This document shows positions 1-64,000 of a stretch of 64,000 nucleotides of DNA, one piece after another. Numbering within the stretch: the first letter of the stretch is position 1; each line of letters begins with the position of its first letter. Source of the stretch: Hymenobacter sp. 15J16-1T3B (GTDB lineage Bacteria; Bacteroidota; Bacteroidia; Cytophagales; Hymenobacteraceae); contig NZ_JAJFAV010000004.1 of assembly GCF_020711235.1 (NCBI RefSeq), positions 1 to 64,000 of the forward strand, written 5' to 3'. A program made the position numbers and the translations under genes. Below the pieces are notes generated by a model. The model worked only from the letters and a program-made list of their open reading frames with translations. It was not told the origin of the DNA and ran no database searches.

Positions 1-1929
<1,929 letters not shown>

Positions 1930-1950
1930 GGGCGCAAGCCTCCCGCCACG

Positions 1951-1986
1951 AAAAAGCCGGCTGCAAGCAATTGCAGCCGGCTTTTT
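1951..1986. terminator. Bidirectional terminator after rho
   Basis: Perfect 16-bp inverted repeat (AAAAAGCCGGCTGCAA, loop GCAA, then its complement), with A-tract on one side and T-tract on the other, so it can work in both directions. It lies between the convergent ends of rho and the T9SS cargo gene. Confidence 0.92.
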
Positions 1987-2024
1987 GCGTAAACAGCAAA
2001 ACCAGATAGGGCCGCCCGTGCCGT

Positions 2025-3257
2025 CTACAGCCGCACGACGCGCTGAGTAATGGTGCCGCCCGCGGTGAGCACCCGCACCAGGTACACGCCCGCCGGCTGG
2101 CGGCGCAAGTCCACCAGCGGCAATTCCTCGTGGTCGTTGATGCTGTAGGTGCTGATGAGCCGGCCGGCGGCCGAGTATACGGCTAGTTGCCCGCTGCCCA
2201 CCAGGCCCGGCAGCAGGGCCCGGAAAGTGCCTTCCGCCGCCGGCTGTAGTTCCAGATCGAGGGTGGTGCGGCCGTTTTTGACGACCATCAGCGGGGAGTA
2301 GTGCACCGCGCCGTCGAAGTCGGTTTGGCGCAGGCGGTAATAGCTCAGGCGGGAGGGCAGAGGTTTGGCGTCGAGGTAGGCGTAGGAGCGCGGCACCAGG
2401 CTGGTGCCTGCCCCGGGCACAGTGGCCACGGCCTCAAATTCGCGGCCGTCGGCAGAGCGCTCCACCGCAAAGCCGGCGTTCTGCTCCTCGGTGGCCGTGG
2501 CCCACTGCAGTTGCACGGCCGCCTGCTTGGCTTGCCAGCTGGCCCGGGCGTAGAGCAACGTCACGGGTAGCACCGGCAGCACGGAGCGGCAGGCCGCGTC
2601 GTTGTTGATGGGCGCGTTGGGCGTGCAGGTACCGGACCCCGCGCCGCAGTTGTTGGCCACGATTTCCTGCACGCAGATGGTCAGCGAGCTGCTGTAGTTG
2701 TTGAAGCCCCCGTTGGACGACGTCACGCAGCCCGCCACGCGCATCCGCCCCGTCCCGTTGGCCGAAACGTTGCCGGTGGTGATGTTGAGCGTGCCGAGTA
2801 GGTTGATGTCGCCGTCGAGCGTGATGTTCGACTGGTTGCTCTGCGTCAGGTTGCAGTACAGCGTCAGCACGGCGCCGGAGCTGATGGTGAGGTTGGATTT
2901 GTTGATGGCCAACGCGGATACCGCAACCCGACCGGCTTGCGTCAGCCGGACGGTCTGGCTGCCCGTGCCGTCCCCAAGGGTGAGGGTGCGGCCGGGTTGG
3001 TCCTGCACCAAGGCCCCGTTGGCGGTGATAACGAGGCTTCCTTCGCCGTTCACCGTATAGTCCCCGGTCAGGGCAACGTTGTGGCCGACGGTTACGGTGG
3101 CGCCGGCGCCTGGCACGGAGGCGCAGCCGGTGCCGGTGGCTTTCCAAGTGCTCGGGTCATTCCAGTTACCGTCCTTTTGAGAAGAATATGAGCACTGGGC
3201 CTGAGCCGAGTGCAGCAGCCCCAACAGGGCGAAAGTGAGCAAGTAGGCGTTACGCAT
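2025..3257 (-). CDS. Secreted beta-rich protein with T9SS type A sorting domain
   Basis: Exported protein of 410 aa with no recognised enzymatic domain. A signal peptide covers residues 1-20 (hydrophobic, ending AQA before Q/C). Residues about 22-190 begin GNWNDPSTWK and continue with repeated short beta strands rich in Gly, Asn and Thr, like the parallel beta-helix or G8-type modules found in Bacteroidota surface proteins. The C-terminal 70-80 residues carry the T9SS sorting signal pattern (AVYSAAGRLI ... PAGVYLVRV ... QRVVRL), so the protein should cross the outer membrane through the type IX system and be released or anchored. The ATG at 3257 gives a good signal peptide. It sits alone, convergent to rho, with an AT-rich upstream region. 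Confidence 0.85.
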   Translation of the reverse strand: MRNAYLLTFALLGLLHSAQAQCSYSSQKDGNWNDPSTWKATGTGCASVPGAGATVTVGHNVALTGDYTVNGEGSLVITANGALVQDQPGRTLTLGDGTGSQTVRLTQAGRVAVSALAINKSNLTISSGAVLTLYCNLTQSNQSNITLDGDINLLGTLNITTGNVSANGTGRMRVAGCVTSSNGGFNNYSSSLTICVQEIVANNCGAGSGTCTPNAPINNDAACRSVLPVLPVTLLYARASWQAKQAAVQLQWATATEEQNAGFAVERSADGREFEAVATVPGAGTSLVPRSYAYLDAKPLPSRLSYYRLRQTDFDGAVHYSPLMVVKNGRTTLDLELQPAAEGTFRALLPGLVGSGQLAVYSAAGRLISTYSINDHEELPLVDLRRQPAGVYLVRVLTAGGTITQRVVRL

Positions 3258-3370
3258 ATCAAAAGGGGAAAGAGTGTTATTTTGCTTTATTGAGATTTTG
3301 TATGAATATATATGATAAGTAAATGGTAAATAAATATTAATAATAAAAAAAGTTATAATATGTACTATTC

Positions 3371-3393
3371 CTCACCAGTTGAATTCTGGTGAG
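3371..3393. repeat. Short perfect hairpin in AT-rich intergenic region
   Basis: Arms CTCACCAG and CTGGTGAG (8 bp, perfect) around a 7-base loop. It lies in the roughly 200-bp spacer between the divergent T9SS cargo gene and the DsbA-like gene. Most of this spacer (3258-3370) is strongly AT-rich compared with the surrounding DNA. It could be an operator or an mRNA structure; there is no T-tract that would make it a terminator. Confidence 0.5.
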
Positions 3394-3455
3394 TCAGCTT
3401 CCAATCACTTTCACCAATAGCCCACTCCCGGGGCAAAAGCCACCATATTTGCCCT

Positions 3456-4115
3456 ATGGCGACTGACCGACTTGAGCTGCTCTATATTTTCGATCCGCTC
3501 TGCGGGTGGTGCTACGGCACGAGCCCGGTAATCGAGCGGCTGGCTGACGAGTTTGCTGACCGCGTCAGCGTGACGGTGCTCAGCGGCGGCATGATTACCG
3601 GCGAAGAGGCCGGGCCGATCCGGCAGATGTGGCCCTACATTCAGCAGGCCTCGCAACAGGTGGCAGGGGTGACCGGCGCCGAGTTCGGTGCCGCGTTTCA
3701 GGAGTTGGGCGAAGCCGGCGCGTACCACCTCGATTCGGAGCCGCCGAGCCGGGCGTTGACGGTGTTCAAGCAACTCGACCCGTTGGAGCGCGAGGCCGCG
3801 TTTGCCCACGCCCTGCAGCGCGCTCATTTTGCCGAAGGACAAGATTTGAACGACCCCGCCACGTACGCCGCCCTGGCCCGCGCCTTTAGCCTCGACGCGG
3901 ACGAATTTCTGCGCTGGTGGGACAACGACGCCAGCCGCCAAGCCACGCAGCACGAATTCGACGTGGTGCAGCGCCTCGGTGTGCAGGGCTTTCCCACGCT
4001 GGTACTGGCCCACGGCAGCCAAGGCTACGTGTTGGCGCGCGGCTACCAGCCCTACGAGCAGCTGAAAGCCGGTCTGGAAGAATTGCTGCGCACCATCGAC
4101 GCCCCCAGCCGCTAA
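3456..4115 (+). CDS. DsbA-family thiol oxidoreductase
   Basis: Thioredoxin-fold protein of the DsbA/FrnE group, 219 aa. The redox motif CGWC is at residues 16-19, directly after the first beta strand (LELLYIFDPL), and the cis-proline loop is GFPTLVL (Pro at about 180). The middle is the helical insertion typical of DsbA-like proteins. There is no signal peptide, so it probably acts in the cytoplasm, as FrnE-like proteins do. Partner substrates cannot be seen. The stop codon is one base before the ATG of the next gene, so the two are very likely co-transcribed. The ATG at 3456 was chosen because the fold starts immediately after it. Confidence 0.88.
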   Translation: MATDRLELLYIFDPLCGWCYGTSPVIERLADEFADRVSVTVLSGGMITGEEAGPIRQMWPYIQQASQQVAGVTGAEFGAAFQELGEAGAYHLDSEPPSRALTVFKQLDPLEREAAFAHALQRAHFAEGQDLNDPATYAALARAFSLDADEFLRWWDNDASRQATQHEFDVVQRLGVQGFPTLVLAHGSQGYVLARGYQPYEQLKAGLEELLRTIDAPSR

Positions 4116-4116
4116 G

Positions 4117-4983
4117 ATGGACGCCGTGCGCAAGGTGCTGGTAATCGGCGCGACCGGGATGATCGGCCGGCCGGTGACGGCCGAGCTGGTGGCGGCCGGC
4201 TTCGAGGTAACCGCGTTGGTGCGCGACGCGGCCCGGGCCCGGCCCTTGCTGCCCGCCGCTGTGCGCCTGACTGCCGGCGACGTGGCCGATGCGGCTAGCC
4301 TGCGGGCGGCGCTGACCGGGCAAGACGCGGTGTACCTCAACCTTTCGGTGCGGCAGACAGAGCGGGAAAACGAGTTTCACCCCGAGTTGCAGGGCCTGGA
4401 GCACGTACTGGAAGAGGCCCGCGCGGCGGGCGTCCGCCGGGTGCTCTACCTCTCGTCGCTGATAAAGGATTACGCCGGCTTCCGGTGGTGGGTGTTTGAG
4501 CTGAAAAAGCAAGCCGCCGAACGGGTGCGCCGCAGCGGGGTGCCCTACACCATTTTTCACCCGTCGGCCTTCATGGAGACGCTGGTGAATACCCAGCTGG
4601 CCGGGCCGTTTATCCTGGTGGCCGGGCAGGCGCGGCATCCCATGCACTGGGTGTCGGGCCGCGACTACGGCCGGCAGGTGGCGGCTGCGCTGCGCCTGCC
4701 CGCGGCGGCCAACCACGAGTACGTGGTGCAAGGCCCGCAGGCGCTAACCACCCTGCAGGCCGCGCGCGAAGTGGCCCGGCACCACGGCCGGCGCCGGCTG
4801 CGCGTGGCTTACGCGCCGCTGGGACTGATCAAACTCTTCGGCCGGCTGCTGCCGCGCATGAATTACGGCTACCACCTCATCGAAGCCCTGAACGAAATGC
4901 CCGAACCCTTCGGGGCCGAGGCAACGTGGCAAGAACTAGGGCCGGCCACCGAAACCCTGCGCGACTTCGCCGCCCGGCAGTAG
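4117..4983 (+). CDS. NmrA/SDR-like NAD(P)-binding protein
   Basis: Atypical short-chain dehydrogenase of 288 aa with an N-terminal Rossmann fold: KVLVIGATGMIG gives the dinucleotide motif G11-x-x-G14-x-x-G17, followed by a basic position (VRDAARAR) suited to NADPH and an acidic turn (AGDVAD). Strand VYLNLS and the segment VRRVLYLSSL follow the family pattern. There is no clear YxxxK catalytic pair, as in NmrA-like members that act as redox sensors or isoflavone-reductase-like enzymes. The substrate cannot be assigned. Starts one base after the stop of the DsbA-like gene, so translation is probably coupled; the pairing with a thiol oxidoreductase suggests a redox-stress role (inference). Confidence 0.82.
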   Translation: MDAVRKVLVIGATGMIGRPVTAELVAAGFEVTALVRDAARARPLLPAAVRLTAGDVADAASLRAALTGQDAVYLNLSVRQTERENEFHPELQGLEHVLEEARAAGVRRVLYLSSLIKDYAGFRWWVFELKKQAAERVRRSGVPYTIFHPSAFMETLVNTQLAGPFILVAGQARHPMHWVSGRDYGRQVAAALRLPAAANHEYVVQGPQALTTLQAAREVARHHGRRRLRVAYAPLGLIKLFGRLLPRMNYGYHLIEALNEMPEPFGAEATWQELGPATETLRDFAARQ

Positions 4984-4987
4984 GCTG

Positions 4988-5632
4988 CTAGCTGCCCACG
5001 CCGCCGAGGCGCACCACCTGCTTTTTCAGCGGCGACCAAGCAATGCGCCGTCGGTCTTCCTTGCCCACCAGATACTCGAAGCTGACCACCCCGCTGCGGC
5101 GGCGCAGGTCGTCCCAGGTGGTGCGGTCCATGCCGCCGGGCTGGTAAGCGTCCTTAGGACCGATGGCGGGCGTGCGGAACTTGGCCGGGGCGAAAAATTC
5201 GTCCATGCGGCGGCGCACGTAGGCCTCGCGCTGCTGCCGGGTCGCGCCGGGCTTGGTCATCTCGTACACCATGCTGGCCTCGAGGTCGGCCGAGCTGAGG
5301 GCCTCGCGAAAGATGACGGTGCCGTCGGCGGCGGTGATGGTGAAGGTGGCCTCGCTGCTGAGCACGGAGTCGCCGCGGAGCACCAGCTGGAACAGGTCGG
5401 GCGCCGAGGGCGAGGAAAACAGGTGGCGGGCCCGCACCACCTTGAGCGTGTCCGACTGCGCGTTGGCCACAGAAGCGGCGGTGGTGTCCATGGGCTCCGG
5501 GGCGGGCGCGTCGGATACCGTGGCTGTGTCGGCGGCGGAAGCGGGGGCGCCGGTGCGCTCGGAGGAGGGTGTGGAGCAGGCGGCCAGGGTGGCCAAGGCC
5601 AGCAGGGCGGGGGTAAAGCGGCGGGTCAACAT
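4988..5632 (-). CDS. Putative lipoprotein, function unknown
   Basis: Predicted lipoprotein of 214 aa. A short basic N-terminus (MLTRRF) and hydrophobic stretch end in the lipobox LAAC, with the acylated Cys at about residue 19, followed by a Ser/Ala/Thr/Pro-rich linker to about residue 60. The folded part shows alternating beta strands (DLFQLVLRGDSV, EATFTITAADG) and a charged helix with paired Arg residues. I do not recognise a family. The gene faces the NAD(P)-binding protein gene tail to tail with only four bases between the stops and lies just downstream of the UbiA-type gene on the same strand, 40 bp apart, so it may share that transcript. Confidence 0.75.
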   Translation of the reverse strand: MLTRRFTPALLALATLAACSTPSSERTGAPASAADTATVSDAPAPEPMDTTAASVANAQSDTLKVVRARHLFSSPSAPDLFQLVLRGDSVLSSEATFTITAADGTVIFREALSSADLEASMVYEMTKPGATRQQREAYVRRRMDEFFAPAKFRTPAIGPKDAYQPGGMDRTTWDDLRRRSGVVSFEYLVGKEDRRRIAWSPLKKQVVRLGGVGS

Positions 5633-5672
5633 AGCTCGGTTGTACGCACCGCGGCGCCGCGGCGTTTGGCGG

Positions 5673-6566
5673 CTACAGCGGCAGGCCGCGCTGCTGCCAC
5701 AGCAGCATCAGCATAAACGCCGCGCTCAGGCACAAAGACGACACCTGGTTCATGCGCATGGTGTGGCGGAAGTCGGCCGCGGCCGGGTCGCGCCACACCT
5801 GCCAGACCCAGCAGGTGAAGAGCACCACCACCGGCAACGTGGCCACGGCAAACACGGCCAGGAAGGGCAGCTCGGCCCGCCGCAGATAGGCGTAGCCCAG
5901 CACCAGTGCCCCGGCCAGCAGCCCCAGCCCAGCAAACACGAAGGTGCCGCGCAGGCCCAGCAGCAGGCTCAGCGTCTGGTCGCCGCGCTGGCGGTCCTCG
6001 CGGTGCTGGTACACCTGCGTGAGCGGGTAAGAGCCGCAGAGAAACAGGCTGCTCACGGCCGCCAGCAGCAGGTTATCGGCCGATTGGATTTCGCCCGCGG
6101 CGGCCCCCACGCCCACCTGCGTCATCAGAAACGTAAACGCGCCCTGAAACACGACCACCACCACGGTGCTGATGATGGGGTACTTCTTGAGCCGAATCCG
6201 GTCGTAGCTATAGGCTTTCGACACGAGCAGGTACACCGCAAGCAAGGCGGCAAAAGCCGGTGAAATCAGCAGGGCCCCGAGCACGGCCGCCACGTCGAAG
6301 AGCACGACCAGGCGCCACAGCTCCGGCGTGACCTGCGGGGGGCGCTCCAGGCCGCCGATGCTGCCCTCGTCGCGGTCGAACCAGGAATTGTAGCCGTTGG
6401 AAGCGGGGTAGGCCAGTAGGTGCAGCACCACGAACACGCCCACGGCCCGGCCGGCCGAAAATGGCTCCCGCAGCGCGCTGAGCGCAAACCAGTACACCGG
6501 CATCAAATACACCGAAAACGGGATGCGCAGCAGCGGCAGGGCCTTTTTGTAAGGAGCAATGACCAA
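5673..6566 (-). CDS. UbiA-type prenyltransferase-like membrane protein
   Basis: Polytopic inner-membrane protein of 297 aa with about eight to nine hydrophobic helices. UbiA enzymes attach polyprenyl chains to aromatic rings (menaquinone, haem O, chlorophyll) using Mg-pyrophosphate. The first Asp-rich motif is NSWFDRDEG (residues 60-68; N-x3-D then a shifted D) and the second is EDRQRGD in the second half, so both sites are present in slightly divergent form. Substrate is unknown. The only possible start is TTG at 6566, because a stop lies four codons upstream; there is no ATG before residue 22. Its neighbours are a lipoprotein and a methyltransferase on the same strand, a pairing that would fit modification of a quinone or lipid (inference). 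Confidence 0.8.
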   Translation of the reverse strand: MVIAPYKKALPLLRIPFSVYLMPVYWFALSALREPFSAGRAVGVFVVLHLLAYPASNGYNSWFDRDEGSIGGLERPPQVTPELWRLVVLFDVAAVLGALLISPAFAALLAVYLLVSKAYSYDRIRLKKYPIISTVVVVVFQGAFTFLMTQVGVGAAAGEIQSADNLLLAAVSSLFLCGSYPLTQVYQHREDRQRGDQTLSLLLGLRGTFVFAGLGLLAGALVLGYAYLRRAELPFLAVFAVATLPVVVLFTCWVWQVWRDPAAADFRHTMRMNQVSSLCLSAAFMLMLLWQQRGLPL

Positions 6567-6689
6567 CGAGCAGGGCTAGTAAAGGGTGAGCAGGTGTGCA
6601 AGAATAGTCCGAAGGCCTCGACCACAAGCGGCCGCGGCTCCCGCAGCGGCAAGAAACCAATTATTACCCGCTCGGGCCAACTGCCGGGC

Positions 6690-7481
6690 TCAGGACTCCT
6701 GCGGCCAGCCGACGAGGTAGGTCACTTCCGGGCCCCAAGCGTGGCGCACGCGGCCGGCTTGCCAGTGGTAGCGCCCGGAGGGGTCGGCGCGGCGGGCCAG
6801 GGCCAGCAGCTGCTCGGGCGGGTACATTCGCAGGATGCTCACCATGCCGTCCCAGATGGTAAACAAGGGAATCAGCGGAATGAGGTAGGTGAACAGCAGC
6901 CGGCTCAGGCTGAACGGGCGCACGAAGGGCATGATGCACAGCAGTGCCACCGGCATGACGGTGCAGGCCAGCAGCAACTCCAGCCAGTGCTTGCCCGCGC
7001 CCTCGAACACGCCCACGCCGCGGCCGGCCTGCACCGCGTCGCGCAGCAGGGCCTCGGCGGCGGCGGGCCGGAAGTGGTGAAAGGCCGAAAACACCGCCCG
7101 GAAGCCCGGCAGCGCCGGCGGCACCTGCAGGGCATTCACCGGCGCGGGCTCGTAGCCGATGGCGCCCGCGGTTTGCGCCTGGAGGTGGCGCCAGGCGGCG
7201 GGCTGGGGGTAGAGGTCGGTGAGGGTAACGCGGGCTTCGGGCAGGCCCGCGGCGCGCAGGGCCTGCAGCACGTCCTCGGTGCCGCCGCCGCCGCCCGCGC
7301 ACAGCTCCAGCACCTGCGTCTGGCCGCTGCGGCGCAGCCCCTCGGCCAGCAGCGGCGCAATGGGGCGGTAGGTGTGCAGGTGCGTAATCATGAAGCGCAG
7401 ATAGTCCATCATGCCGGCCCGCACCGGGGCCGGAAACCAGGGCTGGTCCTCGAATTCGAACAGGTGCAGACGTAGCTTCAT
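6690..7481 (-). CDS. Class I SAM-dependent methyltransferase, membrane-associated
   Basis: Methyltransferase of 263 aa. SAM-binding motif I is VLELCAGGGGGTED (about residues 57-70), the acidic end of strand beta2 is LTDLYP, and motif IV falls near AVFSAFHHFRP, where FHHF is typical of the family. After the catalytic domain come two hydrophobic segments (around residues 185-225), so it is probably attached to the inner membrane. The ATG at 7481 was preferred to one 56 codons upstream, which would add a Pro/Ser-rich stretch running into the promoter and operator of the divergent gene at 7662. It lies 124 bp upstream of the UbiA-like gene on the same strand. Confidence 0.82.
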   Translation of the reverse strand: MKLRLHLFEFEDQPWFPAPVRAGMMDYLRFMITHLHTYRPIAPLLAEGLRRSGQTQVLELCAGGGGGTEDVLQALRAAGLPEARVTLTDLYPQPAAWRHLQAQTAGAIGYEPAPVNALQVPPALPGFRAVFSAFHHFRPAAAEALLRDAVQAGRGVGVFEGAGKHWLELLLACTVMPVALLCIMPFVRPFSLSRLLFTYLIPLIPLFTIWDGMVSILRMYPPEQLLALARRADPSGRYHWQAGRVRHAWGPEVTYLVGWPQES

Positions 7482-7633
7482 GGCGTCAAGATAGGGGCCG
7501 GGGCGCAGTGCGGGCAGGAGCGGGGGCTCGGACCAGCTGCTCGGCCCCGGGAATGGGAAGCGGAGGGCCGCCTCAGCCGGCAGCCGCGGGGAAGTTTTTT
7601 TCGGGGCGCAGTTGTGAAACCGGAAAAGTTGTG

Positions 7634-7652
7634 AAACTTTGCAGCACAAAGT
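7634..7652. promoter_or_regulatory. Operator-like palindrome, site 1 (overlaps -7 box)
   Basis: ACTTTG (7636-7641), five bases CAGCA, CAAAGT (7647-7652): perfect 6-bp arms. It ends nine bases before the ATG at 7662. The preceding AAACTTTG resembles the Bacteroidota -7 box TAnnTTTG, and a TTG at 7612-7614 sits 19 bases upstream, right for a -33 element. The decamer GTTGTGAAAC occurs twice just here (7611-7620 and 7628-7637). The same palindrome with the same spacing occurs at 8789 and 9216. Confidence 0.65.
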
Positions 7653-7661
7653 GCTCTGTAT

Positions 7662-8378
7662 ATGAAGCCAGCCGTCGACCCATTAGCCCAGCTTGCCGAA
7701 ATCCGCACCATCATGGAGCGCTCCTCGCGCTTCATTTCCCTGAGCGGGCTGTCGGGGGTAGGGGCGGGGGTGGTGGCGCTGGCCGGGGCCGGTTTTGGGC
7801 ACTGGTATTTGCACACGCAGTTTGCGGGCCCGGCCCGCACCAACCCATACGAGGCCGCACCCGCCGGTGGCACCTTCGGCAATTCCTCAGGGTTTGTGCA
7901 GCTGATGGAAGGCTCGGCCGACGCCCGGCTGGCCACGCTGCCCTTTTTGCTGGCGCTGGCCCTGGGCATCATCGTGCTGGCCGGGCTGGTGGCGGTGTAC
8001 TTCACCCAGCGCCGCTCGCGCAGCACCGGCCGCTCGCTCTGGGACCCGGTGGTGCGCCGCCTGTTCTGGAGCATGGCCATTCCGCTGGTGGCCGGCGGCC
8101 TGTTTTGCCTGAAGCTCTACCTGCACGGGGCCGCCGGGCTGGTGGTGCCGGCCATGCTGCTGTTCTACGGCCTGGCCCTGCTGAACGCCAGCAAGTACAC
8201 CCTGGCCGAAATTCGGCTGCTGGGCCTTTCCGAACTGGTGGTGGGGCTGGTGGCCATGCTGTTTCCCAACTGGGCCTTCCTGTTTTTCGCCATCGGCTTC
8301 GGACTCTGCCACATCGGCTACGGGCTGCTGATGTACAACCGCTACGAACGGCAGGACAACGCGGCCCCGGCCGCCTGA
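7662..8378 (+). CDS. Five-helix membrane protein of unknown function
   Basis: Polytopic membrane protein of 238 aa. A short cytoplasmic N-terminus (AQLAEIRTIMERSSRF) leads to a first hydrophobic helix at about residues 26-47, a periplasmic or loop segment of about 40 residues rich in Ala, Thr and Pro, and four more helices between about 87 and 228. The C-terminus (YNRYERQDNAAPAA) is polar. No catalytic motif is visible and I do not recognise a named family. It is the first gene after operator site 1 and lies 95 bp upstream of the winged-helix regulator, so it is probably controlled by that regulator. The ATG is fixed by the nine-base distance to the palindrome, shared with two other genes nearby. 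Confidence 0.8.
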   Translation: MKPAVDPLAQLAEIRTIMERSSRFISLSGLSGVGAGVVALAGAGFGHWYLHTQFAGPARTNPYEAAPAGGTFGNSSGFVQLMEGSADARLATLPFLLALALGIIVLAGLVAVYFTQRRSRSTGRSLWDPVVRRLFWSMAIPLVAGGLFCLKLYLHGAAGLVVPAMLLFYGLALLNASKYTLAEIRLLGLSELVVGLVAMLFPNWAFLFFAIGFGLCHIGYGLLMYNRYERQDNAAPAA

Positions 8379-8473
8379 CCGTGCCGCCCAACCCGGCCGC
8401 GGGTGTTACCTTCGCGCCCCGGCCGCTTTAGCCCCACTGCCGACTTCCGCCCGCCGGGCCGCTTCTCTTCCCC

Positions 8474-8773
8474 GTGAAACACGCCATCCACCAGCTCAAC
8501 AAAGCCTTCGACCACCGCGTGCGGCTGGGCGTGATGGCCGTGCTCATGGCCAACGAGGAGGTGAGTTTCGGCGACCTGAAAGAAACCCTGGACCTGACCG
8601 ACGGCAACCTCGCCAGCCACGCCGCCGCCCTGGAAAAAGCCGGCTACATCCAAGTCAACAAGCAGTTCATCGGCAAGAAGCCCAACACCACTTTCACAGC
8701 TACCAAGGAAGGCCGCCAAGCATTCCAGGAGCACCTCGACACCCTCGAAAAACTGCTGCGCCGCGACGGGTAA
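8474..8773 (+). CDS. Winged-helix transcriptional regulator (HTH_34 / ArsR-like)
   Basis: Small DNA-binding protein of 99 aa made of one winged-helix domain. Visible elements: helix 1 HQLNKAFDHRVRLGVMAVLM, helix-turn-helix FGDLKETLDLTDGNLASHAAALEKAGYI (in two parts: FGDLKETLDLTDG and NLASHAAALEKAGYI), and the wing VNKQFIGKKPNTTFTATKEGR. The length and the DGNLASH recognition helix match the MarR/ArsR-like single-domain regulators called HTH_34. There is no effector domain, so its signal is unknown. Start is GTG at 8474; no ATG fits the fold. It stands between genes that carry the ACTTTG-N5-CAAAG palindrome directly before their starts, so it is the obvious candidate to bind it (inference). 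Confidence 0.9.
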   Translation: MKHAIHQLNKAFDHRVRLGVMAVLMANEEVSFGDLKETLDLTDGNLASHAAALEKAGYIQVNKQFIGKKPNTTFTATKEGRQAFQEHLDTLEKLLRRDG

Positions 8774-8786
8774 TTTTTTTGCCGAC

Positions 8787-8805
8787 AAACTTTGAAATAC
8801 AAAGC
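8787..8805. promoter_or_regulatory. Operator-like palindrome, site 2
   Basis: ACTTTG (8789-8794), spacer AAATA, CAAAGC (8800-8805); 5-bp perfect arms CTTTG/CAAAG. Ends nine bases before the ATG at 8815, exactly as at sites 1 and 3. The sequence from the T-run at 8774 to the start codon is nearly the same as before the gene at 9242. AAACTTTG could serve as a -7 box. Confidence 0.65.
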
Positions 8806-8814
8806 TCTTTTAAA

Positions 8815-9189
8815 ATGAGTATTCTGCGGTACGAGAAGCCCGAATGGGAGCTGCCTGATTGGGAGTTGCCGGCGGTAATCGATGCGTTGCTGGCCTTGAT
8901 TGCCTTGGTCGGCGGGGCTGCTGTTCTGGCGCTGCAGGGCCTAGGGCTCATGTTCGTCGCCGAAACCCTGCCGGCCAGGGGGCTGGGAGTGGCGTTGTTC
9001 CTCGTGGTGGTGCTGGGCGGCCCGCTGGCCATCGGAGCTTGGGTAGTGCGGCCCATGTGGCTGCGGTGCCGCCATGGTTTTTCGCTTGGCGCCTTGTGCA
9101 TGTTGCTGCTGGGCAGCACGGCGCTGCTGCTGTGGCTCGGCGCAATCGGCTGGGTGGGCGCCTTGCTGGTCAACGGGGCTACCTTCTAG
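8815..9189 (+). CDS. Small membrane protein, function unknown
   Basis: Membrane protein of 124 aa starting MSILRYEKPEW. A Glu/Trp/Pro-rich N-terminus (EKPEWELPDWELP) is followed by three hydrophobic helices (about residues 20-47, 52-78, 90-120). No enzymatic motif and no family recognised. A longer reading frame begins at 8779, but its extra residues would be encoded by the palindrome itself, and the nine-base spacing seen at three genes supports the ATG at 8815. It lies 41 bp after the winged-helix regulator and 52 bp before the DUF4173-type gene, each with its own copy of the palindrome. Confidence 0.78.
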   Translation: MSILRYEKPEWELPDWELPAVIDALLALIALVGGAAVLALQGLGLMFVAETLPARGLGVALFLVVVLGGPLAIGAWVVRPMWLRCRHGFSLGALCMLLLGSTALLLWLGAIGWVGALLVNGATF

Positions 9190-9213
9190 TAGCAGACGTC
9201 TCTTTTTGTCTAC

Positions 9214-9232
9214 AAACTTTGAAATACAAAGC
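9214..9232. promoter_or_regulatory. Operator-like palindrome, site 3
   Basis: ACTTTG (9216-9221), spacer AAATA, CAAAGC (9227-9232). The core is identical to site 2 over 17 bases, and it too ends nine bases before its ATG (9242). Upstream bases CTTTTTGTCTACAA mirror those of site 2. Confidence 0.65.
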
Positions 9233-9241
9233 ACTTTAAAC

Positions 9242-10903
9242 ATGCAAGCTCTACCTCTTTTTACCCCCAGCACGGCTCGGGCCGAAGAAGCGCCCTACGC
9301 GGCGCCGCTGTGGCGCCCCGCACAGCTGGTCCTGACCACCACCCAGAAATGGCTGCTGCCGCTGGGCGTTGTGGCCTTCGACGTGCTGTTCTGGCAGCAG
9401 GGGCGGGGCCTGAACCTGGCCCTCTTCACCCTGCTGGCGGTGGCCGCGCTGCTGGCGGGGCAGCCCCGCGCCGCTTGGCGCTCCGGGTATTTTCGCCTGA
9501 GCCTGGTGGGCGCGCTGGTCAGCTGCGGGGCCGTGACTTGGTACGGCTCGTTCACTGCCGGCTGGGCCTGCATCGGCTCCCTGCTGATGCTGTGGGGCTA
9601 CGCCAACCAGCCCTTGCTCAAGCAAGCCTCGCTGGCGCTGCTGACGGGCCTGGGCGCGGCCGCGCAGGTGGTGCTGGGCCTGCCTGCCCTGCTGCTGCGC
9701 GCCCTGCCCAGCCGCGACACCAAAGCCGGCCGCGTGGGCTGGTACGGACGGCTGCTGCTGGTGCCGGTGCTGATTCTGGGTGTGTTTCACATGCTGTTCG
9801 TGCTGGCCAACCCGCGCTACCGCCAGCTGACCGACCGGGCCTGGGCGGCGCTGGGCGAGTGGCTGGGGCAGTTCTTCGAGCTGTTGTCGTTGGGCCACCT
9901 GATCTTCTTGGTGCTGGGCCTGGCGGTGACGGCCGCGGTGCTGCTGCGGGTGCCGCTGCCGGGGCTGGCGCAGTGGGAAGCCGGGTTTGGCGAGGTGGTG
10001 CGCCGCCGCCGCGACGGGGTAGCGTCCTTCAGCGTGCGGCGCCCTGACTTCCGCCGCCGCGACTTCCGCACGGCCGACCTGCGCAAGGAGTACCTGGCGG
10101 CCCTGGCCGTGTTCGGGCTGGTCAACGTGCTGCTGCTGGCCGTCAACGTCATCGACATCAGCTGGATCTGGATTGACTTTCGCCCCGAGCCGGGCTTCGA
10201 CCTGGCGCAGTTCGTGCACGAGGGCACCTACGTGCTCATCTTCAGCATCCTGCTGGCCATGGGCATCGTGCTCTGGTTTTTCCGCCGCAACCTCAACTTT
10301 TACCAGCCGGGCCTGCCCGTGCTGCGCTGGGGCGCCACGGTGTGGGTGCTGCAAAACGCGGTGCTGGCCGTGTCGGTGGGCCTGCGCAACTACCACTATA
10401 TCACGCGTATGGGCCTGGCCTACAAGCGCATCGGGGTGTGCTTTTTCCTGCTGCTGACGCTGTTCGGGCTCGTTACCATCCTGCTCAAAATCTGGCAGCG
10501 CCGCTCGGCTTTCTCGCTGGTGCGCCTCAACAGCGTGGCTGCCTACTTGGTGCTGCTCGCGCTGGCCCTGGGCAACTGGGAAGTCTGGATTGTGCGCTAC
10601 AACCTTACCGTGGGCTTTCAGCAGGTCGACTACGGCTTCCTGCTCGACCTGCCGGGCCGGGTGCTGCCCGCGCTGGTCAAGCACCGCGCCATCCTGAACC
10701 GCACCAAGCACATCACCCGCGACGCCGGCGGCGTCTACAGCCTCTATGAGGAAGTCAGCGCGGCCACGGCCCAGCGCATGCTCGACGAGCGGGTGCGCCG
10801 CTGGCAGCAGCGCTACGCGGCCGAGGCCAGCTGGCAGGACTGGAACTACATGGACTGGCAGGCGCACCAGCAGCTGCCGACGGCCGCGCCGGCCGGGCGC
10901 TAG
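9242..10903 (+). CDS. Large polytopic membrane protein, DUF4173/DUF4153-like
   Basis: Inner-membrane protein of 553 aa with about twelve hydrophobic helices spread over the whole length and a hydrophilic C-terminal tail (about residues 495-553) rich in Arg, Gln and Trp. The central pattern, with ITRMGLAYKRIGV and the segment around NYHYITRMG, matches the DUF4173 group often found in Bacteroidota next to a small winged-helix regulator. The function is unknown. A frame extending upstream to 9074 overlaps the previous gene and the palindrome; the ATG at 9242, nine bases after site 3, is the credible start. The Coq4-like gene follows 25 bp later, so the block downstream is probably one operon. 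Confidence 0.82.
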   Translation: MQALPLFTPSTARAEEAPYAAPLWRPAQLVLTTTQKWLLPLGVVAFDVLFWQQGRGLNLALFTLLAVAALLAGQPRAAWRSGYFRLSLVGALVSCGAVTWYGSFTAGWACIGSLLMLWGYANQPLLKQASLALLTGLGAAAQVVLGLPALLLRALPSRDTKAGRVGWYGRLLLVPVLILGVFHMLFVLANPRYRQLTDRAWAALGEWLGQFFELLSLGHLIFLVLGLAVTAAVLLRVPLPGLAQWEAGFGEVVRRRRDGVASFSVRRPDFRRRDFRTADLRKEYLAALAVFGLVNVLLLAVNVIDISWIWIDFRPEPGFDLAQFVHEGTYVLIFSILLAMGIVLWFFRRNLNFYQPGLPVLRWGATVWVLQNAVLAVSVGLRNYHYITRMGLAYKRIGVCFFLLLTLFGLVTILLKIWQRRSAFSLVRLNSVAAYLVLLALALGNWEVWIVRYNLTVGFQQVDYGFLLDLPGRVLPALVKHRAILNRTKHITRDAGGVYSLYEEVSAATAQRMLDERVRRWQQRYAAEASWQDWNYMDWQAHQQLPTAAPAGR

Positions 10904-10928
10904 CCTTTATTCCAGCCGCTGCTGACCG

Positions 10929-11429
10929 ATGATGACCGTGTTGCATACCGCTTATAGTGCCTACCAGCGCCTGATTTGCCAGCTTGTGGCCGGGGTGTTT
11001 ACCGCCGTGCTGATTCCGCTGAGCTGGCGCCTGCACGGGCCGCAGGGCGTGGCCGAGCAGCTACGGTTTCTGCAAGACCTGCCTGGCGGCACCCTGGGCC
11101 GCGCCGTGGCCGATTGCCTGCAAGCGCATGCGCTGGAGCTCATTCCCGGCTACGAGGACCACGACCTCAAGCACGTGCTGCTGGGCTACGCCATGACGCC
11201 CGAAGACGAGCTCAAACTGAAGGCTTTTGCCCTCGGCAACGGCGACTACACTCCTCTCACGTTGGCGCTGGTGGGCACGGGCCTGCTGCTGCCCGCCCTC
11301 TGGCCCGAGTTGCGCGCCCACTACCGCCGCGGCCGCCGTGTGCCGCCCGGCGTGTACCGCTGGCGCCTGCGCGACTACGCAACCCGCGACTTGGCCGCGC
11401 TGCGCCGGGAAATCGGGCTGGCGGCCTGA
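10929..11429 (+). CDS. Coq4-like protein
   Basis: Protein of 166 aa with the metal-site signature of the Coq4 family: H78-D79-x-x-H82, eleven residues, then E94 (HDLKHVLLGYAMTPEDE). Coq4 is a Zn-binding protein of ubiquinone synthesis, tied to removal of the ring carboxyl group. Here a hydrophobic helix (about residues 16-31) precedes the motif and another (TLALVGTGLLLPALW) follows it, so membrane association is likely. The C-terminus contains VPPGVYRWRLRDY and basic helices. Bacteroidota normally make menaquinone and not ubiquinone, so the substrate is open. It lies in a run of small membrane-protein genes that includes a ferritin-like diiron protein. Confidence 0.72.
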   Translation: MMTVLHTAYSAYQRLICQLVAGVFTAVLIPLSWRLHGPQGVAEQLRFLQDLPGGTLGRAVADCLQAHALELIPGYEDHDLKHVLLGYAMTPEDELKLKAFALGNGDYTPLTLALVGTGLLLPALWPELRAHYRRGRRVPPGVYRWRLRDYATRDLAALRREIGLAA

Positions 11430-11468
11430 GCCGAAGCCCGCTACCTCCATCCATTTTCTCCCTTTGCT

Positions 11469-11798
11469 ATGCGTATTCCCCTCGATTTTCCCGCTGCGCA
11501 CCGCCCCTGGCTGCGGCGAAGCTTGGGCCTGCTATCCGGCGTGGGCGTGCTGGTGCTGCTGTTTCGCACCATTGACGACTTCCCCGAGTCGCTGCAGCGT
11601 ACCCTCTTCTTCCTAGGCCTGTTGTTGGCCAACGTGCTGGTGTACCTGCTGGTCACGCGCCGGGGCGGCTCGACGCCCGGCGCCGGCCAAGCGGCGCAGA
11701 CGCTGCTGGTGGCCGCGGGCGTGCTGCTGCACATGCTCAGCGTGTGCGCGCTGCTGCTTGCCTGCCTGTTTATTGCCCTGGATGTGAACCCGCACTAG
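11469..11798 (+). CDS. Small three-helix membrane protein
   Basis: Membrane protein of 109 aa. After a basic N-terminus (MRIPLDFPAAHRPWLRR) come three hydrophobic helices at about residues 18-36, 42-60 and 76-103; the protein ends DVNPH. No motif or family recognised. It follows the Coq4-like gene by 39 bp and precedes the next small membrane-protein gene by 8 bp, so it is almost certainly part of the same operon. Its size and topology suggest an accessory or scaffold subunit, but nothing in the sequence shows a reaction. Confidence 0.72.
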   Translation: MRIPLDFPAAHRPWLRRSLGLLSGVGVLVLLFRTIDDFPESLQRTLFFLGLLLANVLVYLLVTRRGGSTPGAGQAAQTLLVAAGVLLHMLSVCALLLACLFIALDVNPH

Positions 11799-11806
11799 CC
11801 CGACCG

Positions 11807-12211
11807 ATGAACCGGGCCGTCATCTTGCGGGACAACCCGCCCGCTTCCCTGGGGCAATGGCTGCTGCGGAGCCTGGGCTGGACGCTGCTTGGTCTACTGC
11901 TGACCGGATTGGGCTGGCGCGGCTGCGACCCGGCCCTGCTGGATTGGACCCGGCCAGACGGCGGTACGCTGCTGTTTCTGCTGGCGCAGCTCGTAGCCGC
12001 CCTGCTGCTGCAGCGGCAGTTGGCCGGCTTCAAGCCCGAGAAAGGCCCGCTGGCACCCGCCAACCGGCTGGTGCACGCAGCCGCCTACAGCTGGTGGGCA
12101 ATGCAGGCGCTGCTAACCGGCCTCTGGATCATGCTTGACGTGTTTCTGCTGCTCGATTGGCTGTTTACCCAGCTGCTCGGGCGACTCGGCGCGGCGCCCG
12201 TTCACCTCTGA
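11807..12211 (+). CDS. Small membrane protein, function unknown
   Basis: Membrane protein of 134 aa starting MNRAVILRDNPPASLG. Hydrophobic helices lie at about residues 21-38, 51-68 and 88-122, with a linker QLAGFKPEKGPLAPANR in the middle. The ATG at 11807 is preferred; a longer frame starting at 11744 would overlap the previous gene and add a Cys/Pro-rich stretch without support. No known family. Only eight bases separate it from the previous gene, and the diiron-protein gene follows 126 bp later. Confidence 0.7.
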   Translation: MNRAVILRDNPPASLGQWLLRSLGWTLLGLLLTGLGWRGCDPALLDWTRPDGGTLLFLLAQLVAALLLQRQLAGFKPEKGPLAPANRLVHAAAYSWWAMQALLTGLWIMLDVFLLLDWLFTQLLGRLGAAPVHL

Positions 12212-12337
12212 GCAAGCGGCCCCTGAACCGGCTCAACCACTCCAAGCGGCGGATGGGTGCGCAAAATGCCCGCGAGTAAGCCCCCATTTTTTCCCATTGC
12301 TCTTAATTTCTCGCCGCCTCACCGCGGCCCCACTGCC

Positions 12338-13096
12338 ATGACCTTTGCCGACTGGGCCCGGTACTTCCGCGCCAACCACGCCCACCTCGCCGACCTGAGC
12401 TGGGACGACCCGTACCAACTCACCCAACGCGAAAAGCGCGCTGCCGGCCGCTCCCTGCAGCACTTTCAGCGCTTCGAAACCTCCGAGGGGCAGCAGCTGC
12501 AGCGGCGGGCTGCCGCCCTGCCCGACCCCGAGTACGCGGCCGCCATCCGCGGGCTCATCAGCGAGGAGGGCGACCATTCTCTGGCCTTAGGCCGGTTTCT
12601 GGATCAGCAAGGCCTGCCGCGCCTGCGCCGCAGCTGGGTCAACACCGCCTTTCGCGGCTTGCGGCGCTGGGGCAGCCTCGAAACCACCGTGCGCGTGCTA
12701 CTCACGGCCGAGGTGGTGGGCACTGTGTACTTCCGCGCCCTCTACCACGCCAGCTTTTCCGGCCTGCTGCAGCAGCTCAGCCTGCGCATCATCCGCGACG
12801 AGCAGATGCACGTCAACTTCCAGTGCTTCACCCTCACGCAGCTGCGGCCGCGGGCGTCGCGCCTGGGCTGGGGCCTGCGCCAGCTGCTGCACGGTGGCCT
12901 CACGGCGGGCACGGCCCTGGTGGTGTGGCTGTGCTTCAACCGCACGCTCTGGGCCGGCGGCATGGGGCCGGTGGGCTTCTTCGCCGCCGTAGCCGAGGAG
13001 TGGGACCGGGCTTGCGCCCTGCTGCGCCACCCCGAAACCATCTGCATCAACCCGCCCCGCACGCCCCAGCGCCCGGTGGCGGAGCGGGCGGCCTAA
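12338..13096 (+). CDS. Ferritin-like diiron protein
   Basis: Protein of 252 aa with the four-helix diiron pattern: E77-x-x-H80 (ISEEGDH), a lone Glu in the third helix (E125, LLTAEVVGTVYF) and E155-x-x-H158 (IRDEQMH), with Glu candidates E47/E50 in the first helix. These residues are the ligand set of ferritin-like oxygenases and hydroxylases such as Coq7, AurF and stearoyl desaturases. A hydrophobic segment (about 186-200) suggests membrane contact. Substrate unknown. The ATG at 12338 was chosen over an upstream in-frame ATG at 12257, which would add 27 unconserved-looking residues. It belongs to the membrane-protein cluster with the Coq4-like gene; a shared oxidative pathway is an inference. 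Confidence 0.76.
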   Translation: MTFADWARYFRANHAHLADLSWDDPYQLTQREKRAAGRSLQHFQRFETSEGQQLQRRAAALPDPEYAAAIRGLISEEGDHSLALGRFLDQQGLPRLRRSWVNTAFRGLRRWGSLETTVRVLLTAEVVGTVYFRALYHASFSGLLQQLSLRIIRDEQMHVNFQCFTLTQLRPRASRLGWGLRQLLHGGLTAGTALVVWLCFNRTLWAGGMGPVGFFAAVAEEWDRACALLRHPETICINPPRTPQRPVAERAA

Positions 13097-13123
13097 GTTG
13101 CCCATCCGCTTTTCCCTCGATAC

Positions 13124-13516
13124 ATGACCTTACTTGCCCGCCCGGCGCCGGCCGCCGAAGCCGCGCGCATCCTGGCCCTGCTCCAACAAGTCAAGGATAC
13201 CGTCACCATTGCGTGCATGAACCTGCTGCTGCTCGTGCCCATTGCCTGGCCCGGCCTGGTGCTGTACGCCCTGCGTTGGCGCCTGACCAAGCGCGGCGCC
13301 AGTCCCTTCGGTAGTTTGCTCTTGTGGCTGCTTACGTTGTTGCACGAAGCATTATGCGTCAAACTGTTTACCGGCAACGAGCACGACCCCGACATGGCTG
13401 GCATGCTGCCTTACGAGTACGGCTACCTACTCGGCGTGCTGCTGGCCGTGGGCGGCCTCGTAGCCACGCTGCTAGCTCCGGCCACTGCCGCCGACCCGGC
13501 AGAATCGGCCCCATGA
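13124..13516 (+). CDS. Small membrane protein, function unknown
   Basis: Membrane protein of 130 aa. A polar N-terminus with a short helix (AEAARILALLQQVKD) leads to hydrophobic helices at about residues 31-50, 62-78 and 98-120, with the acidic loop GNEHDPDMAGMLPYEYG between the last two. No family recognised. Its stop codon overlaps the start of the next gene (ATGA at 13513-13516), so the two are translationally coupled. It follows the diiron-protein gene by 27 bp. Confidence 0.7.
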   Translation: MTLLARPAPAAEAARILALLQQVKDTVTIACMNLLLLVPIAWPGLVLYALRWRLTKRGASPFGSLLLWLLTLLHEALCVKLFTGNEHDPDMAGMLPYEYGYLLGVLLAVGGLVATLLAPATAADPAESAP

Positions 13517-13866
13517 GCCCGCTGTTGCTGGCGTGGTACGGCCAGAGCCCGACCACACGCGGCCTGTGGTGGGCCGCGGGCGCCGGGCTGCTGTTGGGCG
13601 GCTTGCAGGAGCGGTTTGCGGCCGATATGTGGCTGCAGCCCGACCCGGCGCGGCTGGCGGCGCGGGCGGTGCTCGGCCTGAGCCTGCTGCTGCTGGCGTG
13701 GCTGGGGCCGGGCCTGCTCTGGGAGCTGGGCAAGCACTGCCGGCGCTGGTGGGTACGGCTGCTGAGCATGGTCTTCGCCTGCGCGGGGTGGTGCGCGGCC
13801 CTGCTGTTCTCGCTGCTCGGGGCGCCGTTGGGGCTGGTTTGGTGGCTCATCAGCGCCAGTAGCTGA
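13513..13866 (+). CDS. Small membrane protein coupled to the previous gene
   Basis: Membrane protein of 117 aa, MSPLLLAWYGQSP onward, with hydrophobic helices at about residues 19-31, 47-69 and 80-112 separated by QERFAADMWLQPDPAR and ELGKHCRRWW. No family recognised. The ATG at 13513 overlaps the preceding stop codon by four bases (ATGA), the classic arrangement for translational coupling; longer upstream frames were rejected for this reason. It is the last gene of the run that begins at 7662; a new promoter follows at about 13899. Confidence 0.7.
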   Translation: MSPLLLAWYGQSPTTRGLWWAAGAGLLLGGLQERFAADMWLQPDPARLAARAVLGLSLLLLAWLGPGLLWELGKHCRRWWVRLLSMVFACAGWCAALLFSLLGAPLGLVWWLISASS

Positions 13867-13898
13867 CCGGCACTGGCACGCGCCCGGCCGGTAAGCGG

Positions 13899-13906
13899 TA
13901 TATTTG
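13899..13906 (+). promoter_or_regulatory. Bacteroidota -7 box for the PBP1A gene
   Basis: TATATTTG fits TAnnTTTG exactly and lies 49 bases before the ATG at 13956. No convincing -33 TTG is visible at the usual distance. It suggests that the penicillin-binding protein gene is transcribed separately from the membrane cluster. Confidence 0.5.
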
Positions 13907-13955
13907 CACTTCCGCCGGTGCGTGCGCGTTGTGGCAGCCCGGTATATTCTGCCCG

Positions 13956-16352
13956 ATGCCCTCGAAAGACGCCCCGAAAACGCCCGCCCGCCCGTCCAAA
14001 GCCCCGCGCCCGAAACGCTCCTGGCCCAACCGCCTTTCGCGTCTGGCCTGGGCCACGTTTGCGCTGGTCGCCGGGTTTTTCTTCCTGCTGCCCATTCTTG
14101 TGGCTAGCAATTTCATGTTCCTGTTCGGCAAGTCGCCGAGCCTGGAGGAGCTGGAAAACCCCAAAGTAGAGCAGCCCTCGGAGGTGTACACCGCCGACGG
14201 CGTGCAGCTGGGCCGCTACTACCGCGAAAACCGCTACCCGGTGCCGCTCGACAGCATGTCGCCCTGGCTGGTGAAGGCGCTGGTGGCCACCGAAGACATC
14301 CGCTTCCAGGAGCACGCCGGCATCGACCCGGAGGCCCTGGCGGGCTCAGTAGCGGCGGCCCTGCGCGGGCAGAAGCGCGGCGGCTCCACCATCACCCAGC
14401 AGCTGGCCAAAAACCTCTACAAAACGCGCCGCGAGGAGCAGGGCGCCCTCGGCAAAGTCCCGGTAGTGGGTACCGTGGTGGCCAAGCTCAAGGAATGGCT
14501 CACGGCCGTGGAGCTGGAGCGCCGCTATACCAAGGACGAAATCCTGCGCATGTACCTGAACACCGTGGATTACGGCTCGCAGGCTTACGGCATCAAGGTG
14601 GCGGCCAAGACCTTCTTCAGCACCACGCCCGACAGCCTCACGCCCGAGCAGGCGGCCGTGCTCATCGGCGGGCTGAACAACCCCACGGCGTTTAACCCCA
14701 AGTTTCACCCCGAAGCCGCGACCCGCCGCCGCAACCTCGTGCTCACGCGCATGGCCCAGGCCGGCGTGCTGCCCGCGGCGCAAGCCCAGGCCCTGCAGGC
14801 CCAGCCCATCGCGCTGCGCTACCAGGTGGAAAAACACGTCGACGGGCCCGAAAACTACTTCCGCTCGGCCATCAGCCAGTTCGTGAACCGCTGGTGCGAG
14901 CAGAACGGCTACGACATGTACCGCGACGGGCTGAAAATCTACACCACCATCGATTCGCGCATGCAGGAGCACGCCGAGGAGGCGGTGCAGAAGCGCATGA
15001 AAGCCCTGCAGCGCACCTTCGACAACTTCTGGCGCAACCGTGACTCGGCCCCGTGGGTGGACGAGCAGGGCCACGAAATTCCGAACTTCATCGAGACGCA
15101 GATCAAGCGGACCGAGCTCTACAAGAGCCTCGCGGAGCGCTACAAAGGCAACCCGGCCCGCCTCGACTCGGCCCTGCACGCCAAGCGGCCGATGAAGGTG
15201 TTTACCTGGAAGGGCGACGGCGACACCACCCTGGTCATGTCCCCGCTCGATTCGCTGGCCTACTACAAGCACTTCCTGCACGCGGGCATGATGTCGATGG
15301 ACCCCTACACCGGCCACATCAAGGCCTGGGTGGGTGGGCTGAACTACCGCTTCTTCCAGTACGACCACGTGAAGCAGGGCCGCCGCCAGGCCGGCTCCAC
15401 GTTCAAGCCCTTCGTGTATTTGACGGCCCTCGACAAGGGCTACGCGCCCTGTGACCGGATTCGGGACCAGCGCGTGACCATCAAGTACGTGGAAAACGGC
15501 AAGCCCATGGAGTGGCAGCCCGACAACGTGACGCGCGAGTACACCGGCTCGAACATGACCCTGCGCCACGCCATGGCCCGCTCCGTCAATTCCGTGACGG
15601 CCCAGCTGACCGAGCGCGTGGGCTGGGAGGAAGTGGCCAAATACGCCCACAAAGTCGGGATTCGCAGCAAGCTGCTGCCGGTGCCCAGCATCGGGCTGGG
15701 CTCGGCCGGCGACGTGAGCGTGTACGAAATGGTCAACGCCTATAGCACCTTCGTCAACGGCGGTTTCCGGCCCGAGCCGCTCATCGTCACCCGCATCGAG
15801 GACCGCAACGGTAACGTCATCAAGCAGTTCGACCCGCAGCAAACGCCCGCTATTTCGGCCGAAACGGCTTGGCTGATGCTTTACATGCTGCGCGGCGGCA
15901 TGGAAGAGCCCGGCGGCACCTCCCAGGGCCTGTGGGACTACGACCTGTGGAAAAATGACAACCAGATCGGCGGCAAAACCGGCACTACCTCCAACTACTC
16001 CGACGGCTGGTACATGGGCGTGACCAAGGACTTGGTCACCGGCGTGTGGGTTGGCGGCGAGGACCGCTCCATTCACTTCTTCCGCTCCGAGCAGGGCGAA
16101 GGCGGCCGCATGGCCCTGCCCATTTTCGGCATGTACATGGAAAAGGTGTACAAGGACTCCGAGCTGGGCATCACGCCGGGCCACTTCGCCAAGTACCCCG
16201 GCAAAATCAACAAAAAGTATATCTGCTACAGCGAAGACGACCGGCCCCGCCGCAAAAAGATTGAAATCGACTCCATTGCCACCGACGATTTGCTGGAGCG
16301 CATCAACAGCGGCGAAGCCCCGATTCCGGACAGCCTGAAAGTGCCGCAGTAA
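13956..16352 (+). CDS. Class A penicillin-binding protein (PBP1A-type)
   Basis: Bifunctional peptidoglycan synthase of 798 aa. A Pro/Lys-rich cytoplasmic tail and one transmembrane helix (about residues 33-55) anchor it in the inner membrane. The GT51 glycosyltransferase domain (about 75-260) shows EDIRFQEHAGID, GGSTITQQLAKNL and RMYLNTVDYG. The transpeptidase domain has the active-site serine in GSTFKPF (about residue 480), SVNSV (about 544) and GGKTGTTSNYSDGW (about 674). All catalytic motifs are intact. The ATG at 13956 follows a -7 box and gives the usual basic N-terminus; a TTG nine codons upstream is possible but less likely. A terminator follows. Works in wall synthesis together with the amidase at 34961. 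Confidence 0.95.
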   Translation: MPSKDAPKTPARPSKAPRPKRSWPNRLSRLAWATFALVAGFFFLLPILVASNFMFLFGKSPSLEELENPKVEQPSEVYTADGVQLGRYYRENRYPVPLDSMSPWLVKALVATEDIRFQEHAGIDPEALAGSVAAALRGQKRGGSTITQQLAKNLYKTRREEQGALGKVPVVGTVVAKLKEWLTAVELERRYTKDEILRMYLNTVDYGSQAYGIKVAAKTFFSTTPDSLTPEQAAVLIGGLNNPTAFNPKFHPEAATRRRNLVLTRMAQAGVLPAAQAQALQAQPIALRYQVEKHVDGPENYFRSAISQFVNRWCEQNGYDMYRDGLKIYTTIDSRMQEHAEEAVQKRMKALQRTFDNFWRNRDSAPWVDEQGHEIPNFIETQIKRTELYKSLAERYKGNPARLDSALHAKRPMKVFTWKGDGDTTLVMSPLDSLAYYKHFLHAGMMSMDPYTGHIKAWVGGLNYRFFQYDHVKQGRRQAGSTFKPFVYLTALDKGYAPCDRIRDQRVTIKYVENGKPMEWQPDNVTREYTGSNMTLRHAMARSVNSVTAQLTERVGWEEVAKYAHKVGIRSKLLPVPSIGLGSAGDVSVYEMVNAYSTFVNGGFRPEPLIVTRIEDRNGNVIKQFDPQQTPAISAETAWLMLYMLRGGMEEPGGTSQGLWDYDLWKNDNQIGGKTGTTSNYSDGWYMGVTKDLVTGVWVGGEDRSIHFFRSEQGEGGRMALPIFGMYMEKVYKDSELGITPGHFAKYPGKINKKYICYSEDDRPRRKKIEIDSIATDDLLERINSGEAPIPDSLKVPQ

Positions 16353-16371
16353 GTCGGAGTTTAACTCAGTG

Positions 16372-16397
16372 AAAAGGCCGCCCTCTGGCGGCTTTTT
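16372..16397 (+). terminator. Terminator after PBP1A
   Basis: A-tract, then GCCGCC, loop CTCT, GGCGGC, then six T. It lies 20 bases after the stop codon and also faces the convergent gene at 16422. Confidence 0.85.
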
Positions 16398-16421
16398 TAT
16401 TTGGGGTGTATCAGCAGTAGG

Positions 16422-17660
16422 CTAGCGCCGGCGCCAGAGCCAGAAAAGCAAGCCACTCGCTGCGGCAGCCACCAGCAACGAGTAGAGCTGAAAGCGCCAG
16501 CGCCAGTTGTGCGCCGGCGCGGGCTGTGGTTGGATAGCCGCCGCGTTGCCCCAGACCAGAAACGCATCGGCCAAGGGCAGCTGCCCAAACAGGTAGGCCC
16601 GCTTGCCGTCCGCGGTGCTGGCCAAGCCGAATGCTTCCATGCTGCCGCGCAGTGCTTCTGCCAATTCCGTTTCGCCGTAGAGCTGTACCGCCCGCCGCCC
16701 CACCACCGAGGCTGCCCCGCCGATTTCCCAGATTACAGGCCCCGAGTCGACATCCGCGCCGAGCGTGCTGCCAAACGGGTACTCGCGGATGCCCAGCAGC
16801 CCCAGGCGCCGGTCGACGAAATAGCGCTGGTAGCCTTGGAATTGCCGACGCCCAAACGCCGGGTCGATATCGGCAAGCAAGCAAAGCATGAGACTTTGAG
16901 AAGAGCCCCGGGCACCTTCGCGCGGTTGTCCGCTGGTAAACTCGACTTCGTGCGGTAGCAGCCCCGAGGAGTCGGTAAAGGCCGCGACCCGCCGCAGCCA
17001 GCGGCGGATGGTGCGCTGGTAGCGCGGCGGATAGAGCCGGTCGTGCACGGCCAGCGAGGCCACGCCCACGGCCACATCGGCCGGCCAAGCCAGGTTGCGG
17101 TAGGTTTCCAAGTACGGCGAGTCCGCGGAGTCGAGCACTTGGGCCAAGTGGGCGCAGCTGCGCCGAAACGCGGCCGTATCCGCGGCCTGCCGTTCGGCGG
17201 GAGTTTGCGCGCCGAGTTGTTTGCCGAGAGCGTAGTTCAACCAGCCGACGTAAAACGCGCCGTAGGGCAGGGGCAGGTCGGGGTTGAAAATGGCCTTGCC
17301 TTCCGGCGAAGCAAGTTGCTGCACGGCCCAGCGGCTTTCGGCCACGGCCGCTTGGTGCAGGCGGCTGGCCGGCGGCGCGGCCGCGGCCACTTCACTCCAA
17401 CTCAGGCTGTAGAGCGCGTTGGTAAACACAAACCCTTCCGGAAATAGCCCCTGCATGTCGGTGGCGGCGCCGGCGTGCAGCCTGGGCTGCAAGTGCCGCA
17501 ACTGCGCCAGCACATCGGCATTCAGCCGCTGCCCGCCAACGTTAACGTAGATGGGCCGGCGAAGCAAAGCGGCATTCAGGTACAGCAGAAGCGCTAACGC
17601 CAGCAGCAAGGGCAGGCTTAGCAGCGACTTAACAATTCGGCGTGGAAATATTGTTGCCAT
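16422..17660 (-). CDS. Membrane-anchored helical protein of unknown function
   Basis: Protein of 412 aa with one hydrophobic helix near each end (about residues 12-32 and 388-406, followed by WRRR), so most of it is held in the periplasm. The body is helical with repeated Trp/Tyr/Pro patterns (YGAFYVGWLNYALGK, YLETYRNLAWPADVAVG, FGSTLGADVDSGPVIWEIGG), reminiscent of an alpha/alpha-toroid as in glycoside-hydrolase-like or linalool-dehydratase-like proteins. I cannot assign it: no catalytic residue set is certain. It stands alone between PBP1A and the epimerase gene. ATG at 17660 precedes the basic MATIFPRRIVKS start. Confidence 0.7.
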   Translation of the reverse strand: MATIFPRRIVKSLLSLPLLLALALLLYLNAALLRRPIYVNVGGQRLNADVLAQLRHLQPRLHAGAATDMQGLFPEGFVFTNALYSLSWSEVAAAAPPASRLHQAAVAESRWAVQQLASPEGKAIFNPDLPLPYGAFYVGWLNYALGKQLGAQTPAERQAADTAAFRRSCAHLAQVLDSADSPYLETYRNLAWPADVAVGVASLAVHDRLYPPRYQRTIRRWLRRVAAFTDSSGLLPHEVEFTSGQPREGARGSSQSLMLCLLADIDPAFGRRQFQGYQRYFVDRRLGLLGIREYPFGSTLGADVDSGPVIWEIGGAASVVGRRAVQLYGETELAEALRGSMEAFGLASTADGKRAYLFGQLPLADAFLVWGNAAAIQPQPAPAHNWRWRFQLYSLLVAAAASGLLFWLWRRR

Positions 17661-17714
17661 CGAGCCATCGGCCCGAAGTCAGCGCCGACCGGCGTCAAGT
17701 TATAGCAAGACGGA

Positions 17715-18644
17715 CTACTCTTCCTCGCGCTGGTAGAAGGAGCGCAGCGCCCCGCGCAGCTCCGGGTACTCGAACTGAAAACCTTGCTGCTCGATTTTCT
17801 GGGCACTCACGCGCTGCGAGGCCAGCACAATTTCGCTCATTTCGCCCATCACCAGCTTTAGGCCGAATTCGGGCACTTTGGGCAGCACCAGCGGGCGGTG
17901 CAGGGCCTCGGCCAGCGTTTCGGTGAAGACGCGGTTGGTCACCGGGTTCGGCGACACGGCGTTGTAGGTGCCCTTCCACTCCGGTTCCTCCATCATCTGA
18001 ATGAGCAGGCGGCAGAGGTCGTCGATGTGAATCCAGGACATGTACTGCCGGCCCGAGCCGAGCACCACGCCCGCGCCCAGCTTCACCGGGCGGGCAATGG
18101 TGGGCAGGGCGCCGCCCTCGTCGCTGAGCACGATGCCGATGCGCGTGATGACCGTGCGGATGCCCAACGCCTGCACTTGCTGGGCCGCCCGTTCCCACTG
18201 CGTCGACACTTCGGCCAAGAAGTCGTCGGCGGGCGCGGGCGGGGCGTCTTCGGTCAGCAGCCGGTCGTCGGCGTCGCCGTACACCCCGATGGCGGAGGCC
18301 GATATAAAGGCCTTCACGTGGTGGGGCTTGTCGCGCAGCTCCCGGGCCAGCAGGTTGGTGCCGCCCACGCGGCTGGCCAGGATGTCCTGTTTTCGCTCGT
18401 CGGTCCACTTGCCCTCCGAGACGCTTGCGCCGGCCAAATTCACCACGAAATCGGCGTAGCCGATGGCGGCCTCGTCGATTTGCCCGGTGGTGGGGTCCCA
18501 GCGGAAGGAGCAGTAGTGGCCGTAGGAGGTTTGCCGGCTGAGGTGCGCTACTTCGTAGCCGGCGTCAATCAGCATTTCCGACAGCCGCATGCCAATCAGG
18601 CCGCGGCCACCCGAAATCAACACTTTGCGCAAGGAAGGTTTCAT
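17715..18644 (-). CDS. TIGR01777-family epimerase / SDR oxidoreductase (YfcH-like)
   Basis: Extended short-chain dehydrogenase of 309 aa, the family of E. coli YfcH and human SDR39U1. Rossmann motif KVLISGGRGLIGMRL (G-x-x-G-x-x-G, residues about 6-20), WDPTTGQID, the NLAGASVSEGKWT segment typical of TIGR01777, SASAIGVYGD holding the Tyr-type site, GSGRQYMSWIHIDDL and the C-terminal DUF1731-like tail (QRVSAQKIEQQGFQFEYPEL). The physiological substrate of the family is unknown. The ATG at 18644 is supported by the Rossmann strand beginning six residues in and by the -7 box at 18698; an earlier ATG at 18719 would lie upstream of that box. Confidence 0.9.
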   Translation of the reverse strand: MKPSLRKVLISGGRGLIGMRLSEMLIDAGYEVAHLSRQTSYGHYCSFRWDPTTGQIDEAAIGYADFVVNLAGASVSEGKWTDERKQDILASRVGGTNLLARELRDKPHHVKAFISASAIGVYGDADDRLLTEDAPPAPADDFLAEVSTQWERAAQQVQALGIRTVITRIGIVLSDEGGALPTIARPVKLGAGVVLGSGRQYMSWIHIDDLCRLLIQMMEEPEWKGTYNAVSPNPVTNRVFTETLAEALHRPLVLPKVPEFGLKLVMGEMSEIVLASQRVSAQKIEQQGFQFEYPELRGALRSFYQREEE

Positions 18645-18697
18645 GGAGAGGGTGCTACGTCTTCGGCCCAGAGCGGGGGAAAAGCCGAAACGGGCCG

Positions 18698-18705
18698 CAA
18701 ATGTA
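18698..18705 (-). promoter_or_regulatory. Minus-strand -7 box for the epimerase gene
   Basis: Reads TACATTTG on the minus strand, matching TAnnTTTG. It lies 53 bases upstream of the ATG at 18644. The -33 element is unclear (TTTG repeats at 18711 and 18717 are too near). Confidence 0.45.
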
Positions 18706-18739
18706 CTGCCCAAACGCAAATCGGAAGAGGGTCAGTTCG

Positions 18740-19405
18740 TTATTTGCCGATCAGGCGCAGGAACTCCCGGCGCAGGCTCTCGTCCTGCCCGAACCGGCCG
18801 CCGTACTCGGCCGTGAGGGTCGAGCTGCTCGTGTCGTTCACGCCGCGGCTCATCACGCACAAGTGGTCGGCCTCGATGAGCACGGCCACGTCGTCGGTTT
18901 GCAGGCTTTGCTTGAGCTCCTCGGCAATCTGGCGGGTAAGGCGCTCCTGCACCTGCGGGCGGCGGGCGTAGTACTGCACCACGCGGTTGAGCTTGGAGAG
19001 GCCCACCACGTGCTCCCCGGGCAGGTAGGCCACGTGGGCCTTGCCGATGATGGGCACAAAGTGATGCTCGCAGCAGCTAAACAAGGTGATGTCGCGCTCC
19101 ACCAGGATTTGCTCGTACTGGTAGCGGTTGTCGAAGAGGCGCACCTCGGGGCGCTGCGCGGGGTCGAGGCCGCGAAACCACTCGTGCACGTACATCTTGG
19201 CTACGCGCCGGGGCGTGCCCGCGAGGCTGTCGTCGGAGAGGTCGAGGCCGAGCAGGTCCATGATGTGGCGGAAGTGCTCGGTGATGCCGGCAATTTTTTC
19301 CTCCTCGCTCAGGGCAAAGGCGTCGGGGCGCAGCGGGGTGCGCAGGGAAGGGGCCAAGTGGGCATCGGCCTGCGGGGCCGCGCTGGGGTCGGGCTGGTTA
19401 GCCAT
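18740..19405 (-). CDS. folE: GTP cyclohydrolase I
   Basis: Converts GTP to 7,8-dihydroneopterin triphosphate, the first step of folate and other pterins; cytoplasmic, homodecameric. The 221-aa protein has the zinc ligands in SCCEHHF (C112, H115) and HLCVMSRGV (C183), plus GKAHVAYLPGEHVVGLSKL and TLTAEYGGRF, all characteristic of the type IA enzyme. The first 30 residues are a disordered Pro/Ala extension. Its ATG overlaps the last eight bases of the upstream PTPS-type gene, so the two are translationally coupled and supply successive pterin enzymes. folB lies far away at 57942. Confidence 0.97.
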   Translation of the reverse strand: MANQPDPSAAPQADAHLAPSLRTPLRPDAFALSEEEKIAGITEHFRHIMDLLGLDLSDDSLAGTPRRVAKMYVHEWFRGLDPAQRPEVRLFDNRYQYEQILVERDITLFSCCEHHFVPIIGKAHVAYLPGEHVVGLSKLNRVVQYYARRPQVQERLTRQIAEELKQSLQTDDVAVLIEADHLCVMSRGVNDTSSSTLTAEYGGRFGQDESLRREFLRLIGK

Positions 19406-19805
19406 GGTATTCTACAAAATTGCGGTCCGTTTCGTGGAGCGTGACCGAAAGGGCCAGGTGCTCCGCCAGATGCGGCCGCAGACGACGCCAGCAGACGGCC
19501 GCAATGTGTTCGGCCGTGGGGTTGAGCTGGCGGAAATCCTCGGTGTCCAGATTCAGGTTCCGGTGGTCAAAGGTATCCAGAATCTCGCGCTTGATGAGGT
19601 GGCTCAAGTGCTTCAGGTCGTATACGTAGCCGGTGTCCGGGTCGGGCTGCCCGGTCAGGCGTACGGTCAGCACGTAGTTGTGGCCGTGGTAGTTGGCGTT
19701 GCTGCACGGCCCGAAGACGGCCGCGTTCTGCTCGTCCGACCACGCCGGATTATACAGGCGGTGGGCGGCGTTAAAGTGCTCAGTTCGACCGATGGTAACT
19801 TTCAT
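19398..19805 (-). CDS. 6-pyruvoyl-tetrahydropterin synthase family protein (PTPS/QueD)
   Basis: Acts on the folE product. Protein of 135 aa with zinc ligands H15 (HFNAAH) and H40/H42 in the motif C34-x5-HGH (CSNANYHGH), and the acid-base helpers D and H in FDHRNLN and later LHETDRNFVEY. A Cys five residues before HGH matches the true PTPS type (as in mammalian CNNPNGHGH), whereas the queuosine enzyme QueD has C-x3-HGH; so biopterin-like products are as likely as queuosine precursor. Overlaps folE by eight bases. ATG at 19805 chosen; an in-frame ATG three codons earlier (19814) is equally possible. Confidence 0.9.
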   Translation of the reverse strand: MKVTIGRTEHFNAAHRLYNPAWSDEQNAAVFGPCSNANYHGHNYVLTVRLTGQPDPDTGYVYDLKHLSHLIKREILDTFDHRNLNLDTEDFRQLNPTAEHIAAVCWRRLRPHLAEHLALSVTLHETDRNFVEYHG

Positions 19806-19992
19806 GGGGCCCATAACCTGCGGAAGATAAACTTTGTTTCGACTTTTGCAACACGTTCAATAACAGTACTTTGGCAAGGATGTATTTTTATGATATTGTA
19901 TTTAATAAATATGTACAATCATTAATCAAATAAAAGTACAGTATTCCGAAAAAAATCAAGGGTGGCCGAGTGGTGCTTTGTGAGGAGGTGGT

Positions 19993-20000
19993 TAAATTTG
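19993..20000 (+). promoter_or_regulatory. Candidate -7 box for the coiled-coil exported protein
   Basis: TAAATTTG matches TAnnTTTG and lies 71 bases before the ATG at 20072. The AT-rich spacer 19806-19992 shows no other structure I can support. Confidence 0.4.
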
Positions 20001-20071
20001 GTGAGTTGTTAACCAAGCCTACTCCTGGTTGACCTCTTTCCCAACGTTTCTTCCAACTCATTTCACTTCTT

Positions 20072-20776
20072 ATGAAATCAGGCGTACTCCTTTCTCTGTT
20101 GCTGTTCGTCCTGACGACTGCCGGGTTTGCGCAACGTTCGCCCGTTGACGAAACGGAAATGGCCGTGAAAGGCATTCCGCGCAAAGGTCAGCGCGTCACC
20201 ATCCAGCTTGACAGCAAGCGCGTCGAAGACTCGTGGGTGAAGCTCATCAACGAGAAAATCGGCAAAGTGAAGGCCGACAAAGGCGTTTACTCCATGGACG
20301 GCGTCGTGGTTGAATCCATCTCCAAAACCCCGATCCGCATCATCTCGAAAGTAGATGCCGTGCCGACCGGCACCACCGTGTGGTGGTCGATTGACCTGGG
20401 CAATGCCTACCTGAGCAAGGAAGCTACCCCGCAGCAGTGGAAGTCGGCCGAAGCTTACCTGAAAGACTTCGCCCGCAGCCTCTACCGCGAAGACATTGCC
20501 CTGCAGGTGCAGGAAGCCGAAAAGGCCCTGATCAACTCGCAGAACAACCACATGGCCGTTATTGCCAAGCAGGACGCCATCAAGAAGGACATCGAGAAGA
20601 ACAAAGCCAAGAAGCTTGAAATTCAGCAGCAGCTGGCCGAAAACGCCGCCGACCTGGTGAAGCTCAACAACATGGTGGACTCCAACCTGAAAGAGCAGGA
20701 AGCCGCCCGCGCCGACATTGTGAACATGCGCGTGCAGCTGGAGTCGGTGAAAGACCGCCTCAACAAAATCGAGTAG
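20072..20776 (+). CDS. Exported protein with C-terminal coiled coil
   Basis: Secreted or periplasmic protein of 234 aa. Signal peptide residues 1-20 (LLSLLLFVLTTAGFAQ). Residues about 25-140 form a compact domain with beta strands (QRVTIQLDSKRVEDSW, TPIRIISKVDAVPTGTTVWW, SIDLGNAYLS). Residues about 145-234 form a long heptad-rich helix with Lys, Glu and Gln at exposed places. No named family is known to me, though the layout is common in Cytophagales. A perfect terminator follows 22 bp later, so it is a monocistronic unit with an AT-rich promoter region upstream. Confidence 0.8.
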   Translation: MKSGVLLSLLLFVLTTAGFAQRSPVDETEMAVKGIPRKGQRVTIQLDSKRVEDSWVKLINEKIGKVKADKGVYSMDGVVVESISKTPIRIISKVDAVPTGTTVWWSIDLGNAYLSKEATPQQWKSAEAYLKDFARSLYREDIALQVQEAEKALINSQNNHMAVIAKQDAIKKDIEKNKAKKLEIQQQLAENAADLVKLNNMVDSNLKEQEAARADIVNMRVQLESVKDRLNKIE

Positions 20777-20798
20777 TCGCTCCGACGCTCATATGTTT

Positions 20799-20832
20799 AA
20801 AACGGCCCCGCCACTACTGGCGGGGCCGTTTT
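20799..20832. terminator. Bidirectional terminator
   Basis: Perfect 15-bp stem AAAACGGCCCCGCCA / TGGCGGGGCCGTTTT with loop CTAC, between two convergent genes. Confidence 0.93.
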
Positions 20833-20853
20833 GCGTTTGGCCCGGGCGCTAAC

Positions 20854-21522
20854 TCAGTCGGCTTTTTGCTGCACCTGCCGAATTTGCTGTTCGGCGGCTT
20901 GCTCGTCGCGCCAACTTACCACGCGCACCTCCCCGTGCTCGGCCGAGCGCAGCAGCCACAGCCGCAGCATCTCGCGGGCGGCCGGGTACTGCTGCAGCAG
21001 CTCGCGCCAGCTGGTGACGGGCATGATGCGTTGGCTGGGGCGGGCCGGCACGGCCAGCACCACCGGCTCCATCTCCCCGGCCCGGTCAAGCGTGACGAGG
21101 CCCACGGGCAGCACTTCCAGCACCGTGCCGGCGGGCAGGCTTTCGGCCAGCACCAGGGCCGGCAGCGGCTGCCCGGCCGGGTGCTGGGGCGAGGCCGGCA
21201 GCTTGGTCGACGGTACGAAGCCCGCGTTGGCGGGGTAGGGCAGAAAGCTCACCAGCCGGTCGACGCCGGCGCGCTGCTCGGGTTTGAAGTCGTTGGTGGC
21301 CGCGTCGTAGCGGAGCACGCGGTTGGTCCCGGCGGGCGTTTCCACCACCACCTGCAGCAATTGCCGGTCCTCGGAGTAGGTTGGCAGCTCATTAAAACGC
21401 GGCTGGCAGCCGACCACAAGGCCGGCTGCCAGCAACAGGAACGCACCAGACCGCAGCCCGCGTTTAGCGCAGGACTTGGTCGAGGAGGCGGAAGGGGTTG
21501 ACTTTTTGTAGATCAAGCACAA
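20854..21522 (-). CDS. Lipoprotein with degenerate inorganic pyrophosphatase fold
   Basis: Protein of 222 aa. A lipobox VVGC (Cys39) follows a basic, hydrophobic leader. Residues about 55-205 line up with family I inorganic pyrophosphatase: VVVETPAGTNRVLRYD, YPANAGFVP, LPALVLAESLPAGTVLEVLP, VGLVTLDRAGE, LAVP. The metal-binding residues are largely lost: E. coli D65, D67 and D70 correspond to A116, Q118 and P121, D102 to M151 and K104 to P153; only D97 (D146) remains. So it is an exported pseudoenzyme, not a working pyrophosphatase. Its start overlaps the 3' end of the M1 peptidase gene by 59 bases in another frame. Role unknown. Confidence 0.75.
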   Translation of the reverse strand: MCLIYKKSTPSASSTKSCAKRGLRSGAFLLLAAGLVVGCQPRFNELPTYSEDRQLLQVVVETPAGTNRVLRYDAATNDFKPEQRAGVDRLVSFLPYPANAGFVPSTKLPASPQHPAGQPLPALVLAESLPAGTVLEVLPVGLVTLDRAGEMEPVVLAVPARPSQRIMPVTSWRELLQQYPAAREMLRLWLLRSAEHGEVRVVSWRDEQAAEQQIRQVQQKAD

Positions 21523-24454
21523 AGCGGATGCGGTGGCTGAAGTCGCGGAAACCGTTGGGCAGCCCGTCGGTGTACTGGGAGCCAGCTACGGGCAGGTACA
21601 GACGGAACACGTTGTTGAACAGAGGCACCGCCAGGCCCGCGTCGTAGAACAGGCGCTGGTTGCGGCCGTCGGGCAACAGCTGCCGGCGGTTGACGGCTCC
21701 AAAGTCGGCAAAAACGTTGAATGACGTCACCGGCAGCTCGGCTTCCAGGTTCAGCGTGGTCAGCCATTTGTCGGCCGCCACCGGAATGTAGGCCTTGAAG
21801 GCTCCGTCACGGTCATCGGTTTGGTGGCGCTGAGCGGCGTAGGTATCCGAAATCTGCTGACGGTCGAGGAAAGCCGTTTGGCGGCGGTAGTCGAAGCTGC
21901 CGCTCAGGCCCATGAAGTAGCGGCGGGCGTCGCCTTCGGTTTGCTGGAAGAAGTAGCCGCCGAACAGGCGGGCGCGCACGCTCTTGCCTTGCTTGTAGTA
22001 ATGCTCGTAGCGCAGGGCAGCGCGGCCGAGCACCGGCGAATCGTAGCTGGTGCCTGCATTGCGCGGGCTAAAGGCGTTCAGCTCGAGGTCGGCGCCGTAC
22101 TGCTTCACGGCGTCGCCGCCGTCCAAGTTGTAGCGCAGCGTCGGGATGATGTTGTCGCTCAGCTCGTCCTTGGCCCGCACGATGGTGTAGGCCAGCTGCA
22201 CGGTTTGCTGGGGGCCGGCGGGGCGGTTGCGGCGCAGCTCCAGGGTCACGCTGGGCTCCAGTTTGGTGTAGCGCTCAAAGCGCGTCGCCAAGAAGCTCGT
22301 CGTCACGCGCTGCAGCAGGCGGCCGGTGGGCAGCGCGTTCAGGTTGAGTTGCCCGATGCCCTTCAGCTCGGCCTTGCCGAAGCTAAACATGGGCATAGCC
22401 AGGTAGCTGATTTTGTTTAGCACCAGCGGATTGTTGTAGAAGGCCGCGCCGAGCATGAACTTGTCGTAGGTGTTGGCCCCGAGCACCGGCAGCCAGTTCA
22501 GCGAGGCGTGGTCCCAGCGCTCCGCGCTCAGCAGGGGGCGCAGGCGCACCGATTCCAGCGTCGGCAGGGCCCCGCTGAGGCGGCGCTGGTCGTCGCGGCG
22601 GTTGAGCTGGGGCGTGAGGTACTGGGCGTCCACCACCACGGCGGCCACGGCGGGCGTGCGGCGGAAGTTGAGCTGGGTAACGTCCGTGTCCTCGGTTTCC
22701 GATTTTTCCTCGGCTTCGCGGCCGCCGAATACCGGCGTCCAGAGCGTTTCCAGCACCTTGCCCGAGGCGTCGACGGTCGATACTGGTACGGCCCAGGGCG
22801 CGTTGGATTCGTTGCGCACCAGCACTTTTATTTGTTGGTCGGTGCTCATGATGTCGGCCACCGCGGCGTTGTAGCGGCCGGTGGTGCCCATCATCTGCTG
22901 GAAAAACCAATCGAGCTTCTGCCCGCTGGCTTCTTCGAAGGCGGCCTGAAAATCGGCCGGGCCAGGGTGGCGGAACTTCCACCGGTCGAAGTACAGGTGC
23001 ATGCCCTGGTCGAATTTCTCCTGGCCCAGGTAGGCGGCGAGGTAGCGCAGCAGCCCGGCCGTCTTGCCGTACACCACGGCCCCGTAGTTGTAATTCACGT
23101 ACTGGGCCGCCGGCAGGGTCACGGCCTGGTCGTAGCCGCGGCTGGCCGGCACCTGCCACTGCAGTTGCGACACGGCGTAGGGCGGCAGGCCCTGCAAATC
23201 GAAGCCCTTGGCCACTTTGGGCATTGTTGCCGCCTTGGCAATGGGGTCGGTCAGCTCGGCGCCGGAGGCTTCCGACACGCGGGCTTCCAGGTAGCTGTTC
23301 ACGCCCTCGTCCATCCACGGGAACTCCCGCTCGTTGGAGGCCAGAATGCCGTAAAACCAGTTGTGGCCCACTTCGTGGATGGTAGCAAACGGGTCCGTCA
23401 CGGTCACCATCGGGTACTCCATGCCCGAGCCCGCGCTCAGCGCCCCGTCGACGGCCGTGGCGGCGGAGTAAGGGTACTCGCCCACCCAGCGCGAGTAGCC
23501 CTGCAGGGCGTAGCGCAGGTCGTTGCGGTGTTTGAGCCAGTCGGCGGCGTTGCGGTTGGTAAACAGCATCCAGGTCGTTACCACGCGCTCCGAGCCGGGC
23601 AGCTTCACGGTGTCCTTGAGCACGTTGAAGCGCTTGTCGGCAAACCAGGCGAAGTCGTGCACGCGGTCTTGGGTGTAGCGCAGCGTTTTGGTCGTCGCGG
23701 CCGACTGCGGGAAGCTCACGTCGGAGCCGAACGTTTCCGCGCCCTTGGCGGCCGTGGTGGCGGCCAACTGGTCGAGGCGGGCCCGCTCGTCGGGGTTCTG
23801 CAGCTCGCCGGTAGCGCCCACCACGTAGTTGTCGGGCAGGGTGATGCGCACGTCGAAGGAGCCAAACTCGGAGTAGAACTCGCCCTGGTCGAGGTAGGGC
23901 ATCTGGTGCCAGCCGGTGCGGTCGTACACCGCCGGCTTGGGGTACCACTGGCTGATTTGGTAGCTCTGGCCCACGTGGCCCATGCGCGAGAAAGAGTCGG
24001 GCAGCTTCACCCGGAAGGGCGTGCTGATGGTCACGCGCTGGCCCGGCTGCAGCGGCTGCGGGAGCGTGAGCTTGGCTATGTCGGGGTTCTTGGGGTCGTA
24101 GTCGAGCTTTACCACCTGCCCTTCGACGCGGAAATCGAGTTGGTCGATGTAGCCGCGCTGGTTGGCCTTGGCAAACTCAAACTTGCGCTTGCCCTGCTCG
24201 CGCTGCTGGCGGGCAAACGCCGAGGAGTTGTCCTTGTAGGCGTTGGGCCAGAGGTGAATCCAGATAAAGGGCAGCGCGTCGGGCGAGTTGTTGACGTACT
24301 GCATTTCCTCGCGGCCGGTCAGCACGTGCTGTTGGTCGTCGAGGGTCACGTCGATGGAATAGTTGACTTCCTGCTGCCAGTAGGGGCGCGGGGCTTGAGC
24401 CACGGCCGCCAGCGGCAGCACCGCCAGCGCAAGGCCGGGTAGTAGTTTGTGCAT
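21464..24454 (-). CDS. M1-family zinc metallopeptidase, exported
   Basis: Aminopeptidase-type protease of 996 aa. Signal peptide residues 1-19. An N-terminal beta domain (YSIDVTLDDQQHVLTGREEM ...) precedes the catalytic domain with GSGMEYPMV (about 341, equivalent of GxMEN) and the gluzincin signature HEVGHNW (about 356) with a Glu 18 residues later (WMDEGVNSYLE), all zinc ligands intact. The last 350 residues are beta-rich (long alternating strands around LRYNLDGGDAVKQYGADLEL), resembling an outer-membrane-type barrel or beta domain seen in Bacteroidota M1 proteins. Probably periplasmic or surface-facing. Followed by the pyrophosphatase-like lipoprotein, which overlaps its end; co-expression is likely. 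Confidence 0.93.
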   Translation of the reverse strand: MHKLLPGLALAVLPLAAVAQAPRPYWQQEVNYSIDVTLDDQQHVLTGREEMQYVNNSPDALPFIWIHLWPNAYKDNSSAFARQQREQGKRKFEFAKANQRGYIDQLDFRVEGQVVKLDYDPKNPDIAKLTLPQPLQPGQRVTISTPFRVKLPDSFSRMGHVGQSYQISQWYPKPAVYDRTGWHQMPYLDQGEFYSEFGSFDVRITLPDNYVVGATGELQNPDERARLDQLAATTAAKGAETFGSDVSFPQSAATTKTLRYTQDRVHDFAWFADKRFNVLKDTVKLPGSERVVTTWMLFTNRNAADWLKHRNDLRYALQGYSRWVGEYPYSAATAVDGALSAGSGMEYPMVTVTDPFATIHEVGHNWFYGILASNEREFPWMDEGVNSYLEARVSEASGAELTDPIAKAATMPKVAKGFDLQGLPPYAVSQLQWQVPASRGYDQAVTLPAAQYVNYNYGAVVYGKTAGLLRYLAAYLGQEKFDQGMHLYFDRWKFRHPGPADFQAAFEEASGQKLDWFFQQMMGTTGRYNAAVADIMSTDQQIKVLVRNESNAPWAVPVSTVDASGKVLETLWTPVFGGREAEEKSETEDTDVTQLNFRRTPAVAAVVVDAQYLTPQLNRRDDQRRLSGALPTLESVRLRPLLSAERWDHASLNWLPVLGANTYDKFMLGAAFYNNPLVLNKISYLAMPMFSFGKAELKGIGQLNLNALPTGRLLQRVTTSFLATRFERYTKLEPSVTLELRRNRPAGPQQTVQLAYTIVRAKDELSDNIIPTLRYNLDGGDAVKQYGADLELNAFSPRNAGTSYDSPVLGRAALRYEHYYKQGKSVRARLFGGYFFQQTEGDARRYFMGLSGSFDYRRQTAFLDRQQISDTYAAQRHQTDDRDGAFKAYIPVAADKWLTTLNLEAELPVTSFNVFADFGAVNRRQLLPDGRNQRLFYDAGLAVPLFNNVFRLYLPVAGSQYTDGLPNGFRDFSHRIRFVLDLQKVNPFRLLDQVLR

Positions 24455-24525
24455 AAAGAGGGAGAGCGAAAGGACGCGACGAAAGTACGCGTTCGGGCCC
24501 GATTGGGGTTTGGCGGATGGATTAG

Positions 24526-24744
24526 AACGTCATTCTGCGCGCAGCCGAAGCGTCTCGCGTGCTGACATTGAACAGCGGCTCGCTCAGACCAAAGTAAAAA
24601 GAACGTCATGCTGAGCCTGTCGAAGCATCTCCGCTTCGTCAGATACAATCCAATGAATCGGTAGACATGCTTCGACAGGCTCAGTATGACAATACTGGCG
24701 GATGTCAGCCCGCGAGATGTCTTGACAAGCTCGACAATGACGTT
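24526..24744. repeat. Nested inverted-repeat element
   Basis: Fills most of the 385-base gap between the peptidase and rplS. Outer arms 24526-24566 and 24704-24744 (41 bases each, imperfect, both starting AACGTCATT and ending CTGAC). Inner arms 24605-24628 and 24667-24690 (GTCATGCTGAGCCTGTCGAA type, 24 bases, one mismatch) around a 38-base loop. Every arm begins GTCAT and contains CTGAGC- or CTGCGC-like and CGAAG-like words, so the four look like copies of one unit. No open frame. Resembles REP/BIME-type intergenic elements. The rest of the gap (24745-24839) contains a GGGCCTC / GAGGCCC hairpin (about 24789-24816) downstream of rplS. Confidence 0.75.
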
Positions 24745-24839
24745 CTTTTGGCGCGTGCAGCAACAGCCGCATCGAACACAAAAAACCGGGCCTCCACCGC
24801 GAGGGTAGAGGCCCGGTTTGAGCTTGGAGGCAGGATGCC

Positions 24840-25196
24840 TTAGGCGCGCTTCTCTTTGATACGAGCAGCTTTGCCCGAGAGGCCGCGCAGGTAGAACAGG
24901 CGGGCGCGACGCACTTTACCGCGGCGGATCAGCTCGATCTTGTCGAGGTTCGGCGAGATGATCGGGAAGATACGCTCGGTGCCGATTTGGTTCGACACTT
25001 TGCGCACGGTGAAGGTCTCACCGTTGGTGCCCGAGTTCCGGCGCTGGATAACCACGCCCTGGAACTGCTGGATGCGCTCCTTGTTGCCTTCGCGGATCTT
25101 AACGTGCACGTTTACGGTGTCACCGGCAGCGAATTCCGGGAAGCTGGCGCGGCGCTCTTTGGCTTCCTGGTTGATGAGGTCGAGAAGTTGGCTCAT
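24840..25196 (-). CDS. rplS: 50S ribosomal protein L19
   Basis: Ribosomal protein at the interface between the subunits, 118 aa, normal length. Family signatures [51 protein letters not shown] and [19 protein letters not shown](KEKR) are all present. Last gene of the rpsP-rimM-trmD-rplS order conserved from E. coli; 91 bp separate it from trmD, and a -7/-33 pair in that spacer suggests extra expression of its own. Confidence 0.98.
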
Positions 25197-25255
25197 GACA
25201 GCAAAAAATCTAAAAAAGGCGGCGCCGCCGCCCGAGTGGTTTCAGTAAGGAGGCG

Positions 25256-25285
25256 CAAATATAGTGAGTTTCGGCCGAGCTACAA
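25256..25285 (-). promoter_or_regulatory. Internal promoter before rplS
   Basis: Minus strand: -33 TTG at 25285-25283, 19 bases, -7 box TATATTTG at 25263-25256. Spacing and sequence fit the Bacteroidota consensus. It lies across the trmD stop codon, 60 bases before the rplS ATG. Confidence 0.6.
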
Positions 25286-25287
25286 CA

Positions 25288-26025
25288 CTAAGCATTAGGT
25301 TTTTTCCGGCGGCGCGGCTTGCGCGGCTCCTCAAACGCCTCCGCGGGCATATCCGCCAGCAAATCGGGGCGGCGCTGCTGGGTACGCTGCAGGGCCTGCT
25401 CGTGGCGCCAGTCCTCCACCTTGGGCGTGTCGCCCGACATGAGGATGGCCGGCACCGTCCGCCCGCGCCACTCCGCGGGGCGTGTGTACACCGGCGGGGC
25501 CAGCAGGTTGTCCTGAAACGAGTCGCTCAGGGCCGATTCCTCGTTGCCGAGCACGCCCGGCAGCAGGCGCACCACGGCGTCGACCACCACGGCCGCACCC
25601 AGCTCCCCGCCGCTGAGCACGAAGTCGCCCACGCTGATTTCCTCGGTCACGTACTCCTCGCGGATGCGTTCATCCACGCCCTTGTAGTGTCCGCAGAGCA
25701 GAATCACGTTCCGCAGCAAGGACAGTCGATTCGCCGCCGCCTGCCGGAACGTGGGCCCGTCGGGGGTGAGGTAGATGATGGCGTCGTAGGCGCGCTCGGC
25801 CCGCAGCCCGTCGATGCAGGCAGCAATGGGTTCGGGGCGCAGCACCATGCCCGCGCCGCCGCCGAAGGCGTAGTCGTCGATCTGCCCGTGCTTGTTGATG
25901 GCAAACTGGCGTAGGTCGTGCAGGTGAATGTCGGCCAGGCCTTTCTCCTGGGCCCGCTTCACAATGGAGTGCGCGAAGGGGCTGACGAGCAGTTCGGGCT
26001 GGCAGGTGATGATGTCGAAGCGCAT
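25288..26025 (-). CDS. trmD: tRNA (guanine-N1)-methyltransferase
   Basis: Methylates G37 of tRNAs reading CNN codons, using SAM bound in a trefoil knot; acts as a dimer in the cytoplasm. The 245-aa protein shows [38 protein letters not shown], the knot segment [13 protein letters not shown], and [21 protein letters not shown] with LLPGVLGN, the SPOUT-family catalytic region. The basic C-terminus ([14 protein letters not shown]) is a local extension. Middle gene of the ribosome-linked operon, 35 bp after rimM. Confidence 0.98.
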
Positions 26026-26060
26026 GGCGCAGGCGGCGGGGTGAGGCGTGGGTACGGCGG

Positions 26061-26657
26061 TTACTTGGCGGCTTGCGCGTCCTCCGACGGCTCCGCGTCG
26101 TCCTCGTCGTCCGGGGCGCCGGGGTTGAGGTAGATGTCGAGCAGGCCGTCGGGCAAGGTCACGTGCAGCTCCTTGGTGTCCTCGTCGGCGTGTTGAATCA
26201 GCTCGTCGACCACCGGAATCAGCACTTCCTGCCCTTGGTAGCGCATGGCCAGCAGCACCTGCTCGGGCAGCTCGTAGAACGACTCCACGGTGCCCAGTGG
26301 GCCCAGGTTCGCGTCGACCACGGCGTAGCCCACGACCTCGTGGAAGTAAAACTGGTCTTCTTCCAGCTCGGGCAGGTCGACCAGGGGGCGGTACAGCTTC
26401 AGGCCCCGAAACAGCTCGGCGTCCTCGATGCGGTCCACGGTTTTGAGCTTGAGCAGCACGCGGGTGCCGGCCTGCGGCGTGAGGCGCTCCACGCCGAAGC
26501 GGTGCAGCTTGCCCGAGCCGGCGGGGCGCTCCACGAAGACTTCCTCCACGCGGCGGTAGTCGTCCACGCTGTCCACGTCCAGCTCGGCCACCAGTTGCCC
26601 GCGCAGGCCGTGGGTTTTCACCACGTAGCCCAGTTCGTAGCTTTCGTCAAGGTTCAT
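26061..26657 (-). CDS. rimM: 16S rRNA processing protein RimM
   Basis: Assembly factor that binds S19 and helps mature the head of the 30S subunit. The 198-aa protein has the N-terminal RimM barrel ([38 protein letters not shown]) and the PRC-barrel half ([47 protein letters not shown]). An acidic tail ([11 protein letters not shown]) is added at the C-terminus. Lies between rpsP and trmD in the conserved order. Confidence 0.96.
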
Positions 26658-26688
26658 AGCAGTCGATGAGTTGGCGGGTTAAAAAGTT

Positions 26689-26730
26689 TAGGAGTTCAAG
26701 AGCCTCCCGAAGGCGACTCTTAAACTCCTA
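26689..26730. repeat. Hairpin between rpsP and rimM
   Basis: Arms TAGGAGTTCAAGAGCC (26689-26704) and GACTCTTAAACTCCTA (26715-26730), 14 of 16 positions paired, ten-base loop. In the minus-strand transcript it sits between the rpsP stop and the rimM start without a T-tract, so it may act as an mRNA stability or attenuation element that sets rpsP apart from the genes below. Confidence 0.6.
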
Positions 26731-26752
26731 ACCTCAAAACGCTAAACCTGAA

Positions 26753-27292
26753 TTAGGCGTTTTCCTCGGTGCTTTCGGCGGGAGCCTCGGCAGCTTCGGG
26801 CGCTTCAGCGGCCGGAGCGTTGGCAGCGGCGGCAGCGGCTTGCTTCTGGCGCAGCGCCTCGGCGCGGGCTTCGCGCACTTTGGTTTCGGCGGCCAGTTGC
26901 TGCTTGCGGGCTTCGTCTTTGGCGGCGCCCACGTTGGTGCGCTTGCCTTCGATTTTGGCCGTCTTCTCGTCGTTCCACTGCTGCAGACGCTGGTCGGCTA
27001 CGTCCTGCGTGATGGCGCCTTTGATAACGCCGAGCTGCAGGTGCTTGCGGAACAGTACGCCGCGATACGACAGCATGGCGCGCACGGTGTCGGTGGGCTG
27101 GGCGCCCTTCATCAGCCAATCGAAAGCCTTGTCGGCGTCGAAGTTGATGGAGGCCGGGTTGGTCAGCGGGTTGTAGGTGCCGAGCTTCTCGATGAAGCGG
27201 CCGTCACGCGGAGCGCGCGAGTCAGCAACTACGATGTCGTACATAGCGGCCTTTTTGCGGCCGCGGCGGGCGAGGCGGATTTTAACTGCCAT
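26753..27292 (-). CDS. rpsP: 30S ribosomal protein S16
   Basis: Small-subunit protein S16, 179 aa. The first 80 residues are the conserved domain ([60 protein letters not shown]). The rest is a Bacteroidota-type extension: a helix with [20 protein letters not shown] and an Ala/Glu/Pro-rich tail. E. coli S16 is only 82 aa. First gene of the operon; a -7 box TACCTTTG lies upstream. Confidence 0.97.
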
Positions 27293-27349
27293 AAACCGTG
27301 TCGGTTAGGTGACGCAACTCGTGCGTCGGATGAAAAAAGATTTGGGCTG

Positions 27350-27357
27350 CAAAGGTA
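27350..27357 (-). promoter_or_regulatory. -7 box for the rpsP operon
   Basis: Reads TACCTTTG on the minus strand, a full match to TAnnTTTG, 58 bases upstream of the rpsP ATG. A TTTG at 27391-27388 is too far away to be a normal -33 element. Bases 27358-27418 show nothing else. Confidence 0.5.
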
Positions 27358-27418
27358 AGAAATAATGCCGCAGATTGGTGCTGGGCGCAAATATTTGTCA
27401 TAGAACGACCTGCAAAAT

Positions 27419-27606
27419 GGTCATCCTGAGCAGCGCGAAGGACCTCGCATCTTGTACCAACTGAAAAGCGCAGCCGCCAACACCCGGTTACACGGGCTGC
27501 GGTGGCTGCGCTTGTTAGGTTGCTGCATTTGCTGAAAAAGAGGCGGTGCTTTGTCGGCAGCGGCGCTGCGGGGGGAGGAAAACCTCTCGCTCTGCTCAGG
27601 ATGACC
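27419..27606. repeat. Second inverted-repeat element
   Basis: Perfect outer arms GGTCATCCTGAGCAG (27419-27433) and CTGCTCAGGATGACC (27592-27606). An internal hairpin AAGCGCAGCC / GGCTGCGCTT (27466-27475 / 27504-27513) encloses CCCGGTTACACGGG. The arm TCATCCTGAGCAGCGCGAAG resembles the arms of the element at 24526. It occupies the 390-base gap between the rpsP promoter and the desaturase stop; no open frame of interest. Bases 27629-27664 hold the hairpin AAAAGCCACCCCGG / AAGCGGCTTTT-like sequence that may terminate the desaturase transcript. Confidence 0.7.
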
Positions 27607-27682
27607 GTTCATTTTGCTTCGGCACAATAAAAAAGCCACCCCGGTTTCCCGAAGCGGCTTTTGATGCTCGTGTGGTTCGGCC

Positions 27683-28450
27683 TTATGCCGCCATCGATAC
27701 CGGCTGCTTGGCCGATTTCTCGCGCTTGATCTTGATGATGCCGACTTTGTCCAACGTCCAGATGACGGGATAGGTCGGGTCCAACTCCCACCACTTCACG
27801 CCGAAGTTGACGCGCATGGGCAGCTTGTGGTGGTTGTTTTGAAACAGCTCGCCGCCGGTGAGAAAGTCGAAGAACAGCGAGTTGCGCGACTTGTCGTTGT
27901 TGTCGAAGTTCTGGTAGCCGTACTTATGGCCGCTCCAGTTCACGATGGCGCCGTGCACCGGGCCCATCAAGAAGTGGAAGGGCAGCAGCAGGTAGAGGTA
28001 CCACATGCTGGCCGGCACCAAGGCCACGTAGAACAGCACGTAAGCCGTGCCCCAGCTCACGCGCGACACCCAATGGTCGCCGATACGCTCCAGCGCGCCC
28101 CAGGTGGGGTAGTCGCCCTCGAAGCGCTTGGCCAGCTCGTACTGGTCGTTGAGCACCGAGTTGTAGATGTTTTTCGTCTTCCACATCATCGTGAAGGCGT
28201 TCGACGAGAAGTGGGGGGAGTGCGGGTCGTGCTCGGTATCGGAGTACGCGTGGTGCATGCGGTGCAGCAGCGCGTAAGCCCGGGGCGAGAGGTACGACGA
28301 GCCCTGCGCCACGTAGGTCAGCAGGAAGAAGAAACGCTCCCAAAAGCGGTTCATCGTGTACATCTTGTGGGCCGCGTAGCGGTGCAGGTAGAACGTCTGC
28401 ACGAACAGCGACAGGTACCAGTGCCCGACGAAAAACAACAGAATCGGCAT
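27683..28450 (-). CDS. Acyl-CoA / fatty acid desaturase
   Basis: Membrane diiron enzyme that puts double bonds in acyl chains, thereby setting membrane fluidity. The 255-aa protein has the histidine boxes H23RYAAH28, H63RMHH67 and, near the C-terminus, QNNHHK, with an additional GAIVNWSGHKYGYQN segment, as in stearoyl-CoA-type desaturases. Four hydrophobic helices lie around residues 1-20, 38-50, 125-147 and 150-165. The ATG at 28450 was chosen because the first helix begins there and the -7 box lies at 28526; a frame opening at 28528 would start in the promoter. No electron-donor gene is adjacent. Confidence 0.93.
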   Translation of the reverse strand: MPILLFFVGHWYLSLFVQTFYLHRYAAHKMYTMNRFWERFFFLLTYVAQGSSYLSPRAYALLHRMHHAYSDTEHDPHSPHFSSNAFTMMWKTKNIYNSVLNDQYELAKRFEGDYPTWGALERIGDHWVSRVSWGTAYVLFYVALVPASMWYLYLLLPFHFLMGPVHGAIVNWSGHKYGYQNFDNNDKSRNSLFFDFLTGGELFQNNHHKLPMRVNFGVKWWELDPTYPVIWTLDKVGIIKIKREKSAKQPVSMAA

Positions 28451-28525
28451 GAGGCGGGGTGAAGGGAAAAAGGTTAAAGCCTTGACGCCTAAACGCGTGC
28501 AGGGCTGTTTTGTTTGTCCGAAGCG

Positions 28526-28556
28526 CAAACGTAGCGCCGGGCCGCGGTCCGGCCAA
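28526..28556 (-). promoter_or_regulatory. Promoter of the desaturase gene
   Basis: Minus strand: -33 TTG at 28556-28554, 20 bases, -7 box TACGTTTG at 28533-28526. Both elements and spacing agree with the Bacteroidota consensus. Leader of about 70 bases to the ATG at 28450. Confidence 0.6.
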
Positions 28557-28659
28557 TGACGTTCGTCAGCGCCGGCGCATAGCCGGAGCGGGAAGTCGGG
28601 GCAGGGGCAAGTTGGCCGTTCAACGGCATTGGCAGCGGTACAAGTTCACCGCCGGGCGG

Positions 28660-29376
28660 TTAATTCACCAGCTCGCCGCTGCGGATCGGGTCCCACACTT
28701 CCGCGTCGGGCAAGGGGGCCACGATGTCCATTTCCTGCTGGGTGACCGGGTGCTTGAACTGCAACCGGCGGGCGTGCAAGGCAATGCTCAGATCGGGCAG
28801 GGGGGCCATGGCGCCGTACTTCACGTCGCCGGTGATGGGCGTACCCAGGCCGGTGCTCAGCTGCACCCGGATCTGGTGCGGGCGGCCGGTGATGGGGTTG
28901 ACTTCGAGTAGGTAGCGGTGGCCCACCTGGCCCAGCACTTTGTAGTTCAACTCGGCGCGCTGGCCCTGCGGGTGCTTCTGGGCGTAAGCCTTGGTCACGT
29001 TGCGCATCGGGTCCTTCAGCAGCCAGTGCACCAGGGTGCCCTCGGGCTCCTGCGGGGCTTTGCCCACCAAGGCCCAGTAGGTTTTGTGCATCTGGTTGTC
29101 GCGGAACATTTCGTTCAGCCGGCTCAGGGCCTTGCTGGTTTTGGCCAGCACCACGATGCCCGACACGGGCCGGTCGATGCGGTGGCACACGCCGATAAAG
29201 GCGTTGCCGGGCTTTTTGTACTTCAACCGCAGGTACTCGGCGGCTTTCACGGAGAGCGGCTCGTCGCGGGTTTCGTCGGCTTGCACCAGCGTGCCGGCGG
29301 TTTTGTTGACGATGAGCAGGTGGTTGTCTTCGAACAGAATTTCTTTCTGTTCCGACCAGATGGCAGGTCTATTCAC
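28660..29376 (-). CDS. RluA-family RNA pseudouridine synthase
   Basis: Isomerises uridine to pseudouridine in rRNA or tRNA. The 238-aa protein has the catalytic Asp in CHRIDRPVSG (D68), ILFEDNHLLIVNKTAGTLVQ at the start, MHKTYWALV, the ITGRPHQIRVQL RNA-binding loop and GDVKYGA. There is no N-terminal S4 domain, so it belongs to the short RluA/RluC-like branch; the exact target base cannot be told. Start is GTG at 29376. It lies 12 bp downstream of creD on the same strand, probably co-transcribed. Confidence 0.93.
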   Translation of the reverse strand: MNRPAIWSEQKEILFEDNHLLIVNKTAGTLVQADETRDEPLSVKAAEYLRLKYKKPGNAFIGVCHRIDRPVSGIVVLAKTSKALSRLNEMFRDNQMHKTYWALVGKAPQEPEGTLVHWLLKDPMRNVTKAYAQKHPQGQRAELNYKVLGQVGHRYLLEVNPITGRPHQIRVQLSTGLGTPITGDVKYGAMAPLPDLSIALHARRLQFKHPVTQQEMDIVAPLPDAEVWDPIRSGELVN

Positions 29377-29388
29377 GAGGTAAAAGTA

Positions 29389-30864
29389 CTATTCAGAAAG
29401 CGTTTCGGGCGCCGCGCTGTCGTACCAGCGGATGCGGCGCGAGAGGAACATCACAATGCCGAGCACCAGCAGCAGGCCCAGGCTACCAATCAGCAGGGCG
29501 TAATCCTGCAACTGAATGACGACGAACACGAAGCCGTAAATGAGCGTGAGCACGCCGGCCGTAATCAGCACCAAGCGCCGCTGCCGGAACACCGCCGCGG
29601 CGTAGGCCGTGACCAGCCCGATGATGGCGGCGCCCGCCAAGCCATAAGCCGCATTGAAGGGCATATGTTCCGACAAAGCTAGCAGCAACACGTAAAAAAT
29701 TACCAACGCCAGCCCCACTAAGATATACTGAAACGGGTGAATGCGCCGCCGGTTGAGCACTTCCACGAAAAAGAAAATCAGGAAGGTGAGCGTGAGCGGC
29801 AGCAGCGCGTACTTGGCGGCACGCATGGTTTTCTGGTATTCATTGACGGGCACCAGCAGCCGCACGCCGAACGTGGAGCCGTTCACGTTGGGCTGAAACG
29901 CGGCCGTGCGCCAGCGCTGCGGGTAGTTGCGGTTCAGGTGCAGCACCCGCCAATCGGCCGTGAACTGCTGGGCCGTAACCTGCCGCTGGGCGGGCAAAAA
30001 CGCGCCGATAAAGCTCGGGTCGGGCCAGGGCGCGGCGAGACGGGCGGTGGTTTGGCGGCCCAGCGGCGCCAGCAGCAGGCCGGTGCTCCCGTTCAGGTCC
30101 AGCTCGAAGCTGAAGGTGTGGCGCCCGACCAGCGCGGCGGCGTTGGGCACCGGCACCGGGGCGCTCAGGCCGCTGTTGTTGCTGCCGTCCTCCGCGGGCA
30201 CCTCGTCGGTGCCCTGAAACTTGGAGTAGCGCTGCCGCTCGTTGCGCACGGCGGTTTCGTCGGAGGCCACGCCGGGGGGCGTGCCCACGGGCAGCAGCTG
30301 CGGCGAGGGCACGCCCGGCTCGAAACCGCGCGGCTGCCCGTCCCAGCTCAGGCGCAGGCTGTTGCGGATGCCTTTCAGGTCGGAAATGCCGAGGGCCACG
30401 AAGGCTTCGGCCCAGTGTATATCAGCCGGGTCCAGGTCGAGGTCGGCCAGGGAGGCGGTTTGAAACACGCCGCGCACCCGAAGCCGGGCCCGGTACACCA
30501 CCGCCTCGTAGATGCCGCGGTGCCGCCGCTCGGGCTCCAGCTGCCCGGTGGTGGCGAGGCTGTCGGGCAAGAAGCAGAGGTATTCGGTGGTGCGCTGCGG
30601 GCGGCCTTTTTCGTCTTGGCTGCGGGCCGTGTAGGGCAGGGCCAGCACGGGCCCGAGCACCAGCTGCGGCCCGCCCCACTTGCCGCTGATTTCGCGGGTG
30701 GCGGCATCCCGGTTTTCGGCGCGCTCGGTTATCAGGCTTTCCACCATCGTCGACGGAATCAGCAGCAGGAGCAGCAGAAAGCCGATGGAGAGCAGCTTGA
30801 TGGTAATCGAGTTGCGCAGCCAGGCGTTGAGCCGATCAACCAAGGAGACGGGGGAAGTAGACAT
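29389..30864 (-). CDS. creD: Cell envelope integrity protein CreD
   Basis: Inner-membrane protein of 491 aa. The N-terminal helix (ITIKLLSIGFLLLLLLIP) is followed by a large periplasmic domain (about 55-330) with the CreD signatures GPVLALPYTA and FLPDSL, and five to six closely spaced helices at the C-terminus (about 340-475). CreD of E. coli changes envelope resistance (colicin E2 tolerance); its molecular action is unknown. The usual partner two-component system CreBC is not in this window. The pseudouridine synthase gene follows 12 bp later. Confidence 0.92.
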   Translation of the reverse strand: MSTSPVSLVDRLNAWLRNSITIKLLSIGFLLLLLLIPSTMVESLITERAENRDAATREISGKWGGPQLVLGPVLALPYTARSQDEKGRPQRTTEYLCFLPDSLATTGQLEPERRHRGIYEAVVYRARLRVRGVFQTASLADLDLDPADIHWAEAFVALGISDLKGIRNSLRLSWDGQPRGFEPGVPSPQLLPVGTPPGVASDETAVRNERQRYSKFQGTDEVPAEDGSNNSGLSAPVPVPNAAALVGRHTFSFELDLNGSTGLLLAPLGRQTTARLAAPWPDPSFIGAFLPAQRQVTAQQFTADWRVLHLNRNYPQRWRTAAFQPNVNGSTFGVRLLVPVNEYQKTMRAAKYALLPLTLTFLIFFFVEVLNRRRIHPFQYILVGLALVIFYVLLLALSEHMPFNAAYGLAGAAIIGLVTAYAAAVFRQRRLVLITAGVLTLIYGFVFVVIQLQDYALLIGSLGLLLVLGIVMFLSRRIRWYDSAAPETLSE

Positions 30865-30904
30865 GGGCTAGAACGAGACGCGGCGGAACCAGCCGCCAAA
30901 CAAG

Positions 30905-30935
30905 ACCGCCGGCCTGCGCAATGCAAGCCGGCGGT
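30905..30935 (-). terminator. Weak terminator after panB
   Basis: Arms ACCGCCGGC and GCCGGCGGT (9 bp perfect, 13-base loop), followed on the minus strand by CTTGTTT. It lies between panB and creD; the short T-run makes it a modest terminator. Confidence 0.55.
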
Positions 30936-31038
30936 AAGCTAAGTCAGAACGAACAGAACCGTCGTCGGCAACCCGGGCACCGACGCCCAGGCATAACGCC
31001 GGCGGCGCGCCCGGGCGCATGCGCGGCGGCCGAAATAC

Positions 31039-31854
31039 CTAGTAGGCTTCCTTCTCGTTGGGAAAGTCGCGGCTCTTCACGTCGCTCACGTACTGGGTCA
31101 CGGCTTGGTGCATCAGGTCGCCCAACTCAGCGTAGCGGCGCAAAAAGCGCGGCTTGAATTCCTGCGTGATGCCCAGCATGTCGTGCACCACCAGCACCTG
31201 CCCGTCCACTTCCGGGCCCGCGCCGATGCCGATAACCGGGATGGTGAGCTGCTCGGCCACTTGCTTGGCCAGGGCCGAGGGAATCTTTTCGAGCACCAGG
31301 GCGAAGCAACCCAGCTCCTCCAGCAGCTTGGCGTCCTCGATGAGCTTCTGGGCCTCGGCGTCTTCCTTGGCCCGCACGGTGTAGGTGCCGAACTTGTAAA
31401 TGCTCTGCGGGGTGAGGCCCAGGTGGCCCATCACCGGAATACCGGCCGTCAGGATGCGAATAATCGAGTCCTTGATTTCGGCGCCGCCTTCCAGCTTCAC
31501 GCCGTGCCCGCCCGATTCCTTCATGATGCGGATGGCCGAGCGCAGCGCCTCCGACGAGTTGCCTTGGTAGGAGCCAAACGGCATATCGACCACCACGAAG
31601 GACCGCGTCACAGCCCGCACCACCGAGGCGGCGTGGTAAATCATCTGGTCCAGGGTGATGGGCAGGGTGGTTTCGTGGCCGGCCATGACGTTGGAGGCCG
31701 AGTCGCCGACGAGCAGCACGTCGATGCCCGCCCCGTCGAGGATTTTGGCCATCGAGTAATCGTAGGCGGTGAGCATGGAGATTTTCTCGCCGCGCTGCTT
31801 CATGGCCTGCAACTGGTGCGTGGTCACGCGCTTGATTTCCTTGTGCTGCGACAT
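31039..31854 (-). CDS. panB: 3-methyl-2-oxobutanoate hydroxymethyltransferase
   Basis: First committed step of pantothenate synthesis: transfers a hydroxymethyl group from methylene-tetrahydrofolate to ketoisovalerate; cytoplasmic decamer with Mg. The 271-aa protein has [38 protein letters not shown] (Asp metal ligands), VKLEGG with the Lys/Glu pair, [13 protein letters not shown] and [19 protein letters not shown]. The ATG at 31854 starts the conserved [12 protein letters not shown]; a frame reaching 32022 would add a stretch that overlaps the terminator of the next gene. panC is not nearby. Confidence 0.97.
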
Positions 31855-31967
31855 CGGAACGGTGCTTGGGTAGCCTGGGTAAAAGGTGAGGGATGCGGAA
31901 CGGGGCAAAGCTGCGGCTTTTTCCGCAAAAGCCGGGGCCGCGGTGCCTGGTACCGGGCCATAAACAA

Positions 31968-32008
31968 CTTGCCGCCCCTTTCGGCTAGGCAGCGAAAGGG
32001 GCGGCAAG
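31968..32008 (-). terminator. Terminator after the LptD-like gene
   Basis: Perfect 16-bp arms (CTTGCCGCCCCTTTCG and its complement) around a nine-base loop, followed on the minus strand by TTGTTTAT. It separates the LptD-like gene from panB. Confidence 0.82.
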
Positions 32009-32031
32009 ACACCGGGCGGCAACGGGCGCGC

Positions 32032-34887
32032 TTAGCGGTTGAGGAAGGTGCGGTTGCGGTTTAGCTTCAGGTCCTGCAGCAGCGCCGATTTAGCCCCGAT
32101 GGTCACGTTGAAGCCCTGGATCTGGCCGGTCGGAATCCAGGAACCGGTGATTTGCCAGCAGTGCAGGTCGCGGAAGAAGTTGATGGACGTCACCGTGACC
32201 TTGCGCGAGACGAAGTCGTAGCCCGAGGTGTAAGTCAGGCGCATCTTGTCGGTGAGCTTGATTTCGCCGCTCACGTTCATGGCCACCGTGGGCCAGGAGC
32301 GGTTGCGGGTGGTGCCGGCGCGGGCCACGCGCGGACCGGGGTCGGAGTACAGGGCGCCGAGCGAGGCATTCAGCGTCCACGGAATCGTGAAGTCGAGGTA
32401 GTCGACGTAGGAATCGGGCTGGTTGGGGTTGCCGAGCACCGGGTCGTTGACCGGGGCCGTGCGCTGGTTGCGGTTGACGGGCTGGCCCGGGCGGCGGTTG
32501 CTGTCGAACTGGTAGCTCAGCTGCACCGAGGCCTGGTCCAGGCGGGCCAAGCGCCGGCTGTCCTGCTCGAAGAGGTACTTATTGATCAGCGCGCCCGCCG
32601 AGTCGCGCTGGTAAAAGTTGAGGGTGCTTGCGACGAGCACGCTCAGCTTCTGAGCTACCTGCGTGCGCAGGCTCACGTTGAGCGGCGCCAGCCTAAACGC
32701 CGTGGCCGCGAAGTTGTAGCCCGAGGAAAGGTCGAAGCCGTCGATGAGGCTGACCTTCTTGGTCGGCTCGGTGCCGGTGGTGTCCTTGTCGTTGCGCACC
32801 TTCATTTCCACCTGGTTTTGCAGGCTGAAGCTTACCTGGCTGACCTGCCCGCCGCCCGGTCCGGTGCCCGCGAAGCCCTGGTAGCGCGAAAACTGCGAGG
32901 GCGTGAACAGCGCCCCGGCCGAGTTGCGCAGGTCGACCGGCAGCAGGCTCTGCGTCGGGTCCAGGGGGTTGTAGGGCTGCTGGTAGTAATTGGAGTTGGC
33001 CAGGTAATTGGGCGAATAGGAGTAGCTCAAGCTCGGCGCCAAGCGGTGGCGGATGGCTTGAATGCGCTTGGTTTTGCCGAAGTTAACGGTGCCGTACAGG
33101 TTGGTCGACAGCGCGGCGCCCCCGCTGAAGTTGCCCACCCGGAACAAGCCGCGGGCGGTGTCCACGCGAATGGCCTGCGCCTCGGGCACGTAGCGGTAGT
33201 TCAGGCGCTTCACAAACCACGATTCGCCGTACGAGGCGCTGGGAGCGAAGGAGAGGTGGCGCAGCAGGGTGTAGTTGCCCAAAGACAGGCCGAAGCGGTG
33301 CTGCAGGCTCGTCTGGTAGTTGCGCAGCAGCGGGCCGAGGTTGCTCAGTTGCACCGGCACAGTGCGCGAGGCCGCGTTGCCGCCGAGCAGCGGCAAACCC
33401 GACGGCAGCGAGCGAGCGGCCTCCGTGTTACTCAGACGGTTTTGGCCCGTAAACTGGTAATCCACCGAGAACTGCTCGTAGAACCGGCCGCGCGTGGGCA
33501 TGCCCAGCAGCTGGTAGATGTTCTGGCGCTGCACGGCCAACGACACGTCGGGCAGGGTCAGGTTGACCGTGCCGGTGATGGTGTTCAAGTCCTGCGTGGC
33601 CTGCAGCGAGTAGTTGATGGGCAGGTTGCGCAGCTGCTTGGAGTAGCTGATGGAGGAGTTGAAGGCCGGCGTGAGGTAGTTGCGCACGTCCAGGGAGTTC
33701 TGCTGGTTGAACTCCGGGCTGCCCGTGCGCACGCTGGCGGCAAAGCGGCCGCCGCCCGGGCGGGGCGTCGGGTTGTGGCTCCACGTCAGCCAGAAGGTGC
33801 GCGGCTTGAAGTTCTTGCGCAGGTTGGCGTTGGCACTCAGGTCGCCGGAGCGCAGGATCAGGCCCGCCGGGCGCCGCGAGTAGTTGAATTCCAGCCGGCC
33901 CTCGTAGCTGTAGCGCTTGCGGTAGGTCAGGTCGCTGTTCACGCCCCAGCCCCCGAAGGAGTCGGCGTTGCCGGAGTACACGCTGCCGGTCACCCGCAGG
34001 CCGATGTGCTCGTTGACCACGAAGTAGTACCCGCCGTTGGTCAGGTAGAAGCCGCGGTCCAGCGCCTGCCCGAAGGTCGGGATGATCAGGCCCGAGGCGC
34101 GCGACTTGCCCGGGGTGGGGAAGTAGCCGAACAGAAAGCCCAGCGGCGTGGGAATGTCGCCGATGACGAGGTTGAACGGGCCGGTCACCACCTGCTTGCG
34201 CGGCACCACCTTCATTTTCGAGGCGTTGATGAAGAAGTGCGGGTGCTCCAGGTTGCACGTGGTGTAGCGCCCGTGCAGGCCGTAGATTTCGTTCAGCTCG
34301 TTTTTCTTCACCACCTCGGCGTGGATGTAACCCTCGCCCTGCTGGGTTATGGCCTCCGCAATCTTGCCCTTGCGCGACTTGAAGTTGTAGGCAATGCGGC
34401 CGGCCTGGTAGGTTTCGGCCCCGTCCTTGAACACGGGCTTGTCTCGCACCTTGCCGGTGGAGTCAGCCAAGCCCTCGGCCGTGAGCACGTTCTGGTTGTA
34501 GTCGACGGTGATGACGCCCGCTTTCAGGTCCATTTCGCCGTAATTGACGCTGGCCTTGTTGTAGAGCACGGCCTTCTTCTCCTGCACATTGAAGCGAATC
34601 GAGTCCTTGGCCTGGTACTTCACCGTGGTTTCGATGTCGCCCTTGGGCTTCACACCCACGCGCAATGAGTCGCCGGTGGCGGCGCGGGCCGTGTCGGGGC
34701 GGGCGGCAATGGTGGGAGTGGCAGCGGGCTGACCGGCGGGGCGGGTCGGCGGAGTGGCCGGGCGCTGCTGGGCTTGCGCCAGCCCCACCAATAGGCAATA
34801 ACTAATCAGCAGGGCGAGCGTACGCCAAGGGCGAAGCACCCGTCTGCTGCGGCATAGCGTTTGAATATGCGCCGCGGAAAGAGTCAC
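32032..34887 (-). CDS. lptD: LptD-like outer-membrane LPS assembly protein
   Basis: Outer-membrane protein of 951 aa. A signal peptide follows a basic leader (hydrophobic LALLISYCLLVGLAQAQ, about residues 24-40). After a Pro/Thr/Ala linker comes an OstA-type beta-jellyroll (about 85-230: SIRFNVQEKKAVLYNKASV, GVITVDYNQNVLTAEGL, YNFKSRKGKIAEAITQQGEG), the domain that carries LPS, then a large barrel of alternating strands to the C-terminus (FGQALDRGFYLTNGGYYFV, RYSYEGRLEFNYSRRPAG). This is the layout of Bacteroidota LptD. Start is GTG at 34887, 37 bases after the -7 box. Divergent from the amidase, which together with MlaD makes an envelope cluster. Confidence 0.85.
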   Translation of the reverse strand: MTLSAAHIQTLCRSRRVLRPWRTLALLISYCLLVGLAQAQQRPATPPTRPAGQPAATPTIAARPDTARAATGDSLRVGVKPKGDIETTVKYQAKDSIRFNVQEKKAVLYNKASVNYGEMDLKAGVITVDYNQNVLTAEGLADSTGKVRDKPVFKDGAETYQAGRIAYNFKSRKGKIAEAITQQGEGYIHAEVVKKNELNEIYGLHGRYTTCNLEHPHFFINASKMKVVPRKQVVTGPFNLVIGDIPTPLGFLFGYFPTPGKSRASGLIIPTFGQALDRGFYLTNGGYYFVVNEHIGLRVTGSVYSGNADSFGGWGVNSDLTYRKRYSYEGRLEFNYSRRPAGLILRSGDLSANANLRKNFKPRTFWLTWSHNPTPRPGGGRFAASVRTGSPEFNQQNSLDVRNYLTPAFNSSISYSKQLRNLPINYSLQATQDLNTITGTVNLTLPDVSLAVQRQNIYQLLGMPTRGRFYEQFSVDYQFTGQNRLSNTEAARSLPSGLPLLGGNAASRTVPVQLSNLGPLLRNYQTSLQHRFGLSLGNYTLLRHLSFAPSASYGESWFVKRLNYRYVPEAQAIRVDTARGLFRVGNFSGGAALSTNLYGTVNFGKTKRIQAIRHRLAPSLSYSYSPNYLANSNYYQQPYNPLDPTQSLLPVDLRNSAGALFTPSQFSRYQGFAGTGPGGGQVSQVSFSLQNQVEMKVRNDKDTTGTEPTKKVSLIDGFDLSSGYNFAATAFRLAPLNVSLRTQVAQKLSVLVASTLNFYQRDSAGALINKYLFEQDSRRLARLDQASVQLSYQFDSNRRPGQPVNRNQRTAPVNDPVLGNPNQPDSYVDYLDFTIPWTLNASLGALYSDPGPRVARAGTTRNRSWPTVAMNVSGEIKLTDKMRLTYTSGYDFVSRKVTVTSINFFRDLHCWQITGSWIPTGQIQGFNVTIGAKSALLQDLKLNRNRTFLNR

Positions 34888-34923
34888 GTAGGGCAGATTT
34901 GCTTTATTTTGTGGCTAAGAGTG

Positions 34924-34931
34924 CAAAAATA
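34924..34931 (-). promoter_or_regulatory. -7 box for the LptD-like gene
   Basis: Reads TATTTTTG on the minus strand (TAnnTTTG), 37 bases upstream of the GTG at 34887, in the 73-base divergent spacer. No clear -33 element. Confidence 0.45.
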
Positions 34932-34960
34932 GCGGGTAGCCGCCCCATCTAACGAACACC

Positions 34961-35794
34961 GTGCGGAATATTGTCCTTCTCGCGGCGGCGCTGCTGGCGC
35001 TGGGCCTCGGCCCGGCCGCGAGCGTAGCGCAGCAGCCCGATTCCAGCGCCGATGCCCGTGGCCGCCAGCCGGCTGCCGCCTACCGCCTGCGCACCGTGGT
35101 GCTCGACGCCGGCCACGGCGGCAAAGACAAGGGCTGTGCCGGCCCCGAGGGCGCCCGCGAAGCCGCTGTCGCGCTGAAAATTGTGCTGGAGCTGGGCCAG
35201 CTCATCGAGGAGAACATGCCCGATGTGAAGGTGGTGTACACCCGCAAAACCGACGTGTTCGTGGAGCTGGCCGACCGCGCCGGCGTGGCCAACAAGAACA
35301 ACGCCGACCTCTTTATCTCGGTGCACTGCAACGCCGGCCCCTCGGCCGCCCGCGGCACCGAGGTCTGGACCATGGGTCCGCACAAAACGGAAGCCAACCT
35401 GGCCGTGGCCAAGCGCGAAAACGCCGTCATTCTGCAGGAAGACAACTACAAGGAGCGTTACAGCGGCTTCGACCCCCGCTCGCCCCAATCCCACATCCTC
35501 TTCTCGCTCTACCAAAGCGCCCACATCGACAACTCCCTGCGCTTCGCGGCCAAAGTCGACCACGAGTTTCGCACTACCGTCAAGCGGCCGTCCCGCGGGG
35601 TGAAGCAGGCGGGCTTCCTGGTACTTTGGAAATCCACCATGCCCTCGGCCTTGATCGAAGTGGGCTTTCTGACCAACCCCGGCGAGGAGCAGTACCTAAA
35701 CGATAAGGGCGGACAGTCGTATATGGCAGCGGGTATTTACCGCGCCTTCCGCCAATACAAGCAGGACCTGGAGGCCAGCAGCGCCGCCGACTAA
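34961..35794 (+). CDS. N-acetylmuramoyl-L-alanine amidase (Amidase_3)
   Basis: Periplasmic zinc hydrolase that cuts the stem peptide from peptidoglycan during cell separation; 277 aa. Signal peptide residues 1-23. Catalytic domain 43-265 with VVLDAGHGGKDKG (His zinc ligand), the Glu ligand in EGAREAAVAL, ADLFISVHCNAGPS (second His) and ALIEVGFLTNPGEE (catalytic Glu). It also has the 35-40-residue insertion around EDNYKERYSGFDPRSP seen in Bacteroidota amidases. Start is GTG at 34961. The MlaD gene follows 83 bp downstream. Confidence 0.95.
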   Translation: MRNIVLLAAALLALGLGPAASVAQQPDSSADARGRQPAAAYRLRTVVLDAGHGGKDKGCAGPEGAREAAVALKIVLELGQLIEENMPDVKVVYTRKTDVFVELADRAGVANKNNADLFISVHCNAGPSAARGTEVWTMGPHKTEANLAVAKRENAVILQEDNYKERYSGFDPRSPQSHILFSLYQSAHIDNSLRFAAKVDHEFRTTVKRPSRGVKQAGFLVLWKSTMPSALIEVGFLTNPGEEQYLNDKGGQSYMAAGIYRAFRQYKQDLEASSAAD

Positions 35795-35877
35795 CTGCGC
35801 GCCGTTCGCCTATCTTGCCCCGCCATTCGTCGGCGGCCCCGTTATTTCTCTTCCTCCTTCTCTCTCCGCCTTTCCCC

Positions 35878-36912
35878 GTGTCCAAAGAAGCCAAAGTTGC
35901 CTTGTTGGCCGTTGTCGCCCTGGTGGCGTTGTTTGTTGGCTTTCGATTCTTGAAAGGCAGCAACGTATTTTCTTCCGACCGCACTTTCTACGCCGTCTAC
36001 GACAACGTGGATGGCCTTAACGACGGGGCGGCCGTGTTGCTCAACGGCGTGGCGGTCGGCCAGGTAAAGAAGCGTGAGCTGCTGCCCGCCCAGGCCAATA
36101 AGGTGCGCGTGTCCCTTGAAATCCGGAAAGACGTGGAAGTCGGCGACTCCACGCTGGCCAGCCTCAGCGGCTCGCTGCTGGGCTCCAAGTCGGTGACGCT
36201 GCTGCAGGGCCGCAACACCAAGATCTTTGAGGGCGGCGAAGAGCTGCGCAGTTACCACGCCGCCAGCCTCACCGACGCCTTCCAGGCCAAAGCCCTGCCC
36301 GTGCTCGGCACCGTCGATTCCACGCTGATCCGCGTCAACCAGTTTTTGAGCAAGGAAGCCCGCCTGAGCCTGCAGCAGACGCTGCTGAACTCGCAGGCCA
36401 CCACCGAGGCCCTACGCAACCTGCTGGTGGCCAACCAGCGCAACATCAACCGCATCACCACCAACATGGCCGAACTGAGCTCGTCGCTGGCCGTGACGGA
36501 GCGCAAATTCGACGCCGTGGCCACCAACCTGGCCCTCATTACCGACACGCTCAAGCGCGCCCCGCTGGCCAAGACCGTGCGCGACCTAAACACCACCGTG
36601 GCCCAGACGCAGGCCACCATCAAGGGTCTGAACCAGCAGCTGAATTCTACCAAAGGCTCCCTGGGCCTGTTGCTCAACGACGACTCGCTCTACACCAACC
36701 TCAACGCCACTTCGGCCTCGGCCAACGCCCTGCTAGTGGATTTGAAGGCCAATCCCAAGCGCTACGTGCACTTCTCGGTGTTTGGCGGGGGCGGCAAGGA
36801 GAAGAAAAAGTCCGAATCGGAGGTGAAGCCCGATGGCACCCGCAAGCGCGAAACCAAAACGGTGACCCAGCAAACCTCGCCGGCGCCGGTGGACACCGCC
36901 GTGCGGCCCTAA
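35878..36912 (+). CDS. MlaD/MCE-family lipid transport protein
   Basis: Substrate-binding part of an Mla-type ABC lipid transporter. The 344-aa protein has one N-terminal membrane helix (KVALLAVVALVALFVGFRFL), one MCE domain (about residues 33-120: YAVYDNVDGLNDGAAVLLNG, VAVGQVKKREL, SLSGSLLGSKSVTLLQG) and a long periplasmic helical region (about 150-300) with repeated LxxTLxxAPL and NTTVAQTQATIKGLNQQL, which in MlaD relatives forms a tube or coiled coil. The Lys/Thr-rich tail is disordered. GTG at 35878 was chosen: it starts VSKEAKVALL, the usual beginning of this family, whereas a TTG 21 codons upstream adds an unlikely second hydrophobic run. The ABC and permease genes are not here. Confidence 0.92.
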   Translation: MSKEAKVALLAVVALVALFVGFRFLKGSNVFSSDRTFYAVYDNVDGLNDGAAVLLNGVAVGQVKKRELLPAQANKVRVSLEIRKDVEVGDSTLASLSGSLLGSKSVTLLQGRNTKIFEGGEELRSYHAASLTDAFQAKALPVLGTVDSTLIRVNQFLSKEARLSLQQTLLNSQATTEALRNLLVANQRNINRITTNMAELSSSLAVTERKFDAVATNLALITDTLKRAPLAKTVRDLNTTVAQTQATIKGLNQQLNSTKGSLGLLLNDDSLYTNLNATSASANALLVDLKANPKRYVHFSVFGGGGKEKKKSESEVKPDGTRKRETKTVTQQTSPAPVDTAVRP

Positions 36913-36936
36913 ACCGGCCGATTTGCTTTCGAACGG

Positions 36937-36967
36937 AAAGCCCGCGCCGCATGGTGCGGGCTTTTTT
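36937..36967 (+). terminator. Terminator after the MlaD gene
   Basis: Stem AAAGCCCGCGCC / GGTGCGGGCTTT with loop GCAT and six T at the end (one G-T pair). Confidence 0.9.
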
Positions 36968-37012
36968 GTGTCGGTGCTATACTGCTCGTAATCCTCATCT
37001 GGCGTACGCGCA

Positions 37013-37049
37013 GCGAAGGCTGCTGCGTTGAGCGCCTCGTGCCAACCCA
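37013..37049 (+). repeat. Dispersed 37-base repeat, copy 1
   Basis: Contains GCTGCGTTGAGCGCCTCGTG. The reverse complement occurs at 41351-41387 with only two mismatches in 37 bases. Both copies sit directly downstream of a terminator in a gene-free spacer. Confidence 0.75.
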
Positions 37050-37076
37050 AGGATGAGAGGCTACTCTTCCAGCCGA

Positions 37077-37109
37077 AGCATCCTTGCCTAACACTCGTTA
37101 GGCTGATGC
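37077..37109. repeat. Hairpin upstream of the acyl-CoA carboxylase gene
   Basis: GCATC then GCCTAAC (37086-37092), loop ACTC, GTTAGGC (37097-37103), then GATGC: a 12-bp stem with a small bulge, just upstream of the -7 box at 37121. Confidence 0.5.
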
Positions 37110-37120
37110 GTTAAATCAAT

Positions 37121-37128
37121 TACCTTTG
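37121..37128 (+). promoter_or_regulatory. -7 box for the acyl-CoA carboxylase gene
   Basis: TACCTTTG, identical to the rpsP -7 box, 51 bases before the GTG at 37180. A longer reading frame starts inside this box at 37126, so the box argues for the downstream GTG as start. Confidence 0.55.
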
Positions 37129-37179
37129 GAATCGGCCCGCGCAGGCGGGCATTTCGTCTCCCCAACGCCTCTCATTCCC

Positions 37180-38835
37180 GTGAATCAGCCCGCAGCCCCC
37201 ACCCGCCAAGACCTCGAATTCAACAAAAACGAAGACCAGCTCAAGCAGCTGAACTTCCAGCTGCAGAAGCGGCTGGAAAAAGTGCGGCTCGGCGGCGGTG
37301 AAAAGCGCATTGCCGCCCACAAGGCCAAGGGCAAGCTCACGGCCCGGGAGCGGATTGACTACCTCATCGACAAAGGCTCGGAAACCGTCGAAATCGGCGC
37401 GTTTGCCGGCGAGGGCATGTACAAAGAAGAAGGCGGCTGCCCTTCCGGCGGCGTGGTCGTGGTTATCGGCTACGTGCAGGGCCGGCAGTGCGTCATCGTG
37501 GCCAACGACGCCACGGTGAAGGCCGGGGCCTGGTTCCCGATTACGGCCAAGAAAAACCTGCGCGCCCAAGAAATCAGCATCGAAAACAAGCTGCCGATTA
37601 TCTACCTCGTCGACTCGGCCGGCGTGTACCTGCCCATGCAGGACGAAATCTTCCCCGACAAGGAGCACTTCGGCCGCATCTTCCGCAACAACGCGGTGAT
37701 GAGCAGCATGGGCATCGTGCAGCTGGCGGCCATCATGGGGCCGTGCGTGGCCGGCGGGGCGTATTTGCCGATTATGTCCGACGAGGCCATGATTGTCGAC
37801 GGCACCGGCTCGGTATTTCTGGCCGGTTCGTACCTGGTGAAGTCGGCCATCGGCGAAACCATCGACAACGAGACGCTCGGCGGGGCCACCACGCACTCGG
37901 AAATTTCGGGCGTGACGGACTACAAGTTCAAGAACGACGAGGAGTGCCTCGACCACATCCGCAACATCTTCGACAAGCTCGGCGCCCAGCCTACGGCCGG
38001 CTTCTCGCGCAAGGCCCCGCAGGCGCCGGCGCTGGACGAGAAAGAAATCCTGGGCCTCTTGCCCTCGGACCGCGTGAAGCCCTACGACATGATGGACATC
38101 ATCCTGCGCCTAGTGGACAACTCGGAGTTTGAGCCCTACAAGGACCTCTACGGGCAGACGCTCATCTGCGGGTTGGCGCGCATCGACGGCTGGGCGGTGG
38201 GCATCGTGGCCAACCAGCGCAAAATCGTGAAGACCAAGAAGGGCGCCATGCAGATGGGCGGGGTTATCTACTCCGATTCGGCCGACAAGGCCGCGCGCTT
38301 CATTATGAACTGCAACCAGAAGCGCATTCCGCTGGTGTTTTTGCACGACGTGTCGGGCTTCATGGTCGGCTCGCAGTCGGAGCACGGCGGCATCATCAAG
38401 GACGGGGCGAAGATGGTCAACGCCATGTCCAACTCCGTGGTGCCGAAGTTCTCGGTCATCGTGGGCAACTCGTACGGGGCCGGCAACTACGCCATGTGCG
38501 GCAAGGCCTACGACCCGCGCCTGATCGTGGCTTGGCCCACGGCCCAGCTGGCGGTGATGAGCGGGGCCGCCGCGGCCAACACGCTGCTGCAGATTCAGGT
38601 GGCGGCCGCCGAAGGCAAGGGCGAAAAGCTCACCGAGGAGGCTAAAAAGGAAATGTTCGACAAGATCAAGGCCCGCTACGACGAGCAGCTCTCGCCCTAC
38701 TACGCCGCCGCCCGCCTCTGGGTCGACGCCATCATCGACCCCTTGGAGACGCGCAAGCTGATTTCGGAAGGCATCAGCATGGCCAATCACGCCCCGATTG
38801 AGAAGCAGTACAACGTGGGCGTGATTCAGGTGTGA
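37180..38835 (+). CDS. Acyl-CoA carboxylase beta (carboxyltransferase) subunit
   Basis: Transfers carboxyl from biotin to an acyl-CoA; 551 aa of the propionyl/methylcrotonyl-CoA carboxylase type. N-terminal half: IAAHKAKGKLTARERIDYL, VVIGYVQGRQCVIVANDATV, PIIYLVDSAGVYLPMQDEIF and IMGPCVAGGAYLPIMSDEAM, forming the CoA pocket and oxyanion holes. C-terminal half: FLHDVSGFMVGSQSEHGGII, VIVGNSYGAGNYAMCGKAYD and AVMSGAAAANTLLQIQ, forming the biotin site. The sequence around EIFPDKEHFGRIFRNNAVMS is closest to methylcrotonyl-CoA carboxylase (leucine breakdown), but substrate choice is not certain. The biotin-carrying alpha subunit is not next to it. Confidence 0.95.
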   Translation: MNQPAAPTRQDLEFNKNEDQLKQLNFQLQKRLEKVRLGGGEKRIAAHKAKGKLTARERIDYLIDKGSETVEIGAFAGEGMYKEEGGCPSGGVVVVIGYVQGRQCVIVANDATVKAGAWFPITAKKNLRAQEISIENKLPIIYLVDSAGVYLPMQDEIFPDKEHFGRIFRNNAVMSSMGIVQLAAIMGPCVAGGAYLPIMSDEAMIVDGTGSVFLAGSYLVKSAIGETIDNETLGGATTHSEISGVTDYKFKNDEECLDHIRNIFDKLGAQPTAGFSRKAPQAPALDEKEILGLLPSDRVKPYDMMDIILRLVDNSEFEPYKDLYGQTLICGLARIDGWAVGIVANQRKIVKTKKGAMQMGGVIYSDSADKAARFIMNCNQKRIPLVFLHDVSGFMVGSQSEHGGIIKDGAKMVNAMSNSVVPKFSVIVGNSYGAGNYAMCGKAYDPRLIVAWPTAQLAVMSGAAAANTLLQIQVAAAEGKGEKLTEEAKKEMFDKIKARYDEQLSPYYAAARLWVDAIIDPLETRKLISEGISMANHAPIEKQYNVGVIQV

Positions 38836-38871
38836 GGCAAGCACCTGAGGGCGTAACGACTCGGCCGGATT

Positions 38872-39402
38872 ATGGCAAATAACGCTTGGGAAACGGCTGC
38901 CAAAGCGGTGTGGGCGTGGCTGCGCGGGCCCGTTGCGAACGGGCTGCCGCCCATTGCCCACCCGCGTTCCGCCAAGAACAACCCCGGCCGCTGGGTCGAC
39001 GCGTCGGCCGACTGGCGCATCACCGAGCGCAGCAGCCTCGCCACGCCGTTGACCACGGCCGCGCTCCAGCACTGGCAAGAAAGCACCTGCTCCTACGCAA
39101 GGCTGCGGGTGGACGAGTACCGGCGGCTCTATTTGGACCTGCGCTTTGACTGGCCCGCCGACAGCTACTTCGGCCGGGAAGAGCTGCAAGCCACCGAAGC
39201 GGACGCGGCGGCGTGCCAAGGCGTCTATTTGGCGGCGTTTCGGCGGTATGCGGACGATACGGCCGAGCTGGTGGTGAAACAGTCGCCGGGCTTTGCCGGA
39301 AGCTTGAGCCTGGTGCTGGAAGGGGTGACGGCGGCGGAATGGCAGCGCCTGCAAAGCCAAGCCTCCAACCTGTATAACTGGCTACCCGAGCAGCACGCGT
39401 AA
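38872..39402 (+). CDS. Hypothetical protein, 176 aa
   Basis: Soluble protein without signal peptide or membrane segment and with no family I recognise. The N-terminus is Trp/Ala-rich (ANNAWETAAKAVWAWLRG) and the centre has alternating strands (YARLRVDEYRRLYLDLRFDW) followed by helices (EADAAACQGVYLAAFRRYAD) and SGSLVLEGV-like strands near the end. Starts 36 bp after the carboxylase gene on the same strand and ends 21 bp before a strong terminator, so it is probably read through from the carboxylase promoter. High GC and regular codon use support it as a real gene. Confidence 0.68.
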   Translation: MANNAWETAAKAVWAWLRGPVANGLPPIAHPRSAKNNPGRWVDASADWRITERSSLATPLTTAALQHWQESTCSYARLRVDEYRRLYLDLRFDWPADSYFGREELQATEADAAACQGVYLAAFRRYADDTAELVVKQSPGFAGSLSLVLEGVTAAEWQRLQSQASNLYNWLPEQHA

Positions 39403-39423
39403 ATACTACTGGATGCCTCTTAT

Positions 39424-39457
39424 CAAAGCGCCCCGGCCACTCCGCCGGGGCGCTTTG
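39424..39457. terminator. Terminator, GCGCCCCGGC family, copy 1
   Basis: Perfect 14-bp stem CAAAGCGCCCCGGC / GCCGGGGCGCTTTG with loop CACTCC. Nearly the same hairpin occurs at 41315 and a shorter form at 43709. Confidence 0.9.
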
Positions 39458-39632
39458 GCGTTGACGCGGTACATCCCAATGCGAAACGTCTTACTCGACC
39501 GGCAAAGCTCCGATGCGTGTGCGATGCAGCCTGCAGGTGGGTGGATTTGCCCACTCCGGGGTAGAGGGAGTGGGCGGGGCCGTTGCCGGCTGCGGCGGGC
39601 GCCGATAGTGCGCCGTGGGTACCGTTCGTTGC

Positions 39633-39640
39633 TATCTTTG
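39633..39640 (+). promoter_or_regulatory. -7 box for the GT-C glycosyltransferase gene
   Basis: TATCTTTG (TAnnTTTG) 28 bases before the ATG at 39669. The spacer 39458-39632 otherwise shows only a TTACTCG-CCGGCAAAGCTC-like word that recurs at about 43769. Confidence 0.5.
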
Positions 39641-39668
39641 TAGCTGTTCAAAACCCAAGCTGCTGCCA

Positions 39669-41282
39669 ATGCTCGTTCAATTAAAGAATTATAGCCGACG
39701 TGATTATTTGGTTTTTATCCTGGTATGCGTGCTGCTGATAATTGGCTTTTTGCTGCGCTATTTACAGCTGGAAGAATATCCGCTTACGGTTAATCAGGAC
39801 GAGCTGTCGAATATTTACGACGGGTACAGCATAGCTCGTACCGGAGCCGACAGGTGGGGTGAAAAGTATCCCGTTATTTTGCGTGCTTTCGGGAATATGG
39901 ATTACCGTCCGCCCATGTATGCGTGGCTCTGCGCTATTCCAATTGAGCTGTTTGGGTATTCCATTTATTCCGGACGTTTGGTGTCCGTCGTGTTGGGCTT
40001 TGTTTCCCTGCTGCTGATTTATTTGGTGGGCGAGAAAATGGGGGGACGCTTGTTTGGGCTATTGGCCTTGTTGCTGGCTACTTTCTCACCCTGGCATATT
40101 GTCTTCTCCCGCGTAGCGTCGGAGGGCACGATGTTGCCACCTTTCTTTCTCATCTGCTCCTGCTACCTCTGGCAAAAAGCGCAGGAAAAAGGCTATAGCC
40201 TCGCCAGCCTTGCGTGGCTAGGGCTGAGCATCGGGCTCGGTACCAATACCTACCAAGCGGGCAAGCTGACCTTCTTTCTCTTCACTTTGCTGGTGCTGAT
40301 TGACCTTTGGCGCTACGCTAGCCGCTTCTTTCAAAAGGCTTTGGTACTTGGTATCAGCGCCTTGGTGGGGGCCGGTCCGCAGCTCATAGCCGCCGTGACC
40401 ATGCCGGACCGCTTCTTGTCCCGGGCCGACGGCAGCATGATGGAGTTTTCGTGGTCGTTTCAATACTTCAATACGCTCTTTAAAAATATCGCGCTGAATT
40501 TATCCCCGGATTTCTTGTTCTTTAATTTTGGTGTTGGTAATTATTTTACAGTAGCCCGACTGCTGATGATTGAGTGCCTGTTTTTCTATTTGGGCATGTT
40601 TCTCATTCATAAAGTTGTTTCTAAAAACCAAGCTATTAAGCCAGCTTATATTTATGCGCTGCTGTTCATGGCGGTGCTGCCCAGCGCCCTGACGCGGGAA
40701 AACCCGCACGCCCTGCGCGCTTCCGGCCTGACGGTATTATTGCCCCTGCTCAGCGCCGCCGGAATTGTGCTGGTATACAAGCATATTAACAACGCGGTGC
40801 TGCGCAATGCTTTTGTTGCAGTTACGGTCGGGCTGGCACTGTGGAATGCGAAGTATTTTTTGCAGGAATACACGGCTTCGGATACCCTGATCAAGGAAAC
40901 AATGCCGGCCTTGACGGCGAAGGGCATTGAGCGGTTGAACAACTACAAAGACTGGTACGATACGGTGGTGCTGGATAAGACCGGTGATGGTTCCCAGATG
41001 TACCTGTACGTAGCCAGCTACTGCGGCATGACGCCCGAAGAATTCCAGCGGGCCGAAAAGCGCTACGACGCTTACGGGTGGGACGAATTCAAGCAACTCG
41101 GTAAATACCACTTTCTCAACCAAAGCGAGTTGGATGAGCTGTTACAGAAGACAGAATCGAAGGTGCTCATCATGACGCGGACCCGGCATACCAACTACAC
41201 CGCAGTCGATAGCGTTGAGTTGCCTGGTGAAAAGATGTACATCTACTCCAGCGGGCCGGCGCAGTTGCTGTCGAAAAACTAA
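39669..41282 (+). CDS. GT-C family glycosyltransferase (GT39-like)
   Basis: Integral membrane glycosyltransferase of 537 aa with 11-12 hydrophobic helices. The first external loop carries the acidic motif VNQDELSNIYDGYSIA and later YRPPMYAWL, matching the Asp/Glu catalytic pair of protein mannosyl- and ArnT-like GT-C enzymes that use polyprenyl-linked sugars. A soluble domain (about 420-537) follows. The acceptor is unknown. Codons are clearly AT-richer than in the neighbours (frequent tta, att, ttt, aat, especially 39670-39800 and 40480-40660), and the gene lies alone between two near-identical terminators, which suggests a recent arrival. ATG at 39669 opens the basic N-terminus; an earlier frame start at 39615 lies upstream of the -7 box. 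Confidence 0.85.
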   Translation: MLVQLKNYSRRDYLVFILVCVLLIIGFLLRYLQLEEYPLTVNQDELSNIYDGYSIARTGADRWGEKYPVILRAFGNMDYRPPMYAWLCAIPIELFGYSIYSGRLVSVVLGFVSLLLIYLVGEKMGGRLFGLLALLLATFSPWHIVFSRVASEGTMLPPFFLICSCYLWQKAQEKGYSLASLAWLGLSIGLGTNTYQAGKLTFFLFTLLVLIDLWRYASRFFQKALVLGISALVGAGPQLIAAVTMPDRFLSRADGSMMEFSWSFQYFNTLFKNIALNLSPDFLFFNFGVGNYFTVARLLMIECLFFYLGMFLIHKVVSKNQAIKPAYIYALLFMAVLPSALTRENPHALRASGLTVLLPLLSAAGIVLVYKHINNAVLRNAFVAVTVGLALWNAKYFLQEYTASDTLIKETMPALTAKGIERLNNYKDWYDTVVLDKTGDGSQMYLYVASYCGMTPEEFQRAEKRYDAYGWDEFKQLGKYHFLNQSELDELLQKTESKVLIMTRTRHTNYTAVDSVELPGEKMYIYSSGPAQLLSKN

Positions 41283-41314
41283 CCCGCGCCGCGGCCGGCG
41301 TCCACGCCGCTACC

Positions 41315-41348
41315 GAAAGCGCCCCGGCTACTCCGCCGGGGCGCTTTC
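41315..41348. terminator. Terminator, GCGCCCCGGC family, copy 2
   Basis: Perfect 14-bp stem GAAAGCGCCCCGGC / GCCGGGGCGCTTTC, loop TACTCC. Differs from copy 1 (39424) at only the outermost pair and one loop base. Confidence 0.9.
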
Positions 41349-41350
41349 GT

Positions 41351-41387
41351 TGGGTTGGCACGAGGCGCTCAACGCAGCGGCCCTCGC
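41351..41387 (-). repeat. Dispersed 37-base repeat, copy 2 (inverted)
   Basis: Reverse complement of the repeat at 37013-37049 with two mismatches; contains TTGGCACGAGGCGCTCAACG. Placed directly after a terminator, like copy 1. Confidence 0.75.
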
Positions 41388-41451
41388 GTGCCTTGCTAAA
41401 TCACGTCCGTTGCTGGCTACGTGGATAGGCTGGGGTGGCCTGCCGGAAAAG

Positions 41452-42942
41452 CTACTGCTGCTTCAAGTACTCGGCCGCGGTTCGGTTTTTGGGGTTTAGG
41501 GCCAGGGCGCGGGTGTAATACTGGGTCGCGAGCTTCTTGTTGCCGAGGGCGGCGTAGGTTTCGGCCAAGCTGTCGTAGGTATTGGCGCTGCCAGGGTAAA
41601 GACGCACGTTGAGCTGGAACACCGCCAGCGCATCAGCCAGCTGGCCCTGCTCCACCAGGGAGTAGCCCCAGGCGTTGACGGCCTGCTCGGGCAGCGCGTA
41701 GGCCGGGTCGTGGCGGCGGGCTTTCTTTACTTCCTCCTCCAGGTGGCTGAACCCGCGCTGGCGCAGGGTGCGGTGCAGGGCGCGCAGGGTAGGAGGCAGG
41801 CCGAAGCCGTCGGCCACGCGCATGTCGGGCAGGTAGCAGGCCGCTAGCGCGTCGACGAACCGCTCGGGGCTGGCGCCTTGCAGGTTGGTCAGCACCACGA
41901 TGGCCAGGTCGTCCTGCGGGTAGAGGAACACGGCGGAGCGGCCTCCGCCCACCGGCGCCACGGCCGGGTGTTCGGCGCGCGTGACGGTGGGCCAGCCCAG
42001 GGCGTAGCCGGTGAGCTTGCCGCCGAAGCCGCGTTCGGTGCCGTCGGTAAGGCGGCCGGGTGTCCAGAGCGTAGTCAGGCTGGCGGGTTGCAACAGCTTG
42101 CCGTGTTGCAGGGCTATCAGCCAGCGGGCCATTTCCTCGGCGGTGGAGCTCATGCCCGCGGCCGTGCGCAAGGAGGGCGGAAACACTTCGAACAGATTTT
42201 GCAGCTCCTTGCCGCGGCGCACTTGCCCGTCGATGTACTGGGTGAAGGTGTAGCCGCGGGCCATGCGGGGCAGCACGGCGTGGGCGTCGCCGGAGGTGGT
42301 GCGGGGCATGCCCACCACGTCGAGCTGCCGCTGCTGGATGAACTGCGCGAAGGGCTGGCCGCTGAGTTTATCAATCAGGCGGCCCAGCAGCAGGTAGTTG
42401 GTTTGGTTGTAGGCGAACTGCTGGCCGGGCGGGAAGTCGAGCGGCTGCTTCTGCACCTCGGCCCAGGCGGTTTTTTCGTTGTTTTCGCTTACCAGCGCGT
42501 CCTCGGGCATGATGTCGGGCAGACCGGAAGTGTGCGTGAGCAGCTGCCGCACCGTGACCGGGTGCCAGGTTGCCGGCAGCTCGGGCAGGTAGCGGCCCAC
42601 CGGCGCGGCTAGGTCGAGCTGGCCGGCTTCCACCAACTGCATCACAGCCACGCCCACGAAGGCCTTGGTAATGGAATTCAGGAAAAAGCGCGTCTGCGTG
42701 GTCACCGGCACCGAGTCCTGCACGTTGGCCAAGCCGTAGTTGCCCAGCTTGACTAACTGGCCGTGGCGGACCACCGCCAGCTGCACGCCCGGAATGCGCA
42801 GCTGGCGCATGGCCTGCCGCACGAGCCGGTCGACGCTGTCGGGAGCAGCCGGCGCTTGGGCCACAAGACGGGGGGCCTGCAACAGCAAGACCAGCAGAGC
42901 CGCGGTGCAACGCAACCAAACGAGAGGGGAGAGTAGGCGCAT
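41452..42942 (-). CDS. Beta-lactamase-fold serine hydrolase with C-terminal TPR
   Basis: Exported serine hydrolase (class C beta-lactamase / peptidase S12 fold), 496 aa. Signal peptide 1-28. The nucleophile motif SxxK is FLNSITKAF (about residue 90), followed by LLTHTSGLPD and the second motif FAYNQTNYLLLG, in which the usual YxN reads Y-N-Q. The third motif is VGGGRSA, in place of HxG. Residues about 395-496 form two to three TPR-like helix pairs (AVNAWGYSLVEQGQLADALA, AETYAALGNKKLATQYYTRA). Substrate unknown; esterase, D-amino peptidase and wall roles are all possible. It is transcribed towards the repeat region. Confidence 0.88.
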   Translation of the reverse strand: MRLLSPLVWLRCTAALLVLLLQAPRLVAQAPAAPDSVDRLVRQAMRQLRIPGVQLAVVRHGQLVKLGNYGLANVQDSVPVTTQTRFFLNSITKAFVGVAVMQLVEAGQLDLAAPVGRYLPELPATWHPVTVRQLLTHTSGLPDIMPEDALVSENNEKTAWAEVQKQPLDFPPGQQFAYNQTNYLLLGRLIDKLSGQPFAQFIQQRQLDVVGMPRTTSGDAHAVLPRMARGYTFTQYIDGQVRRGKELQNLFEVFPPSLRTAAGMSSTAEEMARWLIALQHGKLLQPASLTTLWTPGRLTDGTERGFGGKLTGYALGWPTVTRAEHPAVAPVGGGRSAVFLYPQDDLAIVVLTNLQGASPERFVDALAACYLPDMRVADGFGLPPTLRALHRTLRQRGFSHLEEEVKKARRHDPAYALPEQAVNAWGYSLVEQGQLADALAVFQLNVRLYPGSANTYDSLAETYAALGNKKLATQYYTRALALNPKNRTAAEYLKQQ

Positions 42943-43106
42943 GAACGGTGGAATAAGGAAGAAAGCGGCCGCCGCAGGGCGAAGGAATGCCAGTTAGATG
43001 GCAGACCGGCGCCCACCGTTGCCCGGAGCGGACAAGGGGCGGCAAAAATGGGGCGCGTATTTTTGCCCCCAAGAAAACACCGCCGGCTGCGGCCGGCCAC
43101 CAGGGT

Positions 43107-43688
43107 ATGCGAAGAAGACTGCAGGGGCACGCGCGCCGGATCCGGCTCATTGTGTATGAGGAAACGTTGTTTGACTGGCGGGAGCACCTCTGGACGTTTC
43201 TGGGCGCCTTTACCGGCATCGGCCTGATCGGGCTGCTCAACCGCTACCTGCTCGGCCCGGCCGATACGCTGCTGCTGGTCGGCTCGTTCGGGGCCTCCTC
43301 GGTGCTGATTTACGGGGTCATCAACAGCCCGCTGGCCCAGCCGCGCAACCTACTGGGCGGGCACGTCATCAGCGCTGTTATCGGCGTGGCAGTGCAGCAG
43401 ACGGTGGGCGGGGAGCTGTGGCTGGCGGCCGCACTGGCCGTGGCCTTGTCCATTGTGGCCATGCAGATAACCAAAACCCTGCACCCGCCGGGCGGGGCTA
43501 CGGCCCTGATTGCCAACGTGGGCTCCGCGCAGCTCAAGGCCCTGGGGTACTGGTACGTGCTCATGCCGGTGCTGGCCGGCGCGTTGTTGCTGCTGCTGGT
43601 GGCGCTAGTATTCAACAACGCCACGGCCTCGCGCAGCTACCCCAAAAACAAGCACTGGTACCGCATCTGGCGTCGCCGCTACTTCTGA
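43107..43688 (+). CDS. HPP-family membrane protein
   Basis: Integral membrane protein of 193 aa of the HPP family, whose name comes from the motif seen here as TLHPPGGATAL. Four to five hydrophobic helices, with GSFGASSVLIYGVINSPLAQ and PRNLLGGHVISA also conserved. Family members have been linked to nitrite or other anion transport across membranes, including a chloroplast nitrite transporter, but the substrate here is not shown. The ATG at 43107 begins a basic N-terminus (MRRRLQGHARRIR); an earlier frame start at 42987 would add 40 residues from the region between the two divergent genes. Confidence 0.85.
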   Translation: MRRRLQGHARRIRLIVYEETLFDWREHLWTFLGAFTGIGLIGLLNRYLLGPADTLLLVGSFGASSVLIYGVINSPLAQPRNLLGGHVISAVIGVAVQQTVGGELWLAAALAVALSIVAMQITKTLHPPGGATALIANVGSAQLKALGYWYVLMPVLAGALLLLLVALVFNNATASRSYPKNKHWYRIWRRRYF

Positions 43689-43708
43689 GCCGGCTTGCCC
43701 GCCAATGC

Positions 43709-43739
43709 AAAACGCCCCGGCCACCCAGCCGGGGCGTTT
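43709..43739. terminator. Terminator, GCCCCGGC family, copy 3
   Basis: AAACGCCCCGGC (43710-43721), loop CACCCA, GCCGGGGCGTTT (43728-43739). Shares its core with copies 1 and 2. The spacer to 43938 contains no further structure that I can support. Confidence 0.85.
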
Positions 43740-43938
43740 CCCTTCTAGCACAGTACCACCCACCCAAAGCGCGGCACCTTACTCGCCGGCAAAGCTCGGG
43801 CGGCAATGTGAGCGGAATGTGTCCGGTGCGTTACCATTATGGGAGGCCTCACAAGGCCCGCTACCGGCTCCTGGGAACGGATAAAGCACTATTTTCGCTC
43901 CGGTCGTTCTCGTTAGTAGCCCGCATAATTAGCCGTAC

Positions 43939-45252
43939 ATGATGCGCCTGAAACAACTCACGCTGGGCGGGCTGCTGGTCGCCGGCGCCTTGCCCGCCGC
44001 GGCCCAGCGCCCTGCTCCGCAAACCGTGTTTACCGACGACGTCGACCGGTTTTGGCAGGCCTACGACAGCGTGCGGAGCACGGCCGAGCCCGCCCGCCAG
44101 GTGGCCGCCATGAACCGGCTCTACGTGGCCAAGGGCAGCGAGGGGCTGCGCGCCTTCATGAAAGCCCGCGGTTACTCGGCCGAAGAATGGGTCAGGCAGA
44201 TCAACCAGTACCCCAAGTTCTGGGACTCGGTGCGGCCCAACACCCTCTCGGTAAAAACGAAAACGGCCGAGATTGAGCGCAGCGTGCAGCGCTTGCGCCG
44301 TCTCTACCCCGAACTGCGGGACGGCAAGATGTACTTCACCGTCGGGGGCATGCGCTCCGGCGGCACCGTAGACGGCAACCTGGTGCTGATCGGGACGGAA
44401 ATAGCCACGGGCACGGCCCAGACCGACGTGTCGGAACTGCCGGGCAAATGGCTGGCGACGGTGTTTGCCCAGCAGCGGCTCGACAACGTGGTGGCCCTGA
44501 ACGTGCACGAGTACGTGCATACCCAGCAGCGCAGCGAAGGCGCCACGCTGCTGGCAGAGGCGCTGCGCGAGGGCGCCTGCGACTTCGTGGCCGAACTGGC
44601 CACCGGCCAGCCCGAGCAGAGCGCCTACAGCACGTACGGCCGGGCGCACGAACCCGAGCTGCGCACGGCCTTCAAGCAGGAAATGTTCGGGGCCGATACG
44701 CGCCGCTGGCTCTACAACGGCACCAAGGCCGCCACCGTCGCCGACCTGGGCTACTACATGGGCTACGCCATTCACAAGGCTTATTACCAGCGGGCCAAAA
44801 ACAAGCGCCAAGCCGTCAAAGACATCATCGAGCTGGACTACACCGACGCCGCGGCCGTCGACGCGTTTCTGACCATGTCCGGCTACTACCCCGAGGGCTG
44901 GGACAAAGCTGCCCTGCTCACGGCGCTCGACGCCCGGCGGCCGGTGCTGCTGCAGGTGCTGCCCTTCGCCAACGGCGCCACCACCGTCGACGCGGCGCTG
45001 ACCGAACTGGTGCTGCGTTTCGACCGTGCCATGAGCCCCACGGGCATGGCTTTCGAGCCGACGGCCCGGGGCAAGGAGTTCTTTCCGCTCAAAAAACCGC
45101 TGGGTTTCTCGCCCGACGGGCAGCGCTTCACCCTGCAGGTCGAGCTGCAGCCCAACCATGAGTACGAGTTCGTGGTGAGCCCGCGCGGCTTTGTGTCGCA
45201 GGATGGCTTTCCGCTGCGCGAGGCCTACACCGTGCGCTTCAAAACGCGCTAA
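43939..45252 (+). CDS. Exported zinc metallopeptidase-like protein (HEYVH)
   Basis: Protein of 437 aa. Signal peptide 1-22 (LGGLLVAGALPAAAQ). Residues about 25-190 are helical; the segment VVALNVHEYVHTQQ carries an HExxH zinc site (about residue 195) and LLAEALREGACDFVAEL follows with candidate Glu ligands 18-22 residues later, as in gluzincin-like DUF2268 proteins. The C-terminal 110 residues are beta-rich and look like an Ig-like (Big_5/SbsA) domain (TELVLRFDRAMSPTGM, GQRFTLQVELQPNHEYEFVV). Acts outside the cytoplasm, and the substrate is unknown. Two adjacent ATGs are possible; the first is given. Convergent with galT across a terminator. Confidence 0.78.
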   Translation: MMRLKQLTLGGLLVAGALPAAAQRPAPQTVFTDDVDRFWQAYDSVRSTAEPARQVAAMNRLYVAKGSEGLRAFMKARGYSAEEWVRQINQYPKFWDSVRPNTLSVKTKTAEIERSVQRLRRLYPELRDGKMYFTVGGMRSGGTVDGNLVLIGTEIATGTAQTDVSELPGKWLATVFAQQRLDNVVALNVHEYVHTQQRSEGATLLAEALREGACDFVAELATGQPEQSAYSTYGRAHEPELRTAFKQEMFGADTRRWLYNGTKAATVADLGYYMGYAIHKAYYQRAKNKRQAVKDIIELDYTDAAAVDAFLTMSGYYPEGWDKAALLTALDARRPVLLQVLPFANGATTVDAALTELVLRFDRAMSPTGMAFEPTARGKEFFPLKKPLGFSPDGQRFTLQVELQPNHEYEFVVSPRGFVSQDGFPLREAYTVRFKTR

Positions 45253-45300
45253 GGGCTATCGGGTGGCTGCTGCCCGCCCGGTGCACGACTGGGGCATAAC

Positions 45301-45339
45301 CAACAAAGCCCCGCAATGGCTCGTTGCGGGGCTTTGTTG
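45301..45339. terminator. Bidirectional terminator
   Basis: Perfect 16-bp arms CAACAAAGCCCCGCAA / TTGCGGGGCTTTGTTG around a seven-base loop, between the convergent metallopeptidase and galT genes. Confidence 0.93.
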
Positions 45340-45346
45340 CCTGAGG

Positions 45347-46411
45347 TTAGCTAGCGGCGGGCTCTGGGGCCTGCTTATAGTGCACTTCCGACAACTCGCG
45401 CAGGCGCTGCGCGGCGTACTCGGGCGTGATGTCGCGCTGCGGATTGGCCAGCATTTCGTAGCCGACCATGAACTTGCGCACGGTGGCCGAGCGCAGCAGC
45501 GGGGGGAAGAAGTGCATGTGCAGGTGCCACTCGGGGTGCGCCTCGCCGTCGGTGGGTCGCTGGTGCAGGCCGGCCGAGTAGGGGAAGGACGTCTGGAAAA
45601 GGTTGTCGTAGCGAATGGTCAGGCGGCGGATGATGTCGGCCAGCGCGTCCCGTTCCTCGTCGGTGAGCTGGGTCACGTCCTGCACCGCGCGGCGCGGCAC
45701 CACCAGCGTCTCGAAGGGCCAGGCCGCCCAAAACGGCACCAGCGCTACCCAGTGCGCGTTGTCGATGACCACGCGCGTTTGCTGCTGCAGCTCAATGGCG
45801 AGGTAATCGGCGAGCAAGGTGCGGCCGTGCTCCTGGTAATACGCCAGTTGCTGCACGGTTTCCTTGGCCGGGTCGCCGGGCATGGTGCGTTGGGCCCAGA
45901 TCTGGCCGTGCGGATGCGGGTTGGAGCAGCCCATGACCTGGCCCTTGTTCTCAAAAATCTGCACGTAGTTGATGTCCTCGCGCGCCCCGAGCTCGGCAAA
46001 TTGCTCGGCCCACACGTCTACCACCCGGCGAATGTCGGGCGTGCTCATCTCCGGCAGGGTCAAATCGTGCCGGGGCGAAAAGCAAATAACCCGGCCCACG
46101 CCCGATTCGGCTTCGGCCCGCAAGAGGCCGCCCAACTCCACCGAGCCGCGGGGCGCGTCGGGCGTGAGGGCGGCAAAGTCGTTGTCGAACACGAAGGTAC
46201 CGGTGTAGGGCGGGTTCACGATGCCGCCGGCGCGGGTGTTACCGGGGCAGAGGTAGCACGTCGCGTCGTACGCGGGGCGCTGGGAGCGGTCGGGGGCTTC
46301 CTGCTGGCCCTGCCAGGGGCGCAGCGCCCGGTGCGGCGACACGAGCAGCCACTCGCCGGTAAGCGGGTTGAAGCGTCGGTGCGGTTGCTGAGCGAGGTCG
46401 AATGATGCCAT
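45347..46411 (-). CDS. galT: UDP-glucose--hexose-1-phosphate uridylyltransferase
   Basis: Leloir-pathway enzyme that exchanges UMP between UDP-glucose and galactose-1-phosphate; cytoplasmic dimer with Zn/Fe. The 354-aa protein has [14 protein letters not shown] (metal Cys pair), [20 protein letters not shown] with the catalytic HPH nucleophile, and [19 protein letters not shown], where the later His residues bind metal. Length is as in the family. The ATG at 46411 opens [21 protein letters not shown]; a GTG-like frame seven codons upstream is possible. No galK or galE nearby. Confidence 0.97.
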
Positions 46412-46660
46412 GACGAAAACGGGCGGCCACAAAGCCGGCAGAAAGGTCGGAAAAAGGAACAGGCAATGCTTGCTATACCGCTGCGGGCCCGGCAGGTTGC
46501 CGCCGGGGCTACTTGCCGCCCTAGCGGTTGGCCCGCCCCCGCAGCGCCCCGGGCAGCGGAAGCGCCGCCCAAGCTGACTAGGGAGTTAGCTTCTGACTGC
46601 CAGAAATAAGGCTGCCAAGCTTTGGTCGCCGGAGCGCCTTGCCGGCCGAAGGCGCCAGGA
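46412..46660. other. Intergenic spacer upstream of galT
   Basis: About 250 bases between the galT start and the terminator of the HTH gene. GC-rich, without a convincing open frame, -7 box or repeat. I see nothing else to annotate. Confidence 0.5.
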
Positions 46661-46696
46661 ACAAAAAAACAGCGCTGACGCGGGGCGTCAGCGCTG
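46661..46696 (-). terminator. Terminator of the IS630-type HTH gene
   Basis: Arms CAGCGCTGACGC / GCGTCAGCGCTG (12 bp) with a three-base loop, followed on the minus strand by seven T. It lies 26 bases after the stop codon at 46723. Confidence 0.9.
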
Positions 46697-46722
46697 GCAA
46701 AGGCTTGTTGTGCGGGGTGGGC

Positions 46723-47223
46723 TTAGGAGGCCTGCATCAGCTGCAGCGCGCCGTCGGTGGTCGTCAGAGCCGATTCGCGGGGCAGGGTGGAGGCGCTCAT
46801 TTGCTTGAGGGCTTTCTGCACGGTGATGGTGCAGATGCGCTCCGTGTAGCCCATTTCTACTACGCGCTGGGCCAGCAGCGGCAGCGTCCAGCGCCGGTGG
46901 TTGGCCGGGGCGGGGCCGCGCATAAGGCGACGCAGCAGCGACTCCAGCTTGGGCGTGAGCTTGGTGGGGGCGCCGCAGCGGGGCACGGCGTGCAGGTAGT
47001 CCTGAAAACCCTGCTGGCTGAATGCCCGACGCATGCTGTACACGCGGTCGATGCTCAGGTTCAGCAGCTCGCCCGATTCCTGCGCCGGCATGTCCAGCAA
47101 CCAGTGCTGCAGCACTTGCGCGCGGTTGCGCTGCTGCCGCGAAATGGTTTCGGAGCTGACGAAATCTTCCAAGTAAGCCCGCTGCTTGCGGGTGAGTTGC
47201 AGGGAGTGGCGTTGACGACCCAT
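46723..47223 (-). CDS. Orphan IS630-type helix-turn-helix protein
   Basis: DNA-binding protein of 166 aa that matches the N-terminal half of IS630-family transposases: a first helix-turn-helix (QQRNRAQVLQHWLLDMPAQE, SGELLNLSIDRVYSMRRAF) and the second winged domain (GAPTKLTPKLESLLRRLM, RRWTLPLLAQRVVEMGYTER, ICTITVQKALKQM). The DDE catalytic domain is entirely absent and no terminal inverted repeats or target duplication are visible. It has its own strong terminator and intact frame, so it is better seen as a domesticated regulator than as a dead transposon. Its promoter region holds a perfect 30-bp palindrome (47291). Confidence 0.72.
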   Translation of the reverse strand: MGRQRHSLQLTRKQRAYLEDFVSSETISRQQRNRAQVLQHWLLDMPAQESGELLNLSIDRVYSMRRAFSQQGFQDYLHAVPRCGAPTKLTPKLESLLRRLMRGPAPANHRRWTLPLLAQRVVEMGYTERICTITVQKALKQMSASTLPRESALTTTDGALQLMQAS

Positions 47224-47290
47224 TGAGACAATTAAGGCTGCGGACGACGGGGGATTGTTTTCACTGACGCTTCGAAAGTATTAAGATCTG

Positions 47291-47320
47291 TTTTCATGCG
47301 CAAACGATTGCGCATGAAAA
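47291..47320. promoter_or_regulatory. Perfect 30-bp palindromic operator candidate
   Basis: TTTTCATGCGCAA, spacer ACGA, TTGCGCATGAAAA: 13-bp perfect arms. The centre CGCAAACGATTGCG has the central CG typical of LacI-family operators. It lies 68 bases upstream of the IS630-type HTH gene and about 360 upstream of the LacI-family gene, in AT-rich DNA. Confidence 0.65.
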
Positions 47321-47680
47321 ATTTTGCCAGCACTTTCCTCATGTGGCTTGTTATATAAGATTGGTATTCTTATTTGTGTTTGTAAACAGTTGAAAATCAA
47401 AACATTTTATAGACAGGTCTTGGTTATGCACAGGTCAGCTAACCGGAGCTACAAATAGTTGACGGTCAGGCCAACGGCCGAGAAGGGTTGCCTGAGCGGG
47501 CTTGTTGTCGTATTTTCCGAGCAATCGATTCCGCAATTTCTGCGGCTCCTAGTAGCTTTGGTGTTCTACCATGCTCGTTTGCTGCGCCGCTGCCCGGCAC
47601 CGAATGCTGCGGTTTTTCGTTTTTAGTAGTGCCGCCCGGCCCACCCCGCCGCGTATTGCCGCCACCTTGCTTTCAGTACC
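47321..47680. other. AT-rich intergenic region before the LacI-family gene
   Basis: About 360 bases, AT-rich to about 47450 and GC-rich after. No full TAnnTTTG box, no gene and no repeat that I can support; near-matches such as TTATTTGTG around 47370 may hold the promoter. Confidence 0.4.
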
Positions 47681-48715
47681 TTGAATCTCTCTCGCGCTTC
47701 CATTGCTGAGCTGGCTTCCAAGCTGAACCTCTCGCCTTCTACTATTTCGCGGGCGCTTAGCGGGCAAGGGCGTATTAGCGAAGAAACCCGGCAGCGGGTG
47801 CGGCAGCTGGCCCAGGAGCTGAATTACCAGCCCAACCACCTGGCCGCCGCCCTGCGCAAGGGCCGCAGCAACACCTTGGGCGTCATCGTGCCCCACATCG
47901 ACGGCGACTTTTTTGCCCGGGTGCTCAAGGGCATCGAGCACGGGGCCACGCAAGCGGGTTTCAACGTGATGGTGTGCCAGTCGAACGAAAACGCGGGGCA
48001 CGAAAAGAAAAACCTCGACACGCTGCTTACGGCCCAGGTGGAGGGTATTCTGGTGTCGTTGTCGCTGACCACCAAGGACGTGCAGCACTTCGAGGAAGTG
48101 CGCCGCCGCGACCTGCCGCTGGTGTTCTTCGACCGGGTACCGGAGTTGCCGCAGGTCAGCGCCGTGGTGCTGGACGATTACCAGGGCGCGTACCAAGCCG
48201 TGGAGCATTTGCTCGGCCAAGGCTGCCGGCGCATTGCCCACATCGGCGGGCCCCAGCACCTGAACATCTGCCGCAACCGCTACCGCGCCTACTGCGACGC
48301 CCTGCGGGCCCATGACCTGCCCCTCGACGCTTCGCTGGTGCACTTCTGCGACCTGACCCTGCCGGAAGGACGGCAGGCCATGGAAACGCTGCTGCAACGC
48401 CGCCCCGACCTGGACGCCGTGTTTGCCGCCAACGACCTGGCCGTGGCCGGGGCCATGCCGGTGCTGCGCGCCGCCGGCCGCCGCATTCCGCAGGACGTGG
48501 CGCTGGCCGGCTTCAGCAACGAGCTGTTCACCTTGCTCACCGAGCCGCACTTGACCACCGTCGACCAGCGCTGCGAGGAAATGGGCCGCACCGCCGTGCG
48601 CCTGCTCCTCGACATGGTAGCCGAGCAGCCCCACCAGTTTGCGCCGCGCCGCGTGGTGCTGCAGCCCGAGCTGGTCATCCGCGAATCCTCGCAGCAGGCC
48701 GCCGCGCAGAAATAG
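47681..48715 (+). CDS. LacI-family transcriptional regulator
   Basis: Sugar-responsive repressor or activator of 344 aa. The LacI helix-turn-helix is at residues about 5-25 (IAELASKLNLSPSTISRALS), with the hinge region YQPNHLAAALRKGRSNTLG following, then a periplasmic-binding-protein-like effector domain (IGVIVPHIDGDFFARVL-type start, FFDRVPELPQVSAV, IAHIGGP, AVFAANDLAVAGAMPVL, EPHLTTVDQRCEEMGRTAV). The effector is unknown. Start is TTG at 47681; no ATG or GTG lies upstream in frame. No sugar genes adjoin it apart from galT 1.2 kb away. The palindrome at 47291 is a plausible target (inference). Confidence 0.93.
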   Translation: MNLSRASIAELASKLNLSPSTISRALSGQGRISEETRQRVRQLAQELNYQPNHLAAALRKGRSNTLGVIVPHIDGDFFARVLKGIEHGATQAGFNVMVCQSNENAGHEKKNLDTLLTAQVEGILVSLSLTTKDVQHFEEVRRRDLPLVFFDRVPELPQVSAVVLDDYQGAYQAVEHLLGQGCRRIAHIGGPQHLNICRNRYRAYCDALRAHDLPLDASLVHFCDLTLPEGRQAMETLLQRRPDLDAVFAANDLAVAGAMPVLRAAGRRIPQDVALAGFSNELFTLLTEPHLTTVDQRCEEMGRTAVRLLLDMVAEQPHQFAPRRVVLQPELVIRESSQQAAAQK

Positions 48716-48842
48716 CGGCTTTCGTGGCTGCTGTGGCCCCAGATGGCGTATGCCTAGGTGATTTTTACCGAGAATTAGCTAGTTATTGCTCTATGGCAGC
48801 TTGGTCCGGCTCCGCAAGAGCCGGGCGCAACGGCGCAGGGTT

Positions 48843-49193
48843 ATGGCCGAGTCTAAGTTGAAGCTTCTATTCGTGTGCACTGTCAACCAAATGCGCAGCG
48901 CCACGGCCCACGAAATCTACCGCGCCGACCCGCGCTTTGAGGTGGAGTCGGCCGGCACCTCCGAGCTGGCCCGGCAGGTGCTCACGCCCGCGTTGCTGGC
49001 CTGGGCCGACGCCGTGGTGGTGATGGAAAAACACCACCGCCAGCACATTCGCCGGCACTTCCCGGACGCCTACCGCCAGAAGCGCATCGTGCGCCTATAC
49101 CTTCCCGACGACTACCTGTACATGGAGCCGCAGCTGATTGCGGCGCTGCGCGAACGGGTGGAAGACGTGTACCGACGCGGGCTGCTGCGCTGA
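48843..49193 (+). CDS. Low-molecular-weight protein tyrosine phosphatase-like protein
   Basis: Protein of 116 aa with the phosphate-binding loop C-x5-R at its start: LLFVCTVNQMRSATAHEIY, Cys as nucleophile and Arg six residues on, followed by Ser as in LMW-PTP. The fold continues with FEVESAGTSEL and WADAVVVMEKHHRQHIRRHF. The usual C-terminal DPY/DPF acid loop appears here only as LYLPDDYLYMEPQL. The protein is shorter than standard LMW-PTP (about 150 aa), the compact type frequent in Bacteroidota. ATG at 48843 chosen because the first beta strand starts six residues later; the frame opens earlier at 48786. Confidence 0.8.
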   Translation: MAESKLKLLFVCTVNQMRSATAHEIYRADPRFEVESAGTSELARQVLTPALLAWADAVVVMEKHHRQHIRRHFPDAYRQKRIVRLYLPDDYLYMEPQLIAALRERVEDVYRRGLLR

Positions 49194-49221
49194 TGAGGGC
49201 AGTTAACTAATTATCGAGCCA

Positions 49222-49758
49222 ATGAAGAGCATGGCTATTGCAACCGCTACGCTATTACTGCTGAGCGCCTGCTCGGTGCCGTCGGACTCCGAAACGTCCC
49301 GGCAGCCCGCCGTAGCACTGCCCCGCCCTGCGTTGCGCACCGAATACTGGCCGGTAGACACGGCAATTCAGCGCGAAGACACCCTGCTGGCCGATGGCTA
49401 CCGCCTGCGCTGGGCATCGTACAGTCTCAACGACAGCGCCGTCGTGGATACGGTGTGGGACGACCACGGCCCCTTGCTGCAAGGGGCGCACAACGAGCAA
49501 ACCAAGCTTCGGGGCGAGCAAAACGGCCGGCCGGTATTTGAGGTGACGCTCGGCAAGGAGCTGTTTGGCTACCCGGCAGTCGACCGCCGCTGGCACCTGA
49601 TCGGGTTCCAGGAAAAGCGCGGCCAGGAAGCGGTTTTTGTGGCTTCCCTCTGCGTGCCGGATTCTGATATCTGCGAAACGGCGGAAATTGGCGTGAGCCC
49701 CCAGGGCCGCGCCCGGCTGTTGCGCCGGTTGCTACCCGAGCCGGTGGCGCAGGACTAG
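49222..49758 (+). CDS. Putative lipoprotein, 178 aa
   Basis: Predicted lipoprotein: MKSMAIATATLLLLSAC gives the lipobox LSAC with Cys at residue 17. A Ser/Thr/Pro linker is followed by a beta-rich domain (YRLRWASYSLNDSAVVDTVW, PVFEVTLGKELFGYPAVDRR, WHLIGFQEK, AVFVASLCVPDSDICETAEI) with two Cys that could form a disulphide. No family recognised. It is 28 bp after the phosphatase gene and on the same strand, so probably co-transcribed. Confidence 0.72.
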   Translation: MKSMAIATATLLLLSACSVPSDSETSRQPAVALPRPALRTEYWPVDTAIQREDTLLADGYRLRWASYSLNDSAVVDTVWDDHGPLLQGAHNEQTKLRGEQNGRPVFEVTLGKELFGYPAVDRRWHLIGFQEKRGQEAVFVASLCVPDSDICETAEIGVSPQGRARLLRRLLPEPVAQD

Positions 49759-49832
49759 CCGTACCTGCAGGATCCGTTTCGCCTGTCGGGCTAACTAGCC
49801 CGTATAGCCTAGCTCCGCAACCCATCGAAGCT

Positions 49833-51560
49833 ATGGCCAAAACCGTCTCCGAAATCATTGTCGATACCCTCATGGCGGCCGGCGTCACGCGCGTCTACGG
49901 CGTGGTGGGCGACTCGCTCAACGGCATTACCGACGTCATTCGCGCCCGCGAGGGCATCGAGTGGATTCACGTGCGCAACGAAGAGGCCGGCGCCTTTGCG
50001 GCCGGCGCCGAAGCCCACCTGACGGGCACGCTGGCCGTGTGCGCCGGCTCCTGCGGCCCCGGCAACACCCACCTCATCAACGGCCTCTACGACTGCCACC
50101 GCAGCCGCGTGCCCGTGCTGGCCATTGCCGCCCAAATTCCCAGCCCCGAAATCGGCACCGGCTACTTTCAGGAAACGCACCCCGAAACCACCTTCAAGGA
50201 GTGCAGCAGCTACTGCGAGCTGCTGAGCCAGCCCACCCAGGCCGTGCGCATGACCGAGGCAGCTGTGCAGCACGCGCTGGGCCAACGCGGGGTGGCCGTG
50301 CTCGTCGTGCCCGGCGACGTGAGCCACGAGAAGGTGCCCGACGCGCCCGCGCCGCGCCTGCCCGTGCTCGGCCGCCGCGCCGTGCTTCGCCCCGCCGATA
50401 AAGACCTGCAGGAAGCCGCCGCCCTGCTCAATTCGGCCGCCAGCGTCACCATCATGGCCGGGGCGGGCTGCGCCGAGGCCCACGCCGAGCTGCTGCAGGC
50501 GGCCGAAAAGCTCGGCGCGCCCGTGGTGCACGCCCTGCGCGGCAAGGAGTACGTGGAGCCCAACAACCCCTACGACGTGGGCCTTTCGGGTCTGCTCGGC
50601 TTTCATTCCGGCTACGAGGCCCTGATGAGCTGCGACGCGCTGCTCCTGCTCGGCACCGACTTTCCCTACGCGCAGTTTCTGCCCCAAGACGTGCGCGCGG
50701 TGCAGGTCGACATCCGGCCCGAGCACATCGGCCGGCGCACCCGGGTGGAAGTGGGCCTGGTGGGCGACGTGGCCGAAACCCTGCGCCTGCTCTTGCCTCA
50801 GCTGACGCCGAAAACCGACCGCCGCCACCTGGAAAAAGCTCTCGACAACTACCGCCAGTCCCGCCAGAACCTCGACGAGTTGGCCACCGGGGAGCCCGGC
50901 GACACCAGCCTGCACCCGCAGTACCTCACCCGCCTGCTCGACGAGCAAGCCGCGCCCGACGCCATTTTCACCTGCGACGTGGGCACGCCCACCGTGTGGG
51001 CCGCCCGCTACCTGCGCATGAACGGGCAGCGCCGCCTCATCGGCTCCTTCAACCACGGCAGCATGGCCAATGCCCTGTCCCAGGCCATCGGTGCCCAGCT
51101 CACCCGGCCCGGCCAGCAGGTCGTGGCCCTCTGCGGCGACGGGGGGCTGGCCATGCTGCTGGGCGAGTTGCTGACTTTGCGCCAGTTGCGGCTGCCAGTG
51201 AAAATTGTGGTGTACAACAACGCCAGCTTGGCCTTTGTGGAGCTGGAAATGAAAGCCGCCGGCTACCTGCAGTACGGCACCGAGCTGGACAACCCCAACT
51301 TCGCCGCCTTGGCCGAGGCCGCCGGCCTGCACGGCATCCGCGTGACGGACCCCGGCCAACTGCCCTCGGCCCTCGACGGCTTCTTGAGCCACCCCGGCCC
51401 GGCCCTGCTCGACGTGGTGGTCAAGCGTAGCGAACTGTCGATGCCACCCACCATTGCGGCCGAGCAAGTGAAGGGGTTCAGCCTCTACGCGCTCAAAGCC
51501 ATCATGAACGGCCGCGGGGACGAGCTGCTGGAACTGGCCAAAACGAATTTATTGCGGTAG
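49833..51560 (+). CDS. poxB: Thiamine-diphosphate-dependent oxidase, PoxB-like
   Basis: Pyruvate dehydrogenase (quinone)-type enzyme of 575 aa: decarboxylates pyruvate to acetate and passes electrons to the quinone pool. Three domains: Pyr domain with the catalytic Glu in VRNEEAGAFAAGAEAHLTG, the central FAD domain (VTIMAGAGCAEAHAELLQAA, LLLLGTDFPYAQFLPQDV) and the PP domain with the ThDP motif CGDGGLAMLLGELLTL ... VVYNNASLAFVELEM (GDG ... NN). The C-terminal helix DELLELAKTNLLR is like the membrane-docking helix of PoxB. Acetolactate synthase is a relative, but the FAD domain and C-terminal helix favour PoxB. No regulator adjoins it. Confidence 0.92.
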   Translation: MAKTVSEIIVDTLMAAGVTRVYGVVGDSLNGITDVIRAREGIEWIHVRNEEAGAFAAGAEAHLTGTLAVCAGSCGPGNTHLINGLYDCHRSRVPVLAIAAQIPSPEIGTGYFQETHPETTFKECSSYCELLSQPTQAVRMTEAAVQHALGQRGVAVLVVPGDVSHEKVPDAPAPRLPVLGRRAVLRPADKDLQEAAALLNSAASVTIMAGAGCAEAHAELLQAAEKLGAPVVHALRGKEYVEPNNPYDVGLSGLLGFHSGYEALMSCDALLLLGTDFPYAQFLPQDVRAVQVDIRPEHIGRRTRVEVGLVGDVAETLRLLLPQLTPKTDRRHLEKALDNYRQSRQNLDELATGEPGDTSLHPQYLTRLLDEQAAPDAIFTCDVGTPTVWAARYLRMNGQRRLIGSFNHGSMANALSQAIGAQLTRPGQQVVALCGDGGLAMLLGELLTLRQLRLPVKIVVYNNASLAFVELEMKAAGYLQYGTELDNPNFAALAEAAGLHGIRVTDPGQLPSALDGFLSHPGPALLDVVVKRSELSMPPTIAAEQVKGFSLYALKAIMNGRGDELLELAKTNLLR

Positions 51561-51910
51561 TTGGTAATCGGGGCGGGCCGACCTGTTGCTCGGCAACGGG
51601 GACCGGAAGCCGGGGTAGCCAAGGCCTGCATCGGCGCCCATTAGCGCCGCTACGTATGCCCGCGCAGTGGGCTACGGGGCTGTGTTGCTGGGTGCTGATG
51701 CCCGAGAGCAGCAAGTTCTAGACCTTCTGTCTCCCTTGATTCGTTGCGCGCTGCGCGGCCAGGGCAAATTCGCAGCGCGCAATGAACATTCGCGTCCGGC
51801 AATACTGTTAAAACCCTTTCGCCGGCTGAGGCCAAACCGCGCCGGATGCTTTTATTTGTGCTTTACCGCCCCGGAGTTGCTGCCCGGCGGCGGCCCTGTT
51901 TACGCGCTCC
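51561..51910. other. Intergenic region with hairpin
   Basis: 350 bases without a gene. The only structure is an inverted repeat TTGCGCGCTGCG (51744-51755) / CGCAGCGCGCAA (51771-51782), 12-bp perfect arms with a 15-base loop and further partial pairing outwards, lacking a T-tract. A near -7 box TTTATTTG lies at about 51851-51858, upstream of the next gene. Confidence 0.5.
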
Positions 51911-52798
51911 ATGACCAACAAAGAACTGAAAGCCCTCATCTCGCTGCTCGACGACGCCGAAATCCGGCCGCAAATCGAGGAGCGTATCCACGAGCTGGGC
52001 GAAAGTGTGATTCCCTTCCTGGAAGAAGCCTGGGAGGAAAGCCTCGACCCGGCGCAGCAGCAGCGCCTGGAGGAGCTGATTCACAACTTGCAGTTCAGCG
52101 GGCTGCAGGAGCGCCTGCGCGTGTGGCGCGACTCGGGCGGCGAAAACCTGCTGGAGGGTATGTGGCTCATCAACAGCTACCAGTACCCCGACGCCGACCT
52201 GCAGGCCCTGAACCGCGCCATCGAGCAGTTGCGCTACGAGGCGTGGACGCTGATGTCGCCCGATATGGGGGCCATCGACCAGGTGCGGGCCCTGAACCAC
52301 GTGCTCTTCAAGGTGCACCGCTTCGCGGCCAACACCCAGAACTTTCACGCCCCGGCCAACTCCATGCTGCACCTGGTGCTCGAAACGCGCCGCGGCAACC
52401 CGCTCACACTCTGCGTGATTTACCTGCTGGTGGCCCAGCGCCTGAAGCTGCCGGTGTATGGCGTGAACCTGCCCAACCTCTTCATTCTCACCTACCGGCC
52501 CGACGAGGCGCTGAGCCAGCCGTTTTACATCAACTGCTACAACCGCGGCCTCATCCTCACCCGCACCGACATCGAGCACTACGTGGCCCAGCTAAACCTG
52601 CCGGCCAACGACATCTTCTTTGAGCCCTGCTCGCACCTCGACATTGTGCGTCGCGCCCTGCGCAACCTCGCCGTGAGCTTCGAGAAGATGCAGGAGCCCG
52701 AGAAAGCCGCCGAAGTGAGCCGCCTGCTCGCCATCCTGACGGGTGAAGAAACCCCGGCCGCTACCTCTAGCGAAGAAGGCGAACCGGACGAGGAGTAA
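51911..52798 (+). CDS. Transglutaminase-like / SirB1-type protein
   Basis: Cytoplasmic protein of 295 aa. Residues 1-65 are a helical repeat-like N-terminus; about 90-265 form the transglutaminase-like core 2 domain found in SirB1 proteins (LNHVLFKVHRFAANTQNFHA, NSMLHLVLETRRGNPLTLCV, YGVNLPNLFILTYR). The classic Cys-His-Asp triad is not clear: the expected Cys region reads GNPLTLCVIY. The tail is acidic. Role unknown; SirB1-like proteins are suspected to be non-catalytic. The gene ends inside the last codons of the convergent membrane-protein gene (32 shared bases). Confidence 0.78.
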   Translation: MTNKELKALISLLDDAEIRPQIEERIHELGESVIPFLEEAWEESLDPAQQQRLEELIHNLQFSGLQERLRVWRDSGGENLLEGMWLINSYQYPDADLQALNRAIEQLRYEAWTLMSPDMGAIDQVRALNHVLFKVHRFAANTQNFHAPANSMLHLVLETRRGNPLTLCVIYLLVAQRLKLPVYGVNLPNLFILTYRPDEALSQPFYINCYNRGLILTRTDIEHYVAQLNLPANDIFFEPCSHLDIVRRALRNLAVSFEKMQEPEKAAEVSRLLAILTGEETPAATSSEEGEPDEE

Positions 52799-54110
52799 GC
52801 CGAATGCGCCGGCGTTTTGGCGCTGCCGGGGGAGGCGCTACATCGGCCGTGGCCAGAGCGGCCGGCATGAGCTTGGCCAGTGCCAGCAGCGGCAGCGACA
52901 TAAAAATGACTAGCGTCACCAAGTAGCTGTAAGGCACCTGCACGAAGGCGTAAAATGTGGCCAGGTAAACCTTCAGCACCACCAGCGCGAAAAGGCGGTA
53001 GTCCAGCGCCGGGCGGTAACGAAACCAGTAGACGGCCGCTGCCAACACTACCAGCAGGCAACTACCCGCCTGCACCAACCGAATTAGCTCGATGCGGTGG
53101 AGCAGCGTGCCCGGCGCATACTGATAGAAATACGCTGCGAAGCCCAGGCCCTGGTAGAGCGGCCATGGCTGCTGGGTGCCGGGTAGGAGCTGTTGCCAGT
53201 CGCTTTGGGCGGCTCGGAGGTAGGTTTGTTGGCCTAGCGCCAAGGCTTGCCAGTCGTGGCTCAGGAACGGCAGCACATACAGCAGCAGCACGCCAAGCGC
53301 TACGCCGGCCGATAGCCGAAGGGCCGAGGTGCGGCCTTCCTGTTGCCAGATCAGGGCCAGCCACAGCGGCACCCACAGCACCAGGGAAAAACGGGATAGA
53401 AGGCAAAGCACCAACGGTGCGGCTCGTTGCCAAGAACTACGGCGGTACAGGCTGGCCGCCAAGCATAGGTAATATCCTATGATCAAGCTTTCCACCGAAT
53501 AGCCAAACAAGCCCACATCCATTTTCAGTACGCCCTGCAGCATCACGAAGGGCAGAACGAGTTTGAGTAGTAACTCCGCCCACCGGCTAGGCTGCTTCAC
53601 AACGGGCCAGCAGTAGAAAACCAGCAGGGCTACGGCCAGCACGCCCGCCGCCAGCCAGCGGTAATCGAAGCCCAGCACCTCGGGCACGACGAACGGAAGC
53701 CAGAGGGCGGGTAGGTAAGTCGGGTACAGCGTGTAGCCCAGCTCGGTGAAGTAGCTGTAGACGGGTTGACCGTGCAGGAGCCGCTCGACGTAGATGTTGA
53801 TGGACGGAATAACATCCGACGCACTAACGACGAGCGGGCTACGAGCGAAAACACGCGCCAGCCGGGGAATGAACGCTCCCAAGGCTAGCAGCGGCACCAC
53901 CAGCAGGAACCGGCGCGTGGTTCGCGTTGAAGCCGCGCCGTACCAACCGGTTTGCTGGTAACTACGGGTGGCGAACAAGGCCACCAGCCACGAAGCGAGG
54001 TAGAACAGCACCGGCGAGAGGTACGGTCCCGCGCAGTTACGCCAAAAGGTGAGCAACAAGAACTCCAGCACCACAGCCAGTAGCAAAGCCCACCCCCAAT
54101 AAGCACGCAT
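52767..54110 (-). CDS. Polytopic membrane protein, glycosyltransferase-like
   Basis: Inner-membrane protein of 447 aa with about 11-12 hydrophobic helices and a basic C-terminal tail (KRRRIRLTPRPVRLLR). The loop after the second to third helix holds SASDVIPSINIYVERLLHGQ and YFTELGYTLYPTYLPALWLP, the place where GT-C and GT87 (mannosyltransferase-like) proteins keep their acidic site, so a polyprenyl-sugar-dependent transferase is possible but unproven. Starts ATG at 54110. Its 3' end overlaps the convergent transglutaminase-like gene by 32 bases. Confidence 0.72.
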   Translation of the reverse strand: MRAYWGWALLLAVVLEFLLLTFWRNCAGPYLSPVLFYLASWLVALFATRSYQQTGWYGAASTRTTRRFLLVVPLLALGAFIPRLARVFARSPLVVSASDVIPSINIYVERLLHGQPVYSYFTELGYTLYPTYLPALWLPFVVPEVLGFDYRWLAAGVLAVALLVFYCWPVVKQPSRWAELLLKLVLPFVMLQGVLKMDVGLFGYSVESLIIGYYLCLAASLYRRSSWQRAAPLVLCLLSRFSLVLWVPLWLALIWQQEGRTSALRLSAGVALGVLLLYVLPFLSHDWQALALGQQTYLRAAQSDWQQLLPGTQQPWPLYQGLGFAAYFYQYAPGTLLHRIELIRLVQAGSCLLVVLAAAVYWFRYRPALDYRLFALVVLKVYLATFYAFVQVPYSYLVTLVIFMSLPLLALAKLMPAALATADVAPPPAAPKRRRIRLTPRPVRLLR

Positions 54111-54190
54111 ACAGTAACGATAGTAGAGCGGGAGAAACCCGCAACGGAACTTTTCGAAGCCACACGGCTAGCTCAACGGTGTAAAAATGA

Positions 54191-54240
54191 GGCGTCCCTG
54201 CTGGCGAAACACGTGGAAGAGTTTCGCAAACAGGGACGCC
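54191..54240 (-). terminator. Nested hairpin / terminator after the redoxin gene
   Basis: Arms GGCGTCCCTG (54191-54200) and CAGGGACGCC (54231-54240), then inner arms GCGAAAC (54204-54210) and GTTTCGC (54221-54227) with three-base internal loops. On the minus strand it is followed by TCATTTTTAC, so it can end the redoxin transcript before the membrane-protein gene. Confidence 0.75.
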
Positions 54241-54317
54241 ACGCACCTCGCTTCGCCGGCAACTGCCGGGCAACTTCGAGCGGGCTGCCCGCAGCGGGTA
54301 CGAAGCGGAGAAGCCGC

Positions 54318-54923
54318 CTAGTTCTTCTTAATCAAGCAGCCCGAGGCGCGTTTCTCCGACACTGCGGCCGCTTGGCCGGCCAGCACCGCGTCGAGGGCGT
54401 TTTTCAGGTAGTGGTCCTTGGCGTAAGCCTCCATCTGCGGGTTGTCGTCGATGGCGCCGCGGTAGCGCACGGTGAAGCCGCCGCTGCCGGGCTGCAGCAC
54501 CACGACTTCCGGTGTTTTGGTGACGCCGAGCAGGGCAACGGTTTTCAGGCCTTCGTCGGTGAGGTAGGCTACGTCGGCACCGCTGGTCTTCACCTTCAGC
54601 TTGTCGGTGTCGAGGGTTTCGGCGGTTTGCTCCAGGTTAATGGGCGCCGTCACGAACAAGAATTCCACGCCGCGGCCGGCGTAGGCGCTGGTCAGCTCGG
54701 TGAGGCGGCCTTGGTAGAGGCGGGAAAAAGGGCAGGCGGCGTTGGAAAACACCACCACCACGGCCTTGCGGCCGCTGAGGGAGCTGAGCGTGAGGGCCGA
54801 GTTGTCGGCGCGCTTCAGGGTGAAGTCGGAAATAACGGCGGTCTGGGCGCGGGCCGAGGTGACGACCACGGTAGCGGTGAGCAGCAGCGCGGCGGCCAGC
54901 AGAGAAAGACGGCGAAAAGACAT
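54318..54923 (-). CDS. Exported redoxin (AhpC/TSA-like)
   Basis: Thioredoxin-fold protein of 201 aa with a signal peptide (1-26, ending ARAQ). The fold begins ISDFTLKRADNSALTLSSLS and reaches the active site FSNAACPFSRLY, where a single Cys (CPFS) replaces CxxC; TPEVVVLQP has the cis-Pro. A second Cys near the C-terminus (RASGCLIKK) could be the resolving partner, as in periplasmic peroxiredoxin-like proteins of Bacteroidota. Peroxidase or thiol-transfer role not settled. Followed by a nested hairpin terminator. Confidence 0.85.
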   Translation of the reverse strand: MSFRRLSLLAAALLLTATVVVTSARAQTAVISDFTLKRADNSALTLSSLSGRKAVVVVFSNAACPFSRLYQGRLTELTSAYAGRGVEFLFVTAPINLEQTAETLDTDKLKVKTSGADVAYLTDEGLKTVALLGVTKTPEVVVLQPGSGGFTVRYRGAIDDNPQMEAYAKDHYLKNALDAVLAGQAAAVSEKRASGCLIKKN

Positions 54924-54938
54924 ATGAGAAGCTGAAAA

Positions 54939-55610
54939 TCAGCGGGAAAGATCGGGGGAAAAAGTCCAGGTGAGCACGCAGCCCGCGGAAAGCTGCTCGT
55001 AGCCGAGCCGGTGGCGCGAAGGAGCTTCGTCGGGCGGGAGCAGGTGGCCGGTGAGCGTGCCGGTGGTGTCCAACGCGAAGGGCTCCAGCTGAATGTGCTC
55101 CTTGAAGAGCAGACGGCGGCGGCTGTAGAGCTTGTAGAGCGTTTCCTTGGCGCTCCAGTAAAGGCTGTGTTTTACATCATCCAGACCAGCATCGGTCAAC
55201 TCCTGATCCGACAAAAATTTGCGGGCGAGCTGCCGGGCTTTGGGCCGTACTAGTTCAACATCTATGCCAACGCGCCCGCGTGCCGTCAGCAGCGCCGCCG
55301 CCCACTCGCCGGAATGGGAAAGCGACACGCCGAAATCGGGCTGCCCGGCGACGAACGGCTGGCCCGTGGCCGCATCGTTGCGAATCTGGGCCGGCGCGTC
55401 GGTCAACTCGCGCAGCAGGGTGTGGGCCAGGGCCCGGCCGGCCAGCCACTGCCGCGGGCGCTGCGGGTCGCGGCCGGCGGGCAGCAGCGCGGCGTAGTCG
55501 GCGGGCGCAGGCAGCTGGGTGAGCAGCGCCTCGGCGGGCTCGGTCAGGTGCCAGATGCCCAGCAGGGTAGGGGTGGCGGCGGGCAGGGAGGTAATGCTGT
55601 GCAGCGGCAC
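54939..55610 (-). CDS. 4'-phosphopantetheinyl transferase (Sfp-type)
   Basis: Activates carrier proteins by attaching the phosphopantetheine arm of CoA; 223 aa, the Sfp length. Hallmarks are GIDVELVRP (Mg-binding Asp and Glu), WSAKETLYK (Glu and Lys) and FGVSLSHSGEWAAA at the domain join. The target may be fatty-acid or polyketide/peptide carriers; none lies in this window. Start is GTG at 55610. The redoxin gene starts 15 bp after its stop on the same strand, so co-transcription is likely. Divergent from the WD40 gene. Confidence 0.93.
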   Translation of the reverse strand: MPLHSITSLPAATPTLLGIWHLTEPAEALLTQLPAPADYAALLPAGRDPQRPRQWLAGRALAHTLLRELTDAPAQIRNDAATGQPFVAGQPDFGVSLSHSGEWAAALLTARGRVGIDVELVRPKARQLARKFLSDQELTDAGLDDVKHSLYWSAKETLYKLYSRRRLLFKEHIQLEPFALDTTGTLTGHLLPPDEAPSRHRLGYEQLSAGCVLTWTFSPDLSR

Positions 55611-55735
55611 GACAACGGAAGCTAGCGGAAAGCCGAAGGAAGCGAATTTCGCGGCAACGGCCGGTTGGGCCGCCCGCCGGCCGTACTTTCGCGCTGCCGT
55701 TGGCCGGGGTGGCCCGGCCGTTCCCCCGAGCTTCC

Positions 55736-56668
55736 ATGACCGCAGCGCCTCGCCCGCAAGTACACAAGCTGGCTGCTCTTACCGGGCACCGCGACTGCGT
55801 GTACGCCCTGAGCGGCCACGCCGCCGACCCCGTTTTCTACTCCGCCGGCGCCGACGGGCTGGTGGTGGCTTGGAACGTGGACGCGCCCGAGCAGGATGGG
55901 CAACTGGTAGCCCGCGTCGAAAATTCGGTGTACACCCTGCACTACGAGGCGGCGCAGCAGCAGCTCATCATCGGCCACAATTACCAGGGCGTGCAGGTCA
56001 TCGATCTGCGCGACAAATCCCTGCGCCACGCCACCGCGCTGCCGCCGCTGGCCATTTTCGACTTCGCCTATTCCGCGCCGCGGCAGCGCCTGTACGTGGC
56101 CCTCGGCGACGGCACGCTGGCCGTGCTGCGCACCAGTGATTTTGGCCTCGAACGACTCGTGCGCGTGGCCGACAAAAGCCTGCGCTGCCTGAGCCTGCAC
56201 GAGGGCCGCGGCGAGCTGGCCGTGGGCAGCTCCGACCACCGCCTGCGCGTGCTCGACGCCGATTCGCTGGAAACCAAGCACACGCTCACGGACGCCACCA
56301 ATTCCGTGTTTACCTGCGCCTACAGCCCCGACGGCCAACGCCTCTACGCCGCCGGCCGCGACGCTCACCTGCGTGCCTACGCCGCCGACCAGGGCTACGC
56401 CGAAGCGCTGACGGTGGTGGCCCATATGTACGCCGTCAATCACCTCTGCTTCAGCCCCGACGGCCGCCTGCTGGCCACCGGCAGCATGGACAAGAGCATT
56501 AAGCTCTGGGATGCCGCCTCGGGCCGGCTGCTGCGGGTGGTCGACCGGGCGCGGCACGCGGGGCACGGCACCTCGGTGAACCGCCTGTTTTGGTCGGGGC
56601 GGCAGAATCGGCTAGTTTCGTGTAGCGACGACCGAAGCCTGGCCGTGTGGCAAGTCAGTACGGAGTAG
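55736..56668 (+). CDS. WD40-repeat protein
   Basis: Beta-propeller of 310 aa built from about seven WD40 blades: LTGHRDCVYALSGHAADPVF, GADGLVVAWNV, VIDLRD, ... CAYSPDGQRLYAAGRDAHLR, CFSPDGRLLATGSMDKSIKLWDAASG, WSGRQNRLVSCSDDRSLAVWQV. Late blades are typical, early ones degenerate. No signal peptide, so it probably acts as a cytoplasmic scaffold; partners are not visible. ATG at 55736 gives a clean start (MTAAPRPQVHKLAAL); an earlier frame at 55700 lies in the spacer to the transferase gene. Confidence 0.88.
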   Translation: MTAAPRPQVHKLAALTGHRDCVYALSGHAADPVFYSAGADGLVVAWNVDAPEQDGQLVARVENSVYTLHYEAAQQQLIIGHNYQGVQVIDLRDKSLRHATALPPLAIFDFAYSAPRQRLYVALGDGTLAVLRTSDFGLERLVRVADKSLRCLSLHEGRGELAVGSSDHRLRVLDADSLETKHTLTDATNSVFTCAYSPDGQRLYAAGRDAHLRAYAADQGYAEALTVVAHMYAVNHLCFSPDGRLLATGSMDKSIKLWDAASGRLLRVVDRARHAGHGTSVNRLFWSGRQNRLVSCSDDRSLAVWQVSTE

Positions 56669-56774
56669 TTGGGGGCGGGCAGCGAAGTGAGAGTCGGTGA
56701 GTTAGCCCCAACGGCGGCCCGCACTGCTTTCCGCCACGCGCCCTACCGGGCACTCAATACGCAATTCCTAGATC

Positions 56775-57782
56775 ATGAAAATAACCGCCCTCGATATCCG
56801 GCAGAAAACCTTTGAACGCGCCTTCCGCGGCGTCGACAAGGACGAAGTAGATGGATTTCTGCTCACGCTCTCGCAGCAGTGGGAGCGGATGACCGACGAA
56901 AACCGCGAGTTGCGCCGGCAGCTCGACCAGGCCCAGCAGGACGTGCAGCGCATGCGCGAGGTGGAAACGTCGCTCTACCGCACCCTCAAAACCGCCGAGG
57001 ACACGAGCACCAGCATCGTCGACCAAGCCCAGAAAAGTGCCGAGCTGAAGCTGCGCGAGGCCCAGATGGAAGCGGAGCGCCTGCTGGCCGAAGCCCGGCA
57101 GAAGGCCCGCACCGTGGTGGAAGACGCCTACCGCCAGGCCGAAAAAACCGTGGCCGATATGCAGCGCGAGGTGCAGGGCCTGGGCCAGGACCACCAGCGC
57201 CTCGAAAACGTGTACGACGGCTTGGTGCGCGACTTGCAGCAGCTGGCCGGGGCCGTGCAGGAAAAAGCCTCCAAGGCGCAGCAGCGGCAGCGCACGGCGG
57301 TAGGCGCTATCCTTTCTCGGGCGGCCAGCGTAAAGGTAACCCGTGAGGAACCCGCCTCGCCTGCAACCGAACCCGCCATGTACGTGCCCGCTCCTTCCGC
57401 TTCTTCCGCCGCTGCTATTCCCGCTACCGCGCCCGTCGCGGGCGGCGGCTTCGGCGCCGATGCACCCCGCTCCATCGGCTTCGAGCCCAACGGCCCGCAG
57501 CCCGGCAAGCAGCCCCAGCCCGGTGCCCCCTCGCACCCCGAAATCAGTCCGCGCGAGCCGTATGAAAACCCGGGCGTGGCCGAGCCCGGCCGCATTCACC
57601 AGCCCGAGCCGGCCACCGTGCCCAATCCCGTGGAGCCGCGCATCGAGCCCACCCAGCCGGACATTCAGCCGGTGGGGCCGCCTTCGCCCGAAATTGCCCC
57701 GCAACCCTCGCCGCACCCCGGCTTTGCCGCCGCGCCGGCCGTAGCCGCCGAAACCGAGAAGTCGTTCTTCGACGAAATCTAA
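56775..57782 (+). CDS. DivIVA-domain protein
   Basis: Coiled-coil protein of 335 aa. The N-terminal DivIVA membrane-binding domain is KITALDIRQKTFERAFRGVD and KDEVDGFLLTLSQQW, followed by long heptad repeats (about 40-185) with the conserved break QRMREVETSLYRTLKTAEDT. Residues about 195-325 are a Pro/Ala/Glu-rich disordered linker, and the protein ends EKSFFDEI, a short conserved-looking tail. DivIVA-like proteins in other phyla mark curved membrane and organise poles and division; in Bacteroidota their role is unclear. Upstream is the WD40 gene, downstream a terminator. Confidence 0.88.
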   Translation: MKITALDIRQKTFERAFRGVDKDEVDGFLLTLSQQWERMTDENRELRRQLDQAQQDVQRMREVETSLYRTLKTAEDTSTSIVDQAQKSAELKLREAQMEAERLLAEARQKARTVVEDAYRQAEKTVADMQREVQGLGQDHQRLENVYDGLVRDLQQLAGAVQEKASKAQQRQRTAVGAILSRAASVKVTREEPASPATEPAMYVPAPSASSAAAIPATAPVAGGGFGADAPRSIGFEPNGPQPGKQPQPGAPSHPEISPREPYENPGVAEPGRIHQPEPATVPNPVEPRIEPTQPDIQPVGPPSPEIAPQPSPHPGFAAAPAVAAETEKSFFDEI

Positions 57783-57822
57783 CGCCGCAACTGACAAAGC
57801 ATCCGCGGGTGCTGCCCACCTC

Positions 57823-57850
57823 AAGCCTGCCCTCCGGGGCGGGCTTTTTT
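57823..57850 (+). terminator. Terminator after the DivIVA gene
   Basis: AAGCCTGCCC, loop TCCG, GGGCGGGCTT, then a T-run (one G-T pair in a 10-bp stem). Confidence 0.88.
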
Positions 57851-57941
57851 GCGTTCCTTTACCGGCCGGGAGTGGCTGCTTACGAACCGGCCCTAGGCAG
57901 GCGGCTCCGCTCTCGGTTGTACCACCTCACCATTTCTCCGC

Positions 57942-58313
57942 ATGGGTCAGATTGCACTGGAAGGCCTGGAATTCTTCGCGTTTCACGGCTACTACGACGA
58001 GGAGCAGAAAATTGGCAACAAGTACGGCGTGGACCTGCGCGTGCGCACCAACCTCTACCGCGCCGGCAGCACCGACCACCTGTCCGAGACGGTAAACTAC
58101 GAAGTGCTCTACCGCGTGGTGGCCGAGGAAATGCAGGCCCCGGCCCGGCTCCTGGAGCACCTCGCGCACCGCATCATCGACCGCGTCATGCACGAGTTCG
58201 GGCACGTACGTTGGGCCGAGGTCAGCGTGTCGAAGTTCAACCCGCCGGTGGGCGGCATCTGCCAGCGCGCCCGCGTCACGCTCAAGCGCAAGCGGCCCCA
58301 GCCGGCGCTGTAG
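57942..58313 (+). CDS. folB: Dihydroneopterin aldolase
   Basis: Splits dihydroneopterin to 6-hydroxymethyl-dihydropterin and glycolaldehyde in folate synthesis. The 123-aa protein has the family start IALEGLEFFAFHGYYDEEQK (with the conserved Glu), DHLSETVNYEVLY with Tyr, and LLEHLAHRIIDRVM; the catalytic Lys is in VSKFNPPVGG. Normal length. Its partner folE lies far away at 18740. Followed by a terminator and the BlaI/M56 operon. Confidence 0.95.
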   Translation: MGQIALEGLEFFAFHGYYDEEQKIGNKYGVDLRVRTNLYRAGSTDHLSETVNYEVLYRVVAEEMQAPARLLEHLAHRIIDRVMHEFGHVRWAEVSVSKFNPPVGGICQRARVTLKRKRPQPAL

Positions 58314-58370
58314 GCCGTTAAAAACGCTTGTGCGGCCGGGTTGGGCCTGGTTAGGCATTGTGAATCAACG

Positions 58371-58400
58371 AAAAAGCTGCATGGATATGCAGCTTTTTCT
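58371..58400 (+). terminator. Terminator after folB
   Basis: Perfect 12-bp stem AAAAAGCTGCAT / ATGCAGCTTTTT with loop GGAT. Confidence 0.93.
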
Positions 58401-58430
58401 ATGTCTAATGCGTCCGTTGGAACGGTATTA

Positions 58431-58503
58431 ACGAAATATTTCGTAGCAAAAGCTTGCTTTCTACGATGTGTTTCGTACATATTTGCTACGAAGCCATTCG
58501 TAA
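58431..58503. promoter_or_regulatory. BlaI operator region with repeated TTCGTA half-sites
   Basis: A perfect 14-bp palindrome ACGAAATATTTCGT (58431-58444) and further half-sites: TTTCGTAGCAAA (58439), TCTACGAT (about 58460), TTTCGTAC (about 58471), TTTGCTACGAAG (58482) and ATTCGTAA (about 58496). The 58439 and 58482 sites form an 11-bp inverted repeat 31 bases apart. Directly upstream of the BlaI start at 58520. CATATTTG at 58480-58486 nearly matches a -7 box, so a bound repressor would cover the promoter. Confidence 0.65.
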
Positions 58504-58519
58504 CGGCTTGCTTACCCCG

Positions 58520-58942
58520 ATGACGAAGAAAAACATACCGCGCCCGACGGAATCGGAGCTGGAAATTCTGCAGGTGCTCTGGCAGCACGGCCCGAGCACG
58601 GTGCGCCTCGTCAACGACGAGCTGAGCAAGCGCCGCGACGTGGGCTACACCACCACCCTGAAGCTGCTGCAGCTGATGCACGAGAAGGGCATCGTGACGC
58701 GCGACGACTCGAGCCGCACCCACGTGTACCGCCCGGCCCTGCGCGAGCAGGAAACCCAGGGGCAGCTCATCGACCGGCTGCTGGAAGCGGCCTTCGGCGG
58801 CTCGGCCCTAAAGCTGGTGCAGCAGGCGCTGGGCAACCGCCGCACCACCCGCGAGGAGCTGGACCAGATCCGGGACCTGCTCGACAACATCGACCCGCAC
58901 GCTACCCCATCCGCAACCGACACCCCCGATGAACTGGCTTGA
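58520..58942 (+). CDS. BlaI/MecI/CopY-family repressor
   Basis: Winged-helix repressor of 140 aa. DNA-binding domain at residues about 8-70: RPTESELEILQVLWQHGPST, VRLVNDELSKRRDVGYTTTL, KLLQLMHEKGIVTRD. The C-terminal dimerisation helix (TQGQLIDRLLEAAFGGSALK) follows, with the site normally cleaved by the BlaR1 protease lying between the two parts. ATG at 58520 chosen; the frame opens earlier in the operator region. Its end overlaps the M56 protease start by 14 bases, so the two form a repressor/anti-repressor unit under the half-site operator. Confidence 0.93.
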   Translation: MTKKNIPRPTESELEILQVLWQHGPSTVRLVNDELSKRRDVGYTTTLKLLQLMHEKGIVTRDDSSRTHVYRPALREQETQGQLIDRLLEAAFGGSALKLVQQALGNRRTTREELDQIRDLLDNIDPHATPSATDTPDELA

Positions 58943-61553
58943 AACCCTGTTGACGCCCGCGCTGGTGCGCGCCGTCGGCTACACCATTCTGCACTCGTTG
59001 TGGCAGGGGGCCGTGGTGGCCCTGGCCCTGGGCGGGCTGATGCTGGTCTTGCGTCGGCACTCGGCGCAGGTGCGCTACCGCGTCACGGCTGCGGCCCTCG
59101 GGCTAGTGCTGCTGCTGGCGCTGGTCACCTTCGTGCGCTATTACTCCACCGCCCTGCCGACGAGCCCGGTAGCCGCCGCGGCCGCGCCCACGGTGCTGCC
59201 CGCCGCCGCTGAGGTGTCCGCAGTTGCCAGCGACGCTGCGGTGACACCCGAAGGGCCGCTGAGCACCAAGACCGTGCTGCGCTACGTGGAGCACAATCTG
59301 CCGCTGCTCGTTACCGTCTGGCTGCTGGGCCTGCTCACGATGACGCTACGCCTGCTCGGCGGGCTGGCCTACGTGCAGCGCCTGCGCCACTACGGTACCC
59401 GGCCGCTGGGCATGCTCTGGCAGACGCGCCTAAACAACCTCGCCGAGCGCGCCGGCCTCGATAAGCCCGTGCAGCTGCTGGAGTCGTCCTTGGTGCGCGT
59501 ACCAGTGGTGGTGGGCCACCTCAAACCGCTGATTCTGCTTCCGATGGGCGCCGTGGCCGGCCTCGCGCCGGCCCAGCTGGAAGCCATTCTGGCCCACGAG
59601 CTGGCCCACGTGGTGCGCCGCGACTACCTCATCAACCTGCTGCAGTCGGTGGCCGAAATCCTGCTGTTTTACCACCCGGCCGTGTGGTTCCTGACCGCCA
59701 CGCTGCGCTCGGAGCGCGAAAACTGCTGCGATGACGTGGCGGCCTCGCTCTGCGGCGACCCGCTGGTGCTGGCCCGCGCCCTGGCCGCGCTGGCCGAGCT
59801 GGGCTTGGAACGCGCCGTGGCACCGCGCCTGAGCATGGCCGCTACCGGCCCGCGGGGCTCGTTGCTGGGCCGCGTGCGCCGACTGGTGCAGGGCCGCACC
59901 GCGCCTACGTTCACCGAAGGCTTCATGGCGGCCTGCGTGGTGATGGTGGGGCTGCTGCTGCTCTCGTTTACGGCCGCCGCCGCCCTAGCCAACCCGCGCT
60001 TCGCCGAAGCCCCGCGCCTGCTGCGCAACACCGTGCTGCGGCCCTTTATCCGCGAGGTCATCAAACCCGAAGAAGTGTGCGCCGAGGTGCCCGAAGCCTG
60101 GGAAATATCGACGCGGCCGGAGCAGGTGGTGCAAACCACGACTACTGCCACCACCACGACTACGACGAGCGACGATGACGACCCCAAGCGCAAGCACAAG
60201 CGCAAAGGCAGCAGCCAGGTAGTGGTCGTCGACGGGGCCGGGCGCCGCGGCGAGCCGGGCACGGTTATCATCGAGAAGGACAAGAAGGGCCGCGTAACCG
60301 ATATGTACGTGAACGGCCAGCGCGTCGACGCCGCCTCGGCCGATGGCGGCAAGGAGAAAGACAAGGACAAAGGCAGCCGCACCCAGGTTATCCGCGTGCC
60401 CGCGAACGGGCAGACTTACACCTACGTAGGGCCTGGCGACTACAAATTCAACTACAACTTCGACCAGAAATTCAACAGCGCCGAGTTTAAGCAGCAGATG
60501 AGAAAGCTGCAGCTGGACCTGCGCCAGCTGGAAAAGCTCAACAGCCAGAACTACACCCTTAGCTACGGCGGTAACGACTGGATGCAGGTGCAGCGCGAGG
60601 CCCTGGCCTCGGCCGAAAAGTCGCTGGCCAAAGCCCGCCTCGACCGCGACCTGAGCGAGGAAGAGCGGGAGAAAATCGAGGAAGCCCTCGACAACATCCG
60701 CGACCAGCGCAACGACCTGCGCGAGCGGACCCGTGAACACGCCGAGGCCCAGCGCGAGCACGCCGAAGCCATGCGCGAAGCCCAACGCGACCGGGAAGAA
60801 GCCCAGCGCGACGTTGAAAACGCCCGCCGCGACGAGATTAACCGCCAGCGCGACGAGCTGCGCGCCGAACGCGACCGGGCCCGCGCCGAGCGCGACCGGG
60901 TGCGGGCCGAGCGCGACGCCCGCATCCGCGCCGCCGAAGAGGCCATGATCGACGCGATGGTGAAGGACGGCGTCGTCAAGGACCGTAACGCCTTCCAGCT
61001 GACCATGACCGCCCGCGAGCTGACGGTGGACGGCCAGAAGCAGTCCGACGCGGTGGCTGCCAAGTACCGCAAGCTGTACGAAGACGGTACGGGACGCACC
61101 ATCGGCGAAGCGGGGAAAATCACGATGACCCACAACGGCAACAACATCACCCACATGATATCCGGCAACTTCAGCTCGGATAACTATTGGGTGGCCCCTG
61201 AGCCCCCGCTGCCCCCGGCGCCCCCCGCCGCGCCGGGAGCCGCGCCGGCCGCGCCCCGCACCTGGCGCGCCGTGCCGCCGGTGCCCCCCGTAGCTCCGCG
61301 GGCCCCTCGGGCGCCGCGCGCCCCGCTGGCGCCCCGCACCACCACCGTCAACGGCGTGAACCTGACCGACCAGCTGCGCCAGGACGGGCTGATCGGGGCC
61401 ACCGACCGCAGCTACCAGTTCCGCCTCAACGGCTCGGAAATGGTGGTGAATGGCAAAAAGCAGTCGGCTGACACGGCCGCCAAATACCGCAAGCTGATGG
61501 GTGGTGCCAAGGGCGAGAAAGTAAACATGAACATCACCATCAACGCCGACTAA
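58929..61553 (+). CDS. M56-family (BlaR1-like) membrane metallopeptidase with duplicated C-terminal module
   Basis: Sensor protease of 874 aa. Helices at about residues 10-35, 45-65 and 110-130 frame a cytoplasmic loop with the zinc motif HELAHVVRRDYLINLL (H222ELAH) and RSERENCCDDVAA, followed by a fourth helix (about 335-360). The remaining 500 residues are extracytoplasmic: a Thr/Asp/Lys linker, beta strands, a long Arg/Glu-rich coiled coil (about 545-665) and two copies of one module (about 672-724 and 811-859) sharing the pattern VxGxKQSxxxAAKYRKL, with a Pro/Ala linker between. By analogy with BlaR1, ligand sensing outside would trigger cleavage of BlaI; the ligand is unknown. It overlaps blaI by 14 bases. 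Confidence 0.9.
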   Translation: MNWLETLLTPALVRAVGYTILHSLWQGAVVALALGGLMLVLRRHSAQVRYRVTAAALGLVLLLALVTFVRYYSTALPTSPVAAAAAPTVLPAAAEVSAVASDAAVTPEGPLSTKTVLRYVEHNLPLLVTVWLLGLLTMTLRLLGGLAYVQRLRHYGTRPLGMLWQTRLNNLAERAGLDKPVQLLESSLVRVPVVVGHLKPLILLPMGAVAGLAPAQLEAILAHELAHVVRRDYLINLLQSVAEILLFYHPAVWFLTATLRSERENCCDDVAASLCGDPLVLARALAALAELGLERAVAPRLSMAATGPRGSLLGRVRRLVQGRTAPTFTEGFMAACVVMVGLLLLSFTAAAALANPRFAEAPRLLRNTVLRPFIREVIKPEEVCAEVPEAWEISTRPEQVVQTTTTATTTTTTSDDDDPKRKHKRKGSSQVVVVDGAGRRGEPGTVIIEKDKKGRVTDMYVNGQRVDAASADGGKEKDKDKGSRTQVIRVPANGQTYTYVGPGDYKFNYNFDQKFNSAEFKQQMRKLQLDLRQLEKLNSQNYTLSYGGNDWMQVQREALASAEKSLAKARLDRDLSEEEREKIEEALDNIRDQRNDLRERTREHAEAQREHAEAMREAQRDREEAQRDVENARRDEINRQRDELRAERDRARAERDRVRAERDARIRAAEEAMIDAMVKDGVVKDRNAFQLTMTARELTVDGQKQSDAVAAKYRKLYEDGTGRTIGEAGKITMTHNGNNITHMISGNFSSDNYWVAPEPPLPPAPPAAPGAAPAAPRTWRAVPPVPPVAPRAPRAPRAPLAPRTTTVNGVNLTDQLRQDGLIGATDRSYQFRLNGSEMVVNGKKQSADTAAKYRKLMGGAKGEKVNMNITINAD

Positions 61554-61605
61554 CCCCATTTTCAGCGTCTGCAGCCGGCCAACACGCCAGCTGCTCTATA
61601 CCACC

Positions 61606-61640
61606 GCGGGCCGGCCGGGAATTGTTCCTTGCCGGCCCGC
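61606..61640. repeat. Hairpin after the M56 gene
   Basis: Arms GCGGGCCGGC and GCCGGCCCGC (10 bp perfect) around a 15-base loop, 53 bases after the stop. No T-tract follows, so it is only a possible terminator. Confidence 0.5.
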
Positions 61641-61766
61641 AGTGCGTCTGGCCGGGTAGCACATTTCCGGGCCGGCTGCAGCACAAAACAAATTCCGGAG
61701 CCGCCAAGCAACGATTAGGTGGGCGGCTTCATCTATCGCGCACTCCTTTCTCCCGCCGTATTCCAA

Positions 61767-64000
61767 ATGTTACCCCGCGCCCTTCTTTTTCTGCTGCTGA
61801 GTCTGCTGTTGAGCTGGCAGGCCAGTGCTCAAACGCCCAAAGACGGCACTGGCTCCGCCACGCCGGCCCCCAAAAAGCACCTGCAGGCCGTGCGCATCAC
61901 CGGCGGCATTAAGCTCGACGGCGTGCTCGACGAAGCCGCCTGGCAACAGGCATCCATTGCCACCGACTTCATCCAGAACCGGCCCAATCCCGGCCCGCTG
62001 GAAAAGCACAAAACCGAAGTGCGCGTGCTCTACGACGACGTGAGCATCTACATCGGGGCCCTGATGCACGACGTGAGCCAGGATTCCATCATGCGCGAGT
62101 TGGCGGCCCGCGACAACTTCGGCAACTCCGACTTCATCGGCGTGTTTTTCGATACCTACCAGGACAAGCTCAACGGCTACGGTTTTTTCGTGACCACCGG
62201 CGGGGTGCAGATGGACGCGCGCTACTCGCCCGCGGGCGGCGAGGATTTCAACTGGAACGCGGTGTGGGACTCGCGCACCAGCATGCAGGGCACTGACTGG
62301 GTGGCCGAAATCCGGATTCCGTACTCGGCCATTCGTTTCGCCAACCAGCCCGAGCAGCACTGGGGCCTGCAGCTGATGCGCCGCCGCAAGCGCGACAACC
62401 AGGACTTCTTCTGGAACGAGGTAAAGCCCGCCGTCGACGGCTTCGTGAACCAGTGGGGCACCTTGGAGGGCGTGCGCGACATCAAGCCGCCGCTGCGCCT
62501 CTCGCTCACGCCCTACGTGTCGGGCTACGTGAACCACTACCCCTTCGACGAGCAGGGCAAGCGCAACACCTCGACCTCGTTCAACGGCGGGGCCGACGTG
62601 AAGTGGGGCATCAACGAGAGCTTCACCCTGGACGCAACGCTGGTGCCGGACTTCGGGCAGGTGCAAAGCGACAACCAAGTGCTGAACCTCTCGCCCTTCG
62701 AAGTGCAATTCGCCGAAAATCGGCAGTTTTTCACCGAAGGCACTGAGCTGTTCAACAAAGGCGGCCTGTTTTACTCCCGCCGCGTGGGCGCCCAGCCCAT
62801 CGGCTTCGGCGACGTGAGCGGGCAGCTGCGCAAGGGCTACCGCGACGCCGAAGGGCGGCGCATTGCGGGCGAGTACGTGGTGCAGAACCCGGGCGTGACG
62901 CAGCTGCTGAACGCCACCAAGGTCTCGGGCCGTACCAAGAACGGGCTGGGCGTGGGCGTGTTCAACGCCCTCTCGGGCGACGTGTACGCCACCTTGCAGG
63001 ACAGCACCTCCGGAGAGCGGCGCAAGGTTCTCACGCAGCCGTTTTCGAACTACAACATCGTGGTGCTCGACCAGTCGCTGAAAAACAACTCGTACGTCTC
63101 ACTGATCAACACCAACGTGACGCGCTGGGGACAGACCTACGACGCGAACGTGACCGGCGGCCTGTTCCGCTTCGCGAACAAGAAGAACTCCTACGCCGTC
63201 GACGGGCGCGTGGTGTACTCGCGGCGGCGCGGCACGGTGTTCGGCTCCGAGGACCTGATTGACGACCGGGACGGCTACAAGTACCGGGTGAGCGTGGGCA
63301 AAATCAGCGGCGCCTTCACCTGGAACCTCTCGCACGGCATCGAATCGGGCACCTACAACCCGAACGATTTGGGCATCCTGTTCGGCAACAACAACATCTC
63401 CCAGGAGCTGTACATGAGCTACAACAAGTACAAGCCCTTCTGGAAGGTCAACAACTTTTACTCCTGGTGGGGCGTGGCCCACTCGCTGCTCTACGAGCCC
63501 ACGCAGTACCAGAACCTGAACGTGTACGGCGGCTGGAACACCACCTTTACCAAGCTGTTTCTGACCACCGGCATGAACTTCGACGCCAACCCCGTGACGC
63601 GCGACTACTACGAGCCGCGGCAGTACCCGCTGGGCAAATACTGGGTGCGCGTGCCGGCCAACGCCAACGTGGGCGGCTTCATTTCTTCCGACTACCGCAA
63701 GAAGCTGGCCCTGGACCTGAACGCGGGCGTGCGCCTCTACCAGGCCGACGGCCGCCTGCCGCGCCCGCGCCGCGCCGGCTACGGCATGGGCTTTTCGCCG
63801 CGCTACCGGGTGAACAACCGCCTGAACTTCCGCTACAGCCTCGACTGGAACTACTCGCACAACCAGATCGGCTACGTCAACGGCGGCATGAGCGACGCGG
63901 AGCCGCTCGACCAGCCCTTCCTCAACGACGTGGTGCTGGGCCGCCGCGACGTGGTGACCGTGTCGAATGTGCTGCAGGCGGCGTACACGTTTACCAACCG
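61767..64000 (+). CDS. DUF5916-type outer-membrane protein with CBM9-like domain (3' partial)
   Basis: First 744 codons; the gene runs off the right edge. ATG at 61767 starts MLPRALLFLLLSLLLSWQAS, a clear signal peptide ending about residue 22. Residues about 38-230 are a CBM9-like beta sandwich (IKLDGVLDEAAWQQASIATD, VRVLYDDVSIYIGALMHD, GWVAEIRIPYSAIRF-like WVAEIRIPYSAI). From about 240 the sequence alternates long beta strands (LRLSLTPYVSGYVNHYPFD, FTLDATLVPDFGQVQSDNQV, FAENRQFFTEGTELFN), the DUF5916 barrel of Bacteroidota. It probably sits in the outer membrane; substrate unknown. Confidence 0.9.
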   Translation, partial: MLPRALLFLLLSLLLSWQASAQTPKDGTGSATPAPKKHLQAVRITGGIKLDGVLDEAAWQQASIATDFIQNRPNPGPLEKHKTEVRVLYDDVSIYIGALMHDVSQDSIMRELAARDNFGNSDFIGVFFDTYQDKLNGYGFFVTTGGVQMDARYSPAGGEDFNWNAVWDSRTSMQGTDWVAEIRIPYSAIRFANQPEQHWGLQLMRRRKRDNQDFFWNEVKPAVDGFVNQWGTLEGVRDIKPPLRLSLTPYVSGYVNHYPFDEQGKRNTSTSFNGGADVKWGINESFTLDATLVPDFGQVQSDNQVLNLSPFEVQFAENRQFFTEGTELFNKGGLFYSRRVGAQPIGFGDVSGQLRKGYRDAEGRRIAGEYVVQNPGVTQLLNATKVSGRTKNGLGVGVFNALSGDVYATLQDSTSGERRKVLTQPFSNYNIVVLDQSLKNNSYVSLINTNVTRWGQTYDANVTGGLFRFANKKNSYAVDGRVVYSRRRGTVFGSEDLIDDRDGYKYRVSVGKISGAFTWNLSHGIESGTYNPNDLGILFGNNNISQELYMSYNKYKPFWKVNNFYSWWGVAHSLLYEPTQYQNLNVYGGWNTTFTKLFLTTGMNFDANPVTRDYYEPRQYPLGKYWVRVPANANVGGFISSDYRKKLALDLNAGVRLYQADGRLPRPRRAGYGMGFSPRYRVNNRLNFRYSLDWNYSHNQIGYVNGGMSDAEPLDQPFLNDVVLGRRDVVTVSNVLQAAYTFTN

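Follow-up and report, generated by a model that had tools for sequence, protein, structure and literature searches.

In Bacillus subtilis, the autorepressor SdpR shares its operon with SdpI, a polytopic membrane protein that sequesters SdpR once ligand arrives (PMC1626106, in the available part of the article). HAAS-PadR dyads, as presented in excerpts of PMC11237479, adjoin phage-shock genes and combine a stand-alone winged helix-turn-helix (wHTH) protein with a membrane-linked signalling protein. For the HTH_34 family, a name search returned no paper on the family, and hence no operator, regulon or partner for comparison. No description of the circuit presented below was found in the papers searched; the accessible portions of articles on F. 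psychrophilum transcription (PMC9723704), TamL (PMC12045153), and F. johnsoniae coevolution (PMC10197871) contain nothing on its regulator.

Here we describe a locus of Hymenobacter sp. 15J16-1T3B in which an HTH_34 protein, a membrane protein, and a repeated palindrome occur together. The best explanation, to which we give a probability of roughly 0.8 on the strength of sequence comparison, is an autoregulated MarR-fold HTH_34 repressor, co-transcribed with a membrane partner and acting through a palindromic operator.

All features of the locus are on the + strand of the window (the whole stretch of DNA analysed, 64,000 nucleotides). A TTG at 7612..7614, which probably forms the −33 box for upstream transcription, stands 19 nt before the −7-like AAACTTTG (7634-7641), which here replaces TAnnTTTG. 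The left arm of operator 1 (CTTTGCAGCACAAAG, 7637..7651) lies inside this −7-like box; CTCT, a degenerate form of the third element, occupies 7654-7657. There follow a conserved membrane protein of 238 aa (7662..8378), the candidate partner, and the HTH_34 winged-helix regulator of 99 aa, with a GTG start (8474..8773). Operator 2 (CTTTGAAATACAAAG, 8790..8804; third element CTTT at 8807-8810) is preceded at a set distance by a T7 run (8774..8780), and leads to a small predicted membrane protein of 124 aa with three hydrophobic stretches (8815..9189). Operator 3 (CTTTGAAATACAAAG, 9217..9231; CTTT at 9234-9237), with a T5 run (9203..9207) placed much like the T7 run, leads to a polytopic membrane protein of 553 aa (9242..10903). 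The first-pass annotation called this third gene DUF4173; it is DUF4153 (PF13687, 110.4 bits). A Coq4-like protein (10929..11429; PF05019, E 0.0015, below the cut-off) is probably read together with it, to judge by the 25-nt gap.

The regulator scores 107.8 bits against PF13601 (HTH_34; cut-off 27), bearing out the earlier placement of a winged-helix regulator among the site-bearing genes. Its AlphaFold2 model (pLDDT 93.2) best matches 1ub9 (PH1061; E 2.3e-6, TM 0.86) in the PDB, and also matches the OhrR-DNA complex 1z9c; the modelled fold is a winged helix of the MarR/PH1061 type. The membrane protein carries an N-terminal signature, EIRxxMERSSRFISLSGLSG, and is helical throughout in its AlphaFold2 model (pLDDT 87.7). 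A fold search against the PDB gave nothing at E<=0.001, a PDB sequence search gave a single chance-level match (E 0.073), and no Pfam match rose above a cut-off.

The palindrome ACTTTG-N5-CAAAG, reported in the first-pass annotation at 7636, 8789, and 9216, was recovered by a search of the window: ACTTTGNNNNNCAAAG lies on the + strand at 7636-7651, 8789-8804, and 9216-9231, the first copy being also read in reverse. These four matches compare with a shuffle mean of 0.08, and four were reached in none of 100 shuffles. The gap to the ATG had been given as nine bases. It measures 10 at all three (7662, 8815, and 9242), and is nine only with the palindrome counted through its 17th base. The full element is CTTTG-N5-CAAAG-N2-CTTT, of which the third part is asymmetric. 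A weight matrix built from 161 sites of named relatives picks out three places only in the window, operators 3, 2, and 1, at 40.3, 38.8, and 26.6 bits. The next-best score is 7.7 bits (reverse readings of the three places set aside); the top score across 10 mononucleotide shuffles is 16.4 bits.

In the whole host genome the short pattern gives 10 matches at 7 places, versus 1 for the reversed pattern; this raw count is no evidence alone, because about 8 would be expected over 6.33 Mb at the rate of the window shuffles, and we rejected it as proof. The longer motif gives 41 matches across all eight genus genomes, and its reversed pattern none. The longer motif and its placement, unlike the raw short-pattern count, are evidence from sequence comparison. 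Elsewhere in the host genome, one-mismatch sites number 12 on the forward and 12 on the reverse strand, against 3 and 3 for the control; we did not count them among the targets.

Comparison with relatives identifies the operator more closely. We took 80 named loci with a close regulator homologue, the best 80 of at least 589 matches; in every one a homologue of the membrane protein lies 5' of the regulator. Exact CTTTGN5CAAAG adjoins the regulator gene in 79 of the 80 (77 upstream, 74 downstream, 72 both); in the 80th, each of the two usual places holds a site with one mismatch. The 921,571 bases of these loci hold 161 motifs; the string read backwards occurs twice, and the palindrome with each arm reversed not at all. 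The site ends 8-24 nt 5' of the membrane-protein start in 76 of 80 loci, and a site lies 3' of the regulator gene, within 400 nt, in 74 of 80. The constant distance to the ATG is thus local only, since upstream sites in relatives span that range and others lie farther; constant nine-base spacing as a mechanism was rejected, because distance varies in relatives.

The association extends through the class. Among 149 class genomes, the full motif occurs in 48 of the 50 with the membrane protein (which is present in only those 50), versus 6 of the 99 without it; the P value of 8.6e-30 ignores kinship, and genome counts are not independent because the sequences are related. In 44 of the 50 the full motif flanks the membrane protein on one side or both; in the other 6 the strict full motif is not beside it. 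Of 73 genomes at class level or closer, 57 have a strong HTH_34 match, and 50 of these carry the motif; it is found in 0 of the 16 with a weak match or none. Neighbouring genes were read at those genus and class motif matches for which a locus was available. Enrichment is far weaker outside the class (42 matches versus 12 reversed, in 223 genomes). Seven strong-HTH_34 genomes lack the full motif. In G406 the palindrome is present with the third element changed; G264 and G295 have one-mismatch sites; and G268, G347, and G355 have, at the positions fetched, only proteins of the GNLS helix type (see below) and no membrane partner. A genome-wide search for the partner in G347 and G355 gave none at E<=1e-10.

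How would the sites act? The first-pass annotation placed the left arm in what looks like a −7 box, so that binding should block transcription, and the relatives agree: of the 77 upstream sites in named loci, 62 have a TTG 18-21 nt 5' of the −7 box that the left arm forms, and moving the reading position by +7 or −8 lowers this count to 8 and 0. Upstream sites cover this −7 box together with the predicted start point, which fits repression. In the host this predicted promoter would be that of the regulator's own operon, as expected for autoregulation; gene order suggests that the membrane-protein and regulator genes share one transcript. Fewer than half of the sites carry TAnnTTTG exactly (upstream, 30 of 77; downstream, 14 of 74). 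A second promoter position emerges from 23 unlinked sites in those genus loci (22 of 30) that are without the regulator: TTTG stands at +26 to +29 in 12 of the 23, whereas a search from +22 to +31 among linked sites finds it at none of 77 and at 2 of 74. Roughly half of those unlinked genus sites that were read cover a −33 box, and this too fits repression.

Could the HTH_34 protein bind the site yet act as an activator, or as activator or repressor depending on a signal? The −33-region sites could suit an activator, and the family name fixes no regulatory direction. We nevertheless judge this unlikely: at the upstream sites, bound protein would block polymerase at the −7 box and predicted start, and MarR-fold proteins with autoregulation are mostly repressors.

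Downstream sites have a feature of their own. An unbroken T7 at −16 to −10 accompanies 66 of 74 of them in the named loci, versus 1 of 77 upstream sites, and a −33 box at the usual spacing was found in 0 of 74. Both features weigh against the preferred explanation.

The identity of the reader is addressed by the recognition helix. Among 174 distinct HTH_34 sequences (copies with short flanks or fewer than 75 aa were left out), 142 have a helix of the GNxA type, mostly TDGNLASH; an exact site is nearby for 139 of these, and the three misses carry one-mismatch sites. Such a site is nearby for 1 of 31 with a GNLS helix (the protein of locus L156); one further sequence, its helix type unclassified, is without a site. 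The comparison ties the operator to the GNxA subfamily and its membrane partner, and is strong evidence that the HTH_34 protein would be the reader of the palindrome. It weighs against another regulator, or an alternative sigma factor, reading the motif with the HTH_34 protein a mere operon passenger, which we regard as very unlikely. The motif does have TTTG in common with the Bacteroidota −7 box, and its third CTTT gives it a direction, like a promoter element. Its arms, however, are palindromic; it tracks one helix type and is nearly absent with the other; three divergent HTH_34 proteins have altered sites; and the site occupies two different promoter positions. CTAA-N5-TTAG and GGA-N5-TCC, both different words, are the operators of the Bacteroidetes LexA-like repressors (PMC8565304, in the portion available). 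That the palindrome works as RNA, in a leader hairpin or attenuator, is improbable in the extreme: CUUUG-N5-CAAAG could make a short stem near the start codon, but with five to six pairs, mostly A-U, and no U run behind; −33-covering sites would sit 5' of the transcript; and the conserved third CTTT falls beyond the stem.

An autoregulated HTH_34 repressor, our preferred reading, would also control genes elsewhere. The first-pass annotation envisaged a small, self-contained regulon. The predicted regulon is small; it is not self-contained, because four more sites lie elsewhere in the host genome, and relatives too carry unlinked sites. The four host sites face five genes, encoding an MPAB-type oxygenase, an MSEP-CTERM protein, and uncharacterised proteins. 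For four of the five, relatives lie close to the regulator in other species. The protein family at site C42 is behind a site in 12 of 13 BLAST matches, and for the targets at C6, C10, and C19 (one side) homologues are near the regulator in other species. As to genes within the locus, many of the Hymenobacter loci compared have a DUF4153 homologue behind a site, and the 124-aa protein, with no Pfam or NCBIfam match, has one homologue in the 80 named loci (L166), likewise behind a site. Of 64 scanned loci, 12 have a Coq4-like protein behind the downstream site of the regulator. (The scan took the longest ORF near the site, script-picked; the 16 of 80 omitted were mostly near-duplicate Hymenobacter genes, along with a few poor picks or loci lacking a downstream site, and 3 of the 64 genes belong to loci without a downstream site.) Target families are shared across species. 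CreD, a frequent target in other genomes, was rejected as a local target: its gene (29389-30864, − strand) is without a site. A search of the host genome for exosortase K gave no match, and the control search was likewise silent.

Together, these comparisons suggest the following circuit. A MarR-fold HTH_34 dimer would bind CTTTG-N5-CAAAG, and the third CTTT may set orientation or take a further subunit. Occupancy of operator 1 would cover the −7 box and predicted start, and the regulator would thereby repress its own operon along with the membrane protein; at operator 2 it would repress the 124-aa membrane protein, and at operator 3 the DUF4153 operon; and at unlinked sites it would cover the −33 box of other genes. 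The membrane protein is the likely signal input, and would keep the regulator at the membrane, or free it upon envelope change.

A broader reading is tentative, at slightly less than even odds. In many Bacteroidota, an envelope-sensing membrane protein of no known fold may control a co-transcribed HTH_34 repressor of lineage-varying envelope genes (CreD; DUF4153; exosortase K with MSEP-CTERM; Coq4-like; MPAB oxygenase; and small membrane proteins). Such an envelope-signalling pair would, on the same tentative footing, be undescribed. The HTH_34 subfamily gains a predicted operator, autoregulatory circuit, and membrane partner across many Bacteroidota; many genes of unassigned function fall into one testable regulon; and the signal could be found through whatever derepresses a single reporter.

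How does this circuit compare with known systems? By family, the host regulator is a clear HTH_34 member (107.8 bits) with a fold match to Pyrococcus horikoshii PH1061 (1ub9, TM 0.86). With the Bacteroidetes LexA-like SOS repressors, as the available portion of PMC8565304 presents them, it shares a wide distribution in the phylum and an N5-spaced palindrome; the words and protein family differ, theirs control SOS targets, and the host site, CTTTG-N5-CAAAG, matches neither of their operators. Like HAAS-PadR, it is a wHTH protein paired by gene order with a membrane protein, but it scores 13.8 bits against PF03551 (PadR; cut-off 27), and no DUF1700 match is listed for its partner. The likeness to SdpR/SdpI is that of a predicted autorepressor sharing an operon with a membrane protein. 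The differences are that the regulator scores 18.3 bits against NF033789 (SdpR; cut-off 100); that the partner is without a Pfam match above a cut-off; and that many other genes here carry the site.

The palindrome ACTTTG-N5-CAAAG was found by pattern search at all three places where the first-pass annotation had put it (7636, 8789, and 9216); ten bases, rather than the nine it claimed, lie between the end of each copy and the ATG. The window holds four pattern matches (the reverse reading of the first copy included), more than every one of 100 shuffles, and a matrix from 161 sites of named relatives (the best 80 loci of at least 589 hits) matches these three places only. Over the full 6.33 Mb of the genome, matches to the short pattern number 10, at 7 places, versus 1 for the reversed pattern. 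The window-shuffle rate predicts about 8, so this bare count proves nothing. The proof comes from two other features: the placement of the sites, and a longer form of the motif.

The candidate reader is a 99-aa winged-helix protein (8474-8773, + strand) that matches the HTH_34 profile; structure modeling and fold search assign it the fold of PH1061 and the MarR proteins. It is the one HTH_34 protein above the family cut-off in its own genome, and a homologue occurs in all 120 sampled family genomes (the sole match in one, G096, is marginal). Relatives were compared at 80 named loci, which rank as the best 80 among at least 589 hits and come from genera such as Hymenobacter, Flavobacterium, Chryseobacterium, Gramella, Chitinophaga, and Pontibacter. 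An exact site adjoins the regulator gene in 79 of these best 80, and the remaining locus carries one-mismatch sites at both usual places. The 921,571 bases of these best 80 loci contain 161 sites in all, along with 2 copies of the string read backwards and none of the palindrome with reversed arms.

Site and recognition helix also go together. The comparison covered 174 distinct HTH_34 sequences: 139 of the 142 with a GNxA-type helix have an exact site nearby, versus 1 of the 31 with a GNLS-type helix; one sequence, unclassified by helix, is without a site. One-mismatch operators adjoin the three GNxA-type misses (L238, L249, and L252), divergent proteins whose helices read TDGNLAGH, TDGNLATH, and TDGSLAGH; the first and last of these are altered, and helix and site possibly changed together in these loci. 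Site presence and absence require at least four changes on a FastTree tree. (The sole GNLS-type protein with a site, L156 from genome G185 in another class of the phylum, has it 27 nt past the matched stretch. Loci L071, L072, and most of L136-L165 represent other HTH_34 subfamilies with the GNLS helix, nearly all without the motif.)

The full motif in relatives is CTTTG-N5-CAAAG-N2-CTTT. In 77 upstream and 74 downstream sites from the best 80 loci, picked on the palindrome alone, C at +17 and T at +18 are present in 100%, T at +19 in 95-99%, and T at +20 in 83-93%. The long form has 41 matches in the genus, spread over all eight genomes, and its reverse has none. In a phylum sample of 296 genomes, the 73 of the class or closer have 136 matches versus 6 for the reverse; the other 223 show a far weaker excess, 42 versus 12.

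The other constant feature of these loci is the 238-aa membrane protein (7662-8378, + strand). All of the best 80 loci encode a homologue of it upstream of the regulator, and in 76 of them the homologue's start follows the end of a site by 8-24 nt. This candidate partner keeps an amino-terminal signature, EIRxxMERSSRFISLSGLSG, and its model is all-helical and good (pLDDT 87.7); a fold search against the PDB gave no significant match. In a class sample of 149 genomes, with counts that ignore kinship, the full motif occurs in 48 of 50 genomes with the partner versus 6 of 99 without; 44 of the 50 have it next to the partner gene, on one side or both, and no more than 3 kb separates that gene from 77 of 110 motif places. 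By these co-occurrence counts, partner, regulator, and motif travel together in about one third of the sampled class genomes.

Sites fall into three arrangements: upstream of the partner-regulator locus, downstream of it, and unlinked. In the best 80 loci, the operator left arm supplies the TTTG of a -7 box with a TTG 18-21 nt ahead of it in 62 of 77 upstream sites (shifted controls, 8 and 0); a T precedes that TTTG at the right place in 72 of 77, and TAnnTTTG is exact in 30. The Flavobacterium psychrophilum map (PMC9723704) puts the -7 box at -12 to -5, so the operator would cover both the box and the start point. The window agrees with the earlier placement of the left arm within such a box: a probable -33 TTG (7612-7614, +) stands 19 nt before AAACTTTG (7634-7641, +). 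Of the 74 downstream sites from the same best 80 loci, 66 have an unbroken T7 run from -16 to -10, and 0 have a -33 TTG at the usual spacing. (In the window, T runs at 8774-8780 and 9203-9207 precede the downstream operators; the relatives' downstream sites are those of loci L166-L245.) In 12 of 23 unlinked genus sites, the left arm occupies the -33 TTTG place, with a TTTG then at +26 to +29; among linked sites from the best 80 loci, TTTG within +22 to +31 occurs in 0 of the 77 upstream and in 2 of the 74 downstream ones. Repression would agree with the upstream and unlinked arrangements.

Locally, the putative targets are the membrane protein with the regulator, a second membrane protein of 124 aa, and DUF4153; the Coq4-like gene that follows DUF4153 is probably a target as well. 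Four unlinked sites lie elsewhere in the genome: C6, a 252-aa protein of no family; C10, an MPAB oxygenase domain (57.3 bits); C42, a 183-aa protein of no family; and C19, between the genes for MSEP-CTERM (TIGR04286, 733 bits) and a 139-aa protein. C19 (L013) is a perfect 17-bp palindrome common to these two divergent genes. Homologues of C42 lie behind a site in 12 of 13 BLAST hits, those of C10 and C6 are found in Gillisia and Gramella loci no more than about 5 kb from the regulator, and an MSEP-CTERM homologue occurs together with exosortase K near the regulator in Flavobacterium sp. 9AF. This exchange of target families between linked and unlinked positions is not easily accounted for unless they share a regulator. 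The 139-aa gene has no homologue among the best 80 loci, and a search of the own genome for exosortase K gave no match, its control being silent as well.

The 64 downstream genes scanned from the best 80 loci included Coq4-like (12), CreD (9), DUF4153 (9), DUF1361 (5), radical SAM (3), DUF6688 (3), metallophosphoesterase (3), and MPAB (2). Several of these families are membrane proteins, which suggests an envelope theme. Unlike the nine relatives' loci, the window's own CreD gene (PF06123, 497.8 bits; 29389-30864, - strand) has no site. In two genomes of another family of the same class, paired sites at L257 and L135, away from the regulator, stand before a Coq4-like gene and another that carries KFKDGDLIFQTSESKQCE...SKFSHCGIIY.

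Together, these results suggest a model in which an HTH_34 dimer probably grips both palindrome arms and keeps its own operon and the target promoters repressed until, probably, a signal releases it. The open-licence literature searched, as far as its text was available, gave no description of the operator, partner, or regulon; an autoregulated MarR-fold repressor is an already known kind. The Bacteroidetes LexA-like operator words (PMC8565304) differ from CTTTG-N5-CAAAG. The regulator itself scores as neither an SdpR (18.3 bits; cut-off, 100) nor a PadR member (13.8 bits; cut-off, 27). The constancy of the partner suggests, by analogy with two known systems, that the signal may pass through it. 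In SdpI/SdpR (PMC1626106), the signal comes via a membrane protein; for HAAS-PadR pairs (PMC11237479), such a route has been proposed.
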